From Aquisalimonas lutea (GTDB lineage Bacteria; Pseudomonadota; Gammaproteobacteria; Nitrococcales; Aquisalimonadaceae), in assembly GCF_030409225.1 (NCBI RefSeq), contig NZ_JAUFPK010000001.1, forward strand, positions 2,099,566-2,163,565: a stretch of 64,000 bases of DNA, written 5' to 3'. Below are positions 1-64,000 of the stretch, piece after piece (the stretch's first letter is position 1; the number at the start of each line of letters is the position of its first letter). A program made the translations under genes and the position numbers. Below the pieces are notes generated by a model. It was not told where the DNA came from. It worked only from the letters and a program-made list of their open reading frames with translations, and did not search any database.

Positions 1-1
1 C

Positions 2-706
2 GGCAGCATCACCCTGCGGACGGAAGGGCTGTCGCTGGAGGTGATGGAGCCCGACTGGCGCACTGAGCTCCTGGCCATCATCACCAATCCCAACGTCGCC
101 TACATCCTGATGCTGGTGGGCATCTACGGCATCATCTTCGAGCTGGCCAACCCGGGGGCCGTGGTGCCCGGCGTGATCGGCAGCATCTGCCTCCTTATGG
201 CGCTGTTCGCGTTCCAGGCGCTGCCCATCAACTACGCAGGCCTGGCGCTGATGCTGCTGGGCGCGGCGTTCATGGTGGGCGAGGCGTTCATGCCCAGCTT
301 CGGGATCCTGGGCATCGGCGGCGTGATCGCCTTCGTCCTGGGGTCGCTGCTGCTGGTGGACACCGGGGTCGAGGCCTACGAGCTGTCCCTGGAGGTGGTG
401 CTCGGCGTGTCCGTGATCAGCTTCTTCGTGATCTTCGGCATCGCTACCATGGCCCTGCGGGCGCACCGCCGGCGCATTGCCTCCGGGGCCGAGCAGATGA
501 CCCAGGAGCCGGCCGTCGCGGCGATGGACTTCCGCGACAGCCAGGGCAAGGTACGCATCCTGGGCGAGCTCTGGAACGCCGTGCAGGAGGGCGGCGGCGA
601 GATCCGCCGGGGAGACCGGGTGGATGTGCTCTCGGTGGAAGGCCTGAAGGTTCGCGTGACAGCCCGTGCGGGGGACGAGAGGAGCGATGATGAATCTGCG
701 CAATGA
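2..706 (+). CDS. NfeD family membrane protein, C-terminal part
   Basis: The reading frame is open from the left edge, so the true start lies outside the window. What remains begins just before a hydrophobic block: three to five closely packed membrane segments rich in Gly and Ala, with the NfeD signature (an AYILMLVGIYG-like helix, then ELANPGAVVPG and a PSFGILGIGG loop). A soluble C-terminal OB-fold-like NfeDC domain follows, with a VRILGELWNA start and a GDRVDVLSVEGLKVRV end. Residues upstream of the first helix are consistent with the tail of the ClpP-like serine protease domain of long-form NfeD proteins, but the catalytic part is not visible. These proteins usually pair with a slipin/stomatin; the slipin here is 46 kb away. 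The gene ends 17 bases inside the next one's start region and probably shares its transcript. Confidence 0.85.
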   Translation, partial: GSITLRTEGLSLEVMEPDWRTELLAIITNPNVAYILMLVGIYGIIFELANPGAVVPGVIGSICLLMALFAFQALPINYAGLALMLLGAAFMVGEAFMPSFGILGIGGVIAFVLGSLLLVDTGVEAYELSLEVVLGVSVISFFVIFGIATMALRAHRRRIASGAEQMTQEPAVAAMDFRDSQGKVRILGELWNAVQEGGGEIRRGDRVDVLSVEGLKVRVTARAGDERSDDESAQ

Positions 707-1280
707 AGCCATCCAGCGTTTCCGCGACTGGTTCGACCAGGCGCGTGACTGCGAGTCCATCGCCGACGCCACCGCCATGACCCTGTCGACGGTCAGCCCG
801 CACGGGCAGCCGGCCGCGCGTACGGTGCTTCTCAAGCAGGTCGATGAGCGCGGGTTCGTCTTCTATACCAATCGCCGCAGCCGCAAGGGCCAGCATCTGG
901 CAGCGAACCCGCGGGCGGCGCTGTGCTTCTACTGGCCGCCGCTGGGGCTGCAGGTCCTGGTGGAAGGAACGGTGACCGATGTCGGCGACGAGGAGGCGGA
1001 CGCCTATTTTGCCTCGCGTCCCCGGCTGAGCCAGATCGGCGCCTGGGCCTCGGAGCAGTCGCGGCCGCTGGAGAGCCCGGAGGTGCTGGCGGAACGCGTG
1101 GCCGAGCTGGAGCGCGAGTACGAGGGCGTCACGGTACCGCGGCCGCCGCATTGGTCCGGCTACCGGGTGGACCCGCAGTTCATGGAGTTCTGGTCCGCCG
1201 GCGACGGCCGGCTCCACCGGCGCGAGCGCTACGAGGCGGACGCCGGCGGCGCCTGGAGCCACTGCTTCGTCAATCCCTAG
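687..1280 (+). CDS. pdxH: Pyridoxamine/pyridoxine 5'-phosphate oxidase
   Basis: FMN-dependent oxidase making pyridoxal 5'-phosphate from PNP or PMP in the vitamin B6 pathway; cytosolic homodimer. The 197-residue product has the family hallmarks: an early VSPHGQPAARTVLLK segment, FYTNRRSRKGQ (FMN phosphate contacts), an FYWPPLGLQVLVEG strand, and the C-terminal WSGYRVDPQFMEFW...RLHRRERY stretch that closes the active site. The ATG at 687 is preferred because GAGAGGAG lies just upstream at 677-684; a GTG at 666 would put seven residues of no visible use in front. It overlaps the end of the NfeD gene. It lacks some of the N-terminal tail of the E. coli enzyme, which is not catalytic. Confidence 0.95.
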   Translation: MMNLRNEAIQRFRDWFDQARDCESIADATAMTLSTVSPHGQPAARTVLLKQVDERGFVFYTNRRSRKGQHLAANPRAALCFYWPPLGLQVLVEGTVTDVGDEEADAYFASRPRLSQIGAWASEQSRPLESPEVLAERVAELEREYEGVTVPRPPHWSGYRVDPQFMEFWSAGDGRLHRRERYEADAGGAWSHCFVNP

Positions 1281-1349
1281 GGTGCGGTTGGCACGCGCCT
1301 TGATCGCCGTGCTGCCCGATGTCGCGCCAAGCAGGGCGCGAGTGGGTTG

Positions 1350-2516
1350 CTAGAGCCCCTCGAGCCAGCCCAGGCGGCGCAGCGCCGGAAGGCTGATGGC
1401 GATGAGGGCCGCGGTCAGTAGCAGCGTGGGCAGCAATCCCGCGAGCGCCGTGATGCCCGCGCCGGCGACCGGGCCGATGAGCAGACCGATGGCGAAGGCC
1501 AGGTTGAAGATGGCATAGGCGACCGCGTAGGACTGGCCGTCATGCTGGTCCACGCGGGCGGCCAGTCCGGGCAGGGCCGGCCCCATGGCCACGGCGCAGG
1601 CCAGGCCCGTGCCGGCGAACAGCGGGGCCGTCCACCATGCCCCGGGCGCGAGCGCGAACAGGGGCAGCAGTATCACCAGGGGCAGCGCCCCGCGGCGGAT
1701 GGTGGCAACAGTGCCCCAGCGATCCGCGCTGTAGCCGGCCAGCGGCGAGCCGAGACCGAAGGCAACGGCGATCAGGCCGAACAGAATACCGATGGTGCCG
1801 GCGCTGGCGTCGAAGCGTGCCTCCAGGTACAGCGGCAGCGTCGGCTCCAGCAGGCCCATGACGGCGGCGACGGCGGCCACCACCGCCGCCAGGCCGAGAA
1901 TGCCCGGATCCGTGACCAGCTGCGCGACAGGCGCATCCGGGGCCGTATCGCCGGGATGAACCCGGACCAGCACCGCGGCGGCGGCCACCGTGATCGCGAG
2001 GGCCGCCAGGGCCGGGAGGACGAAGGCGGCGGTGACGCCGAGCCAGTCGCTCATGAACCCGCCCAGGGGCGGTCCGGCCATCAGCCCCACGGAGAAACCG
2101 GTCATGACCAGTCCCATGAGGCGGCCGCGCTCGCGGGCCGGCCACTGGTCGGCGATGACCGCCAGGCCCGCGGTCCAGGTGGCCCCCGAGGTGGCGCCCT
2201 GGAGCGTGCGCGCCAGGACCATCACGCCGAAGGTGTCCGCCACCAGGAACAGCACCATGACCAGGGCCAGGCCGCCAATGCCCCCGATCAGGGGCAGCCG
2301 ATAGCCCCAGCGCCGGATCCCCAGGCCGATGGCCGGCGTGGCGACGCACAGGCCCGCGGCATAGCTGCCCAGGAGAACGCCCGCGCCCGTCTGGCCGAAG
2401 CCCAGCTCCGTCCCCAGGCGGGGCAGCATGGGGACGACCAGGCTGTAGACCAGGGTGTCCAGGCACACGCCGGCAACGATGACGGCGAGCAGGGCCTGCC
2501 GGATCGTGCGTGCCAT
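1350..2516 (-). CDS. MFS transporter (DHA1-like exporter)
   Basis: A 388-residue inner-membrane protein with about twelve hydrophobic segments, typical of drug:H+ antiporter-1 exporters of the major facilitator superfamily. Residues near 60-75 (GIRRWGYR) form the loop 2-3 motif A, with RERGR after helix 4. Substrate unknown. It starts 18 bases after the stop of the upstream 411-residue gene on the same strand, so the two are probably one transcript. Its 3' end faces pdxH, with about 70 bases between the two stops and no clear terminator hairpin seen there. Confidence 0.85.
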   Translation of the reverse strand: MARTIRQALLAVIVAGVCLDTLVYSLVVPMLPRLGTELGFGQTGAGVLLGSYAAGLCVATPAIGLGIRRWGYRLPLIGGIGGLALVMVLFLVADTFGVMVLARTLQGATSGATWTAGLAVIADQWPARERGRLMGLVMTGFSVGLMAGPPLGGFMSDWLGVTAAFVLPALAALAITVAAAAVLVRVHPGDTAPDAPVAQLVTDPGILGLAAVVAAVAAVMGLLEPTLPLYLEARFDASAGTIGILFGLIAVAFGLGSPLAGYSADRWGTVATIRRGALPLVILLPLFALAPGAWWTAPLFAGTGLACAVAMGPALPGLAARVDQHDGQSYAVAYAIFNLAFAIGLLIGPVAGAGITALAGLLPTLLLTAALIAISLPALRRLGWLEGL

Positions 2517-2534
2517 GCCGGGGGCTCCGGCGGG

Positions 2535-3770
2535 TCAGTGGCCGGCGCCCACGGCCTCCGGCCAAGGAACCAGCTGGGCGGCATCGGGCCCGTGGAGAAT
2601 GTCGCCGGGCTGGATGAGCTCCAGCTCGAGGCCTTGCTCGGCCGCAGCCTCCTGCCAGTGCCCGCGGATCCGCGGGATGGCCTCGGGGGTCAGCGGGTAC
2701 TGGTTGGCGTAGTACAGGACCTGGTCGGTCCCCGACCGCGCCACCACCGTGTAGGCCACCGGACCCAGGCCGGGCCGGCTGTGCTCGGTGAGGCTGATGC
2801 CGGCCAGCTGCTCCCACGAGCCGGCGTCGACCACCACCTCGTTGACCTCTTCGGTGTCCGCCGGCATGGCGTGCATGCGCGCGGCCGCCAGGGCCTGGTG
2901 GATGTCCTCGCCGGCGAGCTCGTCGCTGTCCTCGACGATGGCCACGGACAGGCCATGGGCTGCCAGCCCCGCGCTGTACTGGCGCTGCAACTGGTGAAAA
3001 CGGGCGTAGTCCGCCGCCGGGTCCTGGCTGTTCGGGCAGTGACGCCGCCACTGGCTGAAGGTGAGGAACCGGGTGAAGGCCTCGGTGCCCTCCACCAGGA
3101 ACAGGTTGCCCTCCGGCAATTGCGCCCGCGCCGGCGGCCGGTCGGTGAACAGCGCCGCTTCCAGCAGCTCCCACAACGGGCCGAAGCCGGCGTTGTCCAG
3201 CTGGACCTTCATCAGGGCACAGAGGTCGTTGAAGGTGGCGAAAGACAGGTTCAGCGCCGTAATGCCGAAGCTGTCCTGGACAAGCTGTCCCGTGCGCAAC
3301 GATGCCCGCCCCTTCTCCAGGAGGTCCTTCTCCAGCCGCGTGCTCAGCCGGTCCATGGCCTCCGGTTCGCCCAGGAGCAGGAACGGAATGGCCAGCAACG
3401 GTCCCGAGCCCGGTCGGCATTGCGGGGCGATCGCGGGAATGGGGAACTCCTCTCCCCGGGTGCCGATGGCCATGACCTGGGGCTGGAAGCGTGTATCCGG
3501 GAGGCTGCGCCGGTACAGCTCGGACAGGATGTCCACCATGGGCAGCCCCGGGCGCAGGATCTCCGTGAGGTCGTAGAGCCCGCCCAGGACGACGAAGCCG
3601 TACTCGTTCAGCGGGCCCAGGATGCGCTGGAGGTCTTCCGCGAGCGCCCAGCACAGGCGATCGGCCTCCTCCCAGGCGAGAGGGCCGGGAGGCGGCTCAC
3701 CCTGTGCCGCGGATTCCAGGTCCAGCTCCACGGTCAGTACGGCGGGAACGGATGAAACCTGGTTTTCCAT
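2535..3770 (-). CDS. Conserved hypothetical protein, 411 aa
   Basis: I do not recognise this family. The product is acidic and soluble, without signal peptide or obvious membrane helix. It contains a run rich in small hydrophobics (LNEYGFVVLGGLYDL), a GPLLAIPFLLLGEPEAMD segment and a C-terminal half with mixed alpha/beta character. It starts with ATG at 3770 and is followed 18 bases later by the MFS exporter gene, which suggests a two-gene operon. Codon use looks like that of its neighbours, so it is very likely a real protein. The name of the exporter's cargo, if any, cannot be derived from it. Confidence 0.8.
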   Translation of the reverse strand: MENQVSSVPAVLTVELDLESAAQGEPPPGPLAWEEADRLCWALAEDLQRILGPLNEYGFVVLGGLYDLTEILRPGLPMVDILSELYRRSLPDTRFQPQVMAIGTRGEEFPIPAIAPQCRPGSGPLLAIPFLLLGEPEAMDRLSTRLEKDLLEKGRASLRTGQLVQDSFGITALNLSFATFNDLCALMKVQLDNAGFGPLWELLEAALFTDRPPARAQLPEGNLFLVEGTEAFTRFLTFSQWRRHCPNSQDPAADYARFHQLQRQYSAGLAAHGLSVAIVEDSDELAGEDIHQALAAARMHAMPADTEEVNEVVVDAGSWEQLAGISLTEHSRPGLGPVAYTVVARSGTDQVLYYANQYPLTPEAIPRIRGHWQEAAAEQGLELELIQPGDILHGPDAAQLVPWPEAVGAGH

Positions 3771-4070
3771 GGGCGGCCTCCGTTATTCGTTGCGCGGGCG
3801 GGCACTATACCAGACAAGGATGGGGGCCGAGTTCGCTGCGACCTGCCTTGCAGGAACGCTGCTTCGGCGCGCAGAAGCATGCGCGAATTGCTCAGTGTTT
3901 CTCCAAACGGTTCGTTCAGGAAAACATCGGGGAATTTGTTGCATTTGAAGAAATCGAAACTTTCAATTATTGTCTTTGTCCACGCGCGGCGAGGCTGTCT
4001 TTTCCGGAAGGATCGGGCTGCTGCCGATGCGATACCTCAATCAACCACCTAGTGTGTAAAAGGAGCAACA
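3771..4070. other. Divergent intergenic region upstream of H-NS-like gene
   Basis: About 300 bases between two divergent genes. The part at 3915-4000 is clearly more AT-rich than its surroundings (GGAATTTGTTGCATTTG, then CTTTCAATTATTGTC), which suits a promoter for the H-NS-family gene and perhaps its own silencing. Bases 3851-3911 resemble the right end of the MITE-like element at 6459-6625 (see separate entry). AAGGAG at 4058-4063 is the ribosome binding site for the gene at 4071. Confidence 0.5.
3851..3911 (+). repeat. Degenerate right end of the MITE-like repeat
   Basis: The stretch begins GAACGCTGC, has CGGCGCGCAG in the middle and ends TCAGTGTTTC. The same three blocks occur in the same order in the right half of the element at 6459-6625 (GAACGCTGC at 6561, CGGCGCGCAG at 6589, TCAGCGTTTC at 6615). 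Spacing is shorter and the terminal repeat carries substitutions, so this looks like an old, partly deleted copy. Confidence 0.5.
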
Positions 4071-4385
4071 ATGGACTTGACCAAATACAGTACCCCGGAT
4101 CTGAATCAGCTGAAAAAGGATATCGACAAGGAACTCAAGAAGCGCCGTCGGCAGGATGTCAAGGAAGCGCAGAAAGAGCTGAAACAGGTGGCCGAGAAGT
4201 ACGGTCTTTCCGTTTCCGATCTGGTACCCGCCGGTGCCGCCAAGCCCAGCAGCGGTTCCGGAACCGTCCGTTTCCGTCATCCGGAGGACCCGAACAAGGG
4301 CTGGTCCGGCCGTGGACGCAAGCCCGCCTGGGTCAAGGAATGGGAAGCCAAAGGGCGCTCCCTGGACGAGCTCCGGGTAGGCTGA
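4071..4385 (+). CDS. H-NS family nucleoid-associated protein
   Basis: A 104-residue DNA-binding protein of the H-NS histone family (HvrA/BpH3/Bv3F type). Residues 1-45 form the charged coiled-coil dimerisation region (DLNQLKKDIDKELKKRRRQ, then a second helix). A flexible PAGAAKPSSGSG linker follows. The C-terminal domain carries the family DNA-binding motif WSGRGRKPAWV near residues 83-93. Such proteins silence AT-rich DNA. The gene has its own AT-rich upstream region, an AAGGAG ribosome site and a strong hairpin right after it, so it is probably a single-gene transcript. Confidence 0.92.
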   Translation: MDLTKYSTPDLNQLKKDIDKELKKRRRQDVKEAQKELKQVAEKYGLSVSDLVPAGAAKPSSGSGTVRFRHPEDPNKGWSGRGRKPAWVKEWEAKGRSLDELRVG

Positions 4386-4407
4386 GCCCGCCCGCGTTGC
4401 GGCTCAA

Positions 4408-4440
4408 GGGAAACACTGAGCGCGCTGGTCAGTGTTTCCC
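4408..4440. terminator. Perfect 12-bp inverted repeat, convergent terminator
   Basis: GGGAAACACTGA at 4408-4419 and TCAGTGTTTCCC at 4429-4440 pair perfectly around a 9-base loop. It lies between two convergent genes and could stop transcription from both sides, although there is no T-run. The arms also resemble the tips of the MITE-like element at 6459-6625 (GGAAACGCTGA), so it may derive from a mini-copy that has been co-opted. Confidence 0.6.
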
Positions 4441-4469
4441 GGAACACGGTGCGCACCAAGGGCTGCCGG

Positions 4470-5243
4470 CTATCCCCGCAGCCCGACGCCGCGGTGCAGG
4501 AGCACCAGGCTGAGCGTTCCCAGCAGGATAATGAACACGCCGATAATCCCGTAGGCAATCCAGATGTCGATATCCGACGTGCCGAGAAATCCGTAGCGGA
4601 AAGCGTTGACCATATAGAGAACCGGGTTGGCCATGGAGACGGCCCGCCAGAAATCCGGCAGCAGGGAAATGGAGTAGAACACCCCGCCCAGGTAGGTCAG
4701 CGGCGTGAGAACGAACGTCGGGATGATCGCGATGTCGTCGAACTTGCGCGCGAAGATGGCGTTGACGAATCCGGCCAGCGAAAAGAGCACCGAGGTCAGG
4801 AAGACCACCGAAATGAGAACCCCTACGCTGTAGATCTTCAGATCGGTAAAGAACGCCGCAACGATGGTAACAATGAGGCCGGTCAGAAGCCCCCGGCCGA
4901 CCCCGCCGGAAACGTAGCCGGCAAGAATGACGAGACTCGGCGTCGGGGAGACCATGAGCTCTTCGATATGGCGCTGAAACTTGGCCCCGAAGAACGACGA
5001 CACCACGTTGCCGTAGGAATTGGTGATCACGGCGATCATGATGACGCCGGGCACGATGAAGTCCATGTAGGTATAGCCTTCCATGGGTCCGATGCGCGGC
5101 CCGATCAGATTGCCGAAGATGACGAAGTACAGCGACATGGTGATCGCCGGCGGCAGGAGGGTTTGCGCCCAGATCCGCAGGAAGCGGTGCACCTCTTTGT
5201 GGGCAATGGTCTGAAGGGCGACCAGTGATTGTCTCCAGTACAT
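4470..5243 (-). CDS. ABC-2 type exporter permease (YadH-like)
   Basis: A 257-residue inner-membrane permease with six predicted membrane segments and the ABC-2 pattern: an N-terminal amphipathic start (KEVHRFLRIWAQ), a loop with EGYTYMDFIVPGV, and a C-terminal block with YLGGVFYSISLLPDFWR and NPVLYMVNAFRYG. That C-terminal block is characteristic of the YadH/NodJ-like group. It works with the ATP-binding subunit encoded upstream at 5337-6299; the gap is 93 bases. The substrate of YadGH-type exporters is not established. Confidence 0.9.
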   Translation of the reverse strand: MYWRQSLVALQTIAHKEVHRFLRIWAQTLLPPAITMSLYFVIFGNLIGPRIGPMEGYTYMDFIVPGVIMIAVITNSYGNVVSSFFGAKFQRHIEELMVSPTPSLVILAGYVSGGVGRGLLTGLIVTIVAAFFTDLKIYSVGVLISVVFLTSVLFSLAGFVNAIFARKFDDIAIIPTFVLTPLTYLGGVFYSISLLPDFWRAVSMANPVLYMVNAFRYGFLGTSDIDIWIAYGIIGVFIILLGTLSLVLLHRGVGLRG

Positions 5244-5336
5244 GCTTGCTACGAACCTTTCAGGGAATGGTGTCAGGTTTCGGCGCCGCTGCGCGGCTTG
5301 CCGACAGGGCGCGCGGGCGCAGTTCGGGACGGATGG

Positions 5337-6299
5337 TCAGGCGGTTTCCCGCGGCGGTTCATCCGTGCGGTCGCGGCCGTCGCCGGAGCCGTTGTCCTCG
5401 ACCAGCCGCAGGAACAGCTCCTCCAGGCGATTGGCCTTGTTGCGCATGCTGACCACGGTGATGCCGTGCTCGGCGAGCACCCGGAACAGATCGGTGAGCG
5501 ACTGGTGGTCGTGGATCTCGACCTCGAGCCGTCCACCGTCGAGCTGCTCGATGCTGTAGTCGGGGATGCCGGGAGCCCGCTCGAGATCGCCGGTGGTGTC
5601 GAGAATGAAGGCATGGCTGCTGAGCCGGTTGAGCAGTGCCTGCGTGCCGGTGTTCTCGATGATCTGGCCCTCGTCGATAATGGCGATCTGGCGGCACAGC
5701 GTCTCCGCTTCCTCCAGGTAGTGCGTGGTCAGGATGATGGTGGTGCCGCGGGCGTTGATCTCCCGCAGGAACTGCCACATGGAGCGTCGCAGCTCGATGT
5801 CCACGCCGGCCGTCGGCTCGTCCAGGATCAGCAGGGGCGGCTCGTGGACGAGGGCGCGGGCGATCATCAGGCGCCGCTTCATGCCCCCGGAGAGCGTCCG
5901 CGCGGCATCCCGGCGCTTATCCCAGAGGCCGAGCTGACGCAGGTAGCGCTCGGTGCGCTGGCGTGCCCGGCGGCGCGGGATGCCGTAGTAGCCGGCCTGG
6001 TTGAGCACGATCTGCTCGACGGTCTCGAAGCCGTTGAAATTGAACTCCTGGGGTACCAGGCCGAGCCGGGTCTTGGCCTCCCAGGGCTGGGCGTGCAGGT
6101 CGTATCCGAATACCTGGACCCGGCCGGAGGAGCGCTCGACCAGGGAGCTGATGATGCCGATCATGGTGGACTTGCCGGCGCCGTTGGGGCCGAGCAGGCC
6201 GAAGAAGTCGCCTTCGGGGACGTCCAGGCTGACGTCCCGCAGGGCGGTCACGCCGCCCTTGTAGGTCTTGGTGACGTTCTGCAGAGACAATGCGGTCAT
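5337..6299 (-). CDS. ABC transporter ATP-binding protein (YadG-like)
   Basis: A 320-residue ATPase: Walker A GPNGAGKST, signature LSGGMKRR, Walker B LLILDEP, and the H-loop LTTHYLEEAE. The 100-residue C-terminal extension is typical of ATPases paired with ABC-2 permeases. The start at 6299 (MTALSLQNV) is preferred over the longer frame reaching 6419, because the family begins right there and the extra residues are Pro/Arg-rich noise. Transcribed with the permease gene at 4470-5243. Confidence 0.92.
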   Translation of the reverse strand: MTALSLQNVTKTYKGGVTALRDVSLDVPEGDFFGLLGPNGAGKSTMIGIISSLVERSSGRVQVFGYDLHAQPWEAKTRLGLVPQEFNFNGFETVEQIVLNQAGYYGIPRRRARQRTERYLRQLGLWDKRRDAARTLSGGMKRRLMIARALVHEPPLLILDEPTAGVDIELRRSMWQFLREINARGTTIILTTHYLEEAETLCRQIAIIDEGQIIENTGTQALLNRLSSHAFILDTTGDLERAPGIPDYSIEQLDGGRLEVEIHDHQSLTDLFRVLAEHGITVVSMRNKANRLEELFLRLVEDNGSGDGRDRTDEPPRETA

Positions 6300-6458
6300 G
6301 GCGCGCGTTTCCTGCTTGGGCTGCCGGTCGGCGGGCGGATGCCCCGGTGGCTGGACGCGGCGGTGACTGAAGAGGCTGAACGTGGGGCTCGTCCCGGTGC
6401 AGCCGGGCCGCGGGAGCATACGCCCGGTTGCGGTCCGGCGGCAAGTCTCCGGCGTTTA

Positions 6459-6625
6459 GGAAACGCTGAACCGTTCGCCCCGCTCGGCCCCGCAGGGCGC
6501 GCCGCAGCGGCGCTCCGGACGGCGTTGGCGTTCTTGTAAAGGGCGGCGGCCATTCACGGCGAACGCTGCCTTGCCAGAGCACCGCTGCGGCGCGCAGCGG
6601 CACGCGGGACTGGTTCAGCGTTTCC
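6459..6625. mobile_element. MITE-like element with 14-bp terminal inverted repeats
   Basis: A 167-bp element bounded by GGAAACGCTGAACC at 6459-6472 and its exact reverse complement GGTTCAGCGTTTCC at 6612-6625. Both ends are flanked by TTTA (6455-6458 and 6626-6629), which looks like a 4-bp target-site duplication. The interior is GC-rich with short hairpins (around 6495-6515 and 6582-6600) and has no believable open reading frame. It sits between two divergent genes. Partial relatives lie at 3851-3911 and 4408-4440. No transposase is present in the window, so mobilisation would have to be in trans. Confidence 0.75.
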
Positions 6626-6629
6626 TTTA

Positions 6630-6882
6630 CCGAGTCCGGTGAGAAAATTGATCGATTCCGCGGAACCTGTGCCGCATCTGCTCGTCAGAGCCCATGAGGC
6701 CGCTAGCCGGAGGCTGGTCAGATTGACAGGTTTCGGAAAAGGGCTGCTAGGCTAGTGCCTTGGTTCACGAACGCTGGCCTGATGGCCCGGCGCCGATTGC
6801 GGCGCAGCCTGTGGACCGGGCACTGACTGATAGAGCGCGACAATGGCCCGTATTGAGGCCGTGTACAGGAGAAGAGCCGATT
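6630..6882. other. Upstream region of the Gln-rich protein gene
   Basis: About 250 bases without a gene. It contains TTGATCGATTCC-like and TTGACAGGTTTC (6722) promoter-like words; TTGACA at 6722-6727 followed 17 bases later by TAGGCT could act as a promoter for the gene at 6883. AGGAGAAG at 6867-6874 is that gene's ribosome binding site. Nothing else is visible. Confidence 0.4.
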
Positions 6883-7491
6883 ATGCGATTTCAGATGACT
6901 GGTAAGGGAGCACTGCGGGTGCTGGTGGCCGCTTTTGCACTGGCGTTCGCCGGGAGCGTGGCTGCGCAGTCGAGTCAGGGCCAGGGTCAGGGCCAAGGCC
7001 AAGGGCAGGATAGCAACCCCCAGATGCGGCTGCAGCAGATCCAGCAGCGCCTGGCGGAGGCCCAGCAGAAGGCGCTGGACGAGAACCCCGGGCTTCAGTC
7101 CCAGCGTGAAGAGCTGGAAGAGCTCGTGATCCAGAAGATGGAAGAAGAGGGTTACGACCCGAACGCCAACATGGAAACCCTGGAGAACGCCCAGAGCCAG
7201 ATCCAGAACGAGGATCTCTCCAACGAGGAGCGGCAGCAGATGCTGCAGGACGCGCGGCAGGCGCAGCAGCAGCTGCAGGAAGCCCAGCAGGCCGCCATGC
7301 AGGACGAGGAAGTGGTCGAGGCCCAGGAGGCGTTCCAGAATGACCTCATGGAGGCCATGCGGGAGCAGGATCCCGAGACCGACCAGCTGATCGAGGAATT
7401 CCGCAGCATCCAGCAGGAAATGCGGGGCCGCATGGGCCAGGGACAGGGTGGTGCCCCGGGCCAGGGCGGCGGCGGCGCGCAGCAGCAGTAA
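6883..7491 (+). CDS. Secreted Gln/Glu-rich coiled-coil protein
   Basis: A 202-residue product of unknown family. The first 27 residues form a Sec signal peptide (basic start, ALRVLVAAFALAFAGS core, cleavage after VAA). A GQGQGQGQ repeat follows, then about 140 residues almost free of aromatic amino acids and very rich in Gln, Glu and Ala with heptad-like spacing, predicted to be helical or coiled coil. The end is again Gly/Gln-rich (MGQGQGGAPGQGGGG). The start at 6883 is fixed by AGGAGAAG 9 bases upstream and by the signal peptide. Likely periplasmic; a structural or chaperone-like role is only a guess. A strong terminator follows. Confidence 0.8.
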   Translation: MRFQMTGKGALRVLVAAFALAFAGSVAAQSSQGQGQGQGQGQDSNPQMRLQQIQQRLAEAQQKALDENPGLQSQREELEELVIQKMEEEGYDPNANMETLENAQSQIQNEDLSNEERQQMLQDARQAQQQLQEAQQAAMQDEEVVEAQEAFQNDLMEAMREQDPETDQLIEEFRSIQQEMRGRMGQGQGGAPGQGGGGAQQQ

Positions 7492-7517
7492 CTCCTGCCT
7501 GACAGGCAAACGCCGTC

Positions 7518-7552
7518 AAGGCCCGGGTGGACATCGTCCCCCGGGCCTTTTT
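7518..7552 (+). terminator. Rho-independent terminator
   Basis: AAGGCCCGGG at 7518-7527 pairs with CCCGGGCCTT at 7540-7549, followed by a run of five T (7548-7552). It ends the transcript of the Gln-rich protein gene. Confidence 0.9.
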
Positions 7553-7636
7553 CATGCATGACGGGTTGCTTGATAAAAGTACGATTTCGGACTATCCTGA
7601 ACCAGCAGATTCGCCGCAAACCCGGGAGGCAGTGAC

Positions 7637-8599
7637 GTGGGTGGTCGTCTGATCGACGGAGTATGGTACGCGCAAGGCTATGAGCCGGACAGCGAGGGGC
7701 GGTTCGTCCGCCAGGAGTCCGCGTTCCGGGACTGGACCGTGGACGCCGAGGGTGCGCGCTTCCGGCCCGAGGCCGGGCGCTATCACCTGCACGTCTCCTA
7801 TGCCTGTCCGTGGGCGCACCGCACGCTGATCATGCGCCGTCTGCGCGGGCTCGAGGAGGCGCTGCCGGTGTCGGTGGTGCACCCGCTGATGCTGGACGAC
7901 GGCTGGGAGTTCCGCGACTACCCGGGCAGCACGCCGGACGGCGTCCATGGCAGTCGCTACCTGCGCGAGGTCTACCTGGCCGCCGAGCCCCGTTTCACCG
8001 GGCGCGTGACCGTTCCGGCGCTGTGGGACACCAGGGAAGGCACCATCGTCAACAACGAATCCCGGGAACTGCTGCGCATGCTCGACCGCGACTGGCGCCC
8101 GCTGGGTGCCGACGCCACCGACTATGCGCCGCCGGAGCTCGCCTCCGTGGTGGACGAGGTGATCGACGCCATCTACGAGCCGGTGAACAACGGCGTCTAC
8201 AAGTGCGGCTTCGCGCAGTCCCAGGATGCCTACGAGGAGGCTGCGGACGCCCTGTATGCGGCGCTGGACCACTGGGACGACGTCCTCGGCGAGCAGCGCT
8301 TCCTGTGCGGCTCAAGGCTTACCGAGGCGGATGTCTGCCTGTTCACCACGCTGATCCGGTTCGATCCGGTCTACTCGGTGCACTTCAAGTGTTCCCAGCG
8401 GCGTATCGCGGACTATCCCAACCTGCTGAACTACCTGCGGGATCTCTACCAGCGCCCGGCATTCCGCGAGACCACCAACATGGACCACATCCGGCAGCAC
8501 TACTACCGCAGCCACGCGTTCATCAACCCCACGGGGATCGTGGCCCGCCGGCCGGACGTGGACCTGGACGCGCCCCACGGCCGCGAACGCTTCGGCTGA
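7637..8599 (+). CDS. yqjG: Glutathionyl-hydroquinone reductase
   Basis: A 320-residue member of the xi-class glutathione transferases (YqjG/PcpF/ECM4), which reduce glutathionyl-hydroquinones with glutathione in the cytosol. The nucleophilic cysteine is in SYACPWAHR (about Cys57). NNESRELLRML is the glutathione gamma-glutamyl contact, and the C-terminal helical domain contains the family sequences YEPVNNGVYKCGFAQSQ, FDPVYSVHFKC and HYYRSHAFINPTGIV. The GTG at 7637 is used as start, preceded by GGGAGGCAG. The gene stands alone, with a terminator before it and a convergent gene after it. Confidence 0.95.
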   Translation: MGGRLIDGVWYAQGYEPDSEGRFVRQESAFRDWTVDAEGARFRPEAGRYHLHVSYACPWAHRTLIMRRLRGLEEALPVSVVHPLMLDDGWEFRDYPGSTPDGVHGSRYLREVYLAAEPRFTGRVTVPALWDTREGTIVNNESRELLRMLDRDWRPLGADATDYAPPELASVVDEVIDAIYEPVNNGVYKCGFAQSQDAYEEAADALYAALDHWDDVLGEQRFLCGSRLTEADVCLFTTLIRFDPVYSVHFKCSQRRIADYPNLLNYLRDLYQRPAFRETTNMDHIRQHYYRSHAFINPTGIVARRPDVDLDAPHGRERFG

Positions 8600-8621
8600 G
8601 CGCGCTCCTGCGGCGCGCCGG

Positions 8622-9458
8622 TCAGTCGTCGTCGGCGTCGTTGTAGGTGGCATCCTCGCCGGCGACGAACAGCAGCGGGTCCACGGCCTGGCTGTTGAGG
8701 TAGACGGTCCAGTGCAGATGGGGGCCGGTGACGCGGCCGGTGGCTCCCACCGTGCCGAGCGTGTCCCCGGGAGCCACCGTGTCGCCGGTCGCCACCCGGA
8801 TGTCCTGCAGGTGGCAGTACATGGTCACCAGGCCGCTGCCGTGGTCCACGAACACGGTGCGGCCGTTGAAGAAGTAGTCCCCCGTCTCGATCACCTCGCC
8901 GGCGGCCGGGGCCCGGACGGGCGTGCCGGCCTCGGCGGCGATGTCGAGCCCGCTGTGCGGGTTGCGCGGCTGGTCGTTGAAGAACCGCCGCAGCCCGAAC
9001 GGACTGGTGAACGTGCCTTCCAGCGGCAGCCGGAACGCCAGATCGTCCGGCGTGCGCGCGCTGCGGGTGTCGCGGGCGGCGTGGATGCGGCGGTGGTCGC
9101 TGCGGATGCGCTCCAGGGTCTCCTCGCCGGGGCTGACGTATTCGTCGTTTTCCAGGGTGATGCGCTGCTCGGCGTACGTGCGGTCCCGGATGGTAAAGCC
9201 GTGGCGCTCGCCGTCGACGGTCACCGCTGCTTCGCCCGGCTCGGCGTCGAGGCCGATGCCGACGATGGCGTGCCATTGCCCGTGCGCCTGTACCACCAGC
9301 ACCGGTTCGTCCTGGTAGAGGGCTTGCGGCCGCGGCTGCCCGGCGTCGCCCAGCTCGATGACGGCGACACCGCCCGGCGCCGGGCGATGCTCTGGGAGGC
9401 TGCCGTGGGCGGCGGCAGCCGCGGCCAGCAGTGCAACAGCAAGCAGGAAGCGTTTCAT
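8622..9458 (-). CDS. Secreted M23 family metallopeptidase
   Basis: A 278-residue zinc peptidase expected to cut peptidoglycan cross-links in the periplasm (LytM/DD-endopeptidase family). A signal peptide of about 18 residues comes first. An N-terminal beta-rich region has an EQRITLENDEYVSP segment typical of the M23 proteins encoded next to xseA. The catalytic domain carries the zinc ligands in NPHSGLDIA and GPHLHWTVY and a YCHLQDI loop, so all ligands appear intact. Its ATG overlaps the xseA stop (ATGA), so translation is coupled. Confidence 0.92.
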   Translation of the reverse strand: MKRFLLAVALLAAAAAAHGSLPEHRPAPGGVAVIELGDAGQPRPQALYQDEPVLVVQAHGQWHAIVGIGLDAEPGEAAVTVDGERHGFTIRDRTYAEQRITLENDEYVSPGEETLERIRSDHRRIHAARDTRSARTPDDLAFRLPLEGTFTSPFGLRRFFNDQPRNPHSGLDIAAEAGTPVRAPAAGEVIETGDYFFNGRTVFVDHGSGLVTMYCHLQDIRVATGDTVAPGDTLGTVGATGRVTGPHLHWTVYLNSQAVDPLLFVAGEDATYNDADDD

Positions 9459-10834
9459 GGCCAGTCATCCTCGGTGCGGGTGGATTCGACACGCAGCTCG
9501 GCACGGCCCCGGGCCAGCCGCGCCGTGACCGCGTCGCCGGCCTGCAGTGTTGCCGCGCTCCGGATCAGGGAGCCGTCGTCGCTGCGCTGAACGATGGCGT
9601 AGCCGCGCCGCACGGTGGCCAGCGGGCTCACCGTCTCCAGGGTGCGGGTCACGGCGGCCAGGCGCTCGCGCCGCTGCTGCAGTCCCCGGCGCTGCGCCGC
9701 CTCCAGGCGGCGGCGCAGCTCCCGGGTGCGCTCCCGGCCCTGCTGCAGGGTGCGCCGCGGCGTCGCCGCCTGCAAGCGGCGGCGCAGCTGCTCCAGGGTG
9801 GCTCGCCGGAATCGCTGCTGGGTCTGCCAGGCCTGGCGCAGGCGGGTGTCGAGCTCGTCCAGACGCTGGGCGTGGTCGCGCAGCCGGCGGCCCGGGTGCT
9901 GGGAGTGCAGGCGCCGCAGCAGCCCGTCCAGGCGCTGGCGGTCCGTGCGCAGCCGGCGCTGCTGTACGAAGGCCAGCCGCTCGGCCCACGCCCGGAACTG
10001 ACGCAGCCAGCGATCACCGTCGGGGCTGAGCATCTCCGCGGCCGCCGAGGGGGTCGGCGCGCGATGATCCGCCACCAGGTCGGCGATGGTGACATCCACC
10101 TCGTGGCCCACGGCGCTGACCACGGGCAGGGGGCTGGCGGCGATGGCCCGGGCCAGGGCCTCGTCGTTGAACGGCCAGAGGTCTTCCAGGGAGCCGCCGC
10201 CGCGGGTGATCAGCAGGACGTCGGCCTCGTCCCGCTGGATCGCGGTGGCCAGCATGCGCTGGATCTCCGCCGCCGCCTCCCGCCCCTGCACCGGAACGGG
10301 GTAGATGATCACCGCGATGGCCGGGAAGCGGCGCGCGAGCACCTGCAGGACGTCGCGGATGGCGGCGCCGCTTGGGGAGGTGATTACGCCGATGCGGCGG
10401 GGCAGGGCCGGCAGGGCGCGCTTGCGCTCCGGCGCGAACAGCCCCTCGGCCTCCAGCTTCCGGCGGAGCTCCTCGAACTGCCGGCGCAGGGCGCCGGAGC
10501 CGGCCTCCTCCATGCTCTCGACGATGAGCTGGTACTCGCCCCGGGGCTCGTACAGCCCGATGCGTCCCCGCACCAGCACCTGCTGGCCGTTGTCCGGGCG
10601 GAACCGCACCAGCTGGTTGCGGGTGCGGAACATGGCGCAGCGCACCTGCGCGTGCTCGTCCTTGAGGCTGAAGTACAGGTGCCCGGACGCCGGGCGCGCC
10701 AGATTGGAGATCTCGCCCTCCACCCAGACCGCGGGGAGTCCGCTTTCCAGCAGCTCGCGGACCTCCCGGTTCAGCCGCGATACCGTGAGGACGGGGCGCT
10801 CGGTGGAATCGCCTGTGCGTGGTGTGGTGGTCAT
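9455..10834 (-). CDS. xseA: Exodeoxyribonuclease VII large subunit
   Basis: A 459-residue subunit of the single-strand-specific nuclease XseAB. An N-terminal OB-fold (VLTVSRLNREVRELLE...LYFSLKD) is followed by the conserved core (IGVITSPSGAAIRDVL, LLITRGGGSLEDLWPFNDE, AVGHEVDVTIADLVADHRAPTPSAAAE) and a long Arg/Gln-rich helical tail that binds the small subunit. The start at 10834 (MTTTPRTG) is chosen; a 41-residue upstream extension would run through the guaB promoter region. xseB is not in the window. It overlaps the M23 peptidase gene by four bases. Confidence 0.95.
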   Translation of the reverse strand: MTTTPRTGDSTERPVLTVSRLNREVRELLESGLPAVWVEGEISNLARPASGHLYFSLKDEHAQVRCAMFRTRNQLVRFRPDNGQQVLVRGRIGLYEPRGEYQLIVESMEEAGSGALRRQFEELRRKLEAEGLFAPERKRALPALPRRIGVITSPSGAAIRDVLQVLARRFPAIAVIIYPVPVQGREAAAEIQRMLATAIQRDEADVLLITRGGGSLEDLWPFNDEALARAIAASPLPVVSAVGHEVDVTIADLVADHRAPTPSAAAEMLSPDGDRWLRQFRAWAERLAFVQQRRLRTDRQRLDGLLRRLHSQHPGRRLRDHAQRLDELDTRLRQAWQTQQRFRRATLEQLRRRLQAATPRRTLQQGRERTRELRRRLEAAQRRGLQQRRERLAAVTRTLETVSPLATVRRGYAIVQRSDDGSLIRSAATLQAGDAVTARLARGRAELRVESTRTEDDWP

Positions 10835-10942
10835 GGCTCGTGTCGATTGCGATCCGGCAAGCCATGGTAAAGCAAACCATCGGTCCGGGGCAGGCCGGTA
10901 CACGGCACGGGCGGGCGACAGCGGGCCGGAAGGCAGACGTGC

Positions 10943-12483
<1,541 letters not shown>

Positions 12484-12501
12484 CCCCGTACCGGACCGTG
12501 G

Positions 12502-12523
12502 CGCCGCCGTTCCGGCGGCGTTT
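12502..12523 (+). terminator. GC hairpin between guaB and guaA
   Basis: CGCCGCCG at 12502-12509 and CGGCGGCG at 12513-12520 form a tight hairpin with a three-base loop, followed by only three T. It may be a weak terminator or mRNA-stabilising element that lowers guaA relative to guaB. Confidence 0.45.
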
Positions 12524-12556
12524 CCGTTTACCGACCCATCACTGTTGGAAGCCGTC

Positions 12557-14134
12557 ATGGCCGAGGATATTCACGCCGAGCGCATTCTCATCCTGGATTT
12601 CGGATCGCAGTACACCCAGCTCATCGCCCGCCGGGTCCGCGAGGTCGGCGTGTACTGCGAGATTCACCCCTGCGACCGGGACGAGGCGACCATCCGCGCC
12701 TTCGCCCCGCAGGGCGTGATCCTCTCCGGCGGCCCCGAGTCCGTGACCTTCCGGGAGACCCCGCGCATTCCCGCCGCCGTGTTCGAGCTGGGCGTGCCGA
12801 TCCTGGGCATCTGCTACGGCATGCAGGCCATGGCCGCGCAGCTCGGCGGCGCCGTGGAGCCCTCGTCGCACAAGGAGTTCGGCTTCGCCCGGGTGCGTGC
12901 CCGCGGCCACTCGCGTCTGCTGCGCGATATCGAGGACCACACCACGCCGGAGGGTTACGGCACCCTGGACGTGTGGATGAGCCACGGCGACCGGGTCACC
13001 GAGCCCCCGGAGGGCTTCAGGTGCATCGCCAGCAACGACGCGGCGCCGGTGGCCGGCATCGGCGACGACGAGCGCGGCTGGTACGGCGTACAGTTCCACC
13101 CCGAGGTTACCCACACCGTCCAGGGCAAGCGCATCCTCGAGCGCTTCGTGCGCGAGATCTGCGGCTGCAGCGGCAGCTGGACCCCGGGCAACATCATCGA
13201 CGACAGCATCCGCCGCATCCGCGAGCAGGTCGGCGGCGACAAGGTGCTGCTGGGGCTGTCCGGCGGCGTGGATTCGTCGGTGGTCGCCGCCCTGCTGCAC
13301 CGGGCCATCGGCGACCAGCTCACCTGCGTGTTCGTGGACAACGGCCTGCTGCGCCAGGGCGAGGGGGACCACGTCATGGCGACATTCGCCCGCCACATGG
13401 GCGTGAACGTCATCCGCGTGGACGCCGAGCAGCGCTTCCTCAAGGCCCTTGCCGGCGTCTCCGACCCGGAGCAGAAGCGCAAGATCATCGGCAACCTGTT
13501 CATCGACGTCTTCGACGACGAGGCGGAGAAGCTCCAGGACGTCCACTGGCTGGCCCAGGGGACCATCTACCCGGACGTGATCGAGTCCGCGGGGTCCGCC
13601 ACGGGCAAGGCCCAGGTGATCAAGTCCCACCACAACGTCGGCGGCCTTCCGGACCGCATGAACCTCAAGCTGGTCGAGCCCCTGCGGGAGCTGTTCAAGG
13701 ACGAGGTGCGCCGCATCGGCGTGGAGCTGGGGTTGCCCTACGACATGGTGTACCGCCACCCGTTCCCGGGGCCCGGGCTGGGCGTGCGGGTGCTGGGCGA
13801 GGTGCGCAAGGCCTACACCGACGCCCTGCGCAAGGCGGACGCCATCTTCATCGAGGAGCTGTGGAACCACGACCTCTACAACGGCGTCAGCCAGGCCTTC
13901 GCCGTCTACATGCCGGTGAAGTCCGTGGGCGTGACCGGCGACGGCCGCCGCTACGAGCACGTCATCGCCCTGCGCGCGGTGGAGACCATCGATTTCATGA
14001 CCGCCCGCTGGGCACACCTGCCCTACGAGTTCCTCGACCATGTCAGCCGGCGCATCATCAACGAGATCGAGGGGATTTCCCGGGTGGTCTACGACATCTC
14101 CGGCAAGCCCCCGGCGACCATCGAGTGGGAATGA
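12557..14134 (+). CDS. guaA: GMP synthase (glutamine-hydrolysing)
   Basis: Aminates XMP to GMP. 525 residues: an N-terminal class I glutamine amidotransferase ([17 protein letters not shown]; nucleophile in GICYGMQ; His/Glu in FHPEVTHT), the ATP pyrophosphatase domain ([16 protein letters not shown]) and the C-terminal dimerisation domain ending [10 protein letters not shown]. The ATG at 12557 is preferred over a TTG four codons earlier. It is followed after 4 bases by tadA. Confidence 0.98.
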
Positions 14135-14138
14135 GCCC

Positions 14139-14624
14139 ATGAGCGCCGGCGGCTCGGGTCGGGCGGACGGCGGCAATGCGCCGGATACGGCCTGGATGCA
14201 GCGGGCGCTGGCACTGGCGCGGCACGCCGGCGAGCTGGGCGAGGTGCCCGTGGGCGCGGTCGTCGTCCGCGACGGCGTCTGTCTCGGCGAGGGCTGGAAT
14301 CACCCGATCGCCGCTGCCGATCCCACCATGCATGCCGAGATCCACGCCCTGCGGGCTGCGGCGGCCGCCGAAGGCAACTACCGCCTCACCGGCACCACGC
14401 TGTACGTCACCCTGGAGCCGTGCGTGATGTGCGTCGGGGCGCTGGTGCACGCCCGCGTCGCCCGTCTCGTCTACGCCGCGCGCGAGCCCCGCACGGGCGC
14501 CGTGGACAGCACCTGCCGCCTGCTGGAGCCCGGCCTGCACAACCACGATGTGGCCCCGGAAGGAGGGTTGCTCGCCGAAGCCAGCGCGGAGCTGCTGCGC
14601 GCCTTCTTCCGCAGCCGGCGTTAG
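14139..14624 (+). CDS. tadA: tRNA-specific adenosine deaminase
   Basis: Deaminates A34 of tRNA-Arg(ACG) to inosine; that tRNA is present in this window at 59917. 161 residues with the cytidine-deaminase zinc site: HAEIHAL (His ligand and proton-shuttle Glu) and PCVMCVGAL (two Cys ligands). Start ATG 14139 lies 4 bases after the guaA stop, so it probably belongs to the guaBA transcript. It converges with mltF, with only 16 bases between the stops. Confidence 0.95.
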   Translation: MSAGGSGRADGGNAPDTAWMQRALALARHAGELGEVPVGAVVVRDGVCLGEGWNHPIAAADPTMHAEIHALRAAAAAEGNYRLTGTTLYVTLEPCVMCVGALVHARVARLVYAAREPRTGAVDSTCRLLEPGLHNHDVAPEGGLLAEASAELLRAFFRSRR

Positions 14625-14640
14625 TGTCCTGTAGCCCCAC

Positions 14641-16119
14641 CTACTGCATGACCTCCAGCACCCGCGGCAGGCGGACCAGCCCGGTATCCCGCGCCACCAG
14701 GGAGCGGCGGTCGTCCGGGCTGGCGTCCGGATCGAGGCGGAAGCGGCCGGGGTCGGTGATCCGCGTCAGCAACGTGTAGTAGCCGCGAATGCCGCGGACG
14801 TACCGGACCGGCTCCTCGCCCCGGGCCTGGCCGTACTCGGTGTGCTCGTGCCAGTCCTGCTGCGCGAGCAGGGGCAGATGCTCGCGCACGTCGGCCCAGC
14901 TGTCCGGGTCGTGTCCCTGGCCCTCGGTAATGGCGCGGGCGTCCTCCAGGTGGCCCATGCCCACGTTGTAGGCGGCCAGGGCAAGCCAGGTCCGGTCCGG
15001 CTCGTCGATATCGTCCGGCAGGCGCTGGCGCAGCGAGCTGAAATAGCGGGCGCCTCCCATGATGCTCTGCTCGGGAGCGATCCGGTTGTCGAGGCCCAGC
15101 TCCGCGGCGGTCCGCCGGGTGAGCATCATCAGTCCCCGCACGCCGGTGGGCGAGACGGCGTCCGGGTCCCAGTGGGATTCCTGATAGCCCATTGCCGCGA
15201 GCAGGCGCCAGTCCACCTGGTACTCCTCGCCGGCCCGGACGAAGAGCTCGCGGAAACGCGGCAGGCGCTCCGTGACGTGGCGCAGGAAGGTTCGTGCCCC
15301 CACGTAGTCGAAGCCGCGGAGGTGGCCGTAGTAGCGCTCCCGGATCTCGGCGAGAGTGCCGTCGTCGCGCGCGCCGGCGAGAAACCGCTCGGCCGCGTGG
15401 TACAGGCTGTCGTCGCCTCCGCGGCGGAAGGCCCAGGCGAGCTGTTGCGGCTGCTCGAAGGTGAAGGCGACGCGCAGCTCCGGGTAGTAGCTCTGGTTCA
15501 CCGCCAGCTCGTTGGAATCGACGATGGTGAAATCGATGGCCTGCGTCCAGACCTCGTAGAGCAGCTCACGGGTGTTGGCGTCGGTGCTGATCTCCCAGCC
15601 CGCCGGAAGCCCGTCCGGGGCCAGCGCCCGGAGGCGGTCCGCCGACTGGCTGCTGGCGGCCACGCGGACCGTCGTATCCGTCGCCTGCGCGAACGCCTCG
15701 GGCGTTTCCGGATACGGCTCGCCGCGGCGGTAGATCAGGTGCTGGTCGACCTCGGCGTAGGGGGTGCTGAAGCGGAAGTGCTCCCGGCGCTCGTCGGCGA
15801 GGGTCAGTGCGCCGGCTGCCAGGTGGGCCCGGCGCGCGGCCAGCACCCGGTACATCTGCGTCTTGCTCTCAGCGATGATCAGGCGCAGCTCCACGCCCAG
15901 CGACCGGGCGAAGCTGCGGGCCAGATCGTAGTCCATGCCGGCCGGCCCTTCGCTCGTCTCGTACAGCGTCGTCGGCCCCAGCCGGGTGACCACGACCAGC
16001 GCGCCGTCCGCGCGCACCTGCTCCACGAGGGTGTGCTCGCGCAGCTGCCCGGTCAGCGCCAGACCGCCCAGGAGCAGCGCCAGAACGGCGACCAGGATGC
16101 GGAGGACGTGATGCGCCAT
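14641..16119 (-). CDS. mltF: Membrane-bound lytic murein transglycosylase F
   Basis: A 492-residue peptidoglycan lytic transglycosylase. One N-terminal hydrophobic segment (VLRILVAVLALLLGGLAL) acts as signal or anchor. Then comes a solute-binding-protein-3-like regulatory domain (about 35-270: GMDYDLARSFARSLGVEL, STPYAEVDQHLIYR) and an SLT catalytic domain (YQESHWDP with the catalytic Glu, SPTGVRGLMMLT, ALAAYNVGMGHLEDAR). The start at 16119 is chosen because it begins right before the hydrophobic segment. Its upstream region is shared with the divergent tRNA-Ser. Confidence 0.95.
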   Translation of the reverse strand: MAHHVLRILVAVLALLLGGLALTGQLREHTLVEQVRADGALVVVTRLGPTTLYETSEGPAGMDYDLARSFARSLGVELRLIIAESKTQMYRVLAARRAHLAAGALTLADERREHFRFSTPYAEVDQHLIYRRGEPYPETPEAFAQATDTTVRVAASSQSADRLRALAPDGLPAGWEISTDANTRELLYEVWTQAIDFTIVDSNELAVNQSYYPELRVAFTFEQPQQLAWAFRRGGDDSLYHAAERFLAGARDDGTLAEIRERYYGHLRGFDYVGARTFLRHVTERLPRFRELFVRAGEEYQVDWRLLAAMGYQESHWDPDAVSPTGVRGLMMLTRRTAAELGLDNRIAPEQSIMGGARYFSSLRQRLPDDIDEPDRTWLALAAYNVGMGHLEDARAITEGQGHDPDSWADVREHLPLLAQQDWHEHTEYGQARGEEPVRYVRGIRGYYTLLTRITDPGRFRLDPDASPDDRRSLVARDTGLVRLPRVLEVMQ

Positions 16120-16214
16120 GCGGGGGAGGTCCCGTGTCGGATTTCGCGTTCGTTGGAGTCGGACCGGAAATCTATTGTACACTGCGCAGCTCGCGGCCAA
16201 CGAGCCGCGGTCCC

Positions 16215-16302
16215 GGAGAGGTGCCGGAGCGGTCGAACGGGGCGCACTCGAAATGCGTTGGCCCGCAAGGGCCCGGGGGTTCGAATCCCTCCCTCTCCGC
16301 CA
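16215..16302 (+). tRNA. tRNA-Ser(CGA)
   Basis: Acceptor stem GGAGAGG (16215-16221) pairs with CCTCTCC (16292-16298), with discriminator G and encoded CCA. The anticodon loop CTCGAAA gives anticodon CGA, reading UCG. The long variable arm (TGGCCCGCAAGGGCC) is typical of type II serine tRNAs. The T-arm has GGGTTCGAATCCC. Confidence 0.97.
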
Positions 16303-16341
16303 TCTTCCCTGAGCAGGGCCGCAGGCCCTGCTCAGGGAAGA
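16303..16341 (+). terminator. 18-bp perfect hairpin after tRNA-Ser(CGA)
   Basis: TCTTCCCTGAGCAGGGCC (16303-16320), loop GCA, then its perfect complement (16324-16341). It starts immediately after the CCA end. There is no T-run, so it could be a processing or termination signal. The same hairpin, with one base pair changed, follows tRNA-Ser(GCT) at 59542-59580 and again at 59727-59765. Confidence 0.75.
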
Positions 16342-16480
16342 TCATGAGCCCGGGGGATTCGAACCCCCGGACGGACAAGTTGGTTCGACGGCGTAGCGCA
16401 GCGGAGCCGGTGGTTGGCGCGCCAGCGGCAACCACCCGACGGGCGCGGCGCGGAGCGCCGCAGCAATCCCTCCCTCTCCG
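16342..16480 (+). repeat. tRNA-Ser-associated repeat, copy A
   Basis: After the hairpin, GATTCGAACCCCCGG at 16356-16370 is the exact reverse complement of tRNA positions 16273-16287 and can fold on itself as CCGGGGG-ATTCGAA-CCCCCGG. A GC-rich segment follows with a GTGGTTG...CAACCAC hairpin (16410-16434). The block ends with AATCCCTCCCTCTCCG (16465-16480), a direct copy of the tRNA 3' end without CCA. The same arrangement, with different bases in the inverted part, follows tRNA-Ser(GCT). Confidence 0.75.
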
Positions 16481-16503
16481 AAAGGCTGAGCGATTCCGGC
16501 CCG

Positions 16504-17913
16504 CTACACGGTTTCCCTGTCCGCCCGCCCGACGCCCGTGACTTCCCGGGCCAGGAAGTCCAGCAGCTTCGGATGGTCGGCGTGGGCGATGTTGATGCGG
16601 ATCCCGGGCGAGGCGGGGGTTTCCGACTGCGAGAACAGGGTCCCCGGAGCCAGGAAGATGCCTTCCTCCGACGCCCGCTGGGCCAGGGCGACGTCGTCGA
16701 CACCGGCCGGCAGCGGGCACCAGAGGTAGTATCCCCCGGTCGGCGCCGTGATCTCCGTCAGGCCGATGCTCTCCAGGGCCGTGACCGCCTGTGCCGAGGC
16801 CTGGGCGACGCGGTCCCGCAGTCGCGTGAGATGCCTCCGGTAGCGGCCCCGCACGATGAGGTCGTGGATCATCCGTTCCGTCGCCCCGGAGGTGTTCACC
16901 ACGGTGAGCATCTTGATGTCGGTGAGCGAGGCGATCAGCTGCTGTCCGGCGGCGATGTAGCCGCAGCGCACCCCGGCGGACAGGGTCTTGGAGAACGTGC
17001 CCAGGTAGATGACCCGCTCCAGCGCGTCCAGCGCCGCCAGGTGGGGGGTCGCGCGGGGCAGGATGTCGGCGAACGGGTCGTCCTCGATGAGGAGCAGGTC
17101 GTGGCTCTGCGCCAGCTGCAGCAGCCGGTGCATGGCCGATAGCGACATGGACGTGCCGGTGGGATTGTGCGCCATGGGCTGCAGGAACAGCAGCCGCGGC
17201 CGGTGCAGCCGCGCGAGGCGGTCCAGCTCGTCCAGATCGGGTCCGTCGCCGGTGCGCGTGACGCCGATGATCCGCGCTTTCTGCAGGCGCAGCTTGCCGA
17301 AGAACGGGTAGTAGCCGGGGGTCTCCACCAGCACCGGATCGCCGGGCTCGACCAGGTGCCGTACCAGCAGATCCATGGCGTGGTTGGCCCCGAACGTGAG
17401 CAGGATCTGCTCGGCGCCGGCGGGAATCGCCCGTTCCGACAGCGTGCGCGCGATGGTCTCGCGCAACGGCGTAAACCCCTCCGGGCGACCGTACTCGAAG
17501 TCGTCGGTGTCCTGGCCCTGGCGGTTGCCGCGGCTGAGGTAGCGTCCCACCTCGGAGCGCCCCATCCAGCTGGTCGGCGGGCGGCCGTCGCCGGCGCGTA
17601 CGGCGTAGTTCTTGTTCAGCTGCTCGCGCAGCAGCGAGATGAGGTCCATGGCCTCGGCGAAGTGCTCCGTCGGCGCGCTGGCGCGACGGCGGCGCACCGG
17701 GGCGACGTAGAAGCCCGACCCCCGCCGCGGGTCCAGGTAACCGGTGGCCACCAGCTGGTCGTAGGCGTCCACCACGGTGTTCTTGGATACCCCGTACTCG
17801 CGCGCCGCCGCCCGGATGGAGGCGAGCCGCGTGCCCGGGGCGAGGGTGCCTTCCTGGATGCGCTCGGCGAGCTGATCGGCAATCCGCGCGGCGCGGGAAC
17901 GTTCCTCGCCCAT
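16504..17913 (-). CDS. MocR-type (GntR/aminotransferase) transcriptional regulator
   Basis: A 469-residue PLP-dependent regulator. Residues 1-70 form a GntR winged helix (IADQLAERIQEGTLAPGTRLASIR, YGVSKNTVVDAYDQL, GYLDPRRGSGFYV). The rest is an aminotransferase fold (FGANHAMDLLVRHL, VLVETPGYYPFF, LQPMAHNPTGTSM, IEDDPFADIL) with the PLP-lysine motif GTFSKTLSAGVRCGYI. Start ATG 17913 is supported by GGAGAGGAG directly upstream; longer in-frame extensions run through the divergent operon and are not real. It is divergent from the TRAP-mvaA genes, which it probably controls together with itself. The effector is unknown. Confidence 0.92.
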   Translation of the reverse strand: MGEERSRAARIADQLAERIQEGTLAPGTRLASIRAAAREYGVSKNTVVDAYDQLVATGYLDPRRGSGFYVAPVRRRRASAPTEHFAEAMDLISLLREQLNKNYAVRAGDGRPPTSWMGRSEVGRYLSRGNRQGQDTDDFEYGRPEGFTPLRETIARTLSERAIPAGAEQILLTFGANHAMDLLVRHLVEPGDPVLVETPGYYPFFGKLRLQKARIIGVTRTGDGPDLDELDRLARLHRPRLLFLQPMAHNPTGTSMSLSAMHRLLQLAQSHDLLLIEDDPFADILPRATPHLAALDALERVIYLGTFSKTLSAGVRCGYIAAGQQLIASLTDIKMLTVVNTSGATERMIHDLIVRGRYRRHLTRLRDRVAQASAQAVTALESIGLTEITAPTGGYYLWCPLPAGVDDVALAQRASEEGIFLAPGTLFSQSETPASPGIRINIAHADHPKLLDFLAREVTGVGRADRETV

Positions 17914-17930
17914 TCCGTCTCCTCTCCGGC

Positions 17931-17983
17931 TGTACCTTTTATTGGCAGGGTACAGTACGTGGTACAACCATGGTAACTGTACC
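17931..17983. promoter_or_regulatory. Candidate MocR operator with four GGTACA boxes
   Basis: Four copies of GGTACA or its complement TGTACC lie between the divergent genes: TGTACC 17931-17936, GGTACA 17949-17954, GGTACA 17961-17966 and TGTACC 17978-17983. The outer boxes are inverted relative to the inner pair, and the inner pair is 12 bases apart. Closely spaced repeated boxes are usual for MocR regulators. Confidence 0.65.
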
Positions 17984-18123
17984 TTGCTCTGTCCCCCATG
18001 AGCCGCGGAGACTGCCCGAATAACGGATTGATGACGGGTGCCCGGGTTTGCCCGCCGCATTCCGCCAACACAAAGATGGACGCCTGAGTCGATCACTTCA
18101 GCGTCGATACAGAGGAGAAGCTG

Positions 18124-19179
18124 ATGAGTAACAAAACGCTGACACGCCGTACATTCCTCAAGGGTGGGGCCGCCACCGGTATCGGTGCGGCAACCCTCGG
18201 CCTGCCGTCGCTGGCCGGGGCCCAGGACGGGCCGGAGATCTCCTGGCGCATGCAGGCGCTCTGGGATGCCGGCACCACCCCGTACGAATTCGAGGACCGC
18301 TTCGTCAAGCGCGTCGCGGAGCTGACCAACGGTCGCTTCTCCATCGATCTCTATGCCGGCGGGCAGCTGGTGCCGGCGGCGGAGGCCTTCGAGGCGGTAC
18401 GCGGCGGCGCCTTCGAGATGATGAAGACCTTCGACGGCTACGAGGCCGGCTCGGTGCCGGCGTTCGCCTTCACCAGCACGATCCCCTTCGGCTTCGAGCA
18501 GCCGGACCAGTACGAGGCCTGGTTCTACGAGCGCGGCGGCCTGGAGATGGCGCGGGAGGCCTACGCCCAGGCGGGGATGCGCTACATCGCGCCCACGGTC
18601 TACGGCCAGGAGCCGATCCACTCCAAGTTCCCCCTGCGTTCCCTGGACGACATGGCCAACAAGAAGGGCCGGTTCGTGGGGCTGGCCAGCACGGTCATGG
18701 CGGCCTTCGACGTCTCGGTCACGCCCATGGCCACGGGTGAGGTGTACCAGGCCCTGGAGCGGGGCGTGATCGATTTCGCCGACCGCGGTGATCTCACGGC
18801 CAATCTCGAGGCCGGGCTGGACGAGGTCGCCAAGTACGTGATCGTCCCCGGCTTCCACCAGCCGACCACGGCGACCAGCTACGTGGCCAACCAGAACGCC
18901 TATGACCAGCTGCCGGACTCCTACAAGGCCGCCCTGGAAGTGGCCGCCCGGGAGATGTCCCAGGCGCACCGGCAGCACGTGCTGGCCCAGGACACGGTGG
19001 CCCTGCGCAAGTTCGAGGAACGCGGCTGCGAGATCATCCGTCTCGGGCCGGAGATTCCGGAGAACGGCCGCCCCACGGCCATGGAGGCCTGGCGCAGTGC
19101 GGCCGGCGACGACGAGCTGGCGAACCGGATCCTGGACAGCCAGGTCGAGTTCATGCGCCAGCTGAACCTCATCACCTGA
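18124..19179 (+). CDS. TRAP transporter substrate-binding protein (DctP family)
   Basis: A 351-residue periplasmic binding protein. The N-terminus has a twin-arginine-type signal (RRTFLKGGAATG, ending LAGAQ). The mature part has DctP features: the early FVKRVAELTNGRFSIDLYAGGQL helix-strand, the ligand-pocket stretch near SLDDMANKKGRFVG and PMATGEVYQALERGVIDFA. The conserved arginine that usually binds the substrate carboxylate is expected around the GRFVG segment. AGAGGAGAAG lies just upstream. First gene of a four-gene operon with both permease subunits and HMG-CoA reductase, which suggests mevalonate or a related 3-hydroxy acid as substrate. Confidence 0.9.
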   Translation: MSNKTLTRRTFLKGGAATGIGAATLGLPSLAGAQDGPEISWRMQALWDAGTTPYEFEDRFVKRVAELTNGRFSIDLYAGGQLVPAAEAFEAVRGGAFEMMKTFDGYEAGSVPAFAFTSTIPFGFEQPDQYEAWFYERGGLEMAREAYAQAGMRYIAPTVYGQEPIHSKFPLRSLDDMANKKGRFVGLASTVMAAFDVSVTPMATGEVYQALERGVIDFADRGDLTANLEAGLDEVAKYVIVPGFHQPTTATSYVANQNAYDQLPDSYKAALEVAAREMSQAHRQHVLAQDTVALRKFEERGCEIIRLGPEIPENGRPTAMEAWRSAAGDDELANRILDSQVEFMRQLNLIT

Positions 19180-19232
19180 GCGACCCCGTGGCCCGCGCAG
19201 CAACGGCTGCGCGGGCTGTCCGGAGGAACCCC

Positions 19233-19760
19233 ATGACCATCCTGGAACGCTGCTGCAGCGGGATCACGGCGTTGAACCGGTGGCTGGCATCCGCCGTGTC
19301 CGTGCTGGTGTTCATCATGGTTGCGGTCATCGCCTACGAGGTGGTGGCGCGCTACTTCTTCAACGCGCCCACGGTCTGGGCGCTGGAGCTGTCGACGCTG
19401 CTGTTCGGCCCGTACTTCATGCTGGCCGGGCCGTATATGCTCCACATCGGTGCCCACGTCAACGTGGATATCCTCTACAACCGCCTGCCGCGCCGCGGCG
19501 CGGCGATCATGGACTGCCTGATCTACCCGGTGATCATCGCCATGTGCGTCATCGCGGTCGACCAGAGCTGGCCGCTGGCGATGAACGCCTACGAGAGCGG
19601 CGAGACGTCGTTCTCCGCCTGGAATCCGCCCATCTGGCCGATCAAGTTCGTCATCCCGGCGGCGTTCGCGCTGCTGCTCCTGCAGGCGCTGGCCGAGACC
19701 GTCCGGGCGCTGCACCGGGCGACGGGCGGTGCGGAGCCGGCCGGGGAGGCGACGCCATGA
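19233..19760 (+). CDS. TRAP transporter small permease (DctQ)
   Basis: A 175-residue inner-membrane protein with four hydrophobic segments. It has the DctQ core: VIAYEVVARYFFNAPTVWALELSTLLFGPYFMLAG, then HVNVDILYNRLPRR. The ATG at 19233 has GGAGG at 19222-19226; an upstream GTG at 19188 is less likely. Its stop overlaps the start of the large permease gene by four bases (ATGA). Confidence 0.92.
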   Translation: MTILERCCSGITALNRWLASAVSVLVFIMVAVIAYEVVARYFFNAPTVWALELSTLLFGPYFMLAGPYMLHIGAHVNVDILYNRLPRRGAAIMDCLIYPVIIAMCVIAVDQSWPLAMNAYESGETSFSAWNPPIWPIKFVIPAAFALLLLQALAETVRALHRATGGAEPAGEATP

Positions 19761-21079
19761 CCTCGCCGCTGGTCTTCGGCGCCATGTTCCTGGCCCTGCT
19801 GGTGCTGCTGCTCAGCGGCATGCCCCTGGCGTTCGTGCTGGCGTCGCTGGCGATGTTCTTCACGGTCACGCTGTGGGGCGGGCAGGCGCTGCTGATCTCC
19901 CTGCTGCAGGTGGTCAACAGCATGACCTCGGACGTGCTGCTGGCCATCCCGCTCTACGTGCTCATGGCCAGCGTCCTGCAACGCTCCGGCATCATCGAGT
20001 CGCTGTACGAGGCCATGGAGCTGTGGTTCCACCGGCTGCCCGGCGGCCTGGCGGCGGGGACCGTGGCCATCTGCACGCTGATGGCGGCCATGACCGGCAT
20101 TGTCGGCGCCGCCGTGGCCGCCATGGGCATACTCGCCCTGCCGTCCATGCTGCGCCGGGGCTACGACCGGCGCCTGGCGCTGGGCAGTATCTGCGCCGGC
20201 GGCACCCTGGGGATTCTCATCCCGCCGTCGGTGATCACCATCGTCTACGCGGCGACCGCGCAGATCTCGGTGGGCAAGATGTTCGCCGCCGGGATCGTGC
20301 CCGGGCTCATTCTCGCCGGCCTGTACATGGGCTACGCGGTGCTCCTGTCCACGCTGCGCCCGGAGCGGGCACCCCGCAGCGAGGGCCCGCCGCCGCCCAT
20401 GCTGGACCGCCTGCGGGCCCTGCGCTCGCTGATCCTGCCGACGCTGATCATCGTCGGCGTGCTCGGCAGCATCTACGGCGGCATCGCCACGCCGACGGAG
20501 GCGGCCGCCGTCGGCGTTGTCGGGGCCATGCTGTCGGCGGGCGTGCAGCGGCAGCTGACCTTCGCCAACCTGCGCGGCGCGGCGTTCGATACCCTGCGTG
20601 TGACCACCATGATCATGTGGATCACCGTGGGCGCCCAGGCGTTCGTGTCCATCTTCACCGGGACCGGGGGCGGCGACTTCCTGCTGGAGTTCATCCAGGA
20701 CCTGGAGGTCAACCGCTGGCTGGTCCTGCTGGCCATGATCGGCGTGCTGGTGCTGCTGGGCCTGTTCCTGGACGAGATCGGCATCATCCTGCTGTGCGTG
20801 CCGGTGTTCCTGCCGGTGATCGAGGCGTACGACTTCGACGCCCTGTGGTTCGGCGTGCTGTTCCTGATCACCGCGCAGATGGCCTACATCACGCCGCCGT
20901 TCGGCTACACCCTGTTCTATCTCAAGGGGGTGCTGCCCCCGGAGATCGGCATGGAGACGGTCTACCGCGCCATCATTCCGTTCCTGCTGCTGCAGGCCGC
21001 GGCGCTGGCGCTGTTCATGATATTCCCGGAAATCGTCACGTGGCTGCCCGACAAGCTGGCGCAGTCCGTGCGGTCGTGA
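19757..21079 (+). CDS. TRAP transporter large permease (DctM)
   Basis: A 440-residue membrane protein with about twelve segments, family DctM/SiaM: LLLSGMPLAFVLASLAMFF at the start, ICAGGTLGILIPPSVITIVYA, GGIATPTEAAAVGVVGA, and LFLDEIGIILLCVPVFLPVI near the end. It forms the Na+-driven transport unit with the small permease and the binding protein encoded just upstream. The reading frame is open well upstream, but the start is fixed by the ATGA overlap. Confidence 0.95.
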   Translation: MTSPLVFGAMFLALLVLLLSGMPLAFVLASLAMFFTVTLWGGQALLISLLQVVNSMTSDVLLAIPLYVLMASVLQRSGIIESLYEAMELWFHRLPGGLAAGTVAICTLMAAMTGIVGAAVAAMGILALPSMLRRGYDRRLALGSICAGGTLGILIPPSVITIVYAATAQISVGKMFAAGIVPGLILAGLYMGYAVLLSTLRPERAPRSEGPPPPMLDRLRALRSLILPTLIIVGVLGSIYGGIATPTEAAAVGVVGAMLSAGVQRQLTFANLRGAAFDTLRVTTMIMWITVGAQAFVSIFTGTGGGDFLLEFIQDLEVNRWLVLLAMIGVLVLLGLFLDEIGIILLCVPVFLPVIEAYDFDALWFGVLFLITAQMAYITPPFGYTLFYLKGVLPPEIGMETVYRAIIPFLLLQAAALALFMIFPEIVTWLPDKLAQSVRS

Positions 21080-21098
21080 CCACGAGGAGACAATGACT

Positions 21099-22367
21099 AT
21101 GGCCGAGAAGACATCGCGCATCGCCGGCTTCTACAAGCTGCCCCCGGAGGAGCGGGTCGCCCGGGTCGCCGAGATCGCGGGGCTGGACGAGGCCGCGCAG
21201 GCCCATCTGCGCAACACCGGCAATCTCGATGCGGCTGCGGCCGACGCCATGATCGAGAACGTGATCGGGACCATGAACATCCCCCTGGGCGTGGCCACCA
21301 ACCTGATCATCGACGGCGAGGAGACCCTGGTACCCATGGCCACCGAGGAGTCCTCCGTGGTCGCCGCGGTGAGCAACGCGGCCCGGCAGTGCCGGGACAG
21401 CGGCGGTATCACCACGAGCACCTCCGGAGCGCTGATGATCGCCCAGGTCCAGCTGGTGAACGTGGCCAACCCGGAGTACGCCCGGCTGCAGATCCTCGAG
21501 CACCGCGCCGAGATCAAGGCCATCTGCGACGACACGGACCCGGTGCTGCTGCGCCACGGCGGCGGCTTCCGCGACCTGGAGGTGCGCGTTCTGGAGGGCC
21601 GGCGCGGGCCCATGGTGGTGACGCACCTGATCGTCGACACCGGCGACGCCATGGGCGCCAACGCCGTCAATTCCATGGCCGAGGCCGTCGCGCCCTCCAT
21701 CGCCAGCTGGACCGGCGGGCAGACGTACCTGCGCATCCTCTCCAACCTGGCGGACCGGCGCCTGGTGCGCGCCCGGGCCACATGGACCCTGGACGCCATC
21801 GGCGGCGAGGGCGTGCGCGACGGCATGCTGGCCGCCTTTGATTTCGCCGACGTCGATCCCTACCGCGCGGCGACGCACAACAAGGGCATCATGAACGGCG
21901 TCAGCGCCGTGACGCTGGCCACCGGCAACGACACCCGGGCCGTGGAATCCGGGGCGCACGCCTATGCCGCGCAGTCCGGGCAGTACCGCCCGCTCACCCG
22001 CTGGGAGCAGGATGCCGACGGCAATCTCACCGGGGTGCTGGAGATGCCGCTGGCCGTGGGGCTCATCGGCGGCGCGACGCGCTCCCATCCCACCGCGCAG
22101 CTGTGCCTGGAGATCATGGGGGCGCGGACAGCGGAACGTCTGAGCCGGACCATTGCCGCTGTCGGCCTGGCGCAGAACTTCTCCGCCCTCAAGGCGCTGG
22201 CCACCACCGGCATCCAGAAGGGGCACATGGCGCTGCACGCCAAGAACATCGCGGTCATGGCCGGGGCCACCGGCGACGAGGTGGAAGCCGTGTCGGCGGA
22301 GCTGGTAAAGGCCGGTACCGTGCGCGTGGATGTCGCCGAGGAAATCCTGCAGCGGCTGCGGCAGTAA
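21099..22367 (+). CDS. mvaA: Degradative (class II) HMG-CoA reductase
   Basis: A 422-residue enzyme interconverting mevalonate and HMG-CoA. It closely follows the Pseudomonas mevalonii class II enzyme: ENVIGTMNIPLGVATN, catalytic Glu in PMATEESSVVAA, DAMGANAVNSMAEAVAP, catalytic Lys in THNKGIMNG, Asp in ATGNDTRAVE, and the C-terminal catalytic His in GIQKGHMALHAKN. All four catalytic residues appear present. AGGAGA at 21085-21090 suits the ATG at 21099 better than the one at 21093. Class II enzymes in proteobacteria usually act in mevalonate catabolism. No HMG-CoA lyase or other mevalonate-pathway gene is seen in the window. Confidence 0.95.
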   Translation: MAEKTSRIAGFYKLPPEERVARVAEIAGLDEAAQAHLRNTGNLDAAAADAMIENVIGTMNIPLGVATNLIIDGEETLVPMATEESSVVAAVSNAARQCRDSGGITTSTSGALMIAQVQLVNVANPEYARLQILEHRAEIKAICDDTDPVLLRHGGGFRDLEVRVLEGRRGPMVVTHLIVDTGDAMGANAVNSMAEAVAPSIASWTGGQTYLRILSNLADRRLVRARATWTLDAIGGEGVRDGMLAAFDFADVDPYRAATHNKGIMNGVSAVTLATGNDTRAVESGAHAYAAQSGQYRPLTRWEQDADGNLTGVLEMPLAVGLIGGATRSHPTAQLCLEIMGARTAERLSRTIAAVGLAQNFSALKALATTGIQKGHMALHAKNIAVMAGATGDEVEAVSAELVKAGTVRVDVAEEILQRLRQ

Positions 22368-22466
22368 AGCCCCGGCACGCGGGCAGGGCTTCGAGCTCGA
22401 GGGCCGCGCGGTCGAGCCGGGGCGGACGATCAGGGTGAGCGGCGGCCGTGCGCGCGGATTGCGCCG

Positions 22467-23039
22467 TCATTCGACGTATTCGTCGTCCCCGGCCGGCGGG
22501 GCTACCGGCCGCTCGATGGTGTGGTCGTCGATGATGCGGGTGAGCAGATCGCGGGCCTGCTGGTCCTGCTGGTAGCCGTTGTCCCCCCGGGCCAGGCGGC
22601 CGGTCATCTGCTGGAAGACGCGCTCCGTACGGCCGCCGGCGGTGGCGGCGACCTCCTCGAGGCTCGTGCGGTGCAGCGTCGCCGCCAGGAGGATACCGAT
22701 GCGGATGCGGCTGATGGCGGTGACGCCGTGGAGACTGTCGTAGCCCTGCTCGAGCCGGCCCGGGTCGAGGCCCAGCTCCCGGATCAGCTCGCCGCGCCGG
22801 CGGAAGTGCTCCTCCATGCGCTTGGCCCGCTGGGCACTCCGGACCTGCTCGCCCCGCAGGCGCTCCGTCTCGGCCCTGAGCTCGCCCTGGCGACGCAGCG
22901 CCTCGGCGTAATCGGCGTCCTTCTCCCGCAGCTGCCGTTCATGCTGCTGCTCGCGCCCCACGCTCCACGTCAGTACGGCGATGAGGCTCAGCAGCAGCAG
23001 GGCGGCGATGGCGGCGAAAAGGGTCGCGAAGGGCGTCAT
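22467..23039 (-). CDS. Hypothetical protein with N-terminal membrane anchor and coiled coil
   Basis: A 190-residue protein I do not recognise. Residues 8-28 form one membrane helix (LFAAIAALLLLSLIAVLTWS). Residues 30-85 are highly charged and coiled-coil-like (REQQHERQLREKDADYAEAL). A C-terminal helical domain follows with HGVTAISRIRIGILLAATL. The topology suggests a cytoplasmic coiled coil tethered to the inner membrane. It converges with mvaA, with 99 bases between them that show no clear terminator. Confidence 0.75.
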   Translation of the reverse strand: MTPFATLFAAIAALLLLSLIAVLTWSVGREQQHERQLREKDADYAEALRRQGELRAETERLRGEQVRSAQRAKRMEEHFRRRGELIRELGLDPGRLEQGYDSLHGVTAISRIRIGILLAATLHRTSLEEVAATAGGRTERVFQQMTGRLARGDNGYQQDQQARDLLTRIIDDHTIERPVAPPAGDDEYVE

Positions 23040-23256
23040 GGTCGCTTCACCTGTCGTGGTCCGTCAGACATGCCGAGCATCCAAGCCTAGAGCACTCGAC
23101 CGCCTGTTCGATGAGACCGCGTTCACGAAAGCGGACCGCTGTGCCGCACTACCGCGCCCTCGGCGCGCGGGCGTTCATGCAGTAGGCTGGTGTACCGGAC
23201 GCCCGGGCATCGCCCGGCAAGCGCGAATCGTTGCGAATGACCAGCGAGAGGGGCCC

Positions 23257-24303
23257 ATGTCGCCCGCGAAGATCACCAACGTACCCACGAACCTGATCAC
23301 GGGGTTTCTCGGGGTCGGCAAGACCACCGCCGTGCGCAGCCTCCTGGAGCGGGCGCCCGCCGGGCAGCGCTGGGCCGTGCTGGTCAACGAGTTCGGCGAG
23401 GTCGCCGTGGACCAGGCGGCGGTGGCGGATCCGGCCGCGGCCACCGTCCGCGAGCTCCCGGGCGGGTGCCTGTGCTGCACCCTGGGCGCACCCCTGCGCG
23501 TGACGCTGGCGCGGCTGCTGCGCGAGGCACGCCCGGACCGGCTGCTCATCGAGCCCACGGGCGTCGGCCATCCGGCGCGGGTGCTGGACGTGCTGCGCGA
23601 GGAGGGGTTCGCCGAGGCGCTGGACGTGCGGGCCACGGTCTGCCTGGTCGATCCCCGGCGCCTGCAGGAGCCGAAGGTGACCCGGCACGAGACGTTCCGG
23701 GACCAGGTCGAGCTCGCCGACGTGCTGATCGGCAACAAGGCGGATCTGTGCAGCGAGGCAGAGCTGGCGCATTTCCGGGGCTGGGCGGCGGAGCAGTTCC
23801 CGCCCAAGGCACGGGTGGCAACGACCCGGGACGGCGCCCTGGATCCGGCGTGGCTCGATGCCCGGGCGGACCCGGAGCGCAAGGCGCTGTTCCCCGGGGC
23901 CCACGAGCACGGGCACGACCACGGGCACGAGCCGGCGGCGGTCGCGCAGCCGCTGCCCGGACAGCCGGTTCGGCGCCGCAATACGGGGCAGGGGCTGGAT
24001 GCCTGCGGGTGGCTGTTCCATCCGCAGGACGGTTTCGACCGCGATCGGCTGGCCGAGGCGCTGCGGGGGATCGAGTCGGCGGATCGCGTCAAGGGCGTAT
24101 TCCGCTGCGGCGACGACTGGCTGCTGTTCGACCGGGCCGAGGGCGCCCTGAGCGTGCGCGCCAGCGCCTGGCGCTCCGACAGCCGCGTCGAGTGCATCGC
24201 CCGCGCCGACCGGGCACCGGACTGGGACGCCGTCGAGAGCGCCCTGCTGGCATGCCGCGACCGGGCCCAGCACCCCGGCGAGCCACGGACGACCCCGCCG
24301 TAG
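23257..24303 (+). CDS. COG0523/G3E family GTPase (CobW/YjiA-like)
   Basis: A 348-residue metal-chaperone-type GTPase. Walker A is GFLGVGKTTAVR, followed by the NEFGEVAVDQ switch. The metal-binding CxCC motif is in LPGGCLCCTLG; the base-recognition motif is GNKADL. The linker carries a His-rich metal-binding stretch (HEHGHDHGHEP) near residues 215-225. A CobW C-terminal domain follows (DACGWLFHPQDGFDRDRLAEAL). The start at 23257 is supported by GAGAGG upstream; longer versions are not. The metal served cannot be told from sequence alone; zinc is common in this family. Confidence 0.92.
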   Translation: MSPAKITNVPTNLITGFLGVGKTTAVRSLLERAPAGQRWAVLVNEFGEVAVDQAAVADPAAATVRELPGGCLCCTLGAPLRVTLARLLREARPDRLLIEPTGVGHPARVLDVLREEGFAEALDVRATVCLVDPRRLQEPKVTRHETFRDQVELADVLIGNKADLCSEAELAHFRGWAAEQFPPKARVATTRDGALDPAWLDARADPERKALFPGAHEHGHDHGHEPAAVAQPLPGQPVRRRNTGQGLDACGWLFHPQDGFDRDRLAEALRGIESADRVKGVFRCGDDWLLFDRAEGALSVRASAWRSDSRVECIARADRAPDWDAVESALLACRDRAQHPGEPRTTPP

Positions 24304-24307
24304 GAGT

Positions 24308-24502
24308 AACCGTAGGAGCGACGTCAGTCGCGACATTGCAGATGAGGATGTTTACAGAGCGTCGGGGCTAAAGCCCCTCCCACAGGATTCCGCAGCGGGC
24401 TTCACCGGAGCCGTGTAGGAGCGGCTTCAGCCGCGACTTCCCAGAGATCAGGTTCTCTGGGAGGTCGCGACTCATGTCGCTCCTACGGCTCGCTCCTACG
24501 GC
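24308..24502. repeat. Cluster of REP elements
   Basis: Four related palindromes fill the gap between convergent genes. GTAGGAGCGACGTCAGTCGC starts at 24312 and continues GAC. GTCGGGGCTAAAGCCCCTCC starts at 24361. GTAGGAGCGGCTTCAGCCGC starts at 24415 and continues GAC. An inverted copy occupies 24463-24500 (GTCGCGACTCATGTCGCTCC, then two TCCTACGG words). Between the last two lies the hairpin CCCAGAGA/TCTCTGGG (24441-24462). The core GTAGGAGCGGCTTCAGCCGC is the well-known REP type of pseudomonads and relatives. The cluster may also terminate both convergent transcripts. Confidence 0.85.
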
Positions 24503-24506
24503 GGTC

Positions 24507-26675
24507 TCAATCCGCGTGGAAGCCTTCGCCGCTGGCCGCCATGCGCTCGAGGACGGGCGCCGGGGCGTAGCGCTCGCCGTGCTGGTCGCGCAGCGCCTGC
24601 AGGCGCTCGACGATGGCCGGTATGCCGCGGGCGTCCATGTAGCGGAACGGGCCGCCGCGGAACGGCGGAAAGCCGATACCGTAGACGGCACCGATGTCGC
24701 CGTCGCGCAGGCTGCGGAGGACGCCCTCGTCGTGGCAGCGTGCGGCCTCGTTGACCATGAGCAGCACCGTCCGGTCGACGATCTCCGTTTCCGAGGCCCG
24801 GTTGTCGGGCTTGACCTGGAGCAGTTCGTAGACGGACTCATCCACCTGCTTGCCGCCTTTCCTGCGTTTGCCGTCGTAGCGGTAGAAGCCCTTGCGGCTC
24901 TTCTTGCCGTAGCGGCCGTCGGCGAGCATGGCATCGGCCTCGGCGACGGGCTTCATGCGCTCGCCGAACGCCTCGTGAAGGATGGGCGCCACCTTGGCTG
25001 TGACATCCAGGCCCACCTCGTCCAGGAGGGCGAACGGCCCGACCGGGAAGCCGAAGTTCTTCAGCGTCTCGTCCACCCGGTCGATGGCCACGCCCTCGCG
25101 CAGCAGATGGCAGGCCTCGTTGATGTACGGCGCCAGGATGCGATTGACGTAGAAGCCGGCGCCGTCGCGGACCACGATCACCGTCTTGCCCTGGCGCCGC
25201 CCCAGGTCGACGGTGGTGGCAACCACCTCGGGGGCCGTGTGCTCCGTGGCGATGACCTCGAGCAGGGGCATCTTCTCCACAGGGGAGAAGTAGTGCATGC
25301 CGACGACGTTCTCCGGCCGGGCGGCGCCTTCCGCGATCCGCGTAATGGGGATGGACGACGTGTTGGTGGCGAAGATGGTCCGATCGCCGGCGTGGGCCTC
25401 CACGTCCCGGACCATCCGGTGCTTCAGGTCCAGGTCCTCGAACACCGCCTCGATGGCCACGTCCACGCCGGCGAAGCCGGAGTAGTCCAGGGCCGGCGTG
25501 ACGCGATTGAGCTGCAGATCGGCCTGGAACGGCGTCACGCCACCCCGCCTGCGCCTCTCGCGGATCTGCTCGTGGATGTGCCGCAGGCCCTTGTTCAGGT
25601 TGTCGGCGGCGATGTCCTTGAGGCGCACGGGAAGCCCGGCCTTGTGCGTGGTCACGAAGGCGATGCCGGCCCCCATGAGCCCCGCACCCAGCACGGCCGT
25701 CCGGCGGATCGTCCGCGGCGCCGCCGACGGGGCGTCCGTTCCGGCATCCTTCTTCATGGCCGTGGTGGCGAAGTAGATGTTCATCAGCTGCCGGGCCTGC
25801 GGGGTCATGGCGAGCTCGCCGAAGCGGCGGGCCTCCAGCTCCAGCCCGGCCTCCAGGCCCCGTTGCAGCCCCGTCTCCATGCACTCGATGATCCGCGGCA
25901 GGGCGGGGTAATTGCCCCGGCTGCGGCCCTGCGCCTGCTTGCGGGCCTGGTCGAACACCATGCGCCGTCCCAGCGGATTGCCCTCCAGGAGCCATTCCAG
26001 CCAGCTCCTGCGGCGTCCCGCGCCGGCGCGGCTGCCCTGCAGCTGCTGCAGCCTCCGCACGGCGGCATCCTCCAGGATCGGGGCGGGGACCACGTCGTCC
26101 ACCAGGCCCATGCGGCGGGCCTTGTGCGGCCGGATCTGGCGGCCGGTGAGCGCCATGTCGAGGGCCGCCCGGATGCCCACCCGGCGGGGCAGCCGCTGGG
26201 TGCCGCCGCCGCCGGGAAGCAGGCCCAGCATCACCTCGGGCACGCCGAGGGCGGTGCTGTCGGCATCGGTGCACACGCGGCCGTGGCAGGCCAGTGCCAG
26301 CTCCAGGCCGCCGCCGAGGCAGGCGCCGTTGACGGCGGCGACCACGGGCACCCGGAAGCCGGCGATGCGGTCCATGAACGCCTGGCCCGCGCGCGAGAGC
26401 TCGGTGACCTCGGCCGCGCTGGCGCATGCGTGGAGCATCTCGATGTCGGCGCCGGCGATGAACGAATCGGCCTTGCCGCTGATGAACACCACGCCCTGGA
26501 TGCTGTCGTCGCGTTCCAGGGTGTCGGCGCACTGCTCCGCCTCGGCCATCAGCGTGCGGTTGAGGACGTTGTGGCTTTCGCCGGGCAGATCGACGGTGAC
26601 CACGGCGATGCCGTCATCGCGCCGGTGGAGGGAAAGCGACGTCATGCTGCCCGTCTCCGCGTCCGTTGCTGCCAT
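24507..26675 (-). CDS. fadJ: Fatty-acid oxidation complex subunit alpha (FadJ-type)
   Basis: A 722-residue bifunctional enoyl-CoA hydratase and 3-hydroxyacyl-CoA dehydrogenase. The N-terminal crotonase domain has ISGKADSFIAGADIEML, the oxyanion and Glu segment GACLGGGLELALACH, and GVPEVMLGLLPGGGGTQRLPR. The dehydrogenase begins at about residue 320 with the NAD site VLGAGLMGAGIAFVT and includes HYFSPVEKMPLLEVI. The C-terminus has YGIGFPPFRGGPFRYMD. It forms an alpha2beta2 complex with FadI, whose stop codon overlaps this start (TAATG). Start may be 26675 or the Met ten residues later. Confidence 0.95.
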   Translation of the reverse strand: MAATDAETGSMTSLSLHRRDDGIAVVTVDLPGESHNVLNRTLMAEAEQCADTLERDDSIQGVVFISGKADSFIAGADIEMLHACASAAEVTELSRAGQAFMDRIAGFRVPVVAAVNGACLGGGLELALACHGRVCTDADSTALGVPEVMLGLLPGGGGTQRLPRRVGIRAALDMALTGRQIRPHKARRMGLVDDVVPAPILEDAAVRRLQQLQGSRAGAGRRRSWLEWLLEGNPLGRRMVFDQARKQAQGRSRGNYPALPRIIECMETGLQRGLEAGLELEARRFGELAMTPQARQLMNIYFATTAMKKDAGTDAPSAAPRTIRRTAVLGAGLMGAGIAFVTTHKAGLPVRLKDIAADNLNKGLRHIHEQIRERRRRGGVTPFQADLQLNRVTPALDYSGFAGVDVAIEAVFEDLDLKHRMVRDVEAHAGDRTIFATNTSSIPITRIAEGAARPENVVGMHYFSPVEKMPLLEVIATEHTAPEVVATTVDLGRRQGKTVIVVRDGAGFYVNRILAPYINEACHLLREGVAIDRVDETLKNFGFPVGPFALLDEVGLDVTAKVAPILHEAFGERMKPVAEADAMLADGRYGKKSRKGFYRYDGKRRKGGKQVDESVYELLQVKPDNRASETEIVDRTVLLMVNEAARCHDEGVLRSLRDGDIGAVYGIGFPPFRGGPFRYMDARGIPAIVERLQALRDQHGERYAPAPVLERMAASGEGFHAD

Positions 26676-27991
26676 TACGCTACCTCCAGGACCATGGCGG
26701 CCCCGAGCCCGCCCGCGGCACAGGCGGTGGTGAGTGCCACCCCGCCGCCGCGGCGCCGCAGCTCGTTCAGGGTCTGGATGATCATGCGGCCGCCGGTGGC
26801 CGCGAAGGGATGGCCGTAGGCGATGGAGCCGCCGAGGACGTTGAAGCGCTCCCAGTCGATCTCGCCGATGGGCTCATCGCGGCCGAGCACGTCCCGGGCG
26901 AACCGCTTCGACGGCCAGTTGTTGATATTGGCGAGGGTCTGCGAGGCGAACGCCTCGTGCATGTCCACCAGCGTCATGTCGTGCAGCTTCAGCCCGGCCC
27001 GGTCCAGGGCGATGGGCGTTGCATGGGACGGACCCATGAGCGCGTCGTTGAACGGGTCGATGGCCGCGAACGCCGACGAGCGGATGAAGCCCAGGGGCTC
27101 GTAGCCCAGCGCCCGCGCCCGGCTTTCCTTCATGAGCACCAGCGTGGACGCGCCGTCGGTCAGCGGTGTGCTGTTGGCGGCGGTCACGGTGCCGTGGCTG
27201 CGGTCGAAGGCGGGCCGCAGCCGGGCCAGGGCATCCATGGTGGAATCCGCGCGGACGTTGTTGTCCTGCTGCAGCGGCGTGCCATCGAAGGGCGGCACGA
27301 AGGCGGTCATGACCTCGTCGGCGAGCTTGCCTTCCTGCCACGCCCGCGCCCCGCGCTGGTGCGAGCGCAGGGCGAGCTCGTCCTGGGCCTGCCGGGAGAT
27401 GCCGTGGTTCTTCGCCATCTGCTCGGCGATCTCGCCCATGCCGAGGTTGGTGGTATAGTCGCGCACCGCCGGTGGCCGGGGAGCGAAATCCTTCGGCCGG
27501 ATGCCGCGGAAGAGCTTGAGCTTGGCCAGCACGCCCCTGGCCCGGGTGGAGTGGATGAACGCCCGGGAGAGCTTGCGGCTGAACTGGATGGGCAGCACCG
27601 ACGTGGAGTCCGCGCCGCCGGCCATGCCGACCTCGATATCGCCCAGGCGGATCGCCTGCGCAACGTCGGCGGTGGTCTGAAAGCTGGTGGCGCAGGCCCG
27701 CGAGATGCTGTAGGCATCGGTGTCCGGCGGCAGGCCGGCGCCGAGCATGACTTCCCGCGCCATGTTGGGCGCCTCGGGAAGAATGCCGACCTGGCCGTAG
27801 ACGAAACGCTCCACCAGCGCCGGATCGAGGTCCAGGCGCGTCAGAAGCTCGGTGGTCACCATGGTGCCGAGCTGGATGGCGTTGAGGTCGCTGAAGGCGG
27901 TGAGCTGGCGGGCGAACGGGGTACGCAGCCCCGCTACGACGGCGACGCGCTCGCCCGGCGTCGTGGCACTGTGCTCCCTGGCTGCGGTCAC
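26675..27991 (-). CDS. fadI: Acetyl-CoA acyltransferase, fatty-acid oxidation beta subunit
   Basis: A 438-residue thiolase that cleaves 3-ketoacyl-CoA. The nucleophilic Cys is in [16 protein letters not shown], the His in [12 protein letters not shown], and the final motifs are [17 protein letters not shown] and [16 protein letters not shown]. The [19 protein letters not shown] segment is characteristic of FadI rather than FadA. First gene of the fadIJ operon, divergent from the EamA transporter gene across 111 bases. Confidence 0.96.
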
Positions 27992-28102
27992 GATCTTCCT
28001 CCCGGTTCCTGGCTGCGACTACGCGCTCCGGCGCCCTATACTACGCGACTATTGCCGTGGGGCTGTACCGCCGCCGCTCCATGGCCGACCTGAGGAGGGG
28101 CA

Positions 28103-28966
28103 GTGGGTTTTCTGACAAGGCACGCAGCGCTGCTGCAGCTCCATTTCGGCATCCTGCTCCTCGGCGGCACGCCGCTGTTCTCGAAGCTGGTTCCCCTGCC
28201 GGCGCTGGACATCATCAGCTGGCGCAGCCTGTTCGCCGCGCTGGCCCTGGCGGGGATGTTCCTGGCCACGCGCGCCAGCATCCGCCTGCGGTCCGGCCGC
28301 GACTACGCGCTGGTGGTCGGCCTGGGCGTGCTGTTCGCGGTCCACTGGGTGACCTACTTTCACGCCATGCAGGTCGCCACCGTTGCCGTCGGGGTCGTGG
28401 CGATGTTCACCTTCCCGGTCATGACAGTGCTGATCGAGCCGCTGTTCAACCGCCGCCCGCCGAGCTCCGTGGACCTTCTCGGGGGGTGCGCCGTGGTCCT
28501 GGGCGTCTACCTGATGGTCCCGGCGTTCTCGCTGGAGGACGCCACGACCCAGGGGGTTCTGTGGGGCCTGCTGTCGGCCCTGCTGTACGCCCTGCGCAAT
28601 GTCATCCAGAGGCACCACTTCCACCGCTACTCCGGGGGAACGGCGCTGTTCTACCAGGTGGCCGTCGTGCTGGCGGTGACGGCGCCGTTCCTCTCCCGGG
28701 CGTCGTGGCAGCTGCCCGCGACGGGCTGGGCGCTGCTCCTGCTCCTGGGCGTGGTGTTCACGGCGGTGCCCCACACGCTGTTCGCCAATGCCCTGCTGCG
28801 CCACAGTGCCGTGTCCGTGAGCCTGATCAACTGCCTCCAGGTGGTCTACGCCACGGTTTTCGCCGCCCTCGTCTTGTCCGAGCTGCCCGGCTCCCGCACA
28901 ATCATCGGAGGCGCACTGATCGTCGGTGCCGCCGCGTTCGAGTCGGTACGCTCGGCCCGGAAGTGA
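28103..28966 (+). CDS. EamA/DMT superfamily transporter
   Basis: A 287-residue inner-membrane protein with about ten helices in two EamA repeats (for example LGVLFAVHWVTYFHAMQVATVAVG in the first and FTAVPHTLFANALLRHSAVS in the second). Substrate unknown; relatives export amino acids or metabolites. GTG at 28103 is preceded by GAGGAGGGG. The short LOV gene follows 47 bases later and may share its transcript. Confidence 0.88.
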   Translation: MGFLTRHAALLQLHFGILLLGGTPLFSKLVPLPALDIISWRSLFAALALAGMFLATRASIRLRSGRDYALVVGLGVLFAVHWVTYFHAMQVATVAVGVVAMFTFPVMTVLIEPLFNRRPPSSVDLLGGCAVVLGVYLMVPAFSLEDATTQGVLWGLLSALLYALRNVIQRHHFHRYSGGTALFYQVAVVLAVTAPFLSRASWQLPATGWALLLLLGVVFTAVPHTLFANALLRHSAVSVSLINCLQVVYATVFAALVLSELPGSRTIIGGALIVGAAAFESVRSARK

Positions 28967-29013
28967 TCCGCCGCCGGGATGACACTACTTCTGAGAAGGT
29001 CAGTACGCAGTCG

Positions 29014-29448
29014 ATGAATGATCTGGAAACCATTCCCCCGGACCTGCTGCGCATGCTGGTGAACGCCTCCAATGACGGCATCGTCATCGCCGAGCAGGAG
29101 GGGCCGGACAACGTGATCATCTACGTGAATCCGGCGTTCGAGCGGCTCACGGGGTACAGCGCCGACGAGATCCTCTACCGGGACTGCCGCTTCCTGCAGG
29201 CGGACGACCGGGACCAGGAGCCGCTGGACGAGATCCGCTCGGCCTTGCGGGAGGGCCGCTCCAGCCGCCAGGTCCTGCGCAACTACCGCAAGGACGGCAG
29301 CATGTTCTGGAACGAGCTGAGTATCACGCCCGTCTACAACGACCGTGACCAGCTGACCTACTACATCGGTATCCAGAAGGACGTCACCGCGCAGAAGGAG
29401 CTGGAGCAGCGGCTGGCTGCGCTGGAAGGCAACGCCGATGCCGGGTGA
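29014..29448 (+). CDS. Short LOV blue-light photoreceptor protein
   Basis: A 144-residue protein that is almost entirely one LOV/PAS domain, without an effector. The photoactive cysteine is Cys58 in YRDCRFLQADDRDQ, a variant of the GxNCRFLQ motif. The flavin-contacting residues are Asn90 (RNYRKDG), Asn100 (FWNELSITPV) and Gln121 (GIQKDVT). A short C-terminal helix (QKELEQRLAALEG) probably mediates dimerisation. The layout is that of the stand-alone short LOV proteins known from Pseudomonas putida and relatives, where FMN forms a light-induced cysteinyl adduct. No upstream in-frame start is more convincing than ATG 29014. It overlaps the next small gene by 11 bases. Confidence 0.93.
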   Translation: MNDLETIPPDLLRMLVNASNDGIVIAEQEGPDNVIIYVNPAFERLTGYSADEILYRDCRFLQADDRDQEPLDEIRSALREGRSSRQVLRNYRKDGSMFWNELSITPVYNDRDQLTYYIGIQKDVTAQKELEQRLAALEGNADAG

Positions 29449-29602
29449 TACCGCCGGCCCGGGCACGAGTGAATGGAACCTCGCGGCGATGGATCGTGAT
29501 GCCCTGCGCGAGCTCCGCGCCGCCGTGGAGCGGGAGCTGGAGAATCGCCGGGTGGAGGCGCGGCTGCAGCGAGAGGCGCGCCGCTACCAGGCGAGCCGCT
29601 GA
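29438..29602 (+). CDS. Small basic-acidic helical protein, 54 aa
   Basis: ATG at 29438 lies inside the end of the LOV gene, so translation is likely coupled. The 54-residue product is one long amphipathic helix, with LRELRAAVERELENRR followed by RLQREARRYQ. A related protein is encoded at 62833-63042 (LRSLRTAVEQELARR and RLLREARRYR), which supports this as a real coding sequence. The first part also resembles the N-terminal dimerisation helix of H-NS-family proteins such as that at 4071 (LNQLKKDIDKELKKRR). No DNA-binding motif is present. Confidence 0.7.
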   Translation: MPGDTAGPGTSEWNLAAMDRDALRELRAAVERELENRRVEARLQREARRYQASR

Positions 29603-29621
29603 AGGCATGTGCCGGGGCCGT

Positions 29622-30029
29622 TCATCGGTGATGGCGCGGCCGCGTTCGCTGTGCCAGCCGGTCGCCCGTCCAGACCCCGGCGAGACAGAGAATGACGGTG
29701 GCCCCGGCATACGCCAGCATCGACACGACGTCCCCGGCGTACAGCCTGGTCACGGATTCCAGGCTGAACAGCGAGAAGGTGGTGAATCCGCCGCAGAAAC
29801 CGCTCGTGAGCAACAGCACGCGTGCCCGCGGCAGGGGCACGCGGCCGCCGGGGCGGGATGATGCGGCGAGCCAGCCGATGAGCAGGCAGCCGACGACGTT
29901 CACGGTCAGGGTGTCCCAGGGAAGCATGGCGTCGGCCGTCGCCGGGCCGTAGGCATCGGCGACGAGCTGCCGGAGCACCGCGCCCGCGGCGCTGCCCAGG
30001 CCGACCATGAGCGTGTCGCCGCTCCGCAT
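29622..30029 (-). CDS. crcB: Fluoride channel CrcB/Fluc, second subunit
   Basis: A 135-residue membrane protein with four helices and the Fluc signature: VNVVGCLLIGWL in helix 2 and GFCGGFTTFSLFSLES in helix 3. It exports fluoride as part of a dual-topology or heterodimeric channel. It begins exactly where the other crcB ends (30029/30030), so the two are one operon and probably form a heterodimer. Confidence 0.93.
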   Translation of the reverse strand: MRSGDTLMVGLGSAAGAVLRQLVADAYGPATADAMLPWDTLTVNVVGCLLIGWLAASSRPGGRVPLPRARVLLLTSGFCGGFTTFSLFSLESVTRLYAGDVVSMLAYAGATVILCLAGVWTGDRLAQRTRPRHHR

Positions 30030-30404
30030 TCAGGCGCTGCCGCCCGGCAGTGCGGCGGCCAGCCCGATGGCTGCGGCTGCCAGGCAGCCGGCGACGGAGA
30101 GGCCGGCATAAGCTGCGGCCGCCGGCCCGCGTCCCTGCTGCAGCAGGGCCAGGGTCTGGAGGCTGAACGCCGACACGGTGGTGTAGCTGCCGCACACCCC
30201 CACCAGCAGCCCGGTCACCAGCGGGCCCTGGCGGGATGCGAGCATGCCCGTGAGAAATCCCGCCGCAAGGCACCCGGTAACGTTCACGAGAAGCGTGCCC
30301 CAGGGGAACGTGCCCGGTACGCGGCGGTCCGCCCAGCTTCCCAGCGCATGCCTCAGGGCACCCCCGAGGGCGCCGCCGACCGCCACGGCCATGTACGTCA
30401 TCAT
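30030..30404 (-). CDS. crcB: Fluoride channel CrcB/Fluc, first subunit
   Basis: A 124-residue CrcB homologue with LVNVTGCLAAGFLTG and the pore motif GVCGSYTTVSAFSLQT, in which two usually aromatic or Gly positions differ from the partner (GFCGGFTTFS). Unequal signatures in two adjacent genes are typical of antiparallel heterodimeric Fluc channels. Two consecutive ATGs (30404 and 30401) can serve as start. The usual fluoride riboswitch consensus was looked for upstream and not found. Confidence 0.92.
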   Translation of the reverse strand: MMTYMAVAVGGALGGALRHALGSWADRRVPGTFPWGTLLVNVTGCLAAGFLTGMLASRQGPLVTGLLVGVCGSYTTVSAFSLQTLALLQQGRGPAAAAYAGLSVAGCLAAAAIGLAAALPGGSA

Positions 30405-30546
30405 GAATGGGTCTCCCGGCTACGTGCAGTCGCCGCGCGGGGCGGCCCTTCGGGTTGCGCTCGGCACCGCGCCCGAGCGTACCCGGAACGCGCGTGCGAG
30501 GGAATTCCGCAGCCGGTACCCGATGCCCCGGACGTGTTGCCGGAAA

Positions 30547-30560
30547 GTGACGTGCGTCAC
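30547..30560. promoter_or_regulatory. CRP/FNR-like palindrome
   Basis: GTGACG (30547-30552) and CGTCAC (30555-30560) are exact inverted halves around TG. With flanks it reads AAAGTGACGTGCGTCACAG, close to the TGTGA-N6-TCACA layout of CRP-type sites. It lies 143 bases upstream of the crcB pair and 113 bases upstream of the gene at 30673, so either could be the target. Confidence 0.5.
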
Positions 30561-30672
30561 AGAAAATCCCCGCATCGTCATTGCTTTATAAAGTTGTGCA
30601 GCGTAGCATAACGCAGGTTGTGATGGCGGTTGGCGACCATCACCGCGGCGGTCGTGTCGGAAGGGGGTCGGC

Positions 30673-31152
30673 GTGAACGGGAAGCAGTTGATCTATCGGA
30701 ACGGACGCCTGCAGCTGCCGGCGGATATTGCGGACTGGTCCGCCTCGGAGCTGGCAGGCTGGCTGCAGCTCCTGCCCCTGGACGACCGGGTCCGCGCATT
30801 CCGCGCACTGCCGTTCAACCGTGCGGCGATGGGGTACATGGCCCTGCCTGCCGTGGATCGGGCGACCCTGCTGGGTGCCCTGAACGGCGACAACCGGCGG
30901 CGACTGGCCGTATTGTCCGGCGTGGACAGCCTGGTGGAAACGCTGCGCAATGCCGACACATCCACCCGGACCGCGGTGCTGGCGGAACTGCCCGAGACCC
31001 GCAGGGGCGAGGTGGAGGCGCGGCTCGAGGCCCTGGCGGCCCAGGAAGCCGCCCTGGCCGGCCAGCAGGGCAAGGGCCGGCGCAAGACCTGGGGCGGCGC
31101 GGTCGGCCGCATGCTCCGGCGGCGTGGGCGGCGGCATACGCCGGCGGCCTGA
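30673..31152 (+). CDS. Hypothetical protein with MgtE-N-like helical repeats
   Basis: A 159-residue soluble protein. The stretch from about residue 24 to 115 has repeats of the type 'LPLDDRVRAFRALPFNRAAM', 'LPAVDRATLLGALNGDNRR' and 'LPETRRGEVEARLE', resembling the superhelical N domain of MgtE magnesium channels or FliG. No CBS or membrane domain follows. The C-terminus is very basic (GRRKTWGGAVGRMLRRRGRRH). GTG at 30673 is preceded by GAAGGGGG. Function unknown. Confidence 0.7.
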   Translation: MNGKQLIYRNGRLQLPADIADWSASELAGWLQLLPLDDRVRAFRALPFNRAAMGYMALPAVDRATLLGALNGDNRRRLAVLSGVDSLVETLRNADTSTRTAVLAELPETRRGEVEARLEALAAQEAALAGQQGKGRRKTWGGAVGRMLRRRGRRHTPAA

Positions 31153-31252
31153 AGCCGCTTGTCCCGGCGGTGCCGGCACCGCCCGCTGAACCGTGATACG
31201 TTGGAGAGCGACACCGGCACAAGGTGCGGTTGCGCAGATTGCAGGGGCATGC

Positions 31253-32209
31253 ATGCAGGACAACGATGCACTGGGCCGCTACCTCAACGGGCGCGTGCGG
31301 AACGGCTATCTCACCGCCAGGCTGGAGCGGGAAAACGGTGGCGGCGAGCCGGTGTTCGACAGGGAAGCAGGGACGCTGCACCCGGAAAATCTCGCGCTGA
31401 GCCGCGCCGGGCTGCGGCTATTCCTCCGGGTCAGCGGCCTGTATCGTCGCGGACAGCGCAACGCCCGCCGTCTCCATGTCCGCGATCACGCCCTGCGCCT
31501 GCCGAATCTGCCCGCCGGCATGCGCGGCTTCCGGCTGCTGCATCTCAGCGACCTGCACATTGACGTCGACGCCGCGTTCGCCGACGAGCTGGCAGGGCAG
31601 CTGGTCGGCCTGGAGTGGGACGCCTGCGTCATCACCGGCGATTTCCGCTACCAGACTAACGGCGACCCGACGCCCGCTCTGGCGGGGCTGGAGCGCGTTC
31701 GCCGCGTCCTCGACGGCCCCGTCTACGCCATTCTGGGCAACCACGACAGTATCCGCATGGTCCCGGCCATCGAGGCCCTCGGTATCCGGGTGCTGCTGAA
31801 CGAGGGGGTCGTGCTGGGCGACGGCCAGGGCAGCGGCATCTGGCTGGCCGGTATCGACGATCCCCACTACTATCGCCAGCACGACATCGCCCGGGCCCTG
31901 GAGCAGCGCCCGGCGTCCATGCCCGTGCTCCTTCTCGCCCATTCGCCGGAAGCCTACCGCGAGGCGGCGGATGCCGGCGTCGACGCCATGCTCTGCGGCC
32001 ACACCCACGGCGGCCAGATCCGGCTGCCCGGCGGGCTGCCGCTGGTCACCAACGCGGTCTGCCCGCGCGCGCTCACCGGCGGCGCCTGGACGTGGCAGGA
32101 GCTGCGCGGCTACACGTCCGTGGGGGCGGGATCGTCGGTCCTGGACGTGCGCTTCAACTGCCCGGCGGAAGCCGTGATCCACCGGCTGGATCATCGGCCG
32201 CAGGACTGA
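31253..32209 (+). CDS. Metallophosphoesterase (YaeI/UDP-diacylglucosamine hydrolase-like fold)
   Basis: A 318-residue calcineurin-like phosphoesterase with a full di-metal site: HLSDLHID, ITGDFRYQ, LGNHDSIR, LLLAHSPEAY and CGHTHGGQIRLPGG. An N-terminal extension of about 85 residues has no clear domain. Relatives such as YaeI act on phosphodiesters near the membrane, but there is no membrane segment here. The ATG at 31253 is used; an upstream ATG at 31193 in frame would add 20 residues. Confidence 0.88.
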   Translation: MQDNDALGRYLNGRVRNGYLTARLERENGGGEPVFDREAGTLHPENLALSRAGLRLFLRVSGLYRRGQRNARRLHVRDHALRLPNLPAGMRGFRLLHLSDLHIDVDAAFADELAGQLVGLEWDACVITGDFRYQTNGDPTPALAGLERVRRVLDGPVYAILGNHDSIRMVPAIEALGIRVLLNEGVVLGDGQGSGIWLAGIDDPHYYRQHDIARALEQRPASMPVLLLAHSPEAYREAADAGVDAMLCGHTHGGQIRLPGGLPLVTNAVCPRALTGGAWTWQELRGYTSVGAGSSVLDVRFNCPAEAVIHRLDHRPQD

Positions 32210-32236
32210 GCGCGGCGGCCGCGCGAGCTTGTTCAG

Positions 32237-32719
32237 CTAGTGCGGTTCCCGGCGGATGCCCGCCCGGAACAGGAGCCAGGAGACCGGCGGCCCGAGAATG
32301 ATGAACAGCGCCGCGCCCGTGACCGCACTGGCGGCGCTGATGCTGGCGAGTGGCATGAGCGCCAGCAGCGGCAGCAGTGCTTCCGGTGTCTGGTCCAGGC
32401 CCAGGAAACGGCTGCTGGGCGGCAGGGCCATGCGGCGCTTGGCGAAGCTGGACAGCAGATCGCCGGCCATCGCCAGCGCTCCGGCGAGAAGCCCCGCTAG
32501 CAGCGGCAGGCCCAGCACCGCCGCCGTGAGCCCGGCGGCCGCCACCGCCACCAGCAGGCCACGGACGGACTTGGCGTGACCGAACACGCGCCGGCCATCC
32601 CGCCAGTATCGCCCGGCGTCCACTGGCGTGCCCGGGCGCTGTCCGAGAAGCAGGCCGAGCAGGACCGGCGCCGCGTTGGCCGCGGTGATGACGAGCAGCA
32701 CGTGGATGGCCCCGATCAC
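32237..32719 (-). CDS. CDP-archaeol synthase (CarS)-like membrane protein
   Basis: A 160-residue protein with four to five membrane segments and the CarS/CdsA-related pattern: NAAPVLLGLL, DGRRVFGHAKSVRG, GDLLSSFAKRRM and PPSSRFLGLDQTPE. In archaea this family transfers CMP to archaetidic acid; some bacteria carry homologues whose substrate is not established. The GTG at 32719 overlaps the stop of the upstream cupin gene (GTGA), so the two are co-translated. Confidence 0.88.
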   Translation of the reverse strand: MIGAIHVLLVITAANAAPVLLGLLLGQRPGTPVDAGRYWRDGRRVFGHAKSVRGLLVAVAAAGLTAAVLGLPLLAGLLAGALAMAGDLLSSFAKRRMALPPSSRFLGLDQTPEALLPLLALMPLASISAASAVTGAALFIILGPPVSWLLFRAGIRREPH

Positions 32720-33213
32720 AGCAGCTCCCGGAGATGCTGCTCATGGCCCGCGAGCCATGCCGGCGCGTCATCGCGCTCGCGCAGCAGCTCGAATCCGTGG
32801 AAGGCGAATCCCGGGCCCACGGCGCAGGCGGCCAGGGTCCACTGCCCCAGGGGGCGCGCCGCCTGCCAGTCACCCGCGGGAATGACGGTGACCGGGGAAG
32901 CCTCCGGCATCGGTCCCAGCCGCGTCGCCCGGTAGCGCCCGCGCTGATCCAGGTGCAGCAGCTCCAGGGCATCGCCGCCGAGATAGTGCCAGATCTCGTC
33001 GCCGTCGACCCGGTGCCAGGCGCTGTGTGCCCCCGCGGGCAACAGATAGTGGATCAGCGTGACACCGGGGCGCTGCTCGTCGTCGGGGCGGCGGACGCTC
33101 ACTGTGCCCGTGTGCAGGCGCCGATACCAGCCGCCCTCCGGGTGCGGGGCGAGTCCCAGTTCGTCGATCAGCCGCGCAGCGTCGCGGGGGAGTTCGTTCA
33201 CGGCGGTGCGCAC
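32716..33213 (-). CDS. Cupin-fold protein (DUF985/cupin_5)
   Basis: A cupin of about 165 residues, family cupin_5: LGLAPHPEGGWYRRLH, TLIHYLLPAGAHSAWHRVDGDEIWHYLGG, AGDWQAARPLGQWTLAACAVGPGFAFHGFELL. Such proteins are thought to bind metal or a sugar-like ligand; the function is unproven. GTG at 33213 is the most plausible start. A TTG at 33261 would extend it by 16 residues that look unrelated. Co-transcribed with the CarS-like gene. Confidence 0.85.
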   Translation of the reverse strand: MRTAVNELPRDAARLIDELGLAPHPEGGWYRRLHTGTVSVRRPDDEQRPGVTLIHYLLPAGAHSAWHRVDGDEIWHYLGGDALELLHLDQRGRYRATRLGPMPEASPVTVIPAGDWQAARPLGQWTLAACAVGPGFAFHGFELLRERDDAPAWLAGHEQHLRELL

Positions 33214-33306
33214 CCTTGATTGTTCTTCGCTATCGTCGCTTACCGGTATTGTGCACGACAACGCCGCCGGCGGGCACGAGATCGTGTCGATCCTGGGCAG
33301 GGGGTG

Positions 33307-34068
33307 TCAGGCAGGGGCGGGAATGCGCTGCTCCACCAGGCCGTGTCCCGGGAGCTGCTCGCCGGAGGGGCCGCCGGCGCCGGCGATGGCTTCCAGAAGG
33401 GCCGGGACGCTGCCGTAGTGGCGCAGCCGCTCCAGGGTGTGACGGGTCGGTGTCATGAGCTCCATGTCCCCGGCGCGCTGCGCCGCCAGCGCGGCGGTGG
33501 GCGTCAGCCAGGCGTGTGCCACGGTCTCCTCGCCGCAGCACGTGGCGTCCTGGCCCGGCGGCGCCACCGCCAGGAAGAACCGGGTATCGAAGCGCCGGGG
33601 CGAGTGGGGCGGTGTGATCCAGTGGCTGACGTAGTGCAGGGACGGCCCGTACAGCCGCAGGTCCTCGCGGTGGCAGAGCGCTGCGAAGGTCAGCTGCTGC
33701 CGGCGCAGGGCATACCGGTGGTCCGCGAACCGCCGTGCCAGGTCTGGCTCGCGCATGTCCAGCGGAACCCCGTGCCGGGAGCAGGCGAGCAGAACGCCCG
33801 CCTCCTCGAAGCACTCGCGGATCGCTGCCTGCCGGTAGGCGAGGCCGCCCGAGCGTACCCCCAGCTCGTTGCTGGCCACGGTGTCCCCGAGAGCGCAGGG
33901 CGCCTGGCCGTCGCCGGCGTCCTGGGCGTCGACGGCTCCCCCCGGAAACACGTATGCCCCCGGCCCGAAACGCGTGGTGGCGGTACGCTTGAGCAGCAGC
34001 ACCTCGGGCGCCGGGCGGCCGTCGCGGAGCAGGATGATCGTGGCAGCGGGGTGCGGTTCGGCGGGCAT
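33307..34068 (-). CDS. NUDIX hydrolase
   Basis: A 253-residue hydrolase with an expanded Nudix box: YVFPGGAVD, then the catalytic helix AAIRECFEEAGVLLA. A long insert separates the two parts, as in peroxisomal coenzyme A diphosphatase-like NUDT7/NUDT19 proteins (YVSHWITPPHSPRRFDTRFFLA fits that group). The substrate may be a CoA derivative. ATG 34068 follows a GGAG site; the frame extends upstream without support. Confidence 0.88.
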   Translation of the reverse strand: MPAEPHPAATIILLRDGRPAPEVLLLKRTATTRFGPGAYVFPGGAVDAQDAGDGQAPCALGDTVASNELGVRSGGLAYRQAAIRECFEEAGVLLACSRHGVPLDMREPDLARRFADHRYALRRQQLTFAALCHREDLRLYGPSLHYVSHWITPPHSPRRFDTRFFLAVAPPGQDATCCGEETVAHAWLTPTAALAAQRAGDMELMTPTRHTLERLRHYGSVPALLEAIAGAGGPSGEQLPGHGLVEQRIPAPA

Positions 34069-34217
34069 GGGCTCCTGCAGTGATCTGTCTGCCAGCGGTG
34101 ACACGTGGACGGAGCACAGCATAGCTGGTTTGATGAAATCGGAAACCGGGCTTGCGTCACGGCTTGCACACGGCAATAGTGCCCGGACAGGCATACCACG
34201 GGATACAGGGGGTTATT

Positions 34218-34631
34218 ATGGTGCAGCGAGGAACGACTTTCCGGGGGCTGGCGGCGCTGCTGGCCGGGCTGTTTCTGGCCGTCACCGTCTGGCTGCCCGC
34301 CGCTCAGGCGAGCATGATCGACACCCGTTCGGTGGCCGGCGCCGAGGAGCTGGAGCAAACGCGGGAGGAGGTGCTCGCACTGCTCGAGCGCGAGGAGGTA
34401 CGCGACCGGCTCGTGAGCTGGGGCGTGGATCCCGAGGACGCCGAGGCGCGCGTGCACGCGCTCACCGCGGCGGAGCTGGAGGAGCTGAGCGCGCGCATGG
34501 ACGAGCAGCCGGCGGGCGCCGGGGTCGGCTCGGTCGTTGGGGCGGCCGTGTTCGTCTTTCTCGTCCTGCTGATTACCGATATTCTCGGGTTTACCAACGT
34601 GTTCCCGTTTGTCGAGCGAACGGTGCGCTAG
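34218..34631 (+). CDS. PA2779-like small secreted or membrane protein
   Basis: A 137-residue protein of the PA2779 family: signal or first membrane segment (LAALLAGLFLAVTVWLPAAQA), a helical periplasmic part with REEVLALLEREEVRDRLVSWGVDPEDAEARV and LTAAELEEL, and a C-terminal membrane segment (SVVGAAVFVFLVLLITDILG). In other genomes it is next to a PA2778-type cysteine peptidase; none is present here. Function unknown. Confidence 0.8.
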   Translation: MVQRGTTFRGLAALLAGLFLAVTVWLPAAQASMIDTRSVAGAEELEQTREEVLALLEREEVRDRLVSWGVDPEDAEARVHALTAAELEELSARMDEQPAGAGVGSVVGAAVFVFLVLLITDILGFTNVFPFVERTVR

Positions 34632-34681
34632 CTGCCGGGACGGGGCGCGCCGGTTCAGTAACGGATGGAGTGGCGCAGCCC

Positions 34682-35455
34682 ATGGAATCGGCCCAGCTGT
34701 TCATCGGTTATGACTGGACGCTGTTCACCGGCCGCCTGGACGCGGTGGACGCGCACCGGAACCCGGCCCACACGCTGCTGCTGGGGATCGACGGGCCGTT
34801 CACCATGGGCGCTGACGGCGCCCGGCTCGTGCGCAGCGTGTGGGCATTGCCCGGGGCGACCGTGCCGCCCAGCCGGTACCAGGGAACACGCATCGGTCAG
34901 CTGCTGCTCGGGCCCCACCATCCGGTGGCGCGTCACGCCCGGCAGCTGGGCGCGGACCCGCTCGCGATGGACGGGCTTCCGGCGGTCCTGAGCGCGGAGC
35001 TTCCCGAAATCATGGCCCGGGCCGCGCTGGGCGACGTGGTCCCGGAGAAGCTGCTGGAGCGGCTCAACGCGCACCTCCCCGGTCCCCAGCCGCAGCCCCT
35101 GCACCCGCGGGTCAGCCGGGCCGTCCGGCTGCTGATGGACGCCCCGGGGCCGCCCCTGGATCAGGAGCACCTGGCGCGGCGCGTGGGCGTGTCGCAGGAA
35201 CGGCTCGGGCAGCTGTTCCGGGACGAGCTCGGCGTATCCCTGGGCCGCTACCGGCTCTGGACGCGGATCCAGCGGCTGGCCATGGCCATCGGCAGCAGCG
35301 GCAGTATCACCGAGGCGGCCCAGCAGGCGGGGTTCCGGGATCCGGGGCAGCTGGCCCGGGACTTCCGCATGCTGTTCGGGCTCAATCCGTCGAGCATCCT
35401 GCGCAACGCCCAGCCGCTGGCGGTTCATTCCCTGTTCCAGGGGCCGGACGGGTGA
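34682..35455 (+). CDS. AraC-family transcriptional regulator
   Basis: A 257-residue protein. The N-terminal 145 residues are a cupin-like sensing domain (LFIGYDWTLFTGRLDAVDAHRNPAHTLLLGIDGPF). The C-terminal 100 residues carry two helix-turn-helix motifs (DQEHLARRVGVSQERLGQLFRDELGVSLGRY and SITEAAQQAGFRDPGQLARDFRMLFGLNPS). The ATG at 34682 follows the PA2779-like gene by 50 bases. Its last 31 bases overlap the convergent symporter gene. The ligand is unknown. Confidence 0.88.
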   Translation: MESAQLFIGYDWTLFTGRLDAVDAHRNPAHTLLLGIDGPFTMGADGARLVRSVWALPGATVPPSRYQGTRIGQLLLGPHHPVARHARQLGADPLAMDGLPAVLSAELPEIMARAALGDVVPEKLLERLNAHLPGPQPQPLHPRVSRAVRLLMDAPGPPLDQEHLARRVGVSQERLGQLFRDELGVSLGRYRLWTRIQRLAMAIGSSGSITEAAQQAGFRDPGQLARDFRMLFGLNPSSILRNAQPLAVHSLFQGPDG

Positions 35456-36435
35456 TCCGGCAGGAGCACCGGCGCCAGTCGTGCGTGCAGGCACAGCAGG
35501 CCGAGCTCGACGAACGCCTGGACCACCAGGATGCCTGTGGCAAGCGCCGGCTCGGGCAGGGTCAGCGCGAAGGGCAGCGCCACCACGCCGTTGCGGGCGG
35601 CGATGCTGAACAGCAGGGTTCGCCCGGCGACGGCGCTCAGCCCGAGCGGGCGCGCGGCAGCCACCGATAGCAGAGGCGCTGCAACGGCGTAGGTGGCGCA
35701 AATGCCGGCGGCCATGGCCAGTTGCGGTAGCTGGTCGAGCCACGCCCGGCCGTGGCCGGCCGCCAGCAGGAACACGGCGGCAATCGCCAGCGGCGCCGTG
35801 CAGCGGGGGGCGTACCGGTGCACGGGGGCCACGCCCCGCACCGTGCGCGCCAGGGTGCCGAGCAGCATCGCCAGCGCCAGCGGCGCCAGGATGATCGCGG
35901 CCAGAATCACCAGGACCTCGTCCGTGGCGACGGCGGCGCGCCCCGCTCCCCCTGCCAGCACCACCAGCCAGGGCGGGACCAGGAGCAGCTGCCCGGCCAG
36001 CAGCACGGGCAGGGCCAGTGTGGCCTGCTGGACGCTGCCGCCGCCGCCGTGGGCGAAGGTGGCGAACCACCACGTCGACGGCGCGAGGAGGACGAGCAGC
36101 AGCGTGACGCGCGCGGTGACATCCGTGGCCAGCGGCAGCACCAGGGCGGCGACCAGCAGGGGGATGGCCGCGCCGTGGATGATGCCGAGCACCCCCAGGA
36201 ACCGCCGGCCGTCCGCCGCCGGGCGCAGGTCCCGCCAGGTGATGCGTGTGAAGACGGTGAACAGCAGCAGTGCCAGCACCGGCAACAGGAGGGGCTCCAG
36301 CCGCCCGGCGCCCGCGGGCAGGAGCCAGGCGAGAGCGATACCGGCAGCCAGTGCCGCCGGCGCCGCGACCAGGGGCGCCCGCAGGGGGACGAGCCCCTGG
36401 TCGTCGTCAATCGTCGTCGGTGTCCACCGCCTCAC
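35425..36435 (-). CDS. Bile acid:sodium symporter-like membrane protein
   Basis: A 336-residue protein with nine to ten membrane helices and the BASS/SBF pattern (LLVLLAPSTWWFATFAHGGGG, AVAGRTLLFSIAARNGVVALPFAL). There is no good start between the mltB stop at 36407 and the first helix. GTG at 36435, preceded by GGAGG at a 6-base spacing, is the best start, which makes the gene overlap the end of mltB by 29 bases. Substrate unknown; relatives move bile acids, arsenite or organic acids. Confidence 0.78.
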   Translation of the reverse strand: MRRWTPTTIDDDQGLVPLRAPLVAAPAALAAGIALAWLLPAGAGRLEPLLLPVLALLLFTVFTRITWRDLRPAADGRRFLGVLGIIHGAAIPLLVAALVLPLATDVTARVTLLLVLLAPSTWWFATFAHGGGGSVQQATLALPVLLAGQLLLVPPWLVVLAGGAGRAAVATDEVLVILAAIILAPLALAMLLGTLARTVRGVAPVHRYAPRCTAPLAIAAVFLLAAGHGRAWLDQLPQLAMAAGICATYAVAAPLLSVAAARPLGLSAVAGRTLLFSIAARNGVVALPFALTLPEPALATGILVVQAFVELGLLCLHARLAPVLLPDHPSGPWNRE

Positions 36436-37597
36436 GCAGTGCCTCCAGGAGCGCCGGGTCGGGGTGGCCGTCGGCCGGCCGGCCCGCCGCCTGCTGGAAG
36501 GAGCGGATGGCCGCCCGCGTGCTGGGGCCGGGCAGGCCGTCCGGTTCGCCGGCGTCATGACCCAGGGTGTTGAGCAGCTCCTGGGTTTCCCGGACGGCGT
36601 CGACGCTCAGGGCCTCTTCCTGCCAGCGTGTGTGCAGCCCGCCGAGCCCGCGGATGCGGTCGGCCAGGTGACCCACGGCGATGGCGTAGGAAACGGAGCG
36701 GTTCCAGCGCAGGATGACCCGGAAGTTGTCGTAGACGAGAAAGGCCGGGCCGTCGTGGCCGGCGGGCAGGACGATGCTGCCGTCCATGTCGGCCCGGGGC
36801 AGCGCGTCGCCGGCGGCGGTGCGGACCCCGAGCCCGGACCACGCCCGGATCGGGCGCCGGGTGTCCAGCGACGCCTGGCTGTAGTCGAAGTCGCCCGGCA
36901 GCTGCACCTCCCGGCCCCAGCGCTCCCCGGGCTGCCAGCCGGCGGCCCGCAGGTAGCTGCCCGCGGAGCCGAAGGCGTCCGCGAGACTGTTCCAGATGTC
37001 GATGCGCCCGGAGCCGTCGTAGTCGACGGCATGGGCGGCGAAGGTGGAGGGCATGAACTGCATGTGGCCCATGGCGCCCGCCCAGGAGCCGCGCATGCGC
37101 TCGGGCTGCATGTCGCCGGCGTCGACGATGCGCAGCGCCTCCAGGAACTGCTCGGTGAAGAATTCCGAGCGGCGCTGATCGCATGCCAGCGTGGCCAGGG
37201 CATCCAGCACCGGCAGGCCGCCGAAGTGATCCCCGAAATTGGTCTCCAGCCCCCAGAACGCCACCAGGTAGGCGGGCGGTACGCCGTAGTCGCGGTGGAC
37301 CCGCCGTAGCAGCGCTTCATGCTCCCGGAGCAGGCGGCGCCCCCGCTCGACGCGCTCGTCGGTGACCCGGCGATCCAGGTAGGCGCGGAAGGTGCGGAGG
37401 AACTCGGGCTGGCTGCGATCCAGCTCGATGACGCGCTCCCGCTGCTGCACCCCTGCCACGGCCTGCATGGCGGCCTCGGACGTGATCCCTGCTTCGCGCG
37501 CCTGGTCCCGCAGCCGGTCGCGGCAGGCATTGAAATCTGCATGAGCGGTGCTTGCCGCAAGCAGGAGGACCAGCAGCAGACTGCGCCAATACGCCAT
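36407..37597 (-). CDS. mltB: Lytic murein transglycosylase B, secreted
   Basis: A 396-residue transglycosylase with a Sec signal peptide (SLLLVLLLAASTAHA). The catalytic Glu is in FWGLETNFGDHFGG, followed by GAMGHMQFMPSTFAAHAVDYDGSGRIDIWNS-type sequences of the SLT_2 family. A C-terminal peptidoglycan-binding domain is present (TQELLNTLGHDAGEPDGLPGPSTRAAIRSFQ). AGGAGTGCC precedes ATG 37597. It lacks the lipobox of E. coli MltB, so it resembles the soluble Slt/RlpA-independent MltB group. First gene of a pair with the symporter. Confidence 0.92.
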   Translation of the reverse strand: MAYWRSLLLVLLLAASTAHADFNACRDRLRDQAREAGITSEAAMQAVAGVQQRERVIELDRSQPEFLRTFRAYLDRRVTDERVERGRRLLREHEALLRRVHRDYGVPPAYLVAFWGLETNFGDHFGGLPVLDALATLACDQRRSEFFTEQFLEALRIVDAGDMQPERMRGSWAGAMGHMQFMPSTFAAHAVDYDGSGRIDIWNSLADAFGSAGSYLRAAGWQPGERWGREVQLPGDFDYSQASLDTRRPIRAWSGLGVRTAAGDALPRADMDGSIVLPAGHDGPAFLVYDNFRVILRWNRSVSYAIAVGHLADRIRGLGGLHTRWQEEALSVDAVRETQELLNTLGHDAGEPDGLPGPSTRAAIRSFQQAAGRPADGHPDPALLEALREAVDTDDD

Positions 37598-37745
37598 CGG
37601 TGGCACTCCTCGGTAGGGACAGCATGGATCATACCCTGCCATCGTCCGCGGGAAACATCCCGGGGGCCATGCCCCGGCACTTTTGCACCCCTGTTGTGCG
37701 ACCGTTATGATCCCCGCTTTGCCGTCGGTTTGAACAGCCTCGGGG

Positions 37746-38333
37746 ATGGGCATGCTTGGTTTGCTGCGGGTCGCGCGCGTCATCGACGCGTGCAACAGCT
37801 TTGTTGGTCGCGCCATGGGCTGGGTCGCCCTGCTCATGGTGGCCATCGGCGTGATCAACGTGGTCGGCCGTTACCTGGGGGCCTACCTGGGCATGCAGCT
37901 CAGCAGCAACAGCCTGCTGGAAGCGCAGACCTACGCCTATTCGCTGGTGTTCCTGCTGGCCGCCGCGTATGTGCTGCGGCGCGAGGGCCACATCCGCGTG
38001 GATATCATCTACGCCGCCTGCAGCCAGCGCACGCGCGCCTGGGTGGACCTGATCGGCACGGCCCTGCTGCTGATCCCGTTCTGCGTCTTCGCGCTGTACT
38101 TCAGCGTCGACTACGTGGCCCATTCCTGGGAGGTGATGGAGTCAAGCCCCAATCCGGGCGGGCTCCCGCGGTATCCGCTCAAGACGGTGATTCTCGTTGC
38201 CTTCGCCATGCTCCTGCTGCAGGCCGGCAGCGAGATGATCAAGCGGGCGGCGTGGCTGCGCGGCGTGCCCGGCGCACCCGGGCCCGGTGAGGACGACATG
38301 CGTCGGGCCGTGGCCGAAGGGGACCAGGGGTAA
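37746..38333 (+). CDS. TRAP transporter small permease (mannitol/2-keto acid group)
   Basis: A 195-residue DctQ-like protein with four membrane segments. It belongs to the larger-loop group near COG4665: GRAMGWVALLMVAIGVINVVGRYL, SNSLLEAQTYAYSLVFLLAAAYVLRREGHIRVDIIY. Start may be ATG 37746 or 37752. Its stop and the start of the large permease gene share one base (TAATG). Confidence 0.9.
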   Translation: MGMLGLLRVARVIDACNSFVGRAMGWVALLMVAIGVINVVGRYLGAYLGMQLSSNSLLEAQTYAYSLVFLLAAAYVLRREGHIRVDIIYAACSQRTRAWVDLIGTALLLIPFCVFALYFSVDYVAHSWEVMESSPNPGGLPRYPLKTVILVAFAMLLLQAGSEMIKRAAWLRGVPGAPGPGEDDMRRAVAEGDQG

Positions 38334-39703
38334 TGGACTATCTCGCCTTCTGGATGTTCCCGCTGCTGGTGGTGTTCCTTCTCACCGGCTACCCGGTGGC
38401 GTTCGCGCTGGGCGGTTCGGCGGTGGTGTTCACCGTGCTGTTCAGTGACCTGCTGCCCACCCTGGGCGTGCTGTCGTTTCCGTGGGAGCCGGCGTTCAGC
38501 GCCCGGCGGCTGACGATCCTGCCGCAGCGGATCTTCGGCTCCATCATGGACAACTACACGCTGGTGGCAGTGCCGTTTTTCGTGTTCATGGGAGTGATGC
38601 TGGAGCGCTCGGGGCTGGCCGAGGATCTGCTCCAGACCATGGGCCGGCTGTTCGGGCGCATGCGCGGCGGGCTTGCGATCTCCGTGGTGGCCGTCGGCGC
38701 CCTGCTGGCGGCATCGACGGGCGTCGTCGGCGCGTCCGTGGTGACCATGACGGTGCTGGCGCTGCCGGTGATGCTCAAGTACGGCTACGACCGCGGGCTC
38801 GCCAGCGGCACCATTGCGGCGAGCGGCACCCTGGGGCAGGTCATCCCGCCGAGCATCGTGCTGATCATCCTGGGCGACCAGATGACCCGGGTGAACGTCG
38901 GTGACCTGTTCATGGGGGCGCTGCTGCCGGGTCTGGTGCTGGCCAGCCTGTACATCGTCTGGATCGCCCTCTATGCCTACGTCAAGGCCGACCGCGCTCC
39001 GGCCATGCCGAGCGTGGACGAGGATTTCGCCGTGAGCAACCTGGGGCTCGCGGTCGCCCGCAGCCTGGTGCCGCCCCTGGCGCTGGTAGCGGTGGTCCTG
39101 GGCACCATCTTCATGGGTATCGCCAGTCCCACCGAGGCCGGCGCCATGGGGGCCTTCGGCGCGTGCATTCTCGCCTTTCTCAACGGCCGGCTGACGCTGG
39201 CCAACGTGACGGCGGTGAACGAGGAGACCGTCCGCCTGACCAGCATGGTGTTCATCATCCTGGTCGGCGCCACCGCATTCGCGATGGTTTTCAATGCCCT
39301 GGGCGGCCACTGGATCGTCGAGGACTTCCTGTCGAATCTGCCCGGCGGCAAGTGGGGCTTCCTGTTCCTGGTCATGCTGACCATCTTCGTGCTCGGGTTC
39401 TTCCTGGACTTCATCGAGATCACGTTCATCGTCGTGCCGCTGGTCACGCCGGTGGCCATCCGCCTCGGGTTCGACCCGGTGTGGTTCGGCGTGCTGATCG
39501 CCATGAACCTGCAGGCGTCGTTCCTGACGCCGCCGTTCGGTTTCGCGCTGTTCTACCTGCGGGGAGCCGCGCCGCCGAGCGTGCGCACGCGGGATATCTA
39601 TCGCGGGATCGTGCCGTTTATCGCCATCCAGCTTCTGATGCTGGTGGTGCTGGTGCTGTTCCCGGAGCTGGTGCTGTGGCTGCCCGGTCTCGCCGGCAAC
39701 TAG
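38333..39703 (+). CDS. TRAP transporter large permease (mannitol/2-keto acid group)
   Basis: A 456-residue DctM-like protein with about twelve membrane segments. It has the insertion typical of COG4664 after helix 2 ([32 protein letters not shown]). Later it carries [37 protein letters not shown] and [19 protein letters not shown]. It pairs with the small permease just upstream. The binding protein is encoded convergently just downstream. Confidence 0.94.
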
Positions 39704-39752
39704 GCGCGTCGGCGGGAAGCGGACGGGGCCCGGCCCCGTCCGCCGGTCGACA

Positions 39753-40838
39753 TCAGCGATTGAAGATGTAGTCGCGGTACTGGTACGTGGTGCGCTGGTT
39801 CCAGCCCCGCAGCTTGTCGCGGAACGCCACCCAGTCCTCGTAGATGCGCGCGTACATCTCGTCGTTCATGTCTTCCTCGTGGACTTCCGCCGCGCCCTCG
39901 CGGAAGGCATCCAGCACGGAGTCCGGGAAGTTGAGCACCTCGATGCCGTGCTCTTCCTGGAGCGTCTTCAGCGCCTCGGGGTTGGTGCTCAGGTACTGGG
40001 CCGCCATCCAGCTGTTGGCCTCGTAGCAGCATGCCTTGATCTGGTGCTGGATGTCCGCGGGGAAGTCGTTCCAGACGTCCAGGTTGAAGTAGAAGCCGAG
40101 CATGGCGCTGGGCTCGGCCCAGCTGGGCATGTAGTAGTACCGGGCGACCTCGTGCATGCCCAGGGTCATGTCGTCGTAGGGGCCGACCCATTCGGCCGCG
40201 TCCAGGGCACCCCGGTCCATGGCGGTGTAGACCTCGCCGCCGGGCAGCTGCTGGATGTTGACACCCGCCTTGGCCATGACGCGCCCGCCGTGACCGGGGA
40301 AGCGCATGCGCAGCCCGCGCAGGTCCTCCGGCGACTCCACGCGCTCGTTGAACCAGCCGCCGGTCTGGGCACTGGTGTTGCCGCCCGGGAAGGCGATCAT
40401 GTTGTCGCGGGCGTTGAGCTCGTCCCACAGCTTCTGCCCGTTGCCGGCGAGCATCCAGGCATTCTGCTCGGTGAGCGTCATGCCGAACGGAATGGAGGTA
40501 TAGAACCCGTGCGCCGGCGACTGCCCGATGTAGTAGTAGGGTGCCGTATGGCAGCAGGAGAACGCGCCGCTGGAGACGGCGTCATACACCTCCAGGGGCC
40601 CGATCTGGTCGCCGCCGGGGTAGGTGCGGACCTGCACGTCGCCGTCGGTCATCTCGCCGATGCGCCGGGCGAAGTACTCGGCGGTGCCGTAGAGGTTGTC
40701 CAGCGCGGCCGGCCAGGACGTGGGCATTTCCAGCCGGAAGGTCCGGTTGCGGGCGATGACGTTGGGGGAGTAGACGGTGCTGGCGGCGACCGCGGTCGCA
40801 GTCGCACCGGAGGCAGTGAGAAAATGACGTCGTTTCAT
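39753..40838 (-). CDS. TRAP substrate-binding protein (TakP/FcbT1-like)
   Basis: A 361-residue periplasmic protein with a twin-arginine-type signal ([19 protein letters not shown]). Family signatures: [64 protein letters not shown] and [22 protein letters not shown]. This group binds 2-keto acids, lactate or aromatic acids, often as dimers. Start at 40838 fits the signal peptide. The gene faces the permease genes tail to tail, separated by 49 bases, so it must have its own promoter. Confidence 0.92.
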
Positions 40839-41063
40839 GGGGGCTTCTCCCTCGTTCGTTATTGGTGCCAGAGGAAACCGGGGGTGATCGCGGACGGGGT
40901 TCGGCCCGCGGGTCACCCGCACCAGGCAACCATAACGCGGGTTGCCGCCGGACGCGAGAACGACGCGGGTTGCGGCTTCGCCCGGGAGCGCTTTGTTCCC
41001 TCCGGGCGAACGGGTATCGTTGCCGGTCTGCGTCGCCAGTCACAGGATCCGCAGGAGGACATC

Positions 41064-41600
41064 ATGGGACGGCATTTCGACTCCGCACCGGGGCTCTGCG
41101 AACAGCCCGACCCGCAGACCTGGGGGTTCGCCCTGAATCACACGATGCTGCGCATCAAGGACCCGGAGCGCAGCCTGGATTTCTACACCCGGGTGCTGGG
41201 CATGCGGCTTGTGCGCAAGCTCGAGTTCCCGGCCATGGAGTTCACGCTGTACTTCCTGGCGCTGATTCCGGAGGACGAAGCCGGTGGCGTGCCCGTGGAC
41301 GAGGGCGAGCGGACGGCGTGGACCTTCGGCCGCGAAGCCGTGCTGGAACTCACGCACAACTGGGGCAGCGAGAACGATCCGTCCGTGCAGTATCACAGCG
41401 GCAACGAGCCGCCCCAGGGGTTCGGGCACATCGCTGTGGCGGTGCCGGATGTCTATGCGGCCTGCCAGCGTTTCGAGGACCTGGGCGTGGCGTTCGTCAA
41501 GCGCCCCGACGATGGCAAGATGAAAGGAATCGCCTTTATCAGGGATCCCGACGGATACTGGATCGAGATTGTCGAGCCGGCGCGCATGGGCGGCCTCTGA
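41064..41600 (+). CDS. gloA: Lactoylglutathione lyase (glyoxalase I)
   Basis: A 178-residue enzyme converting the hemithioacetal of methylglyoxal and glutathione to S-lactoylglutathione. Metal ligands appear in [23 protein letters not shown] (His), [11 protein letters not shown] (Glu), [20 protein letters not shown] (His) and [10 protein letters not shown] (Glu). The longer length and [21 protein letters not shown] fit the zinc-type GloA of the eukaryote/Pseudomonas group. GCAGGAGG lies just upstream of ATG 41064. Confidence 0.95.
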
Positions 41601-41657
41601 GCACACGCCCGGCGCTGGCCGCCGTTATTCCGCTGCCACTGGAGAGCGCGCCCGCCC

Positions 41658-42476
41658 ATGTCTGCCCTGGGGCCCCGTGAGGTCGAGCCGGACGCCTGGA
41701 GTGAATGGGCGCGCGAGGCCGTGCGTCTGCTCGCGGGGCGGCCGTTGTATACCGGCAGCGCGCTGGCGCTGCTCATGGTCCTCCTGTACGCGGTGCACCT
41801 GGTGGAGTGGCTGCCGGTCCGCCGGTTTGCCATGCTGCTGTGCGTCACCCTGGGCCTGATGGTGTTCGTGCGGCTGGCGTGGTTCGTCGACCACGCACGC
41901 CGGCCGCGGCCGACCCAGCTGATGCCCGTGAACGGCGACCTGTTGCTCGCGGTGGGATGCGCGGCGGCGGCCATGGCCCTGCACGGGGCCCTGATCGCCA
42001 TGACCGATCCCCTGGTCGACGGCTTCCGGACATTCGTGGAGCAGGCAGGGCTGTGGCAGCCGGTGCGCGGCGACGGGCTGCCCGCCGAGCCGCCGCTGCG
42101 GCAGACCCTGCTCGGCCCGATACTGGTGCCCGGTGTGCTGTTCGGCGCCGCCCTGCTGGGCATCCTGCTGATGCTGCTGGCCTTCGGGCAGTGGTTCATC
42201 CTGCCGATGATGGTGCTGCACCAGCCGCCGCTGCCCCCGGCCATGGCCATGAGCGCCAGGGCGTACCCGCTCAATCCCGTGCCGGTGATGGGGCTCACCG
42301 GGCTGCTGATGATCGCCGTCGCGGCCCTGGTGGTGACCGCGGGCTGGGCCTTCATCATCCTGCTGCCGTTCTGCGGGGCGCTGCTGTACGTCTCCTACCG
42401 CGACGTGTTCCTGGGCGACGAAGCCGATGCGCCGGAGGTGGTGGAGGACGAGGCGGAAGATACCGCCCGCTCCTGA
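41658..42476 (+). CDS. Hypothetical integral membrane protein
   Basis: A 272-residue protein with about six to seven hydrophobic segments (LYTGSALALLMVLLYAVHLV, VPGVLFGAALLGILLMLLAF, GLLMIAVAALVVTAGWAFII) and an acidic C-terminal tail (DEADAPEVVEDEAED). I do not recognise the family; the layout resembles BPSS1780-like or DUF-type membrane proteins. A 14-base palindrome follows directly. Confidence 0.75.
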   Translation: MSALGPREVEPDAWSEWAREAVRLLAGRPLYTGSALALLMVLLYAVHLVEWLPVRRFAMLLCVTLGLMVFVRLAWFVDHARRPRPTQLMPVNGDLLLAVGCAAAAMALHGALIAMTDPLVDGFRTFVEQAGLWQPVRGDGLPAEPPLRQTLLGPILVPGVLFGAALLGILLMLLAFGQWFILPMMVLHQPPLPPAMAMSARAYPLNPVPVMGLTGLLMIAVAALVVTAGWAFIILLPFCGALLYVSYRDVFLGDEADAPEVVEDEAEDTARS

Positions 42477-42489
42477 GGAAACGTTTCCT
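42476..42489. repeat. 14-bp palindrome AGGAAACGTTTCCT
   Basis: A perfect palindrome beginning at the last base of the preceding stop codon. Its halves match the first seven bases of the MITE-like terminal repeats (GGAAACG). It may be a protein-binding site, or a remnant of an excised element. Confidence 0.45.
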
Positions 42490-42547
42490 TAATCCGTGAA
42501 TGCCGATCGGGTACGATGGCGCGCCGTTTAAACCGAGGAGGCGGCTC

Positions 42548-44029
42548 GTGAACGCCGTGGGTCAGCATCCCCTGCAACCCGACCGTGAGTCGCTGGCCCG
42601 GCAGCTGTGCCGGCGCTACCACGGCATCGTGGACGATCCCGAAGCGCTGGTTCAGGCCTTGCTGCGGCCCCTGCCGGCGACGCTGTGGGCGCATCCGCTG
42701 CGGCTGTCCCGGGATGAGCTCATGGACATCCTGGTCGCCGACGGCCTGGATCCGGCGCCCATGCGCTGGTGGTCCGGGGGCGTACGCCTGCCGCCGGATG
42801 CCCGGCCCGGGAGGCACTGGGGGTTCCTGGCGGGACTGTTCCAGGTGCAGGAAGAGGTGTCCATGCTCCCGGTCACGCTCCTGGATCCCCGGCCCGGGGA
42901 GCGGGTGCTGGACCTGTGCGCGGCGCCCGGCAACAAGACCGCGCAGATCGCCGTCGCCATGGGCAACCGCGGCACAGTCATGGCCAACGACCTGCAGAAG
43001 GGCCGGCTCGCGGCGCTGCGGCAGACCATCAAGCGCCTGGGCCTGATGAACGTGGTCATCACGGCCCAGGACGGGCAGAGCATCGGCGCCCGCGCCGGCA
43101 TGTTCGACCGGGTGCTCGTGGACGCCCCCTGCACCTGCGAGGGCACGTTCCGCAAGGTCGCCCACCCCCACGCCAGCAACGCAGCGTTCCGTAGCCGCCA
43201 GGCGGCGACCCAGGTGCGCCTGCTGGAGCGCGCCGTCCGCCTGACGCGGCCCGGGGGGCGGGTGGTGTATGCCACCTGCACGCTTGCGCCGGAGGAGAAC
43301 GAGGCGGTTGTCGACACGGTTCTCCAGCGCCACGGCGACGGCCTGCGCGTGGTGCCGGCGAGGCTCGACGGCCTGGCCGCGGACGCGGGCGTGACGCACT
43401 GGGCGGGCCGTACGTATCACCCCTCGGTCGCCGACACGCTCCGCGTGTGGCCCCACCGCAACGATACCGGCGGCTTCTTCGTCGCCGTGCTGGAGCGCAG
43501 CGGCGACGGCGAGGCATTGCCGGAGCCGCGCTGGTTCCGGCCGCCGGAGGAACCCCGGGAGTGGCTGGCGCCCCTGACCGAGCGCTTCGGCATTCCGGAT
43601 TCGGCGTTTGCCGGCGTGGTGCCGGTCAAGCGCGGCAACAAGCACCTGCACCTGGCGCCGGTGGATCATCGCTACCCCGAGGCCCCGGCGCCGGTGATGC
43701 TCGGCCTGCCCGCCGTCCGTCGCCGGAGCATGCCGCCCAAGCCGACCACCGCCGCCGCCATGCTCTACGGCGGCGCGGCGACGCGCAATCACGTGGATCT
43801 CGGCCGTGATCAGGCCCAGGCGTATCTCGACCGGGCGGACATCACCGGCCTGGCGTCGTCACAGCTGGCCGCCTGCACCGGGCCGGGCTACGTGGTGCTG
43901 CGGTACCGGGGGTACGTGCTGGGCCTGGGACAGCTGATCTACGACCGCGCGACGGGGGATCCCCGCATCGCGAGCCTCATGCCCAAGGCTTGGGCCCGCG
44001 ATGCCGCCACACTGGTGGAGGAGGGCTGA
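42548..44029 (+). CDS. RsmF-like rRNA (cytosine-C5) methyltransferase
   Basis: A 493-residue SAM-dependent enzyme of the NOL1/NOP2/Sun family. SAM motif I is VLDLCAAPGNKTAQI. The two functional cysteines are in DAPCTCEGTFRK (motif IV) and YATCTLAPEENEAV (motif VI). The long C-terminal part (LHLAPVDHRYPE...LASSQLAACTGPGYVVLRYRGYVLGLGQ) is the PUA-like RNA-binding region of RsmF-type proteins. GTG at 42548 is preceded by GAGGAGG. The precise cytosine is inferred from family only. Confidence 0.85.
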   Translation: MNAVGQHPLQPDRESLARQLCRRYHGIVDDPEALVQALLRPLPATLWAHPLRLSRDELMDILVADGLDPAPMRWWSGGVRLPPDARPGRHWGFLAGLFQVQEEVSMLPVTLLDPRPGERVLDLCAAPGNKTAQIAVAMGNRGTVMANDLQKGRLAALRQTIKRLGLMNVVITAQDGQSIGARAGMFDRVLVDAPCTCEGTFRKVAHPHASNAAFRSRQAATQVRLLERAVRLTRPGGRVVYATCTLAPEENEAVVDTVLQRHGDGLRVVPARLDGLAADAGVTHWAGRTYHPSVADTLRVWPHRNDTGGFFVAVLERSGDGEALPEPRWFRPPEEPREWLAPLTERFGIPDSAFAGVVPVKRGNKHLHLAPVDHRYPEAPAPVMLGLPAVRRRSMPPKPTTAAAMLYGGAATRNHVDLGRDQAQAYLDRADITGLASSQLAACTGPGYVVLRYRGYVLGLGQLIYDRATGDPRIASLMPKAWARDAATLVEEG

Positions 44030-44052
44030 GCGGCGCGGCGCGTTACAGGAAA

Positions 44053-44373
44053 CTAGCCGGTACCGTTGGCCACGGGCGGCCAGAGTGCGGCGATTTCCCG
44101 GCGCTGGTCGGCGGGCGAGAAGCGCTCCCAGACCAGGCCGTTGATGTCGTAGTCGATGCTCAGCGTGGGTGCACTGGTGTCTTCCCAGCCCAGCTCGCGG
44201 ACGGTGCCGGCCTCCTCCGGCAGGTGGCGCACCGACAGGTTGACCTCCGCCGTGCGCCACAGGGCATAGCGGCCCGGGACCACCAGCTCCGGCTCCACGC
44301 CCAGTCGCCGGGTGTAGTCCTGGATGCTCGCCTCGACGTCGGCGACGGCCAGGGCGACGTGAAACCGTTTCAT
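44053..44373 (-). CDS. VOC/glyoxalase-fold protein
   Basis: A 106-residue single-domain protein with the VOC fold (KRFHVALAVADVEASIQDYTRRLGVEPELVVPGRYALW...VNLSVRHLP). The C-terminal helix (RREIAALWPP) is unlike true glyoxalases. The His near the start and the missing later Glu make enzymatic activity uncertain. It converges with the methyltransferase gene. Confidence 0.75.
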   Translation of the reverse strand: MKRFHVALAVADVEASIQDYTRRLGVEPELVVPGRYALWRTAEVNLSVRHLPEEAGTVRELGWEDTSAPTLSIDYDINGLVWERFSPADQRREIAALWPPVANGTG

Positions 44374-44459
44374 GGCGGTGGCCTCCCGCTCGCGGCCGCC
44401 CGTTGAAGGCAAGGGTTAACCCAAGCATAGCAGTCGGGCGTGCCGATTCCCGGGGGGAC

Positions 44460-44488
44460 CGCCGCCGCGGATTTGCGCCGCGGCGGCG
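44460..44488. terminator. GC-rich hairpin
   Basis: CGCCGCCGCGG (44460-44470) pairs with CCGCGGCGGCG (44478-44488) around ATTTGCG. No T-run follows. It lies between the divergent VOC gene and the leader peptide and overlaps a possible -35 (TTGCGC), so it may serve as insulation or regulation. Confidence 0.45.
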
Positions 44489-44509
44489 CCGGGTGCTATG
44501 TTGCTTGCC

Positions 44510-44608
44510 ATGATTCACGAAAGCGGTCATTTCTGCTGGCGTTCCGACTGGCGATTTACCAGCCCCGGTCTCGTAGACCGTTCCGGGGGAGGTGCCCTGT
44601 TGCGCTGA
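44510..44608 (+). CDS. Putative leader peptide, 32 aa
   Basis: ATG at 44510 opens a 32-codon frame ending TGA at 44606-44608. Residues 8-16 read FCWRSDWRF, with two Phe, two Trp and one Cys clustered. Downstream are a possible anti-terminator (CCCCGG...CCGGGG at 44562-44587) and a terminator at 44639-44670, then the PheS-like gene. TATGTT at 44497-44502 would place the transcript start very near the ATG, so it might be leaderless. It is an inference from layout only. Confidence 0.5.
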   Translation: MIHESGHFCWRSDWRFTSPGLVDRSGGGALLR

Positions 44609-44638
44609 TGGAATCCACCTGAAAGGCGACCGTCACCG

Positions 44639-44670
44639 AACGCCCCCGGATCCGAGATCGGGGGCGTTTT
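44639..44670 (+). terminator. Intrinsic terminator before PheS-like gene (attenuator candidate)
   Basis: AACGCCCCCG (44639-44648) and CGGGGGCGTT (44659-44668) pair perfectly around a 10-base loop and are followed by TTTT. It lies 30 bases after the leader peptide stop and 42 bases before the ATG of the gene at 44712. A terminator in this place, in front of the gene instead of behind one, points to attenuation. Confidence 0.8.
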
Positions 44671-44711
44671 CGTTGGCAGGTTCGGGACGGTTGCACGGAA
44701 CAGGAGCTGGC

Positions 44712-45359
44712 ATGACCGACAGTACGGATCGACCGGATTCCCTTCGCGCCCTCATGGAGCGCCGCGACTGTACCGACCCCGCGCAGGGGGACCACCCGAT
44801 GCAGACGCTGGTCGAGCGCCTCGACGGCGGCAACCCCGGCCGTCCCCGCCGTACCCTGCGCACGCCGCCTCTGGTGGCGGGCCGGGACGGCTGGCAGTTG
44901 CGGCACAGTACCACCGAGACGGTGCTGGCCGCGCTTGCGGATGTGCTCGCCGAGGCAAGCCCCGGGCTGGTTGTCCGCTGCCCGGGGCTCGTCTGCGGCG
45001 GGCGGCAGCCCGGTGCCACGGCGCTGACCGGCCATCAGCTCGACTACTGGGTGCTGGGCGAGACCGACTCCATCGCCCTGGCGGGCCTGGTGCGCCCGAC
45101 CATGGCGGCGGCGCTGCCGGGCTGCCCGTACCGGCTGCTGCCGTCCGCCGGCAGCGGGCCGGTGGCCGGCTTCCGCATCGATATCGGGCTCGACGGGGCC
45201 TGGCGGGAAGTCGGTGACTGCGGGGTGCTGCATCACGACGGCGCACCCATCGCCGTGGGCTTCCGCCTGGCTCTGGAGCCGCTGCTGGCGGCGAGCGGCC
45301 TCGGCGACGACCTTCAGGAAGCGGGGACCACCGAGACGGTGACTTCCTCGCGGTCGTGA
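44712..45359 (+). CDS. PheRS alpha-core-like protein, degenerate class II synthetase homologue
   Basis: A 215-residue stand-alone protein whose sequence follows the catalytic core of phenylalanyl-tRNA synthetase alpha. Motif 1-like HPMQTLVERLD (about 29-39) is followed by LRHSTTETVLAAL (like the LRTQTS segment), then VVRCPGLVCGGRQ in place of the APGRVYR segment of motif 2, then HQLDYWVLG (HQMEGLIV), RLLPSAGSGPVAGFRIDI, WREVGDCGVLHH (WLEVLGCGMVHP) and a motif 3-like GFRLALEPLL. The motif 2 and motif 3 arginines that bind ATP appear replaced, and the tRNA-binding N-terminal coiled coil is absent. Therefore normal aminoacylation is unlikely. It is preceded by a leader peptide and terminator. 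Its last 46 bases overlap rlmM convergently. CAGGAGC precedes the ATG. Confidence 0.75.
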   Translation: MTDSTDRPDSLRALMERRDCTDPAQGDHPMQTLVERLDGGNPGRPRRTLRTPPLVAGRDGWQLRHSTTETVLAALADVLAEASPGLVVRCPGLVCGGRQPGATALTGHQLDYWVLGETDSIALAGLVRPTMAAALPGCPYRLLPSAGSGPVAGFRIDIGLDGAWREVGDCGVLHHDGAPIAVGFRLALEPLLAASGLGDDLQEAGTTETVTSSRS

Positions 45360-46393
45360 TAGAGCTGCTTGCAGCGGATGCAGGCCGGGTAGCGCGCCTG
45401 GTCCAGTGTTTCCCGCAGGCGCTGCAGGCCGTCGCGCACGGTGGCGTAGCGCTGCTTCATGGGCAGCTTGAGGTTGAATACGGCCTGGCGGCAGTCGCCG
45501 TGCGCGAGCCAGCGGCCGACCAGCGGCAGGATGCGCCCGGGCTGCTCGACCATGTCGCACACCAGCCAGTCCACCGGGCGCGCCGGGCGGAAGCGGAAGC
45601 CGTCCCGGCGCTCGTGGGTGACCAGGCCGGAGTCCATGAGCGTCGCCGCCATGGGGCCGTTGTCCACCGCCGTGACGTGCATGCCCCGGCGCACCAGCTG
45701 CCACGTCCAGCCACCCGGCGCCGCACCCAGGTCCACCGCCGTACGGCCGGGGGCCAGGAACCGCTCGCGCTCGTGTTCCGTGAGCAGCGTGAGCAGGGCC
45801 TCCTCCAGCTTCAGGGTGGACCGGCTGGGCGCATCCCCGGGCATGCGCAGCCGGGGAATCCCCAGGTGCCAGGGGGCACTGTTGGCTGTCGGGGCCACCC
45901 CCGGGAACACGGTGGCCGAGTCCGTGAACAGCAGGTGCAGGCGCCGGGCGGCCCGCGGGTCCAGAAGGCCGCGCTTCTCCAGGGCCGCATGCACGGCGCG
46001 GCCGAATCCGCGGCAGAACCGCGACAGGGCCTTGCCGTCATTGGTGTCGGGGTATTCCAGGAAGACGTCCGCGTATCGGGCGCCCGAGGGCAGCGATGCC
46101 AGCAGCGGCGACAGGCGATCCTCCGGGGGCAGGTCCGTCAGCCAGCCCGGCCCGGCCAGCCACTGGCGGCTGAACATCAGCGACGGGAAGGCCAGCGCCT
46201 CCTGCAGCCCGGCGACCGCGCCGCCGTCGTGGGCGCGGAACTCGACCAGGCCGGTGTCGGCGCGCGCCCGGCAGTAGCCGTAGTAGCCCTGCTCGGCGGC
46301 GCGCTCGGTGAGCTCCGCCGCGGCGTCGCTCTCGAAGCCGGCGCGTGTGGTCATGAGCAGGGCGGGGCTGTCGGGCCAGGCGACGGAATCCAT
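45314..46393 (-). CDS. rlmM: 23S rRNA 2'-O-ribose methyltransferase (C2498)
   Basis: A 359-residue SAM-dependent enzyme. N-terminal THUMP-like part (LMTTRAGFESDAAAELTERAAE), the RlmM segments FSRQWL and FLEYPDTNDGKALSRFCRGFGRA, and the Rossmann domain with AVDLGAAPGGWTWQLVRRG, VDWLVCDMVEQP and FNLKLPMKQRY (catalytic Lys). C-terminal KQLYHDREEVTV is diagnostic. Single gene, divergent from the slipin gene. Confidence 0.96.
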   Translation of the reverse strand: MDSVAWPDSPALLMTTRAGFESDAAAELTERAAEQGYYGYCRARADTGLVEFRAHDGGAVAGLQEALAFPSLMFSRQWLAGPGWLTDLPPEDRLSPLLASLPSGARYADVFLEYPDTNDGKALSRFCRGFGRAVHAALEKRGLLDPRAARRLHLLFTDSATVFPGVAPTANSAPWHLGIPRLRMPGDAPSRSTLKLEEALLTLLTEHERERFLAPGRTAVDLGAAPGGWTWQLVRRGMHVTAVDNGPMAATLMDSGLVTHERRDGFRFRPARPVDWLVCDMVEQPGRILPLVGRWLAHGDCRQAVFNLKLPMKQRYATVRDGLQRLRETLDQARYPACIRCKQLYHDREEVTVSVVPAS

Positions 46394-46562
46394 GGCGCCA
46401 TTCTACCTGCTCGGCCCGCCGCGCGGGGCATGGTCACGGGTGTTCCGTGGGCCCGACGGCGCGGAGTATGCTGAACGCCAGCGGCACCGACGGTGTCCAG
46501 CATGCTGACCGCAGAATGAATGCGGCGGGTGGCGGTTACCAGCGAATACCAAGGAGAAGCCC

Positions 46563-47357
46563 ATGGAAACCATTCTGCTCATTATCGGCGCGGCGCTGGT
46601 GGCGCTCGTGGCCTCGGCCATTCGCATCCTGCGCGAGTACGAGCGTGGGGTCGTGTTCCAGCTCGGACGCTTCTGGCGGGTCAAGGGGCCCGGGCTGATC
46701 CTGGTCATCCCGCTCATCCAGCAGATGGTCCGCGTGGACCTGCGCACCATCGTCATGGACGTGCCCAGCCAGGACGTGATCTCCAAGGACAACGTCTCCG
46801 TGGGCGTCAACGCAGTGGTCTATTTCCGCGTGGTGGATGCCCAGCGCGCGGTCATCAACGTCGAGGACTTCTTCGCCGCGACCAGCCAGCTGGCGCAGAC
46901 CACCCTGCGCTCGGTGCTGGGCAAGCACGATCTCGACGAGATGCTCCAGGAGCGCGACCGCCTGAACCAGGACATCCAGGAGATCCTGGACGAGCACACC
47001 GATGCCTGGGGCATCAAGGTAAGCAATGTCGAGATCAAGCACGTGGACGTGGACGAGAGCATGATCCGCGCCATCGCCCAGCAAGCGGAGGCGGAGCGCA
47101 GCCGGCGGGCCAAGATCATCCACGCCGAGGGCGAGATGCAGGCGGCCCAGAAGCTGCAGGACGCCGCCAACATCCTGTCCCAGAATTCCCAGGCCATTCA
47201 GCTGCGCTACCTGCAGACGCTGACGACCATCGGCCAGGACAAGAACTCGACCATCGTCTTCCCCATGCCCATGGACCTGATGCAGTCCGTCGGCGACATC
47301 CTCAAGAGGAGCGGCAGCAGTGGCGGCACCGGAGGCGACAGCGGCGCGAGCGCCTGA
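46563..47357 (+). CDS. Slipin/stomatin-like SPFH protein
   Basis: A 264-residue membrane-anchored protein. One N-terminal hairpin or membrane segment ([20 protein letters not shown]) is followed by the SPFH domain ([28 protein letters not shown]...[26 protein letters not shown]), then a coiled coil ([17 protein letters not shown]) and a C-terminal [13 protein letters not shown]. It probably organises membrane microdomains. The usual NfeD partner is not adjacent. AAGGAGAAG is upstream. Overlaps xerD by 38 bases. Confidence 0.93.
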
Positions 47358-48252
47358 TCCGCCGGGCACGGACCGGATCGAGGCGTTCCTCGATGCCCTG
47401 TGGCTGGAGCGCGGGCTCAGCGAGGGCACGCTGCGCGCCTACCGCAGCGATCTGACGGCGTTCGCCCGGTGGCTTGCGGGCCGCCGGGCCGGGGCCGTCG
47501 ACTCGGCGGACCGGGCGGACGTGCTGGCCTACCTGGCCGAGCGGGTCCAGGCCGGCGCCCGCCCGCGCAGCACGGCGCGACTGCTGTCCAGCCTGCGCCG
47601 CTTCTATCGCTGGCTGGTGCGGGAGGGGCGCATCAGCCGGGATCCCACGGCTGACGTGCAGTCGCCGCGCATCGGCCAGGCCCTGCCGGGGGCGCTGACG
47701 GAAACGGAGGTCGAGGCGCTGCTGGCCGCGCCCGAGACCGGCGATCCGGTGGGGCTGCGCGACCGCACCATGCTGGAGGTGCTCTATGCCACCGGCCTCC
47801 GGGTCTCGGAGCTGGTGGGGCTGCGGCTGTCCCAGGTCAACACGCGCCAGGGCGTGGTCCGGGTCATCGGCAAGGGCGACCGCGAGCGCCTGGTGCCGCT
47901 GGGCGAGTCGGCGCTGGAGTGGCTCACGGACTATCACGCCACGGCGCGACCGGCTCTGCTGGGCCGGCGGGTATGCGAGTCGGTGTTCGTCACCGGCCGC
48001 GGCGGCGGCATGACCCGCCAGGCCTTCTGGTACCGCATCCGCCGGCACGCCGTCACCGCCGGCATCAGCAAGCAGCTGTCGCCGCACACCCTGCGTCACT
48101 CGTTCGCCACGCATCTGCTCAACCACGGCGCGGACCTGCGCGTGGTACAGTTGCTCCTCGGTCACAGCGACCTGTCGACGACGCAGATCTATACCCACGT
48201 GGCGCGGCAGCGCCTGCAGGAGCTGCACGCGGAGCACCACCCGCGCGGCTGA
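47320..48252 (+). CDS. xerD: Site-specific tyrosine recombinase XerD
   Basis: A 310-residue recombinase that resolves chromosome dimers at dif with XerC. Core-binding domain ([33 protein letters not shown]), then catalytic residues: Arg in [12 protein letters not shown], Lys in [36 protein letters not shown] with the Tyr nucleophile. GTG at 47320 lies inside the slipin gene; an internal start is possible but the family length favours this one. dsbC follows after 30 bases, the classic xerD-dsbC order. Confidence 0.94.
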
Positions 48253-48282
48253 CCGCTGCCGCAACGCAAACGAGGAGAGCCA

Positions 48283-49032
48283 ATGGTGCGTTCCATGGCA
48301 TTGCCCGGCATCCTGGTCGCGCTCGTTCTGGCGGCCGCGCCCGTGTCGGCGCAGACGGCGGGCGACGACGACCTGGATGAGGTCACCGAGCGCATCACCG
48401 AGCGCCTGCAGGCCATCAATCCGCAGCTCGAGCCGGAACGGGTCGAGCCGTCGCCGTTGCCCGGGATCTACCGGATCGTGGTACAGGGGCAGATCGCCTA
48501 TATCTCCGCCGACGGCCGCTACCTGATCCAGGGCGACGTCATGGACCTGGAGACCCGGGAGTCCATCTCCGCCGGGACCGAGCGGCAGCTGCGCCGCGAG
48601 CGCATCGAGGCCCACGGCGAGGACAACATGATCGTCTACCGGCCCGACGGCGAGACCCGGCACACGGTCACGGTGTTTACCGACATCGACTGCCCGTACT
48701 GCCGGCGATTCCACCGGAACATGGACGCGTACCTGGAGCGCGGCATCGCCGTACGCTACATCCAGATGCCGCGGGCCGGCGTGGGATCGGGCTCGTACCA
48801 CAAGGCGGTGAGCGTGTGGTGCGCGGACGACCGCCGCGCCGCCATGGACCGGGCCAAGGGCGGCGGCGAGATGGAGCGGCGGGACTGCGACAATCCGGTG
48901 GAGAGCCAGCTGGAGCTGGCGCGGAGCCTGGGCGTGAATGCCACGCCGACCATCGTGGCCGAGGACGGCACGGTCCATCGCGGCTACGTGCCCCCCGACG
49001 AGCTCGCTGCCCGCCTGGACGGCGACAGCTGA
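48283..49032 (+). CDS. dsbC: Thiol:disulfide interchange protein DsbC
   Basis: A 249-residue periplasmic disulfide isomerase. Signal peptide of about 23 residues (ILVALVLAAAPVSAQ), N-terminal dimerisation domain (GIYRIVVQGQIAYISADGRYLIQGDVMDLETRE), thioredoxin domain with CPYC in FTDIDCPYCRRFH and the cis-Pro in NATPTIVAEDG. A second Cys pair (VWCADD and RRDCDN) is also conserved. Reduced by DsbD, which is not in the window. Confidence 0.95.
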   Translation: MVRSMALPGILVALVLAAAPVSAQTAGDDDLDEVTERITERLQAINPQLEPERVEPSPLPGIYRIVVQGQIAYISADGRYLIQGDVMDLETRESISAGTERQLRRERIEAHGEDNMIVYRPDGETRHTVTVFTDIDCPYCRRFHRNMDAYLERGIAVRYIQMPRAGVGSGSYHKAVSVWCADDRRAAMDRAKGGGEMERRDCDNPVESQLELARSLGVNATPTIVAEDGTVHRGYVPPDELAARLDGDS

Positions 49033-49080
49033 TCGTGCGCTCTCGGGAAAGAGGACGCCGGGACGGGAGCCGCCGGCGTA

Positions 49081-49404
49081 TCAGCGCTCCAGCAGCTCCA
49101 GCTTGCCGCTCTTGCCGTCCCACTCCTCGGCGTCTTCCGGCGGGTCCTTCTGCTCGGTGATCACCGGCCACTGCTGGGCCAGCTCGGCGTTGAGCTCCAG
49201 GAAATGGCTCATCTCGTCGGGCAGGTCGTCCTCGGAGTAGATCGCCTCCGCCGGGCACTCCGGCTCGCACAGGGTGCAGTCGATGCACTCGTCCGGGTCG
49301 ATGGCCAGGAAGTTCGGGCCCTCGTGGAAGCAGTCCACGGGGCAGACCTCGACGCAGTCCGTGTACTTGCACTTGATGCAGTTTTCCGTGACGACAAAGG
49401 TCAT
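49081..49404 (-). CDS. fdxA: Ferredoxin FdxA, 7Fe type
   Basis: A 107-residue ferredoxin with the pattern of Fdx[38 protein letters not shown]-type cysteine spacing (split here only for description) with CxxC-x4-C-x3-CP in the first half and [12 protein letters not shown] in the second, giving [3Fe-4S] and [4Fe-4S] clusters. The C-terminal acidic tail ([20 protein letters not shown]) is typical. In many gammaproteobacteria fdxA follows mutS, as here on the same strand. The start at 49404 (MTFVVTENC) is preferred over 49431. Confidence 0.94.
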
Positions 49405-49551
49405 GCGATGACTCCATAATCGTGTTCGCAATAGCGGCCCGGATCTTCGCGCGGGGGACTCACGCGCCGATCACAGGCCGGTTGACTGGTCGGGCGGCGG
49501 GGCGAAGTCGCAGCGGCGGCCCGCGCAGGCGCCGGCGCCCGGCCGCACAGT

Positions 49552-52125
49552 CTAGCGTTTTTCGTCCGTGGTCACGAGTCCCTTCAGCTCGTAGACCAGG
49601 TCGAGTGCCTGGCGCGGGGTGAGCGTGTCCGGGTCGAGATCGCGCAGCCGGGTCTCCGCCGGGCCGGGCTCCGGGGCCGGTGCGAACAGCGGCAGCTGCG
49701 CGGCCGGCTCGCCCCGCCGCTGGGTCTCCCGCTCCAGGTCCTCCAGCTTGTTGCGCGCGGTCTCGATGACCGCCTTCGGTACCCCGGCCAGGGCGGCCAC
49801 CTGCAGGCCGTAGCTCTGGTTGGCGGGCCCGCCCCGGACGGCGTGCAGGAACACGATCTGCTCGCCGTGCTCCACCGCGTCCAGATGGACGTTGCGCGCC
49901 GTCGGGTAGTGCTCCGGCAGCGTGGTCATCTCGAAGTAGTGGGTGGCGAACAGGGTGAACGCGCGCAGCCGGTCGGCCAGCCAGGCCGCCGCCGCCCAGG
50001 CCAGGGACAGGCCGTCGAAGGTGCTGGTGCCGCGGCCGATCTCGTCCAGCAGGACCAGGCTGCGGTCCGTGGCGTTGTTGAGGATGTTGGCCGTCTCCGT
50101 CATCTCCACCATGAACGTGGAGCGGCCGCTGGCCAGATCGTCCGAGGCGCCGATGCGGGTGAAGATGCGGTCCACCGGCCCCAGGGCGGCCTGTCGGGCG
50201 GGCACGAAGCTGCCGGCATGGGCGAGCAGGGTGATCAGGGCGACCTGGCGCATGTAGGTGGACTTGCCGCCCATGTTGGGGCCGGTGATGACGAGCATGC
50301 GGCTGTCGTCGTCCAGGTGCATGTCGTTGGGCACGAACGCCGACTCCAGCGTGTGCTCCACCACCGGGTGGCGGCCCTGCTCGATGGACAGGCCCGGGGT
50401 CTCGCGCAGCTCCGGGCGGCTGTAGTCGAGGACGTCCGCGCGTTCGGCCAGGCAGGCGAGGGCGTCGAGCCGGGCCAGGGCGGCGGCGGCCGACTGCAGC
50501 TCCGCCAGGCGCTCGTTCAGCGCCTCCAGGAGCTCGTCGTAGAGCGCCTTCTCCCGGGCCAGCGCCTTCTCCCGGGCACTGAGAACCTTCTCCTCGAACT
50601 CCTTGAGCTCGGGCGTGATGTAGCGCTCGGTCCCCTTCAGGGTCTGGCGCCGGATGTAGTGCCCGGGAATGAGCTCGGCGTTGGCGCGGGTGACCTCGAT
50701 GTAGTAGCCGTGAACACGGTTGTAGCTCACCTTGAGCGTGGCGATGCCGGTGGCCTCGCGCTCCCGGGCCTCCAGGTCCACCAGGAACTGGTTGGCGTTG
50801 CTGCTGAGCCCGCGCAACTCGTCCAGCTCGGCATCGTAGCCAGCGGCGATCATGCCGCCGTCCCGGGTGAGCACCGGCGGGTTGTCCACCAGCGCGCGCC
50901 GCAGCAGGTCCGTCGTCTCCGGGTGGGGCCGCAGGGCATCGGCCAGCGCCGCGAGCTCGCTGCCCTCGGTATCACTCAGGGCCTCCTGCAGCTGCGGCAG
51001 GCGCTCCAGGGCGTGGCGCAGGGCCTCCAGGTCCCGCGGCCGCGCGGAGCGCAGCGCCACCCGGGCGAGAATGCGCTCGGCGTCGCCGCTGCCGTGGAGA
51101 ATGCCGCGGATGCCGTCGTACCGGCGGCGCGCGACGAGCTCGTCCAGGGCGTCGTGGCGGGCGCGGATGCGGGCCTGGTCGCGCAGCGGGCGGTGGAGCC
51201 AGCGCCGCAGCAGGCGGCTGCCCATGGCGGTGCGGGTGGTGTCCAGCACCGCCGCCAGGGTGTTGTCCGTGCCGCCGGCGAGGTTGTGTTCGATCTCCAG
51301 GTTGCGGCGGCTGGCCGCGTCGATGACGATGCCCTCGTCGCGTTGCTCGACGGTGATGCCGGCGACGTGGGGCAGGGCGGATCGCTGGGTCTCCGAGACA
51401 TACTGCAGCAGGGCCCCGGCGGCGCGGATGCACAGTGGCCGGTGATCGCAGTCGAACCCCGAGAGGTCGCGGGTGCCGAACTGGCGGGTGAGCAGCCGCC
51501 GGCAGGTGTCCTCCTCGAAGTGCCAGGGCGCGCGCCGGCTCAGGCCCCGGCGCTCGGCCAGCCCCGCCGGCAGCGGGCGGTCCTCGTCGTAGAGCAGCTC
51601 CGCCGGCCGCAGGCGCTCGATCTCGGCCAGCAGGCCCTCGTCGTCGTCGATTTCCTGGGCGGTGAAACGCCCGCTGGACAGCTCCAGCGCCGCCAGTCCG
51701 TAGCCCTTGCTGCCGGCCGCGAACGCGACCAGCAGATTGCTCTCGCGCTCGTTCAGCAGGGCGTCCTCGGTGAGCGTCCCGGGGGTGACGATGCGCGTGA
51801 CCTGCCGGTCCACCGGGCCCTTGCTGGTCTCCGGGTCGCCGATCTGCTCGCAGATGGCCACGGATTCCCCGCGCCGGACCAGGCGCGCCAGGTAGTTCTC
51901 CACGGCATGGACGGGGACGCCGGCCATGGGAATGGACTCGCCCGCCGACTGGCCGCGGGCGGTCAGGGTGATGTCCAGGATCTCGGCGGCGCGGCGGGCG
52001 TCGTCGTAGAACAGCTCGTAGAAGTCGCCCATGCGGTAGAACACCAGGATGTCCGGGTGCTCCGCCTTGATGCGCAGGTACTGTTGCATCATGGGGGTGT
52101 GTTGGCGCGCGCCAGCATCGGTCAT
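49552..52125 (-). CDS. mutS: DNA mismatch repair protein MutS
   Basis: An 857-residue mismatch-recognition ATPase. The mismatch-probing Phe-x-Glu is in [13 protein letters not shown] (about residues 30-42). The ATPase has Walker [14 protein letters not shown], the Walker B region [16 protein letters not shown] and FATHYFEM. The C-terminal oligomerisation segment is present. mutL is not in the window. Divergent from pncC. Confidence 0.98.
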
Positions 52126-52216
52126 GGTTGTCCGCCGGAGGTCGGGTTCGGGTCGGGGAACCGGAGAGCGCTATGCTAGAGTCTGTCCTGAGACCCTGCA
52201 ACGTGGATCGGGAGCC

Positions 52217-52732
52217 ATGGATTACGCCGACACCGCCCAGCCACCCGACGACCGGCAGCTGGAGGCGCTGGCGCGGCGGACCGGGGCGGCCCTGGAGGCG
52301 GCCGGCCAGGTGCTGACGGCGGCGGAGTCCTGCACCGGGGGCTGGATCGCCAAGGTCATCACCGACGTCCCCGGCAGCTCGGCATGGTTCCAGCAGGCGG
52401 TGGTGAGCTATTCCGACGGCGCCAAGCAGCAGCTCCTGGGCGTTCCCGAGGCGACGCTGGCACGCCACGGGGCGGTGAGCGAGGAGGTCGTTCGCACCAT
52501 GGCCGCCGGGGCCCTGGAGCGCAGCGGCGCCGACGTGGCGGTCTCCGTGAGCGGCGTCGCCGGCCCCGACGGCGGCACGGCGGCCAAGCCCGTGGGCCTG
52601 GTGTGGTTCGGCTGGGCGCTGGCGTCGGGGTTCCTGATCTCGCGGGTGGAGCGGTTTCCCGGTGATCGCGACGCCGTCCGGCGCGCGGCGGTGGCAACGG
52701 CGCTGGAGGGAGTGCTGCGTCAATTGGAGTGA
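52217..52732 (+). CDS. pncC: Nicotinamide-nucleotide amidase (CinA C-terminal type)
   Basis: A 171-residue stand-alone CinA-C domain which deamidates NMN to nicotinate mononucleotide in NAD recycling. Signatures: VLTAAESCTGGWIAKVITDVPGSS, VVSYSDGAKQQLLGV, ALERSGADVAVSVSGVAGPDGGTAAKPVG. The ATG at 52217 is preceded by GGGAG. It precedes recA in the usual pncC-recA order, here with thpR inserted between. Confidence 0.94.
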   Translation: MDYADTAQPPDDRQLEALARRTGAALEAAGQVLTAAESCTGGWIAKVITDVPGSSAWFQQAVVSYSDGAKQQLLGVPEATLARHGAVSEEVVRTMAAGALERSGADVAVSVSGVAGPDGGTAAKPVGLVWFGWALASGFLISRVERFPGDRDAVRRAAVATALEGVLRQLE

Positions 52733-52734
52733 CC

Positions 52735-53268
52735 ATGGCCCGGCTGTTCTTCGCCCTGCAACCGGATGCCCGGGGGCGGCAGGCCATCGCGTGCAGCCTG
52801 CCCGACGACCTGGCGGCGGCGCGCCCCTTGCCGGAGAGTAACCTGCACGTGACCCTGGTCTTCCTCGGCGAGCTCGACGGCGACCAGGAGACGGCCGTCC
52901 GGGCCGTGGCCGACGAGATCGCCGCATCGCCGTTCGCGCTGTGCTTCTCGGAGCTCGCCTACTGGCCGCGCTCGCGCGCCCGCGTGCTCGTCCCCGAGGA
53001 GGTGCCGCCGGCCGCGCAGGCGCTGCGCGCCGAGCTCGCCCGGCGCCTGCGCGAAGCGCAGCTGCCGTTCGATGCCCGCATCTGGCATCCCCATCTCACC
53101 GTGGCCCGCCGGGCCCGCCGCGGCGGGGGCGAGCTGCGCGCGCCGATCACCATTGCCTTCAACGACTTCGTGCTCATGCGCTCGCGCACGGAGCCCGCCG
53201 GCGCGGTCTACGAGCCCGTCGGCCGGTGGTCCCTGCCCGGCTCGTCGGGGGTGGGAGGGGTCGGGTGA
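52735..53268 (+). CDS. thpR: RNA 2',3'-cyclic phosphodiesterase
   Basis: A 177-residue 2H phosphoesterase. The two catalytic motifs are NLHVTLVFLGEL and HPHLTVARRARRG. RLFFALQPDARGRQAI at the start is typical. GGAG at 52726-52729 favours ATG 52735 over an upstream GTG overlapping the pncC stop. It probably belongs to the pncC transcript. Confidence 0.93.
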   Translation: MARLFFALQPDARGRQAIACSLPDDLAAARPLPESNLHVTLVFLGELDGDQETAVRAVADEIAASPFALCFSELAYWPRSRARVLVPEEVPPAAQALRAELARRLREAQLPFDARIWHPHLTVARRARRGGGELRAPITIAFNDFVLMRSRTEPAGAVYEPVGRWSLPGSSGVGGVG

Positions 53269-53297
53269 GTATGGAATAATGCCCGGCGGTGAATCAC

Positions 53298-53322
53298 GGG
53301 TGGAAGCGTGGTGCTTCCACCC
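53298..53322 (+). promoter_or_regulatory. Perfect hairpin in the recA upstream region
   Basis: GGGTGGAAGC (53298-53307), loop GTGGT, GCTTCCACCC (53313-53322), 33 bases before the recA ATG. No T-run follows, so it may be an mRNA 5' structure or a weak terminator of the pncC-thpR transcript. No CTGT-N8-ACAG LexA box was found in the gap. Confidence 0.6.
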
Positions 53323-53354
53323 TTCGGCGTGCCTGTCAAGCCAGAGGTCGAACA

Positions 53355-54395
53355 ATGGACGAGAACCGCAAGAAGGCGCTCGGGGCTGCCCTCGGACAGA
53401 TCGAGAAGCAGTTCGGCAAGGGCGCGGTGATGCGCATGGGTGATGCCGCGGCCGTCAAGGATGTGGCCGCCATTTCCACGGGCTCGCTGAGCCTGGACAT
53501 GGCGCTCGGCATCGGCGGCTTGCCCCGCGGCAGAGTGGCGGAGATCTACGGGCCGGAGTCTTCCGGCAAGACGACGCTGACCCTGCAGGTGATTGCCGAG
53601 GCCCAGCGGGCCGGCGGCACCGCGGCCTTCGTGGACGCCGAGCATGCCCTGGATCCGGAGTACGCCGGCAAGCTCGGCGTGGACGTGGACGAGCTCCTGG
53701 TCTCGCAGCCCGACACGGGTGAGCAGGCACTGGAGATCGCCGACATGCTGGTGCGCTCCGGCGCCGTGGACGTCGTCGTGGTCGACTCCGTGGCGGCCCT
53801 GACCCCAAAGGCGGAGATCGAGGGGGAGATGGGCGACTCCCATGTCGGCCTGCAGGCGCGGCTGATGTCCCAGGCGCTGCGCAAGCTCAGCGGCAACATC
53901 AAGCGCACCGGCACCCTGGTGGTGTTCATCAACCAGATCCGCATGAAGATCGGGGTGATGTTCGGCAGCCCCGAGACCACCACCGGCGGCAATGCGCTCA
54001 AGTTCTACTCCTCGGTGCGCCTGGATATCCGCCGGATCGGCTCGATCAAGAAGGGCGACGAGGTGGTCGGTAACGAGACCCGGGTCAAGGTGGTCAAGAA
54101 CAAGATGGCGCCGCCGTTCAAGCAGGCGGAGTTCGAGATCCTCTACGGCGAGGGCATCTCCCGGGAGGGCGAGCTCATCGACCTGGGCGCCAAGCACGGC
54201 ATCATCGACAAGGCAGGCGCGTGGTACAGCTATAACGGCGACCGCATCGGCCAGGGCAAGGACAACGTGCGCGCTTTCCTCAAGGACAACCCCCAGGTGG
54301 CCAACGAGATCGAGGCCAAGCTGCGGGAGGTGCTGCTGCCCGGCAAGGCGGCGGCCGAGGACGACCAGGAATCCACCTCCGAAGCGGAGGCCTGA
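53355..54395 (+). CDS. recA: Recombinase RecA
   Basis: A 346-residue strand-exchange ATPase and SOS co-protease. Walker [14 protein letters not shown], Walker [14 protein letters not shown], the DNA-binding loop [31 protein letters not shown] and the acidic C-terminus. Start ATG 53355 ([13 protein letters not shown]) matches the family. Followed by recX after 18 bases. Confidence 0.98.
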
Positions 54396-54413
54396 TGGCG
54401 GCATCCCCGGTCC

Positions 54414-54878
54414 ATGGAAACGGATGACGACAATCCCGAGGAGGCCTACGAGACCGGCGTGCGGCTGCTCGCCCGCCGGGAGCATGCCTCGCGCGAGCTG
54501 GCGCAGAAGCTGGCCCGTCGCGGCTTTTCCGGTGACGTCGTCAACGACGTTGTGGACCGGTTGTTCCGCGAAGGGTATCTTAGCGATGACCGCTTCACGG
54601 AAGCGTTCGTGCGCCAGCGCTGCGAGCAGGGGCAGGGGCCGTTGAAGATCATTGCGGCCCTGGCCGAGCGCGGGATCGATGAAGCCCTGGCGCGCCAGTA
54701 CCTGGACCGGCAGGACGTCGACTGGATCGAGCAGGCGCGGCTGGCCCGCAGCCGACGGTTCGGCGAAAACCTGCCTGCGGATCGCAGGGAATGGGCGCGG
54801 CAGGCCCGGTTCCTTGCCTCCCGGGGCTTCAGCTCCGAGCAGGTGTATCGCGTACTGGACGCGCGCACGGACGAGTGA
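54414..54878 (+). CDS. recX: Regulatory protein RecX
   Basis: A 154-residue helical protein that modulates RecA filaments. Three RecX-type helical repeats: YETGVRLLARREHASRELAQKLARRGF, VVDRLFREGYLSDDRFTEAFVRQR and RQARFLASRGFSSEQVYRVLD. It follows recA by 18 bases on the same transcript. Confidence 0.93.
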   Translation: METDDDNPEEAYETGVRLLARREHASRELAQKLARRGFSGDVVNDVVDRLFREGYLSDDRFTEAFVRQRCEQGQGPLKIIAALAERGIDEALARQYLDRQDVDWIEQARLARSRRFGENLPADRREWARQARFLASRGFSSEQVYRVLDARTDE

Positions 54879-54931
54879 CACGGAACCACCGCGGTGGCGA
54901 TCGCGGTCTTGCAAAGGCAGGTTGACCATTC

Positions 54932-57538
<2,607 letters not shown>

Positions 57539-57545
57539 CGCCCAT

Positions 57546-57568
57546 GGTGGCCGCTGGGGCGGGCCACC
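57546..57568 (+). terminator. Short hairpin between alaS and lysC
   Basis: GGTGGCC (57546-57552) and GGCCACC (57562-57568) can pair around a 9-base loop. There is no T-run. It may attenuate read-through into lysC. Confidence 0.35.
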
Positions 57569-57589
57569 CGTGAACAGGTAAATGGACTG

Positions 57590-58837
57590 ATGGCTTTGAT
57601 CGTTCAGAAGTACGGCGGCACCTCGGTCGGCTCCGTGGAGCGGATCGAGGAGGTCGCGCGCAAGGTGATCAAGACCAAGGAGGCCGGTAACGACGTGGTC
57701 GTGGTCGTCTCCGCCATGAGCGGCGAGACGAACCGGCTCATCGAGCTTGCCAAGCAGATGAACCCGGATCCGCCGGCGCGGGAGCTGGACATGATGCTCT
57801 CCACCGGCGAGCAGGTGACCATCGCCCTTCTCGCCATGGCCGTCGAGAAGCAGGGATACCGGGCCCGCTGCTACACCGGCGGACAGGTGAAGATTCTCAC
57901 GGACAGCGCCCACAGCAAGGCCCGGATCCAGGAGATCGATGCCAAGGTGGTGACGCAGGACCTCCAGGAAGGGCGCATCGTCGTGGTCGCGGGTTTCCAG
58001 GGCGTGGACTCCAACGGGGCCATCACCACGCTTGGCCGCGGCGGCTCGGATACCACCGCGGTGGCCCTGGCTGCAGCGCTGAAGGCCGACGAGTGCGAGA
58101 TCTATACCGATGTCGACGGCGTCTATACCACGGACCCGCGGGTGGTCCCCAAGGCCCGGCGGCTGGAGCGGATCACCTTCGAGGAGATGCTGGAGATGGC
58201 GAGCCTCGGCTCCAAGATCCTCCAGATCCGCGCGGTGGAGTTCGCCGGCAAGTACCATGTGCCGCTCCGGGTGCGGTCCTCCTTCGGCGAGGGGCCCGGG
58301 ACGCTGATTACGTATGAGGATGAAACCATGGAAGAGCCGCTGATTTCCGGAATCGCGTTCAACCGCGATGAAGCCAAGCTCACGGTGCTGGGTGTGCCGG
58401 ATCAGCCGGGCATCGCCGGGCGCATCCTGGGGCCCATCTCGGAGGCCAACATCGAAGTGGACATGATCGTCCAGAACATCAGCCAGAGCGGGCTGACGGA
58501 CTTCACGTTCACCGTCCATCGCAACGACTACGAGAAGACCCTTCGCATCCTCCAGGGGATCAACGACGAGCTCGGAGCCCGGGAGGTCTTCGGCGACACC
58601 AAGATCGTCAAGCTGTCGCTGGTCGGGGTGGGGATGCGCTCCCACGCCGGCGTGGCCAGCACCATGTTCGAGGCGCTGGCCCGGGAAGGGATCAACATCC
58701 AGATGATCTCCACCTCGGAGATCAAGATCTCCGTGGTGATCGACGAGAAGTACCTCGAGCTGGGCGTGCGTGCGTTGCACACGGCGTTCGAGCTGGATGA
58801 CGAAGACGCCAGCGTGCAGGTCGAGGGCAGGAACTGA
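57590..58837 (+). CDS. lysC: Aspartate kinase
   Basis: A 415-residue enzyme phosphorylating aspartate, the first step to Lys, Met and Thr. Kinase domain: LIVQKYGGTSVGSVERI, GRGGSDTTAVALAAALKAD, EIYTDVDGVYTTDPR. Two ACT domains follow (TVLGVPDQPGIAGRILGPIS and LVGVGMRSHAGVASTMFEALA) for feedback control by lysine and/or threonine. An internal ATG with a possible ribosome site near 58320 could give the separate beta subunit seen in some alpha2beta2 aspartokinases. Confidence 0.96.
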   Translation: MALIVQKYGGTSVGSVERIEEVARKVIKTKEAGNDVVVVVSAMSGETNRLIELAKQMNPDPPARELDMMLSTGEQVTIALLAMAVEKQGYRARCYTGGQVKILTDSAHSKARIQEIDAKVVTQDLQEGRIVVVAGFQGVDSNGAITTLGRGGSDTTAVALAAALKADECEIYTDVDGVYTTDPRVVPKARRLERITFEEMLEMASLGSKILQIRAVEFAGKYHVPLRVRSSFGEGPGTLITYEDETMEEPLISGIAFNRDEAKLTVLGVPDQPGIAGRILGPISEANIEVDMIVQNISQSGLTDFTFTVHRNDYEKTLRILQGINDELGAREVFGDTKIVKLSLVGVGMRSHAGVASTMFEALAREGINIQMISTSEIKISVVIDEKYLELGVRALHTAFELDDEDASVQVEGRN

Positions 58838-59141
58838 GGTGGTTCACGGAGGGTGAATCGCCCAGCACCGGGCCATGGGTGGTGCGTGGCCCGGTATCCC
58901 GGAGGTGAGAGATGCCGCGTAACGGTGTTTCCGGGAAGTGTGGTGACATTGAGTGCTTAGCTGAAGGTGACGGTTGTGAGGGACGCCAGCCGTTGAACTC
59001 GTGAGGAATACCGCAGGTCCACGCAGGACAGGGAGCAGCGGTGAGGCGATGCCTCGTCGCAACGGGTGTGCACCTGCGTGGCAGCGCCGGCGGCATGGGC
59101 TGCCGGTGTCGCGGATGCCAGCGGAATGTAGGAGTGAGGCA
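58838..59141. other. Intergenic region between lysC and csrA
   Basis: About 300 bases without a gene. It contains the hairpin ACCGGGCCA (58867-58875) with TGGCCCGGT (58887-58895), a likely stop for lysC without T-run, and several GGA triplets (for example AGGACAGGGAGC at 59025-59036 and AGGAG at 59130-59134). CsrA binds such triplets in its own leader in other bacteria. Confidence 0.5.
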
Positions 59142-59339
59142 ATGCTGATTTTAACCAGGCGGGTTGGCGAGACCCTGATGATCGGCGACGAGGTAACGGT
59201 GACTGTCCTCGGCGTAAAAGGGAATCAGGTGCGGATCGGCGTGAATGCGCCGAAGAACGTCTCCGTCCATCGTGAGGAGATCTACGAGCGGATACAGCAT
59301 GAGGGCGACGAAGACGAAAGCACGCCGACAACCGGCTGA
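59142..59339 (+). CDS. csrA: Carbon storage regulator CsrA
   Basis: A 65-residue RNA-binding dimer that represses or stabilises mRNAs by binding GGA loops. The sequence [18 protein letters not shown] is canonical, with the RNA-contacting [12 protein letters not shown] at the end of the fold. TAGGAG at 59129-59134 is the ribosome site and may itself be a CsrA target. The alaS-lysC-csrA-tRNA-Ser order is widely conserved in gammaproteobacteria. Confidence 0.97.
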
Positions 59340-59452
59340 CGGTACCGGGTACGGGAGGCGGCGCCGGACGGGTTTACCCATCACGCCAAATCCCGTACTC
59401 TACCGCGCTCCGGTGGCCATGCAGGCAATCGCTGCCGCCGGAGGATCCGAAC

Positions 59453-59541
59453 GGAGAGGTGGCCGAGTGGCTGAAGGCGCTCCCCTGCTAAGGGAGTATG
59501 GGTACTGCCCATCGAGGGTTCGAATCCCTCCCTCTCCGCCA
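59453..59541 (+). tRNA. tRNA-Ser(GCT)
   Basis: Acceptor stem GGAGAGG (59453-59459) pairs with CCTCTCC (59531-59537), discriminator G, CCA encoded. Anticodon loop CTGCTAA gives GCT, reading AGC and AGU. Long variable arm (GTATGGGTACTGCCCAT). T-arm GAGGGTTCGAATCCCTC. Confidence 0.97.
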
Positions 59542-59726
59542 ACTTCCCTGAGCAGGGCCGCAGGCCCTGCTCAGGGAAGTTCGATGAAGAAGTCGATTCG
59601 AACCCTCGATAATCGACGAATTGGGGTTCGACTACGCAGCGAAGCGGAGTAGCCCGTTGCCGCGCAGCGGCAACGACCCGGAGGGCAAGGCGCGCGAGCG
59701 CCGCAGCAATCCCTCCCTCTCCGCCA
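59542..59726 (+). repeat. tRNA-Ser-associated repeat, copy B
   Basis: An 18-bp perfect hairpin (59542-59580: ACTTCCCTGAGCAGGGCC, loop GCA, complement) follows the CCA directly. GATTCGAACCCTCGAT at 59595-59610 is the exact reverse complement of tRNA positions 59511-59526. A GC-rich segment with GTTGCCGC/GCGGCAAC follows (59656-59674), and the block ends with AATCCCTCCCTCTCCGCCA (59708-59726), a direct copy of the tRNA 3' end including CCA. Confidence 0.8.
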
Positions 59727-59819
59727 ACTTCCCTGAGCAGGGCCGTAGGCCCTGCTCAGGGAAGTTCACGAAGAAGTCGATTCGAACCCTCGATGATCAA
59801 CGGATTCGGGTTCGATGAG
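59727..59819 (+). repeat. tRNA-Ser-associated repeat, copy C (tandem, partial)
   Basis: Second tandem unit, 185 bases after the first. The same 18-bp hairpin (59727-59765, loop GTA) is followed by GATTCGAACCCTCGAT at 59779-59794, again an exact reverse complement of the tRNA-Ser(GCT) T-arm region. The unit stops before the GC-rich segment. Confidence 0.8.
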
Positions 59820-59916
59820 GAGCTGATTCGAGTTCTCGGCGGTGGACGAGCGGGTTCCGGGGGCAGCGCGTTGACTCCGCGCCGGCCGTTCGACATAATC
59901 ATCGCCGCTCAACAAG

Positions 59917-59993
59917 GCGCCCGTAGCTCAGCTGGATAGAGCACCTGGCTACGAACCAGGCGGTCGGAGGTTCGAATCCTTCCGGGCGCGCCA
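59917..59993 (+). tRNA. tRNA-Arg(ACG)
   Basis: Acceptor stem GCGCCCG (59917-59923) with CGGGCGC (59983-59989), discriminator G, CCA encoded. Anticodon stem CCTGG/CCAGG, loop CTACGAA, anticodon ACG at 59951-59953, whose A34 is the target of TadA (encoded at 14139). Confidence 0.98.
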
Positions 59994-60002
59994 TCTTCAG
60001 AA

Positions 60003-60041
60003 GGGAGGCTCCCCCACTTTTCGGAGCCTCCCCCACTTTTT
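60003..60041 (+). terminator. Rho-independent terminator after tRNA-Arg
   Basis: GGGAGGCTCC (60003-60012) pairs perfectly with GGAGCCTCCC (60023-60032), followed by CCACTTTTT. Ends the tRNA transcript. Confidence 0.9.
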
Positions 60042-60143
60042 GCCCGCTACCTGCTCCGATATTCACCCGACGTCGATCAAGTTTTCTGTGGCTGCGCGGC
60101 AGATAAGGCAGCCCTCGAATCGGGGCTCATCATTGCCCTCGAT

Positions 60144-62315
60144 TCACAGTGGCACCCGCAGCTGCACGCTTACATTGCGACCGGGACTGAGGGCATAGCC
60201 CTTGTAGGTATCGAGAAAGTCCCGGTAGCTCTCGTCCGTGAGGTTGCGCACCTCCAGATCCAGACGAGCGGGCCGGGTGCCCGGGCCGGGGATCTCGAAG
60301 CCCGCTCCCAGGTCGTAGACCATGTAGCTGTCCGTGGATGCCGTGCCGAACGGGGCATCGTCGAACTGCGCGAACGGCTCCCCCGGTGCCGCGTCCTTGG
60401 ACGCGTTGTAGCGCATGCCGACACGGATGTAGGGGTTGTTCAACGGAAGCCTGCGGGGCGACCACGTCCCCTCCACGCGGAACGCGTCCGCCGGCAGCAG
60501 GGGGAGTTCCTCCCCGGTGCGCTCATTCTTGCCATCGACGAGATCGACGCCGGCGGACAGCTCCACGGTCTCGGTGATCTTGACGCTGCCCTGGAGCTCA
60601 ATGCCCTTGAGGGTCGCGTCCGCCTGCCGGTTGACGAAGATCGGCAGGCCGTTCGGCGCCGAGGCGCCCGTGTCCTGAAGGAAAATGAAGTCATTGATCC
60701 GGTTGCGGTACACCGTCGCGCTCGCCGAGATACGCGGGGACCGCCAGCGCAGGCCGAGATCCGTGTTCAGCGAGCGCTCCGGATCGAGATCCGGGTTGCC
60801 GCGCTGGACAGCGGCAACACCGCCGTGGACGCCGTCGGCGAATTGCTCGAACAGCGTCGGTGCGCGAAAGCCGCGGGACGCGTTGGCCGCCAGCGTCAGC
60901 TCCCGCGTGAGCGCGTAGGTCGCACCCAGGGAGCCGGTGGTGACCCGGTAGTCGTTGCTGGCGTGCCCGGAAAAGGGCGTCGGCGCCCGCGTCCTGTGCT
61001 CGTCTCCCACGGTCTCGATGAAGTCGAAGCGCAACCCGCCCTGAAGCGTCAGAGCGCCGATCGTGCGCTGCTCGAAAGCGAACGCACCGATATTCGTGCG
61101 CTCGCCGCCCGGTGTCAGCTGGGTGGTGCCGCGGGACTCCTGCTCCTTGTAGCGATACTCGATGCCGAGCGTCCCCGCATCGAAGACGCCGAGCAGCCCG
61201 TGCTCGGCCTCCAGCCTGGCGGTGTACTGGTCGAACTCGACGTCGATGGTCCCGTCGAAGAGCTCGCTGCGCGGCGTGCCTGCGGCGTTGGACCGGCGCA
61301 GATTGTTCTGCCATGCGAGAATCGGGCGTAGCGTCCAGCGCTCGCCCGCGGGCAGCTCGCCGCGCAGCTGGAGCTCGTCGTTCTCCAGGCTCTGGCCGAT
61401 CCCCTCGGGACCCGCACCGGGCGGCAGATTGCCGGCGGGAGGCGGCAGCAGGAAGTTGTGCTCGTTGCGCCAGCCCGTGTAGCGCAGCGAGACGGTGCCG
61501 AAATCGCCCTGGTAGCCGACCCCGACCTGGCCGGTGGTCTGCTCGAAGTCCGTGAAGTCGAGCTCTCCGGTGTACGCGGGTTCGTCCTGCCGGCCGGGGC
61601 CCGGGGGCGGCGGGAAGAACACCGGGTCCGAGGGCGTGGTGGTATTGCCGGCGTCGCGCCGCACGACGGCGCCGACAAAGCTCCAGGCCGGTCCCTCGGA
61701 GCGCAGCCGCAGCCCGGTATCCCACTGCTCGTTGTTGGAGCCGAAGCCAACCAGGGTGTCGCCGCTCACACGGCGGGCGCCATCCTCGCTGAAGCCCAGC
61801 GCCAGGGGCTTGACGTCGACAACCCCGCCGAGGGCGTCGGATCCGTAAAGGATGCTGGATGCACCACGGACGACTTCGATGCGCTCGCTCAGAAAGGGGT
61901 CTACGTTCGGGCTGTGCCGCGTGCCGAACTGCTGATGATCCACTGCGATGCCGTCGGAGAGGATCCGGACCCGGTTCCCGGAGAGCCCACGGATCACCGG
62001 CTTGCCGACGTTGTTGCCGGCGGTCACGGTTGAAACACCCGACAGGTGCTCGAGGGTTTGGCCGAGACTGGCGCGCTCGCGGCGCTCCTTCTCGCGGCCC
62101 TCGAGCACATCAATGCTCGCGGCCTGAATGGCCGGATCCCCGGGTGCCGGAACGCCGGTGGTGACCTCGAGCGGATCCAGCACCGCGCTGCCCGCGGTCT
62201 CCGGTTCGTCGGCCTGGGCGAGGGGAAGGACCGACAGAAGGGCGCAGACCAGCCCTGCGCGATGCATTAGAGGTCTTCCGTGGTGCGGATCAGCGCGGCG
62301 TTTCCTGGCAGCCAT
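60144..62315 (-). CDS. TonB-dependent outer-membrane receptor (ZnuD-like)
   Basis: A receptor of about 723 residues. Signal peptide with a long basic start and core AGLVCALLSVLPLAQA. No clear TonB box. Plug domain (about 60-170): LGQTLEHLSGVSTVTAGNN, KPVIRGLSGNRVRILSDGI, RIEVVRGASSILYGSDALGGVVDV. The barrel ends in an aromatic-poor YKGYALSPGRNVSVQLRVPL, with the terminal residue Leu instead of Phe. The RHSPNVDPFLSERIEVV layout is like zinc receptors of the ZnuD group. GAGGAG at an 8-base spacing favours ATG 62315 over the internal Met at 62267. Upstream Zur-like boxes support zinc, but the ligand is inferred. Confidence 0.85.
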   Translation of the reverse strand: MAARKRRADPHHGRPLMHRAGLVCALLSVLPLAQADEPETAGSAVLDPLEVTTGVPAPGDPAIQAASIDVLEGREKERRERASLGQTLEHLSGVSTVTAGNNVGKPVIRGLSGNRVRILSDGIAVDHQQFGTRHSPNVDPFLSERIEVVRGASSILYGSDALGGVVDVKPLALGFSEDGARRVSGDTLVGFGSNNEQWDTGLRLRSEGPAWSFVGAVVRRDAGNTTTPSDPVFFPPPPGPGRQDEPAYTGELDFTDFEQTTGQVGVGYQGDFGTVSLRYTGWRNEHNFLLPPPAGNLPPGAGPEGIGQSLENDELQLRGELPAGERWTLRPILAWQNNLRRSNAAGTPRSELFDGTIDVEFDQYTARLEAEHGLLGVFDAGTLGIEYRYKEQESRGTTQLTPGGERTNIGAFAFEQRTIGALTLQGGLRFDFIETVGDEHRTRAPTPFSGHASNDYRVTTGSLGATYALTRELTLAANASRGFRAPTLFEQFADGVHGGVAAVQRGNPDLDPERSLNTDLGLRWRSPRISASATVYRNRINDFIFLQDTGASAPNGLPIFVNRQADATLKGIELQGSVKITETVELSAGVDLVDGKNERTGEELPLLPADAFRVEGTWSPRRLPLNNPYIRVGMRYNASKDAAPGEPFAQFDDAPFGTASTDSYMVYDLGAGFEIPGPGTRPARLDLEVRNLTDESYRDFLDTYKGYALSPGRNVSVQLRVPL

Positions 62316-62354
62316 CACTTGGTCTCCTCTGGAATGGATTTTTCAACAAATAAA

Positions 62355-62377
62355 AGAACGTTATATCGTATCTTTTT
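62355..62377 (-). promoter_or_regulatory. Zur-like box upstream of the TonB receptor
   Basis: GTTATA at 62360-62365, one base, then CGTATC at 62367-62372, inside an A/T-rich stretch (AGAAC before, TTTTT after). This approximates the GTTATA-N-TATAAC pattern of gammaproteobacterial Zur sites, with three mismatches in the second half. It lies 45 bases before the receptor start. Confidence 0.45.
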
Positions 62378-62583
62378 CGTGACCTACCGAACCGGCCGGA
62401 TCATGCGCACGCGCTAGCAGGCGATGCCTTGTGCCGGCGCCCGGAGGCGCTTCCGTCGCGCTACGTCTGGTGTAGCGAAGGGCATGGCTTCAATGTGCTC
62501 GGGTGTGATGGTGTGCGGCCCGCGATACGTGTATTGATGCGTTCCATTGGCTCAGTCCGGACTTGCCCGGTAAATCGAAAAAT

Positions 62584-62598
62584 ACGTTATAACATTGC
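62584..62598. promoter_or_regulatory. Second Zur-like box (GTTATAAC palindrome)
   Basis: ACGTTATAACATTGC contains the perfect 8-base palindrome GTTATAAC (62586-62593) in AT-rich DNA. It resembles half of a Zur or Fur-family site. It lies 270 bases upstream of the receptor, so it may serve another start or be a distal site. Confidence 0.4.
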
Positions 62599-62832
62599 AT
62601 TAATTCATGCAAGAGAGCACCAAGATCGCTGGGCGTGTGTTGATACTGCTGATTTGCGTGCACCCCAGCTTGAGACGGACCGCCCGATGGTAATGCGCCG
62701 CACGCGATCAGGGTCGCTTTCGTTCCCCTGATACGGGATCCGATTCAGGCCACGGAACCTTTGAAGATTGCGGCGGCGCAACAGGGGCGCATCGGGCAAG
62801 TGACTCGTCGTCGGCTGCGCTAGACGACGGCG

Positions 62833-63042
62833 CTAGCCGCGGATGGCAGCACTGCCGTTCCGGTAGCGCCGGGCCTCGCGCAGGAGGCGCTGCTCCAGGG
62901 TCTCGAGCTCGTCGTCGTCTGACCTCGCGGATGCGCTCGTGCGTCGCGCAAGTTCCTGCTCCACGGCGGTCCGCAACGAGCGCAGGGAATCGTCGGGCCA
63001 TTCGCCGCGATCCGTGATGCGGGTTCGAAGTCGTTCAGTCAT
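62833..63042 (-). CDS. Small helical protein, 69 aa, related to the one at 29438
   Basis: ATG at 63042 with GGAGA eight bases before. The product is charged and helical: LRSLRTAVEQELARR (about 20-34), an acidic spacer (RSDDDELETLE), then QRLLREARRYR. Both blocks recur in the 54-residue protein encoded at 29438-29602, with an insertion between them here. Family unknown. A longer version from 63072 is possible but lacks support. Confidence 0.7.
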   Translation of the reverse strand: MTERLRTRITDRGEWPDDSLRSLRTAVEQELARRTSASARSDDDELETLEQRLLREARRYRNGSAAIRG

Positions 63043-63442
63043 CGGTCGTCTCTCCGAGCAGCGGGTGGCCAATCACGAAATAGGATCGGCCGCATAGATG
63101 CGGGCGCCGGTCACGGAATCCAAGGGATCACGGTCATGGCGGATTTCCGCGCGCAGGCGAGAAGCGATTCCGCGGCTTGGTGTCCCGTGAGCACGCGCTG
63201 CCGGTGATCGGCGAGTGCACGGGCAACCCGTGCGCGAGGGGTTGCGCCGGGAGTGGTACAACAGCATCGGCGTGCTCTCCCAGGAGAGCGTTTCCGGCGC
63301 CGGCCGGCTTTGCCGGCGGCAAGGGCCGGCACGGGGATTTCGGCGACATCGGGGAGTAGCTGGCGCTGTGCGGCGCTACTGAGGATGGCGGGTCGTAGCA
63401 AATGCCTATCTGCAGGTTGCTGTCTCCGGAATGGTGTGCGCC
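63043..63442. other. Intergenic region, no gene seen
   Basis: About 400 bases between the small protein and the tRNA-Val terminator. Open frames exist on both strands but have Pro/Arg/Ser-rich composition, no ribosome sites and no recognisable similarity. I see no repeat or RNA in it apart from short GC palindromes near 63290-63325 (GCGCCGGCCGG and GCCGGCGGC). Confidence 0.4.
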
Positions 63443-63479
63443 AAAAAGAAAAGGGCCTGCAGCGATGCTGCAAGCCCTT
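63443..63479 (-). terminator. Terminator of tRNA-Val
   Basis: On the minus strand AAGGGCTTGCAGC (from 63479 down) pairs with GCTGCAGGCCCTT (to 63451), one mismatch, followed by TTCTTTTT. It lies 9 bases after the tRNA end. Confidence 0.85.
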
Positions 63480-63487
63480 GATATTCG

Positions 63488-63562
63488 TGGTGGGCGCGGG
63501 TGGGATTGAACCACCGACCCCTGCCGTGTGAAGGCAGTGCTCTCCCGCTGAGCTACGCGCCC
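63488..63562 (-). tRNA. tRNA-Val(CAC)
   Basis: On the minus strand GGGCGCG...CGCGCCC acceptor stem with discriminator A and CCA. Anticodon arm CTGCC-TTCACAC-GGCAG gives anticodon CAC, reading GUG. T-arm GGTGGTTCAATCCCACC is standard for Val. Confidence 0.95.
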
Positions 63563-63682
63563 GCTTTGAGGTTGGGAATTCTAGGCGGGGGAGCGGGTGG
63601 TGTCAACGCTGCACCTGCGGTACGGGCGCGTGCTCTGGTATCATGCGCGCTCTTTCCAGCGAGTGCAGAAAGGATCGTCCGC

Positions 63683-64000
63683 ATGACCGTGAAGACGCGT
63701 TTTGCCCCCAGTCCCACGGGCTATCTTCATATCGGCGGCGCCCGTACGGCGCTGTTCTCCTGGCTGTATGCCCGCAAGCACGGCGGCAGCTTCGTGTTGC
63801 GGGTGGAGGATACCGACCAGGAACGGTCGACCCAGGAGTCGGTGAACGCGATCCTCGAGGGCATGACCTGGCTCGGCCTGGAGTACGACGAGGGCCCGTT
63901 CTACCAGACCCGGCGCTTCGACCGCTACCGGGAGGTGATCCAGCGCCTGCTGGACGAGGGCAAGGCCTACAAGTGCTATTGCTCCAAGGAGCGCCTGGAT
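63683..64000 (+). CDS. gltX: Glutamate--tRNA ligase, N-terminal part
   Basis: The gene runs off the right edge. The first 106 codons show the class I nucleotide-binding start: [20 protein letters not shown] (HIGH-type motif HIGG), [12 protein letters not shown], and [17 protein letters not shown]. The last visible residues ([11 protein letters not shown]) begin the zinc-like Cys region of bacterial GltX. It is divergent from tRNA-Val. Confidence 0.95.

Follow-up and report, generated by a model that had tools for sequence, protein, structure and literature searches.

The history of tRNA-linked repeats (TLRs) goes back to 1978, and no known function is attributed to them; in the sections of PMC8144298 consulted, which cite Egan and Landy 1978 and Rudd 1999 as the sources for TLRs, 22 copies are counted at ten loci of E. 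coli K-12, each marked by 18-19 bp that repeat the end of the RNA upstream. The repeat RNA of E. coli tyrT is represented by the RtT family (RF00391), the consensus of which holds GGGGAAGGAU..GAACCUUCGA, largely the complement of the 3' half of E. coli tRNA-Tyr, followed by GGUUCGA, a core, AAUCC and a 3' copy. A related core is found in RrA, RrB and RrF from the T1-T2 regions of the E. coli rrn operons, where a direct copy of the 5S 3' end is interrupted by this core and lies behind a terminator. Here we analysed a 64,000-nucleotide stretch of the Aquisalimonas lutea genome (the window) and found that the tail of its tRNA-Ser(GCT) gene is a TLR array. The TLR kind is already known; in the form seen here, the antisense segment is specific for the tRNA in front of it.

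A TLR array behind tRNA-Ser(GCT)

The array consists of one full and one truncated unit (Table 1). A preliminary description had proposed that an 18-bp hairpin recurs twice behind the tRNA, that both copies are followed by an exact 16-base inverted copy of tRNA positions 59511-59526, and that the first unit ends in a tRNA 3' end including CCA, and each of these elements was recovered. Positions 59511-59526 comprise the end of the variable arm, the 5' strand of the T-stem and the T-loop. The hairpins have 18 perfect pairs, or 19 if the flanking A/T is counted, and the repeats are 98% identical over 60 nt with a period of 185. The antisense match starts 53 nt 3' of the tRNA in unit 1, where it is exact over 16 nt, and extends to 17 nt in unit 2; the covariance model R1, described below, matches unit 1 at 59625-59712. 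Neither hairpin is followed by a T-run, and no terminator-like site was found in positions 59000-60100 of the window. The tailed gene sits between csrA (59142-59339; Pfam CsrA, E 1.7e-26) and tRNA-Arg(ACG), itself preceded by a promoter-like site (59871-59899). That csrA lies immediately before the tailed tRNA may be a mere coincidence of gene order; according to the sections consulted of PMC8144298, CsrA is bound in vitro by E. coli RrB, which is related to the tail core.

Table 1. Features of the two tailed tRNA-Ser genes in the window
Feature	Coordinates	Strand	Evidence
tRNA-Ser(CGA), second tailed tRNA in the window	16215..16302	+	
Ser(CGA) tail hairpin	16303..16342	+	
Ser(CGA) antisense segment GGGATTCGAACCCCCGG, 17-nt reverse complement of tRNA-Ser(CGA)	16354..16370	+	
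Ser(CGA) tail, GGTTCGA-core-AATCC	16382..16469	+	R1 match
Ser(CGA) 3' end copy, 16 nt, stops before CCA	16465..16480	+	
tRNA-Ser(GCT), the tRNA matched by the tail	59453..59541	+	
Unit 1 hairpin, 18-bp perfect, directly 3' of CCA, no T-run	59542..59580	+	
Unit 1, 14 nt at the place expected for the acceptor complement in a fold-back copy; diverged	59581..59594	+	
Unit 1 antisense segment GATTCGAACCCTCGAT, exact reverse complement of tRNA 59511-59526	59595..59610	+	
Unit 1 GGTTCGA, direct copy of the 5' half of the T-loop	59625..59631	+	
Unit 1 structured core, 76 nt, hairpins including CCCG-GA-GGG	59632..59707	+	
Unit 1 3' copy AATCCCTCCCTCTCCGCCA, exact 19 nt of the tRNA 3' end including CCA	59708..59726	+	
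Unit 2 hairpin, second copy	59727..59765	+	
Unit 2 antisense segment GATTCGAACCCTCGAT	59779..59794	+	
Unit 2 GGTTCGA; the unit ends here, without core or 3' copy	59809..59815	+	

Like the TLRs of E. coli, which follow tRNA or 5S genes directly in one to five units and combine the 18-19 bp 3' end copy with a related core, the tail lies directly 3' of tRNA-Ser(GCT) on the same strand, repeats the last 19 nt of the tRNA exactly and is linked to E. coli TLRs by its core, via the rrnB core and the Tyr tail of this genome. It differs from them in its tRNA-matched antisense segment and, among its relatives, in tRNA copies that are interrupted in the T-loop, neither of which is mentioned in the sections consulted of PMC8144298. 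The order of parts equals that of RtT RNA, but RF00391 gave no match to the window Ser(GCT) unit at E up to 1. Among the seven tailed loci of the genome, none reached its curated cut-off of 45 bits: the best, the Tyr tail, scored 41.8 bits (E 9e-6) and the Ser(GGA) tail 25 bits. A direct search of E. coli with the window tail gave no match either. Compared with RrA, RrB and RrF, where the longest antisense match to 5S is 6 nt, the window unit has a hairpin without a T-run. The proteobacterial sRNA sX4 (RF02223) also comprises a tRNA-Ser with its trailer; it scored 22-32 bits against a cut-off of 70 in an alignment that rests on the tRNA. Some BIMEs upstream of gatY, rbfA and cvpA have been likened to rtT (PMC2965389, in the part consulted). 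Identity with REP/BIME elements was rejected, given that these E. coli BIMEs match naRNA4 (cvpA below cut-off) and not R1, while the tails give no naRNA4 match.

Tails follow seven of the 45 tRNA genes of this 4.2-Mb genome, namely Ser CGA, GCT, GGA and TGA, Tyr GTA, and Arg CCT and TCG, so that, when set beside E. coli, this non-enterobacterial genome has Ser and Arg as well as Tyr genes among its hosts. The second tailed tRNA of the window, tRNA-Ser(CGA), carries the inverted segment that matches its own sequence (Table 1), and the two Ser loci differ in this segment as their tRNAs do, just as the preliminary description had it. All seven tails begin with a spacer (a hairpin in the Ser tails), followed by an antisense stretch to the T-arm of their own tRNA (13-19 nt long, starting 51-56 nt behind the tRNA) and GGTTCGA. 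In six of them a core of 76-79 nt comes next, then AATCC with the repeated tRNA 3' end; the Ser(TGA) tail ends after GGTTCGA. Since GGTTCGA and AATCC are the two halves of the T-arm, the direct copy amounts to a T-arm interrupted by the core. For Asn and Thr(CGT) the match was limited to 11 nt and came from elsewhere in the tRNA, and for Gly(TCC) and Thr(GGT) the searched stretch was shortened by the contig end. The tRNA-Arg and tRNA-Val genes had been said to lack such tails, and indeed no reverse-complement stretch of at least 10 nt occurs in the 420 nt following Arg(ACG) and Val(CAC).

Distribution of the core and of units without a tRNA

R1 was built from 14 cores, three of which are E. 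coli tyrT units, and because of these its matches to tyrT are circular. The E. coli rrnB T1-T2 core is absent from the model and was found with 28.3 bits (E 1.3e-4 in that search); T1-T2 spacers with a related core and a core-interrupted copy of the 5S 3' end were seen at L214, L220 (G568) and L242:3833-3916 (E. coli rrnB). A covariance-model scan of related genomes had been recommended, and it uncovered core relatives in 34 of the 54 genomes that represented the order (at E up to 0.01), in 116 of 369 representing the class and in 52 of 299 representing the phylum (both E up to 0.001); as the samples overlap, this corresponds to about 195 distinct genomes with a core match. Outside the class lay 34 of the 52 phylum-sample matches, 31 of them in one family. 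This spread, together with the seven tailed tRNA genes of one genome, refutes chance or an assembly artefact as the source of the tail, an explanation to which we give practically no weight.

In an alignment fitted to the R1 structure, the core helices are paired in 98.1% of 1608 cells from 129 distinct sequences, 316 cells being changed on both sides, and 11 of 13 pairs show changes on both sides. The tail might instead be an RrB-type small RNA gene, the product of which is freed from read-through transcripts and acts through its core, for example by binding CsrA or Hfq, while the 3' copy serves end processing only and the antisense segment is a by-product. In the consulted sections of PMC8144298, rrA, rrB and rrF are transcribed by T1 read-through, processed and bound to Hfq and CsrA, and the authors suggest that the 18-bp copy directs RNase E cleavage; the recognition of the rrnB core by R1, a low-temperature-induced RtT sRNA reported in Thioalkalivibrio (PMC8092127, as far as consulted) and Northern signals for two RtT-family RNAs in Actinobacillus (PMC4986893, as far as consulted) point the same way. 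Against it, the 19 TLRs in E. coli tRNA operons are given values below 0.01 as CsrA-binding candidates in the sections consulted of PMC8144298, and a small RNA gene of this kind leaves the tracking of each tRNA by its antisense segment unexplained. We regard this explanation as improbable.

We collected 165 distinct units of the family, from the better R1 matches and chosen places rather than from all matches. A tRNA precedes 130 of them at a distance of less than 900 nt (Ser 69, Tyr 23, Arg 23, Gln 14, Thr 1), and GGTTCGA begins 50-90 nt behind the tRNA in 96 of 97 first units. The 3' copy is complete from T60 on in 85 of the 130 tRNA-linked units and at least 10 nt long in 100.

A search for orphan copies in related genomes had been recommended, and 35 of the 165 units have no tRNA in front; many of these owe their state to contig ends or an inserted island. 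Nine are preceded by the 5' body of a tRNA and are considered below. Of the 26 that remain, 15 are no more than 200 nt away from the end of their locus, in most cases a contig end. At L110 the unit is found beside a phage-type integrase (PF00589, PF13356, PF22022) and reflects an island insertion, L167 looks by eye like an island insertion of the same sort, and the L097 unit follows what appears by eye to be a group II intron. In G512 (L185:1083-1580) the unit lies 66 nt behind a tmRNA gene, hence the family is not limited to tRNA and 5S genes. The spacer at L185 begins, by eye, with a palindrome through the CCA of the tmRNA.

The integrase neighbour at L110 and a four-unit array behind a partial tRNA-Ser 3' end (L326), along with the copying of the tRNA 3' end by full units, would fit remnants or decoys of integrative elements that use this end as their attachment site. 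Both loci are rather read as islands that entered between the tRNA and a tail already in place; the window unit, at 185 bp, is too short for an integrase, and an integrase would not make a conserved core or an inverted segment. Searches of 50,697 phage records gave no match, and the IMG/VR pattern scan yielded one contig. An origin in integrative elements is on these grounds very improbable. An attachment site with its own recombinase encoded or adjoining was likewise rejected as an identity for the tail, as the window unit lies among csrA, tRNA-Ser and tRNA-Arg; an integrase was seen beside one displaced unit, L110. The IMG/VR contig itself (L326:9930-10780), a putative viral contig, looks as if its array had been displaced from its tRNA by a prophage.

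Some weaker matches lie elsewhere. Five dispersed places in one genome (L222-L226, G174) share flanks and near-identical core matches, with no tRNA found nearby; four of these matches score 21-22 bits over 83 nt and that at L224 extends over 121 nt. Judged from these sequences, the core seems to occur also in a dispersed repeat. At L215 and L221 (G659), weak core matches lie near tRNA-Phe genes on the opposite strand. Four records of E. coli plasmids contain weak core matches (76.7% over 46% of the query), and the one inspected has no annotated feature at the match.

Agreement of the antisense segment with its own tRNA

Both in this genome and throughout the family, the data bear out the proposal of an inverted segment adapted to the tRNA beside it. 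The own tRNA gave a better antisense match than every tRNA of another amino acid in the pool for 106 of the 130 tRNA-linked units and failed to do so for 24. Ser and Arg units are antisense to the end of the variable arm, the 5' strand of the T-stem and the T-loop, whereas Tyr and Gln units are antisense to the 3' strand of the T-stem and the acceptor strand, often with GATGAGAACC instead of GATTCGAACC. For a shuffling test, anchored on the T-loop motif alone, 93 loci were used, that is, the 97 first units less one with an N, one that repeated a genome and isoacceptor and two with a weak motif. The Ser/Arg match was 0.847 compared with 0.589 when the tRNAs were shuffled, 0.877 compared with 0.667 when they were shuffled within genomes (31 loci) and 0.852 compared with 0.786 within isoacceptors; the Tyr/Gln match within isoacceptors was 0.823 compared with 0.731. 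In each case 0 of 2000 shuffles reached the observed value. A second set was drawn from 92 matches of a pattern scan of the genome_contigs collection, from which 12 with a core already in the first set and 15 without a tRNA within 500 nt were left out. In this set, which is largely separate from the first and not fully independent of it (some genomes are common to both, and 8 are second units), the 65 units used gave 0.697 compared with 0.507, and 60 units shuffled within isoacceptors gave 0.700 compared with 0.620, again with 0 of 2000 shuffles at the observed value. Several of the 15 tRNA-less pattern matches seem to be chance hits from unrelated phyla.

Where the tRNA and the direct copy in the tail disagree, the antisense base can be asked which of them it fits. 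On the 5' side it fits only the tRNA in 347 cells, only the tail copy in 22 and neither in 44 (123 units); on the 3' side the numbers are 38, 23 and 52, a weak preference. The locus-specific antisense segment is new as far as the literature searched shows: the publications on tyrT/RtT and TLRs covered by the search, which did not extend to the original reports of 1978, 1991, 1994 and 1999, gave no description of it in the parts consulted.

An invariant inverted segment regardless of tRNA identity, named in advance as the outcome that would speak against adaptation, is not found in the family overall and is found locally, in one Thioalkalivibrio group. The Thioalkalivibrio loci and the IMG/VR contig L326 hold 40 units, 29 of them behind a tRNA-Ser; 23 of these 29 carry GATTCGAACCCGAG whatever the isoacceptor, and six follow their tRNA. 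By eye, GATTCGAACCCGAG can pair with itself instead.

The agreement could also arise by copying at the DNA level alone. In this view, the 3' half of the tRNA, the hairpin and the antisense segment make up a long quasi-palindrome whose pieces are kept matched by template switching or by conversion from one arm to the other, along with unequal crossing over among the direct repeats, and the tail has no RNA function. We consider this a real possibility. Near-complete palindromes of the form acceptor-CCA-hairpin-TGG-acceptor complement, recognised by eye at L155 (Gln), L170 (Ser) and L172 (Gln), argue for it and look like recent fold-back copies. Measured from the hairpin centre, the antisense T-loop also lies close to its mirror distance (median difference -2 nt, quartiles -5 and -1, 71 loci), which is a statement on placement only, as the distances are not positively correlated (r = -0.57); a correlation of mirror distances, tried as proof of a fold-back origin, failed on this value. 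Changes that keep pairing through wobble are not in excess (26 of 326 compared with 23 of 346, Fisher p 0.55), which DNA-level copying would explain, in a test that is weak because the true stems of the same tRNAs are equally poor in G-U. Speaking against it, the Ser/Arg stretch near the hairpin has diverged and the part farther away has been kept, with matches of 25-60% at tRNA positions +11 to +16 and of 83-96% at -6 to +3 (77 units kept for the alignment score), whereas correction spreading outward from the hairpin predicts the opposite. The covariation of the core, which resembles that of a selected RNA, is a second point against it.

Unit turnover and homogenisation bear on the same explanation. 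The suggestion that the unit can duplicate in tandem is borne out by the two units here and by up to three or four elsewhere, and the comparison of copy number between strains that had been called for shows the E. coli tyrT array varying from four to one annotated RtT units in steps of about 178 bp, a change in unit steps that DNA-level copying would predict. Among 40 matches spread over 5,391 matching records, 4, 3, 2 and 1 RtT units were annotated in 8, 7, 9 and 10, with array spans of 1161, 983, 805 and 630 bp; the six without annotated units cover 16-41% of the query. The congener G002 has a tail behind Arg(CCG) that is missing from the corresponding flank of the window genome, where similarity stops at the tRNA. 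Certain cores have been homogenised inside one genome, again in line with copying at the DNA level: in the window genome the cores of Ser(GCT) and Ser(GGA) share 95% identity, compared with 84 and 86% for the Ser(GCT) cores of two congeners. This effect is small when all loci are taken together, the median core identity being 0.72 for different tRNAs of one genome (63 pairs), 0.68 for one tRNA compared between genomes (501 pairs) and 0.66 where neither is shared (3995 pairs).

Interrupted tRNA copies and a possible read-through fold switch

When the core is left out of the sequence, ARAGORN recognises a tRNA in nine of the 165 units tested, the same nine in which a tRNA 5' body precedes the unit, and an anticodon was assigned in eight of them. 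In these interrupted copies, which belong to Ser, Arg and Gln tRNAs of five genomes, the core lies inside the T-loop, and each copy is followed closely by an intact tRNA for the same amino acid; at L158 three follow one another with a period of 213 before an intact tRNA-Gln. None of the nine has a CCA tail, and about half are, by eye, mispaired at the acceptor end. As far as the literature searched shows, T-loop-interrupted tRNA copies are new: no description was found in the parts consulted of publications on T-loop insertions, tyrT/RtT and TLRs, a search that ended short of the original reports of 1978, 1991, 1994 and 1999.

The explanation that we favour, tentatively and at somewhat below even chances, is that of a TLR with a fold-back origin, tandem multiplication and fold-switching on read-through. 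The tRNA 3' half would once have been copied back around the hairpin, the antisense segment would be what is left of that fold-back copy, and tandem duplication would then have multiplied the unit. Once RNA polymerase reads through the hairpin, the transcript could switch its fold: the antisense segment would capture the T-arm of the tRNA in one long hairpin, the 5' acceptor strand of the tRNA would find its partner in the distal 3'-strand copy, and the core would be displayed as if inside the T-loop, in the same arrangement that the interrupted tRNA copies encode directly. The tail would in this manner turn a read-through transcript into a processable tRNA-like RNA with a core, not a functional tRNA. 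Many relatives have, by eye, a T-run after the first hairpin, which would mean that their antisense segment is read only after read-through; the window unit has no T-run.

Minimum-energy folds of the tRNA with unit 1 are consistent with such a switch, bearing in mind that they describe equilibrium, ignore the folding of the tRNA before its trailer is made and largely restate the complementarity: at least 8 antisense nt pair with the tRNA in 86 of 93 loci, compared with 31 of 93 in a control of one draw with the tRNA of another amino acid, and the median folding gain is -10.1 compared with -2.6 kcal/mol. The 5' acceptor strand pairs with the distal copy in 72 of the 93 folds and with its own tRNA end in 6, the remaining 15 being unpaired, mixed or other. 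In the E. coli 5S-T1-RrB fold, 5S nt 1-10 likewise pair with the distal copy behind T1. We place fold-switching on read-through slightly ahead of copying at the DNA level.

A wider reading is more speculative, and we think it unlikely: TLRs may be RNA fold switches whose single product, a tRNA or 5S body bearing the conserved core in place of a T-loop, is encoded in two ways. In one, read-through would yield it, with the antisense segment taking away the normal T-arm and the distal copy providing the acceptor strand; in the other, it would come from a separate interrupted tRNA gene upstream of the intact one. If this were true, the body's tRNA identity would signal which RNA gene is over-transcribed.

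Collectively, the family spans the Gammaproteobacteria and at least one further group of the phylum, and is hosted by Ser, Tyr, Arg, Gln and a few other tRNAs, by 5S rRNA and by one tmRNA. The rrnB TLR is part of a terminator that is among those most used on cloning and expression plasmids, according to the sections consulted of PMC8144298, and the antisense segment and the interrupted tRNA copies suggest a concrete structural hypothesis that is testable in E. coli.
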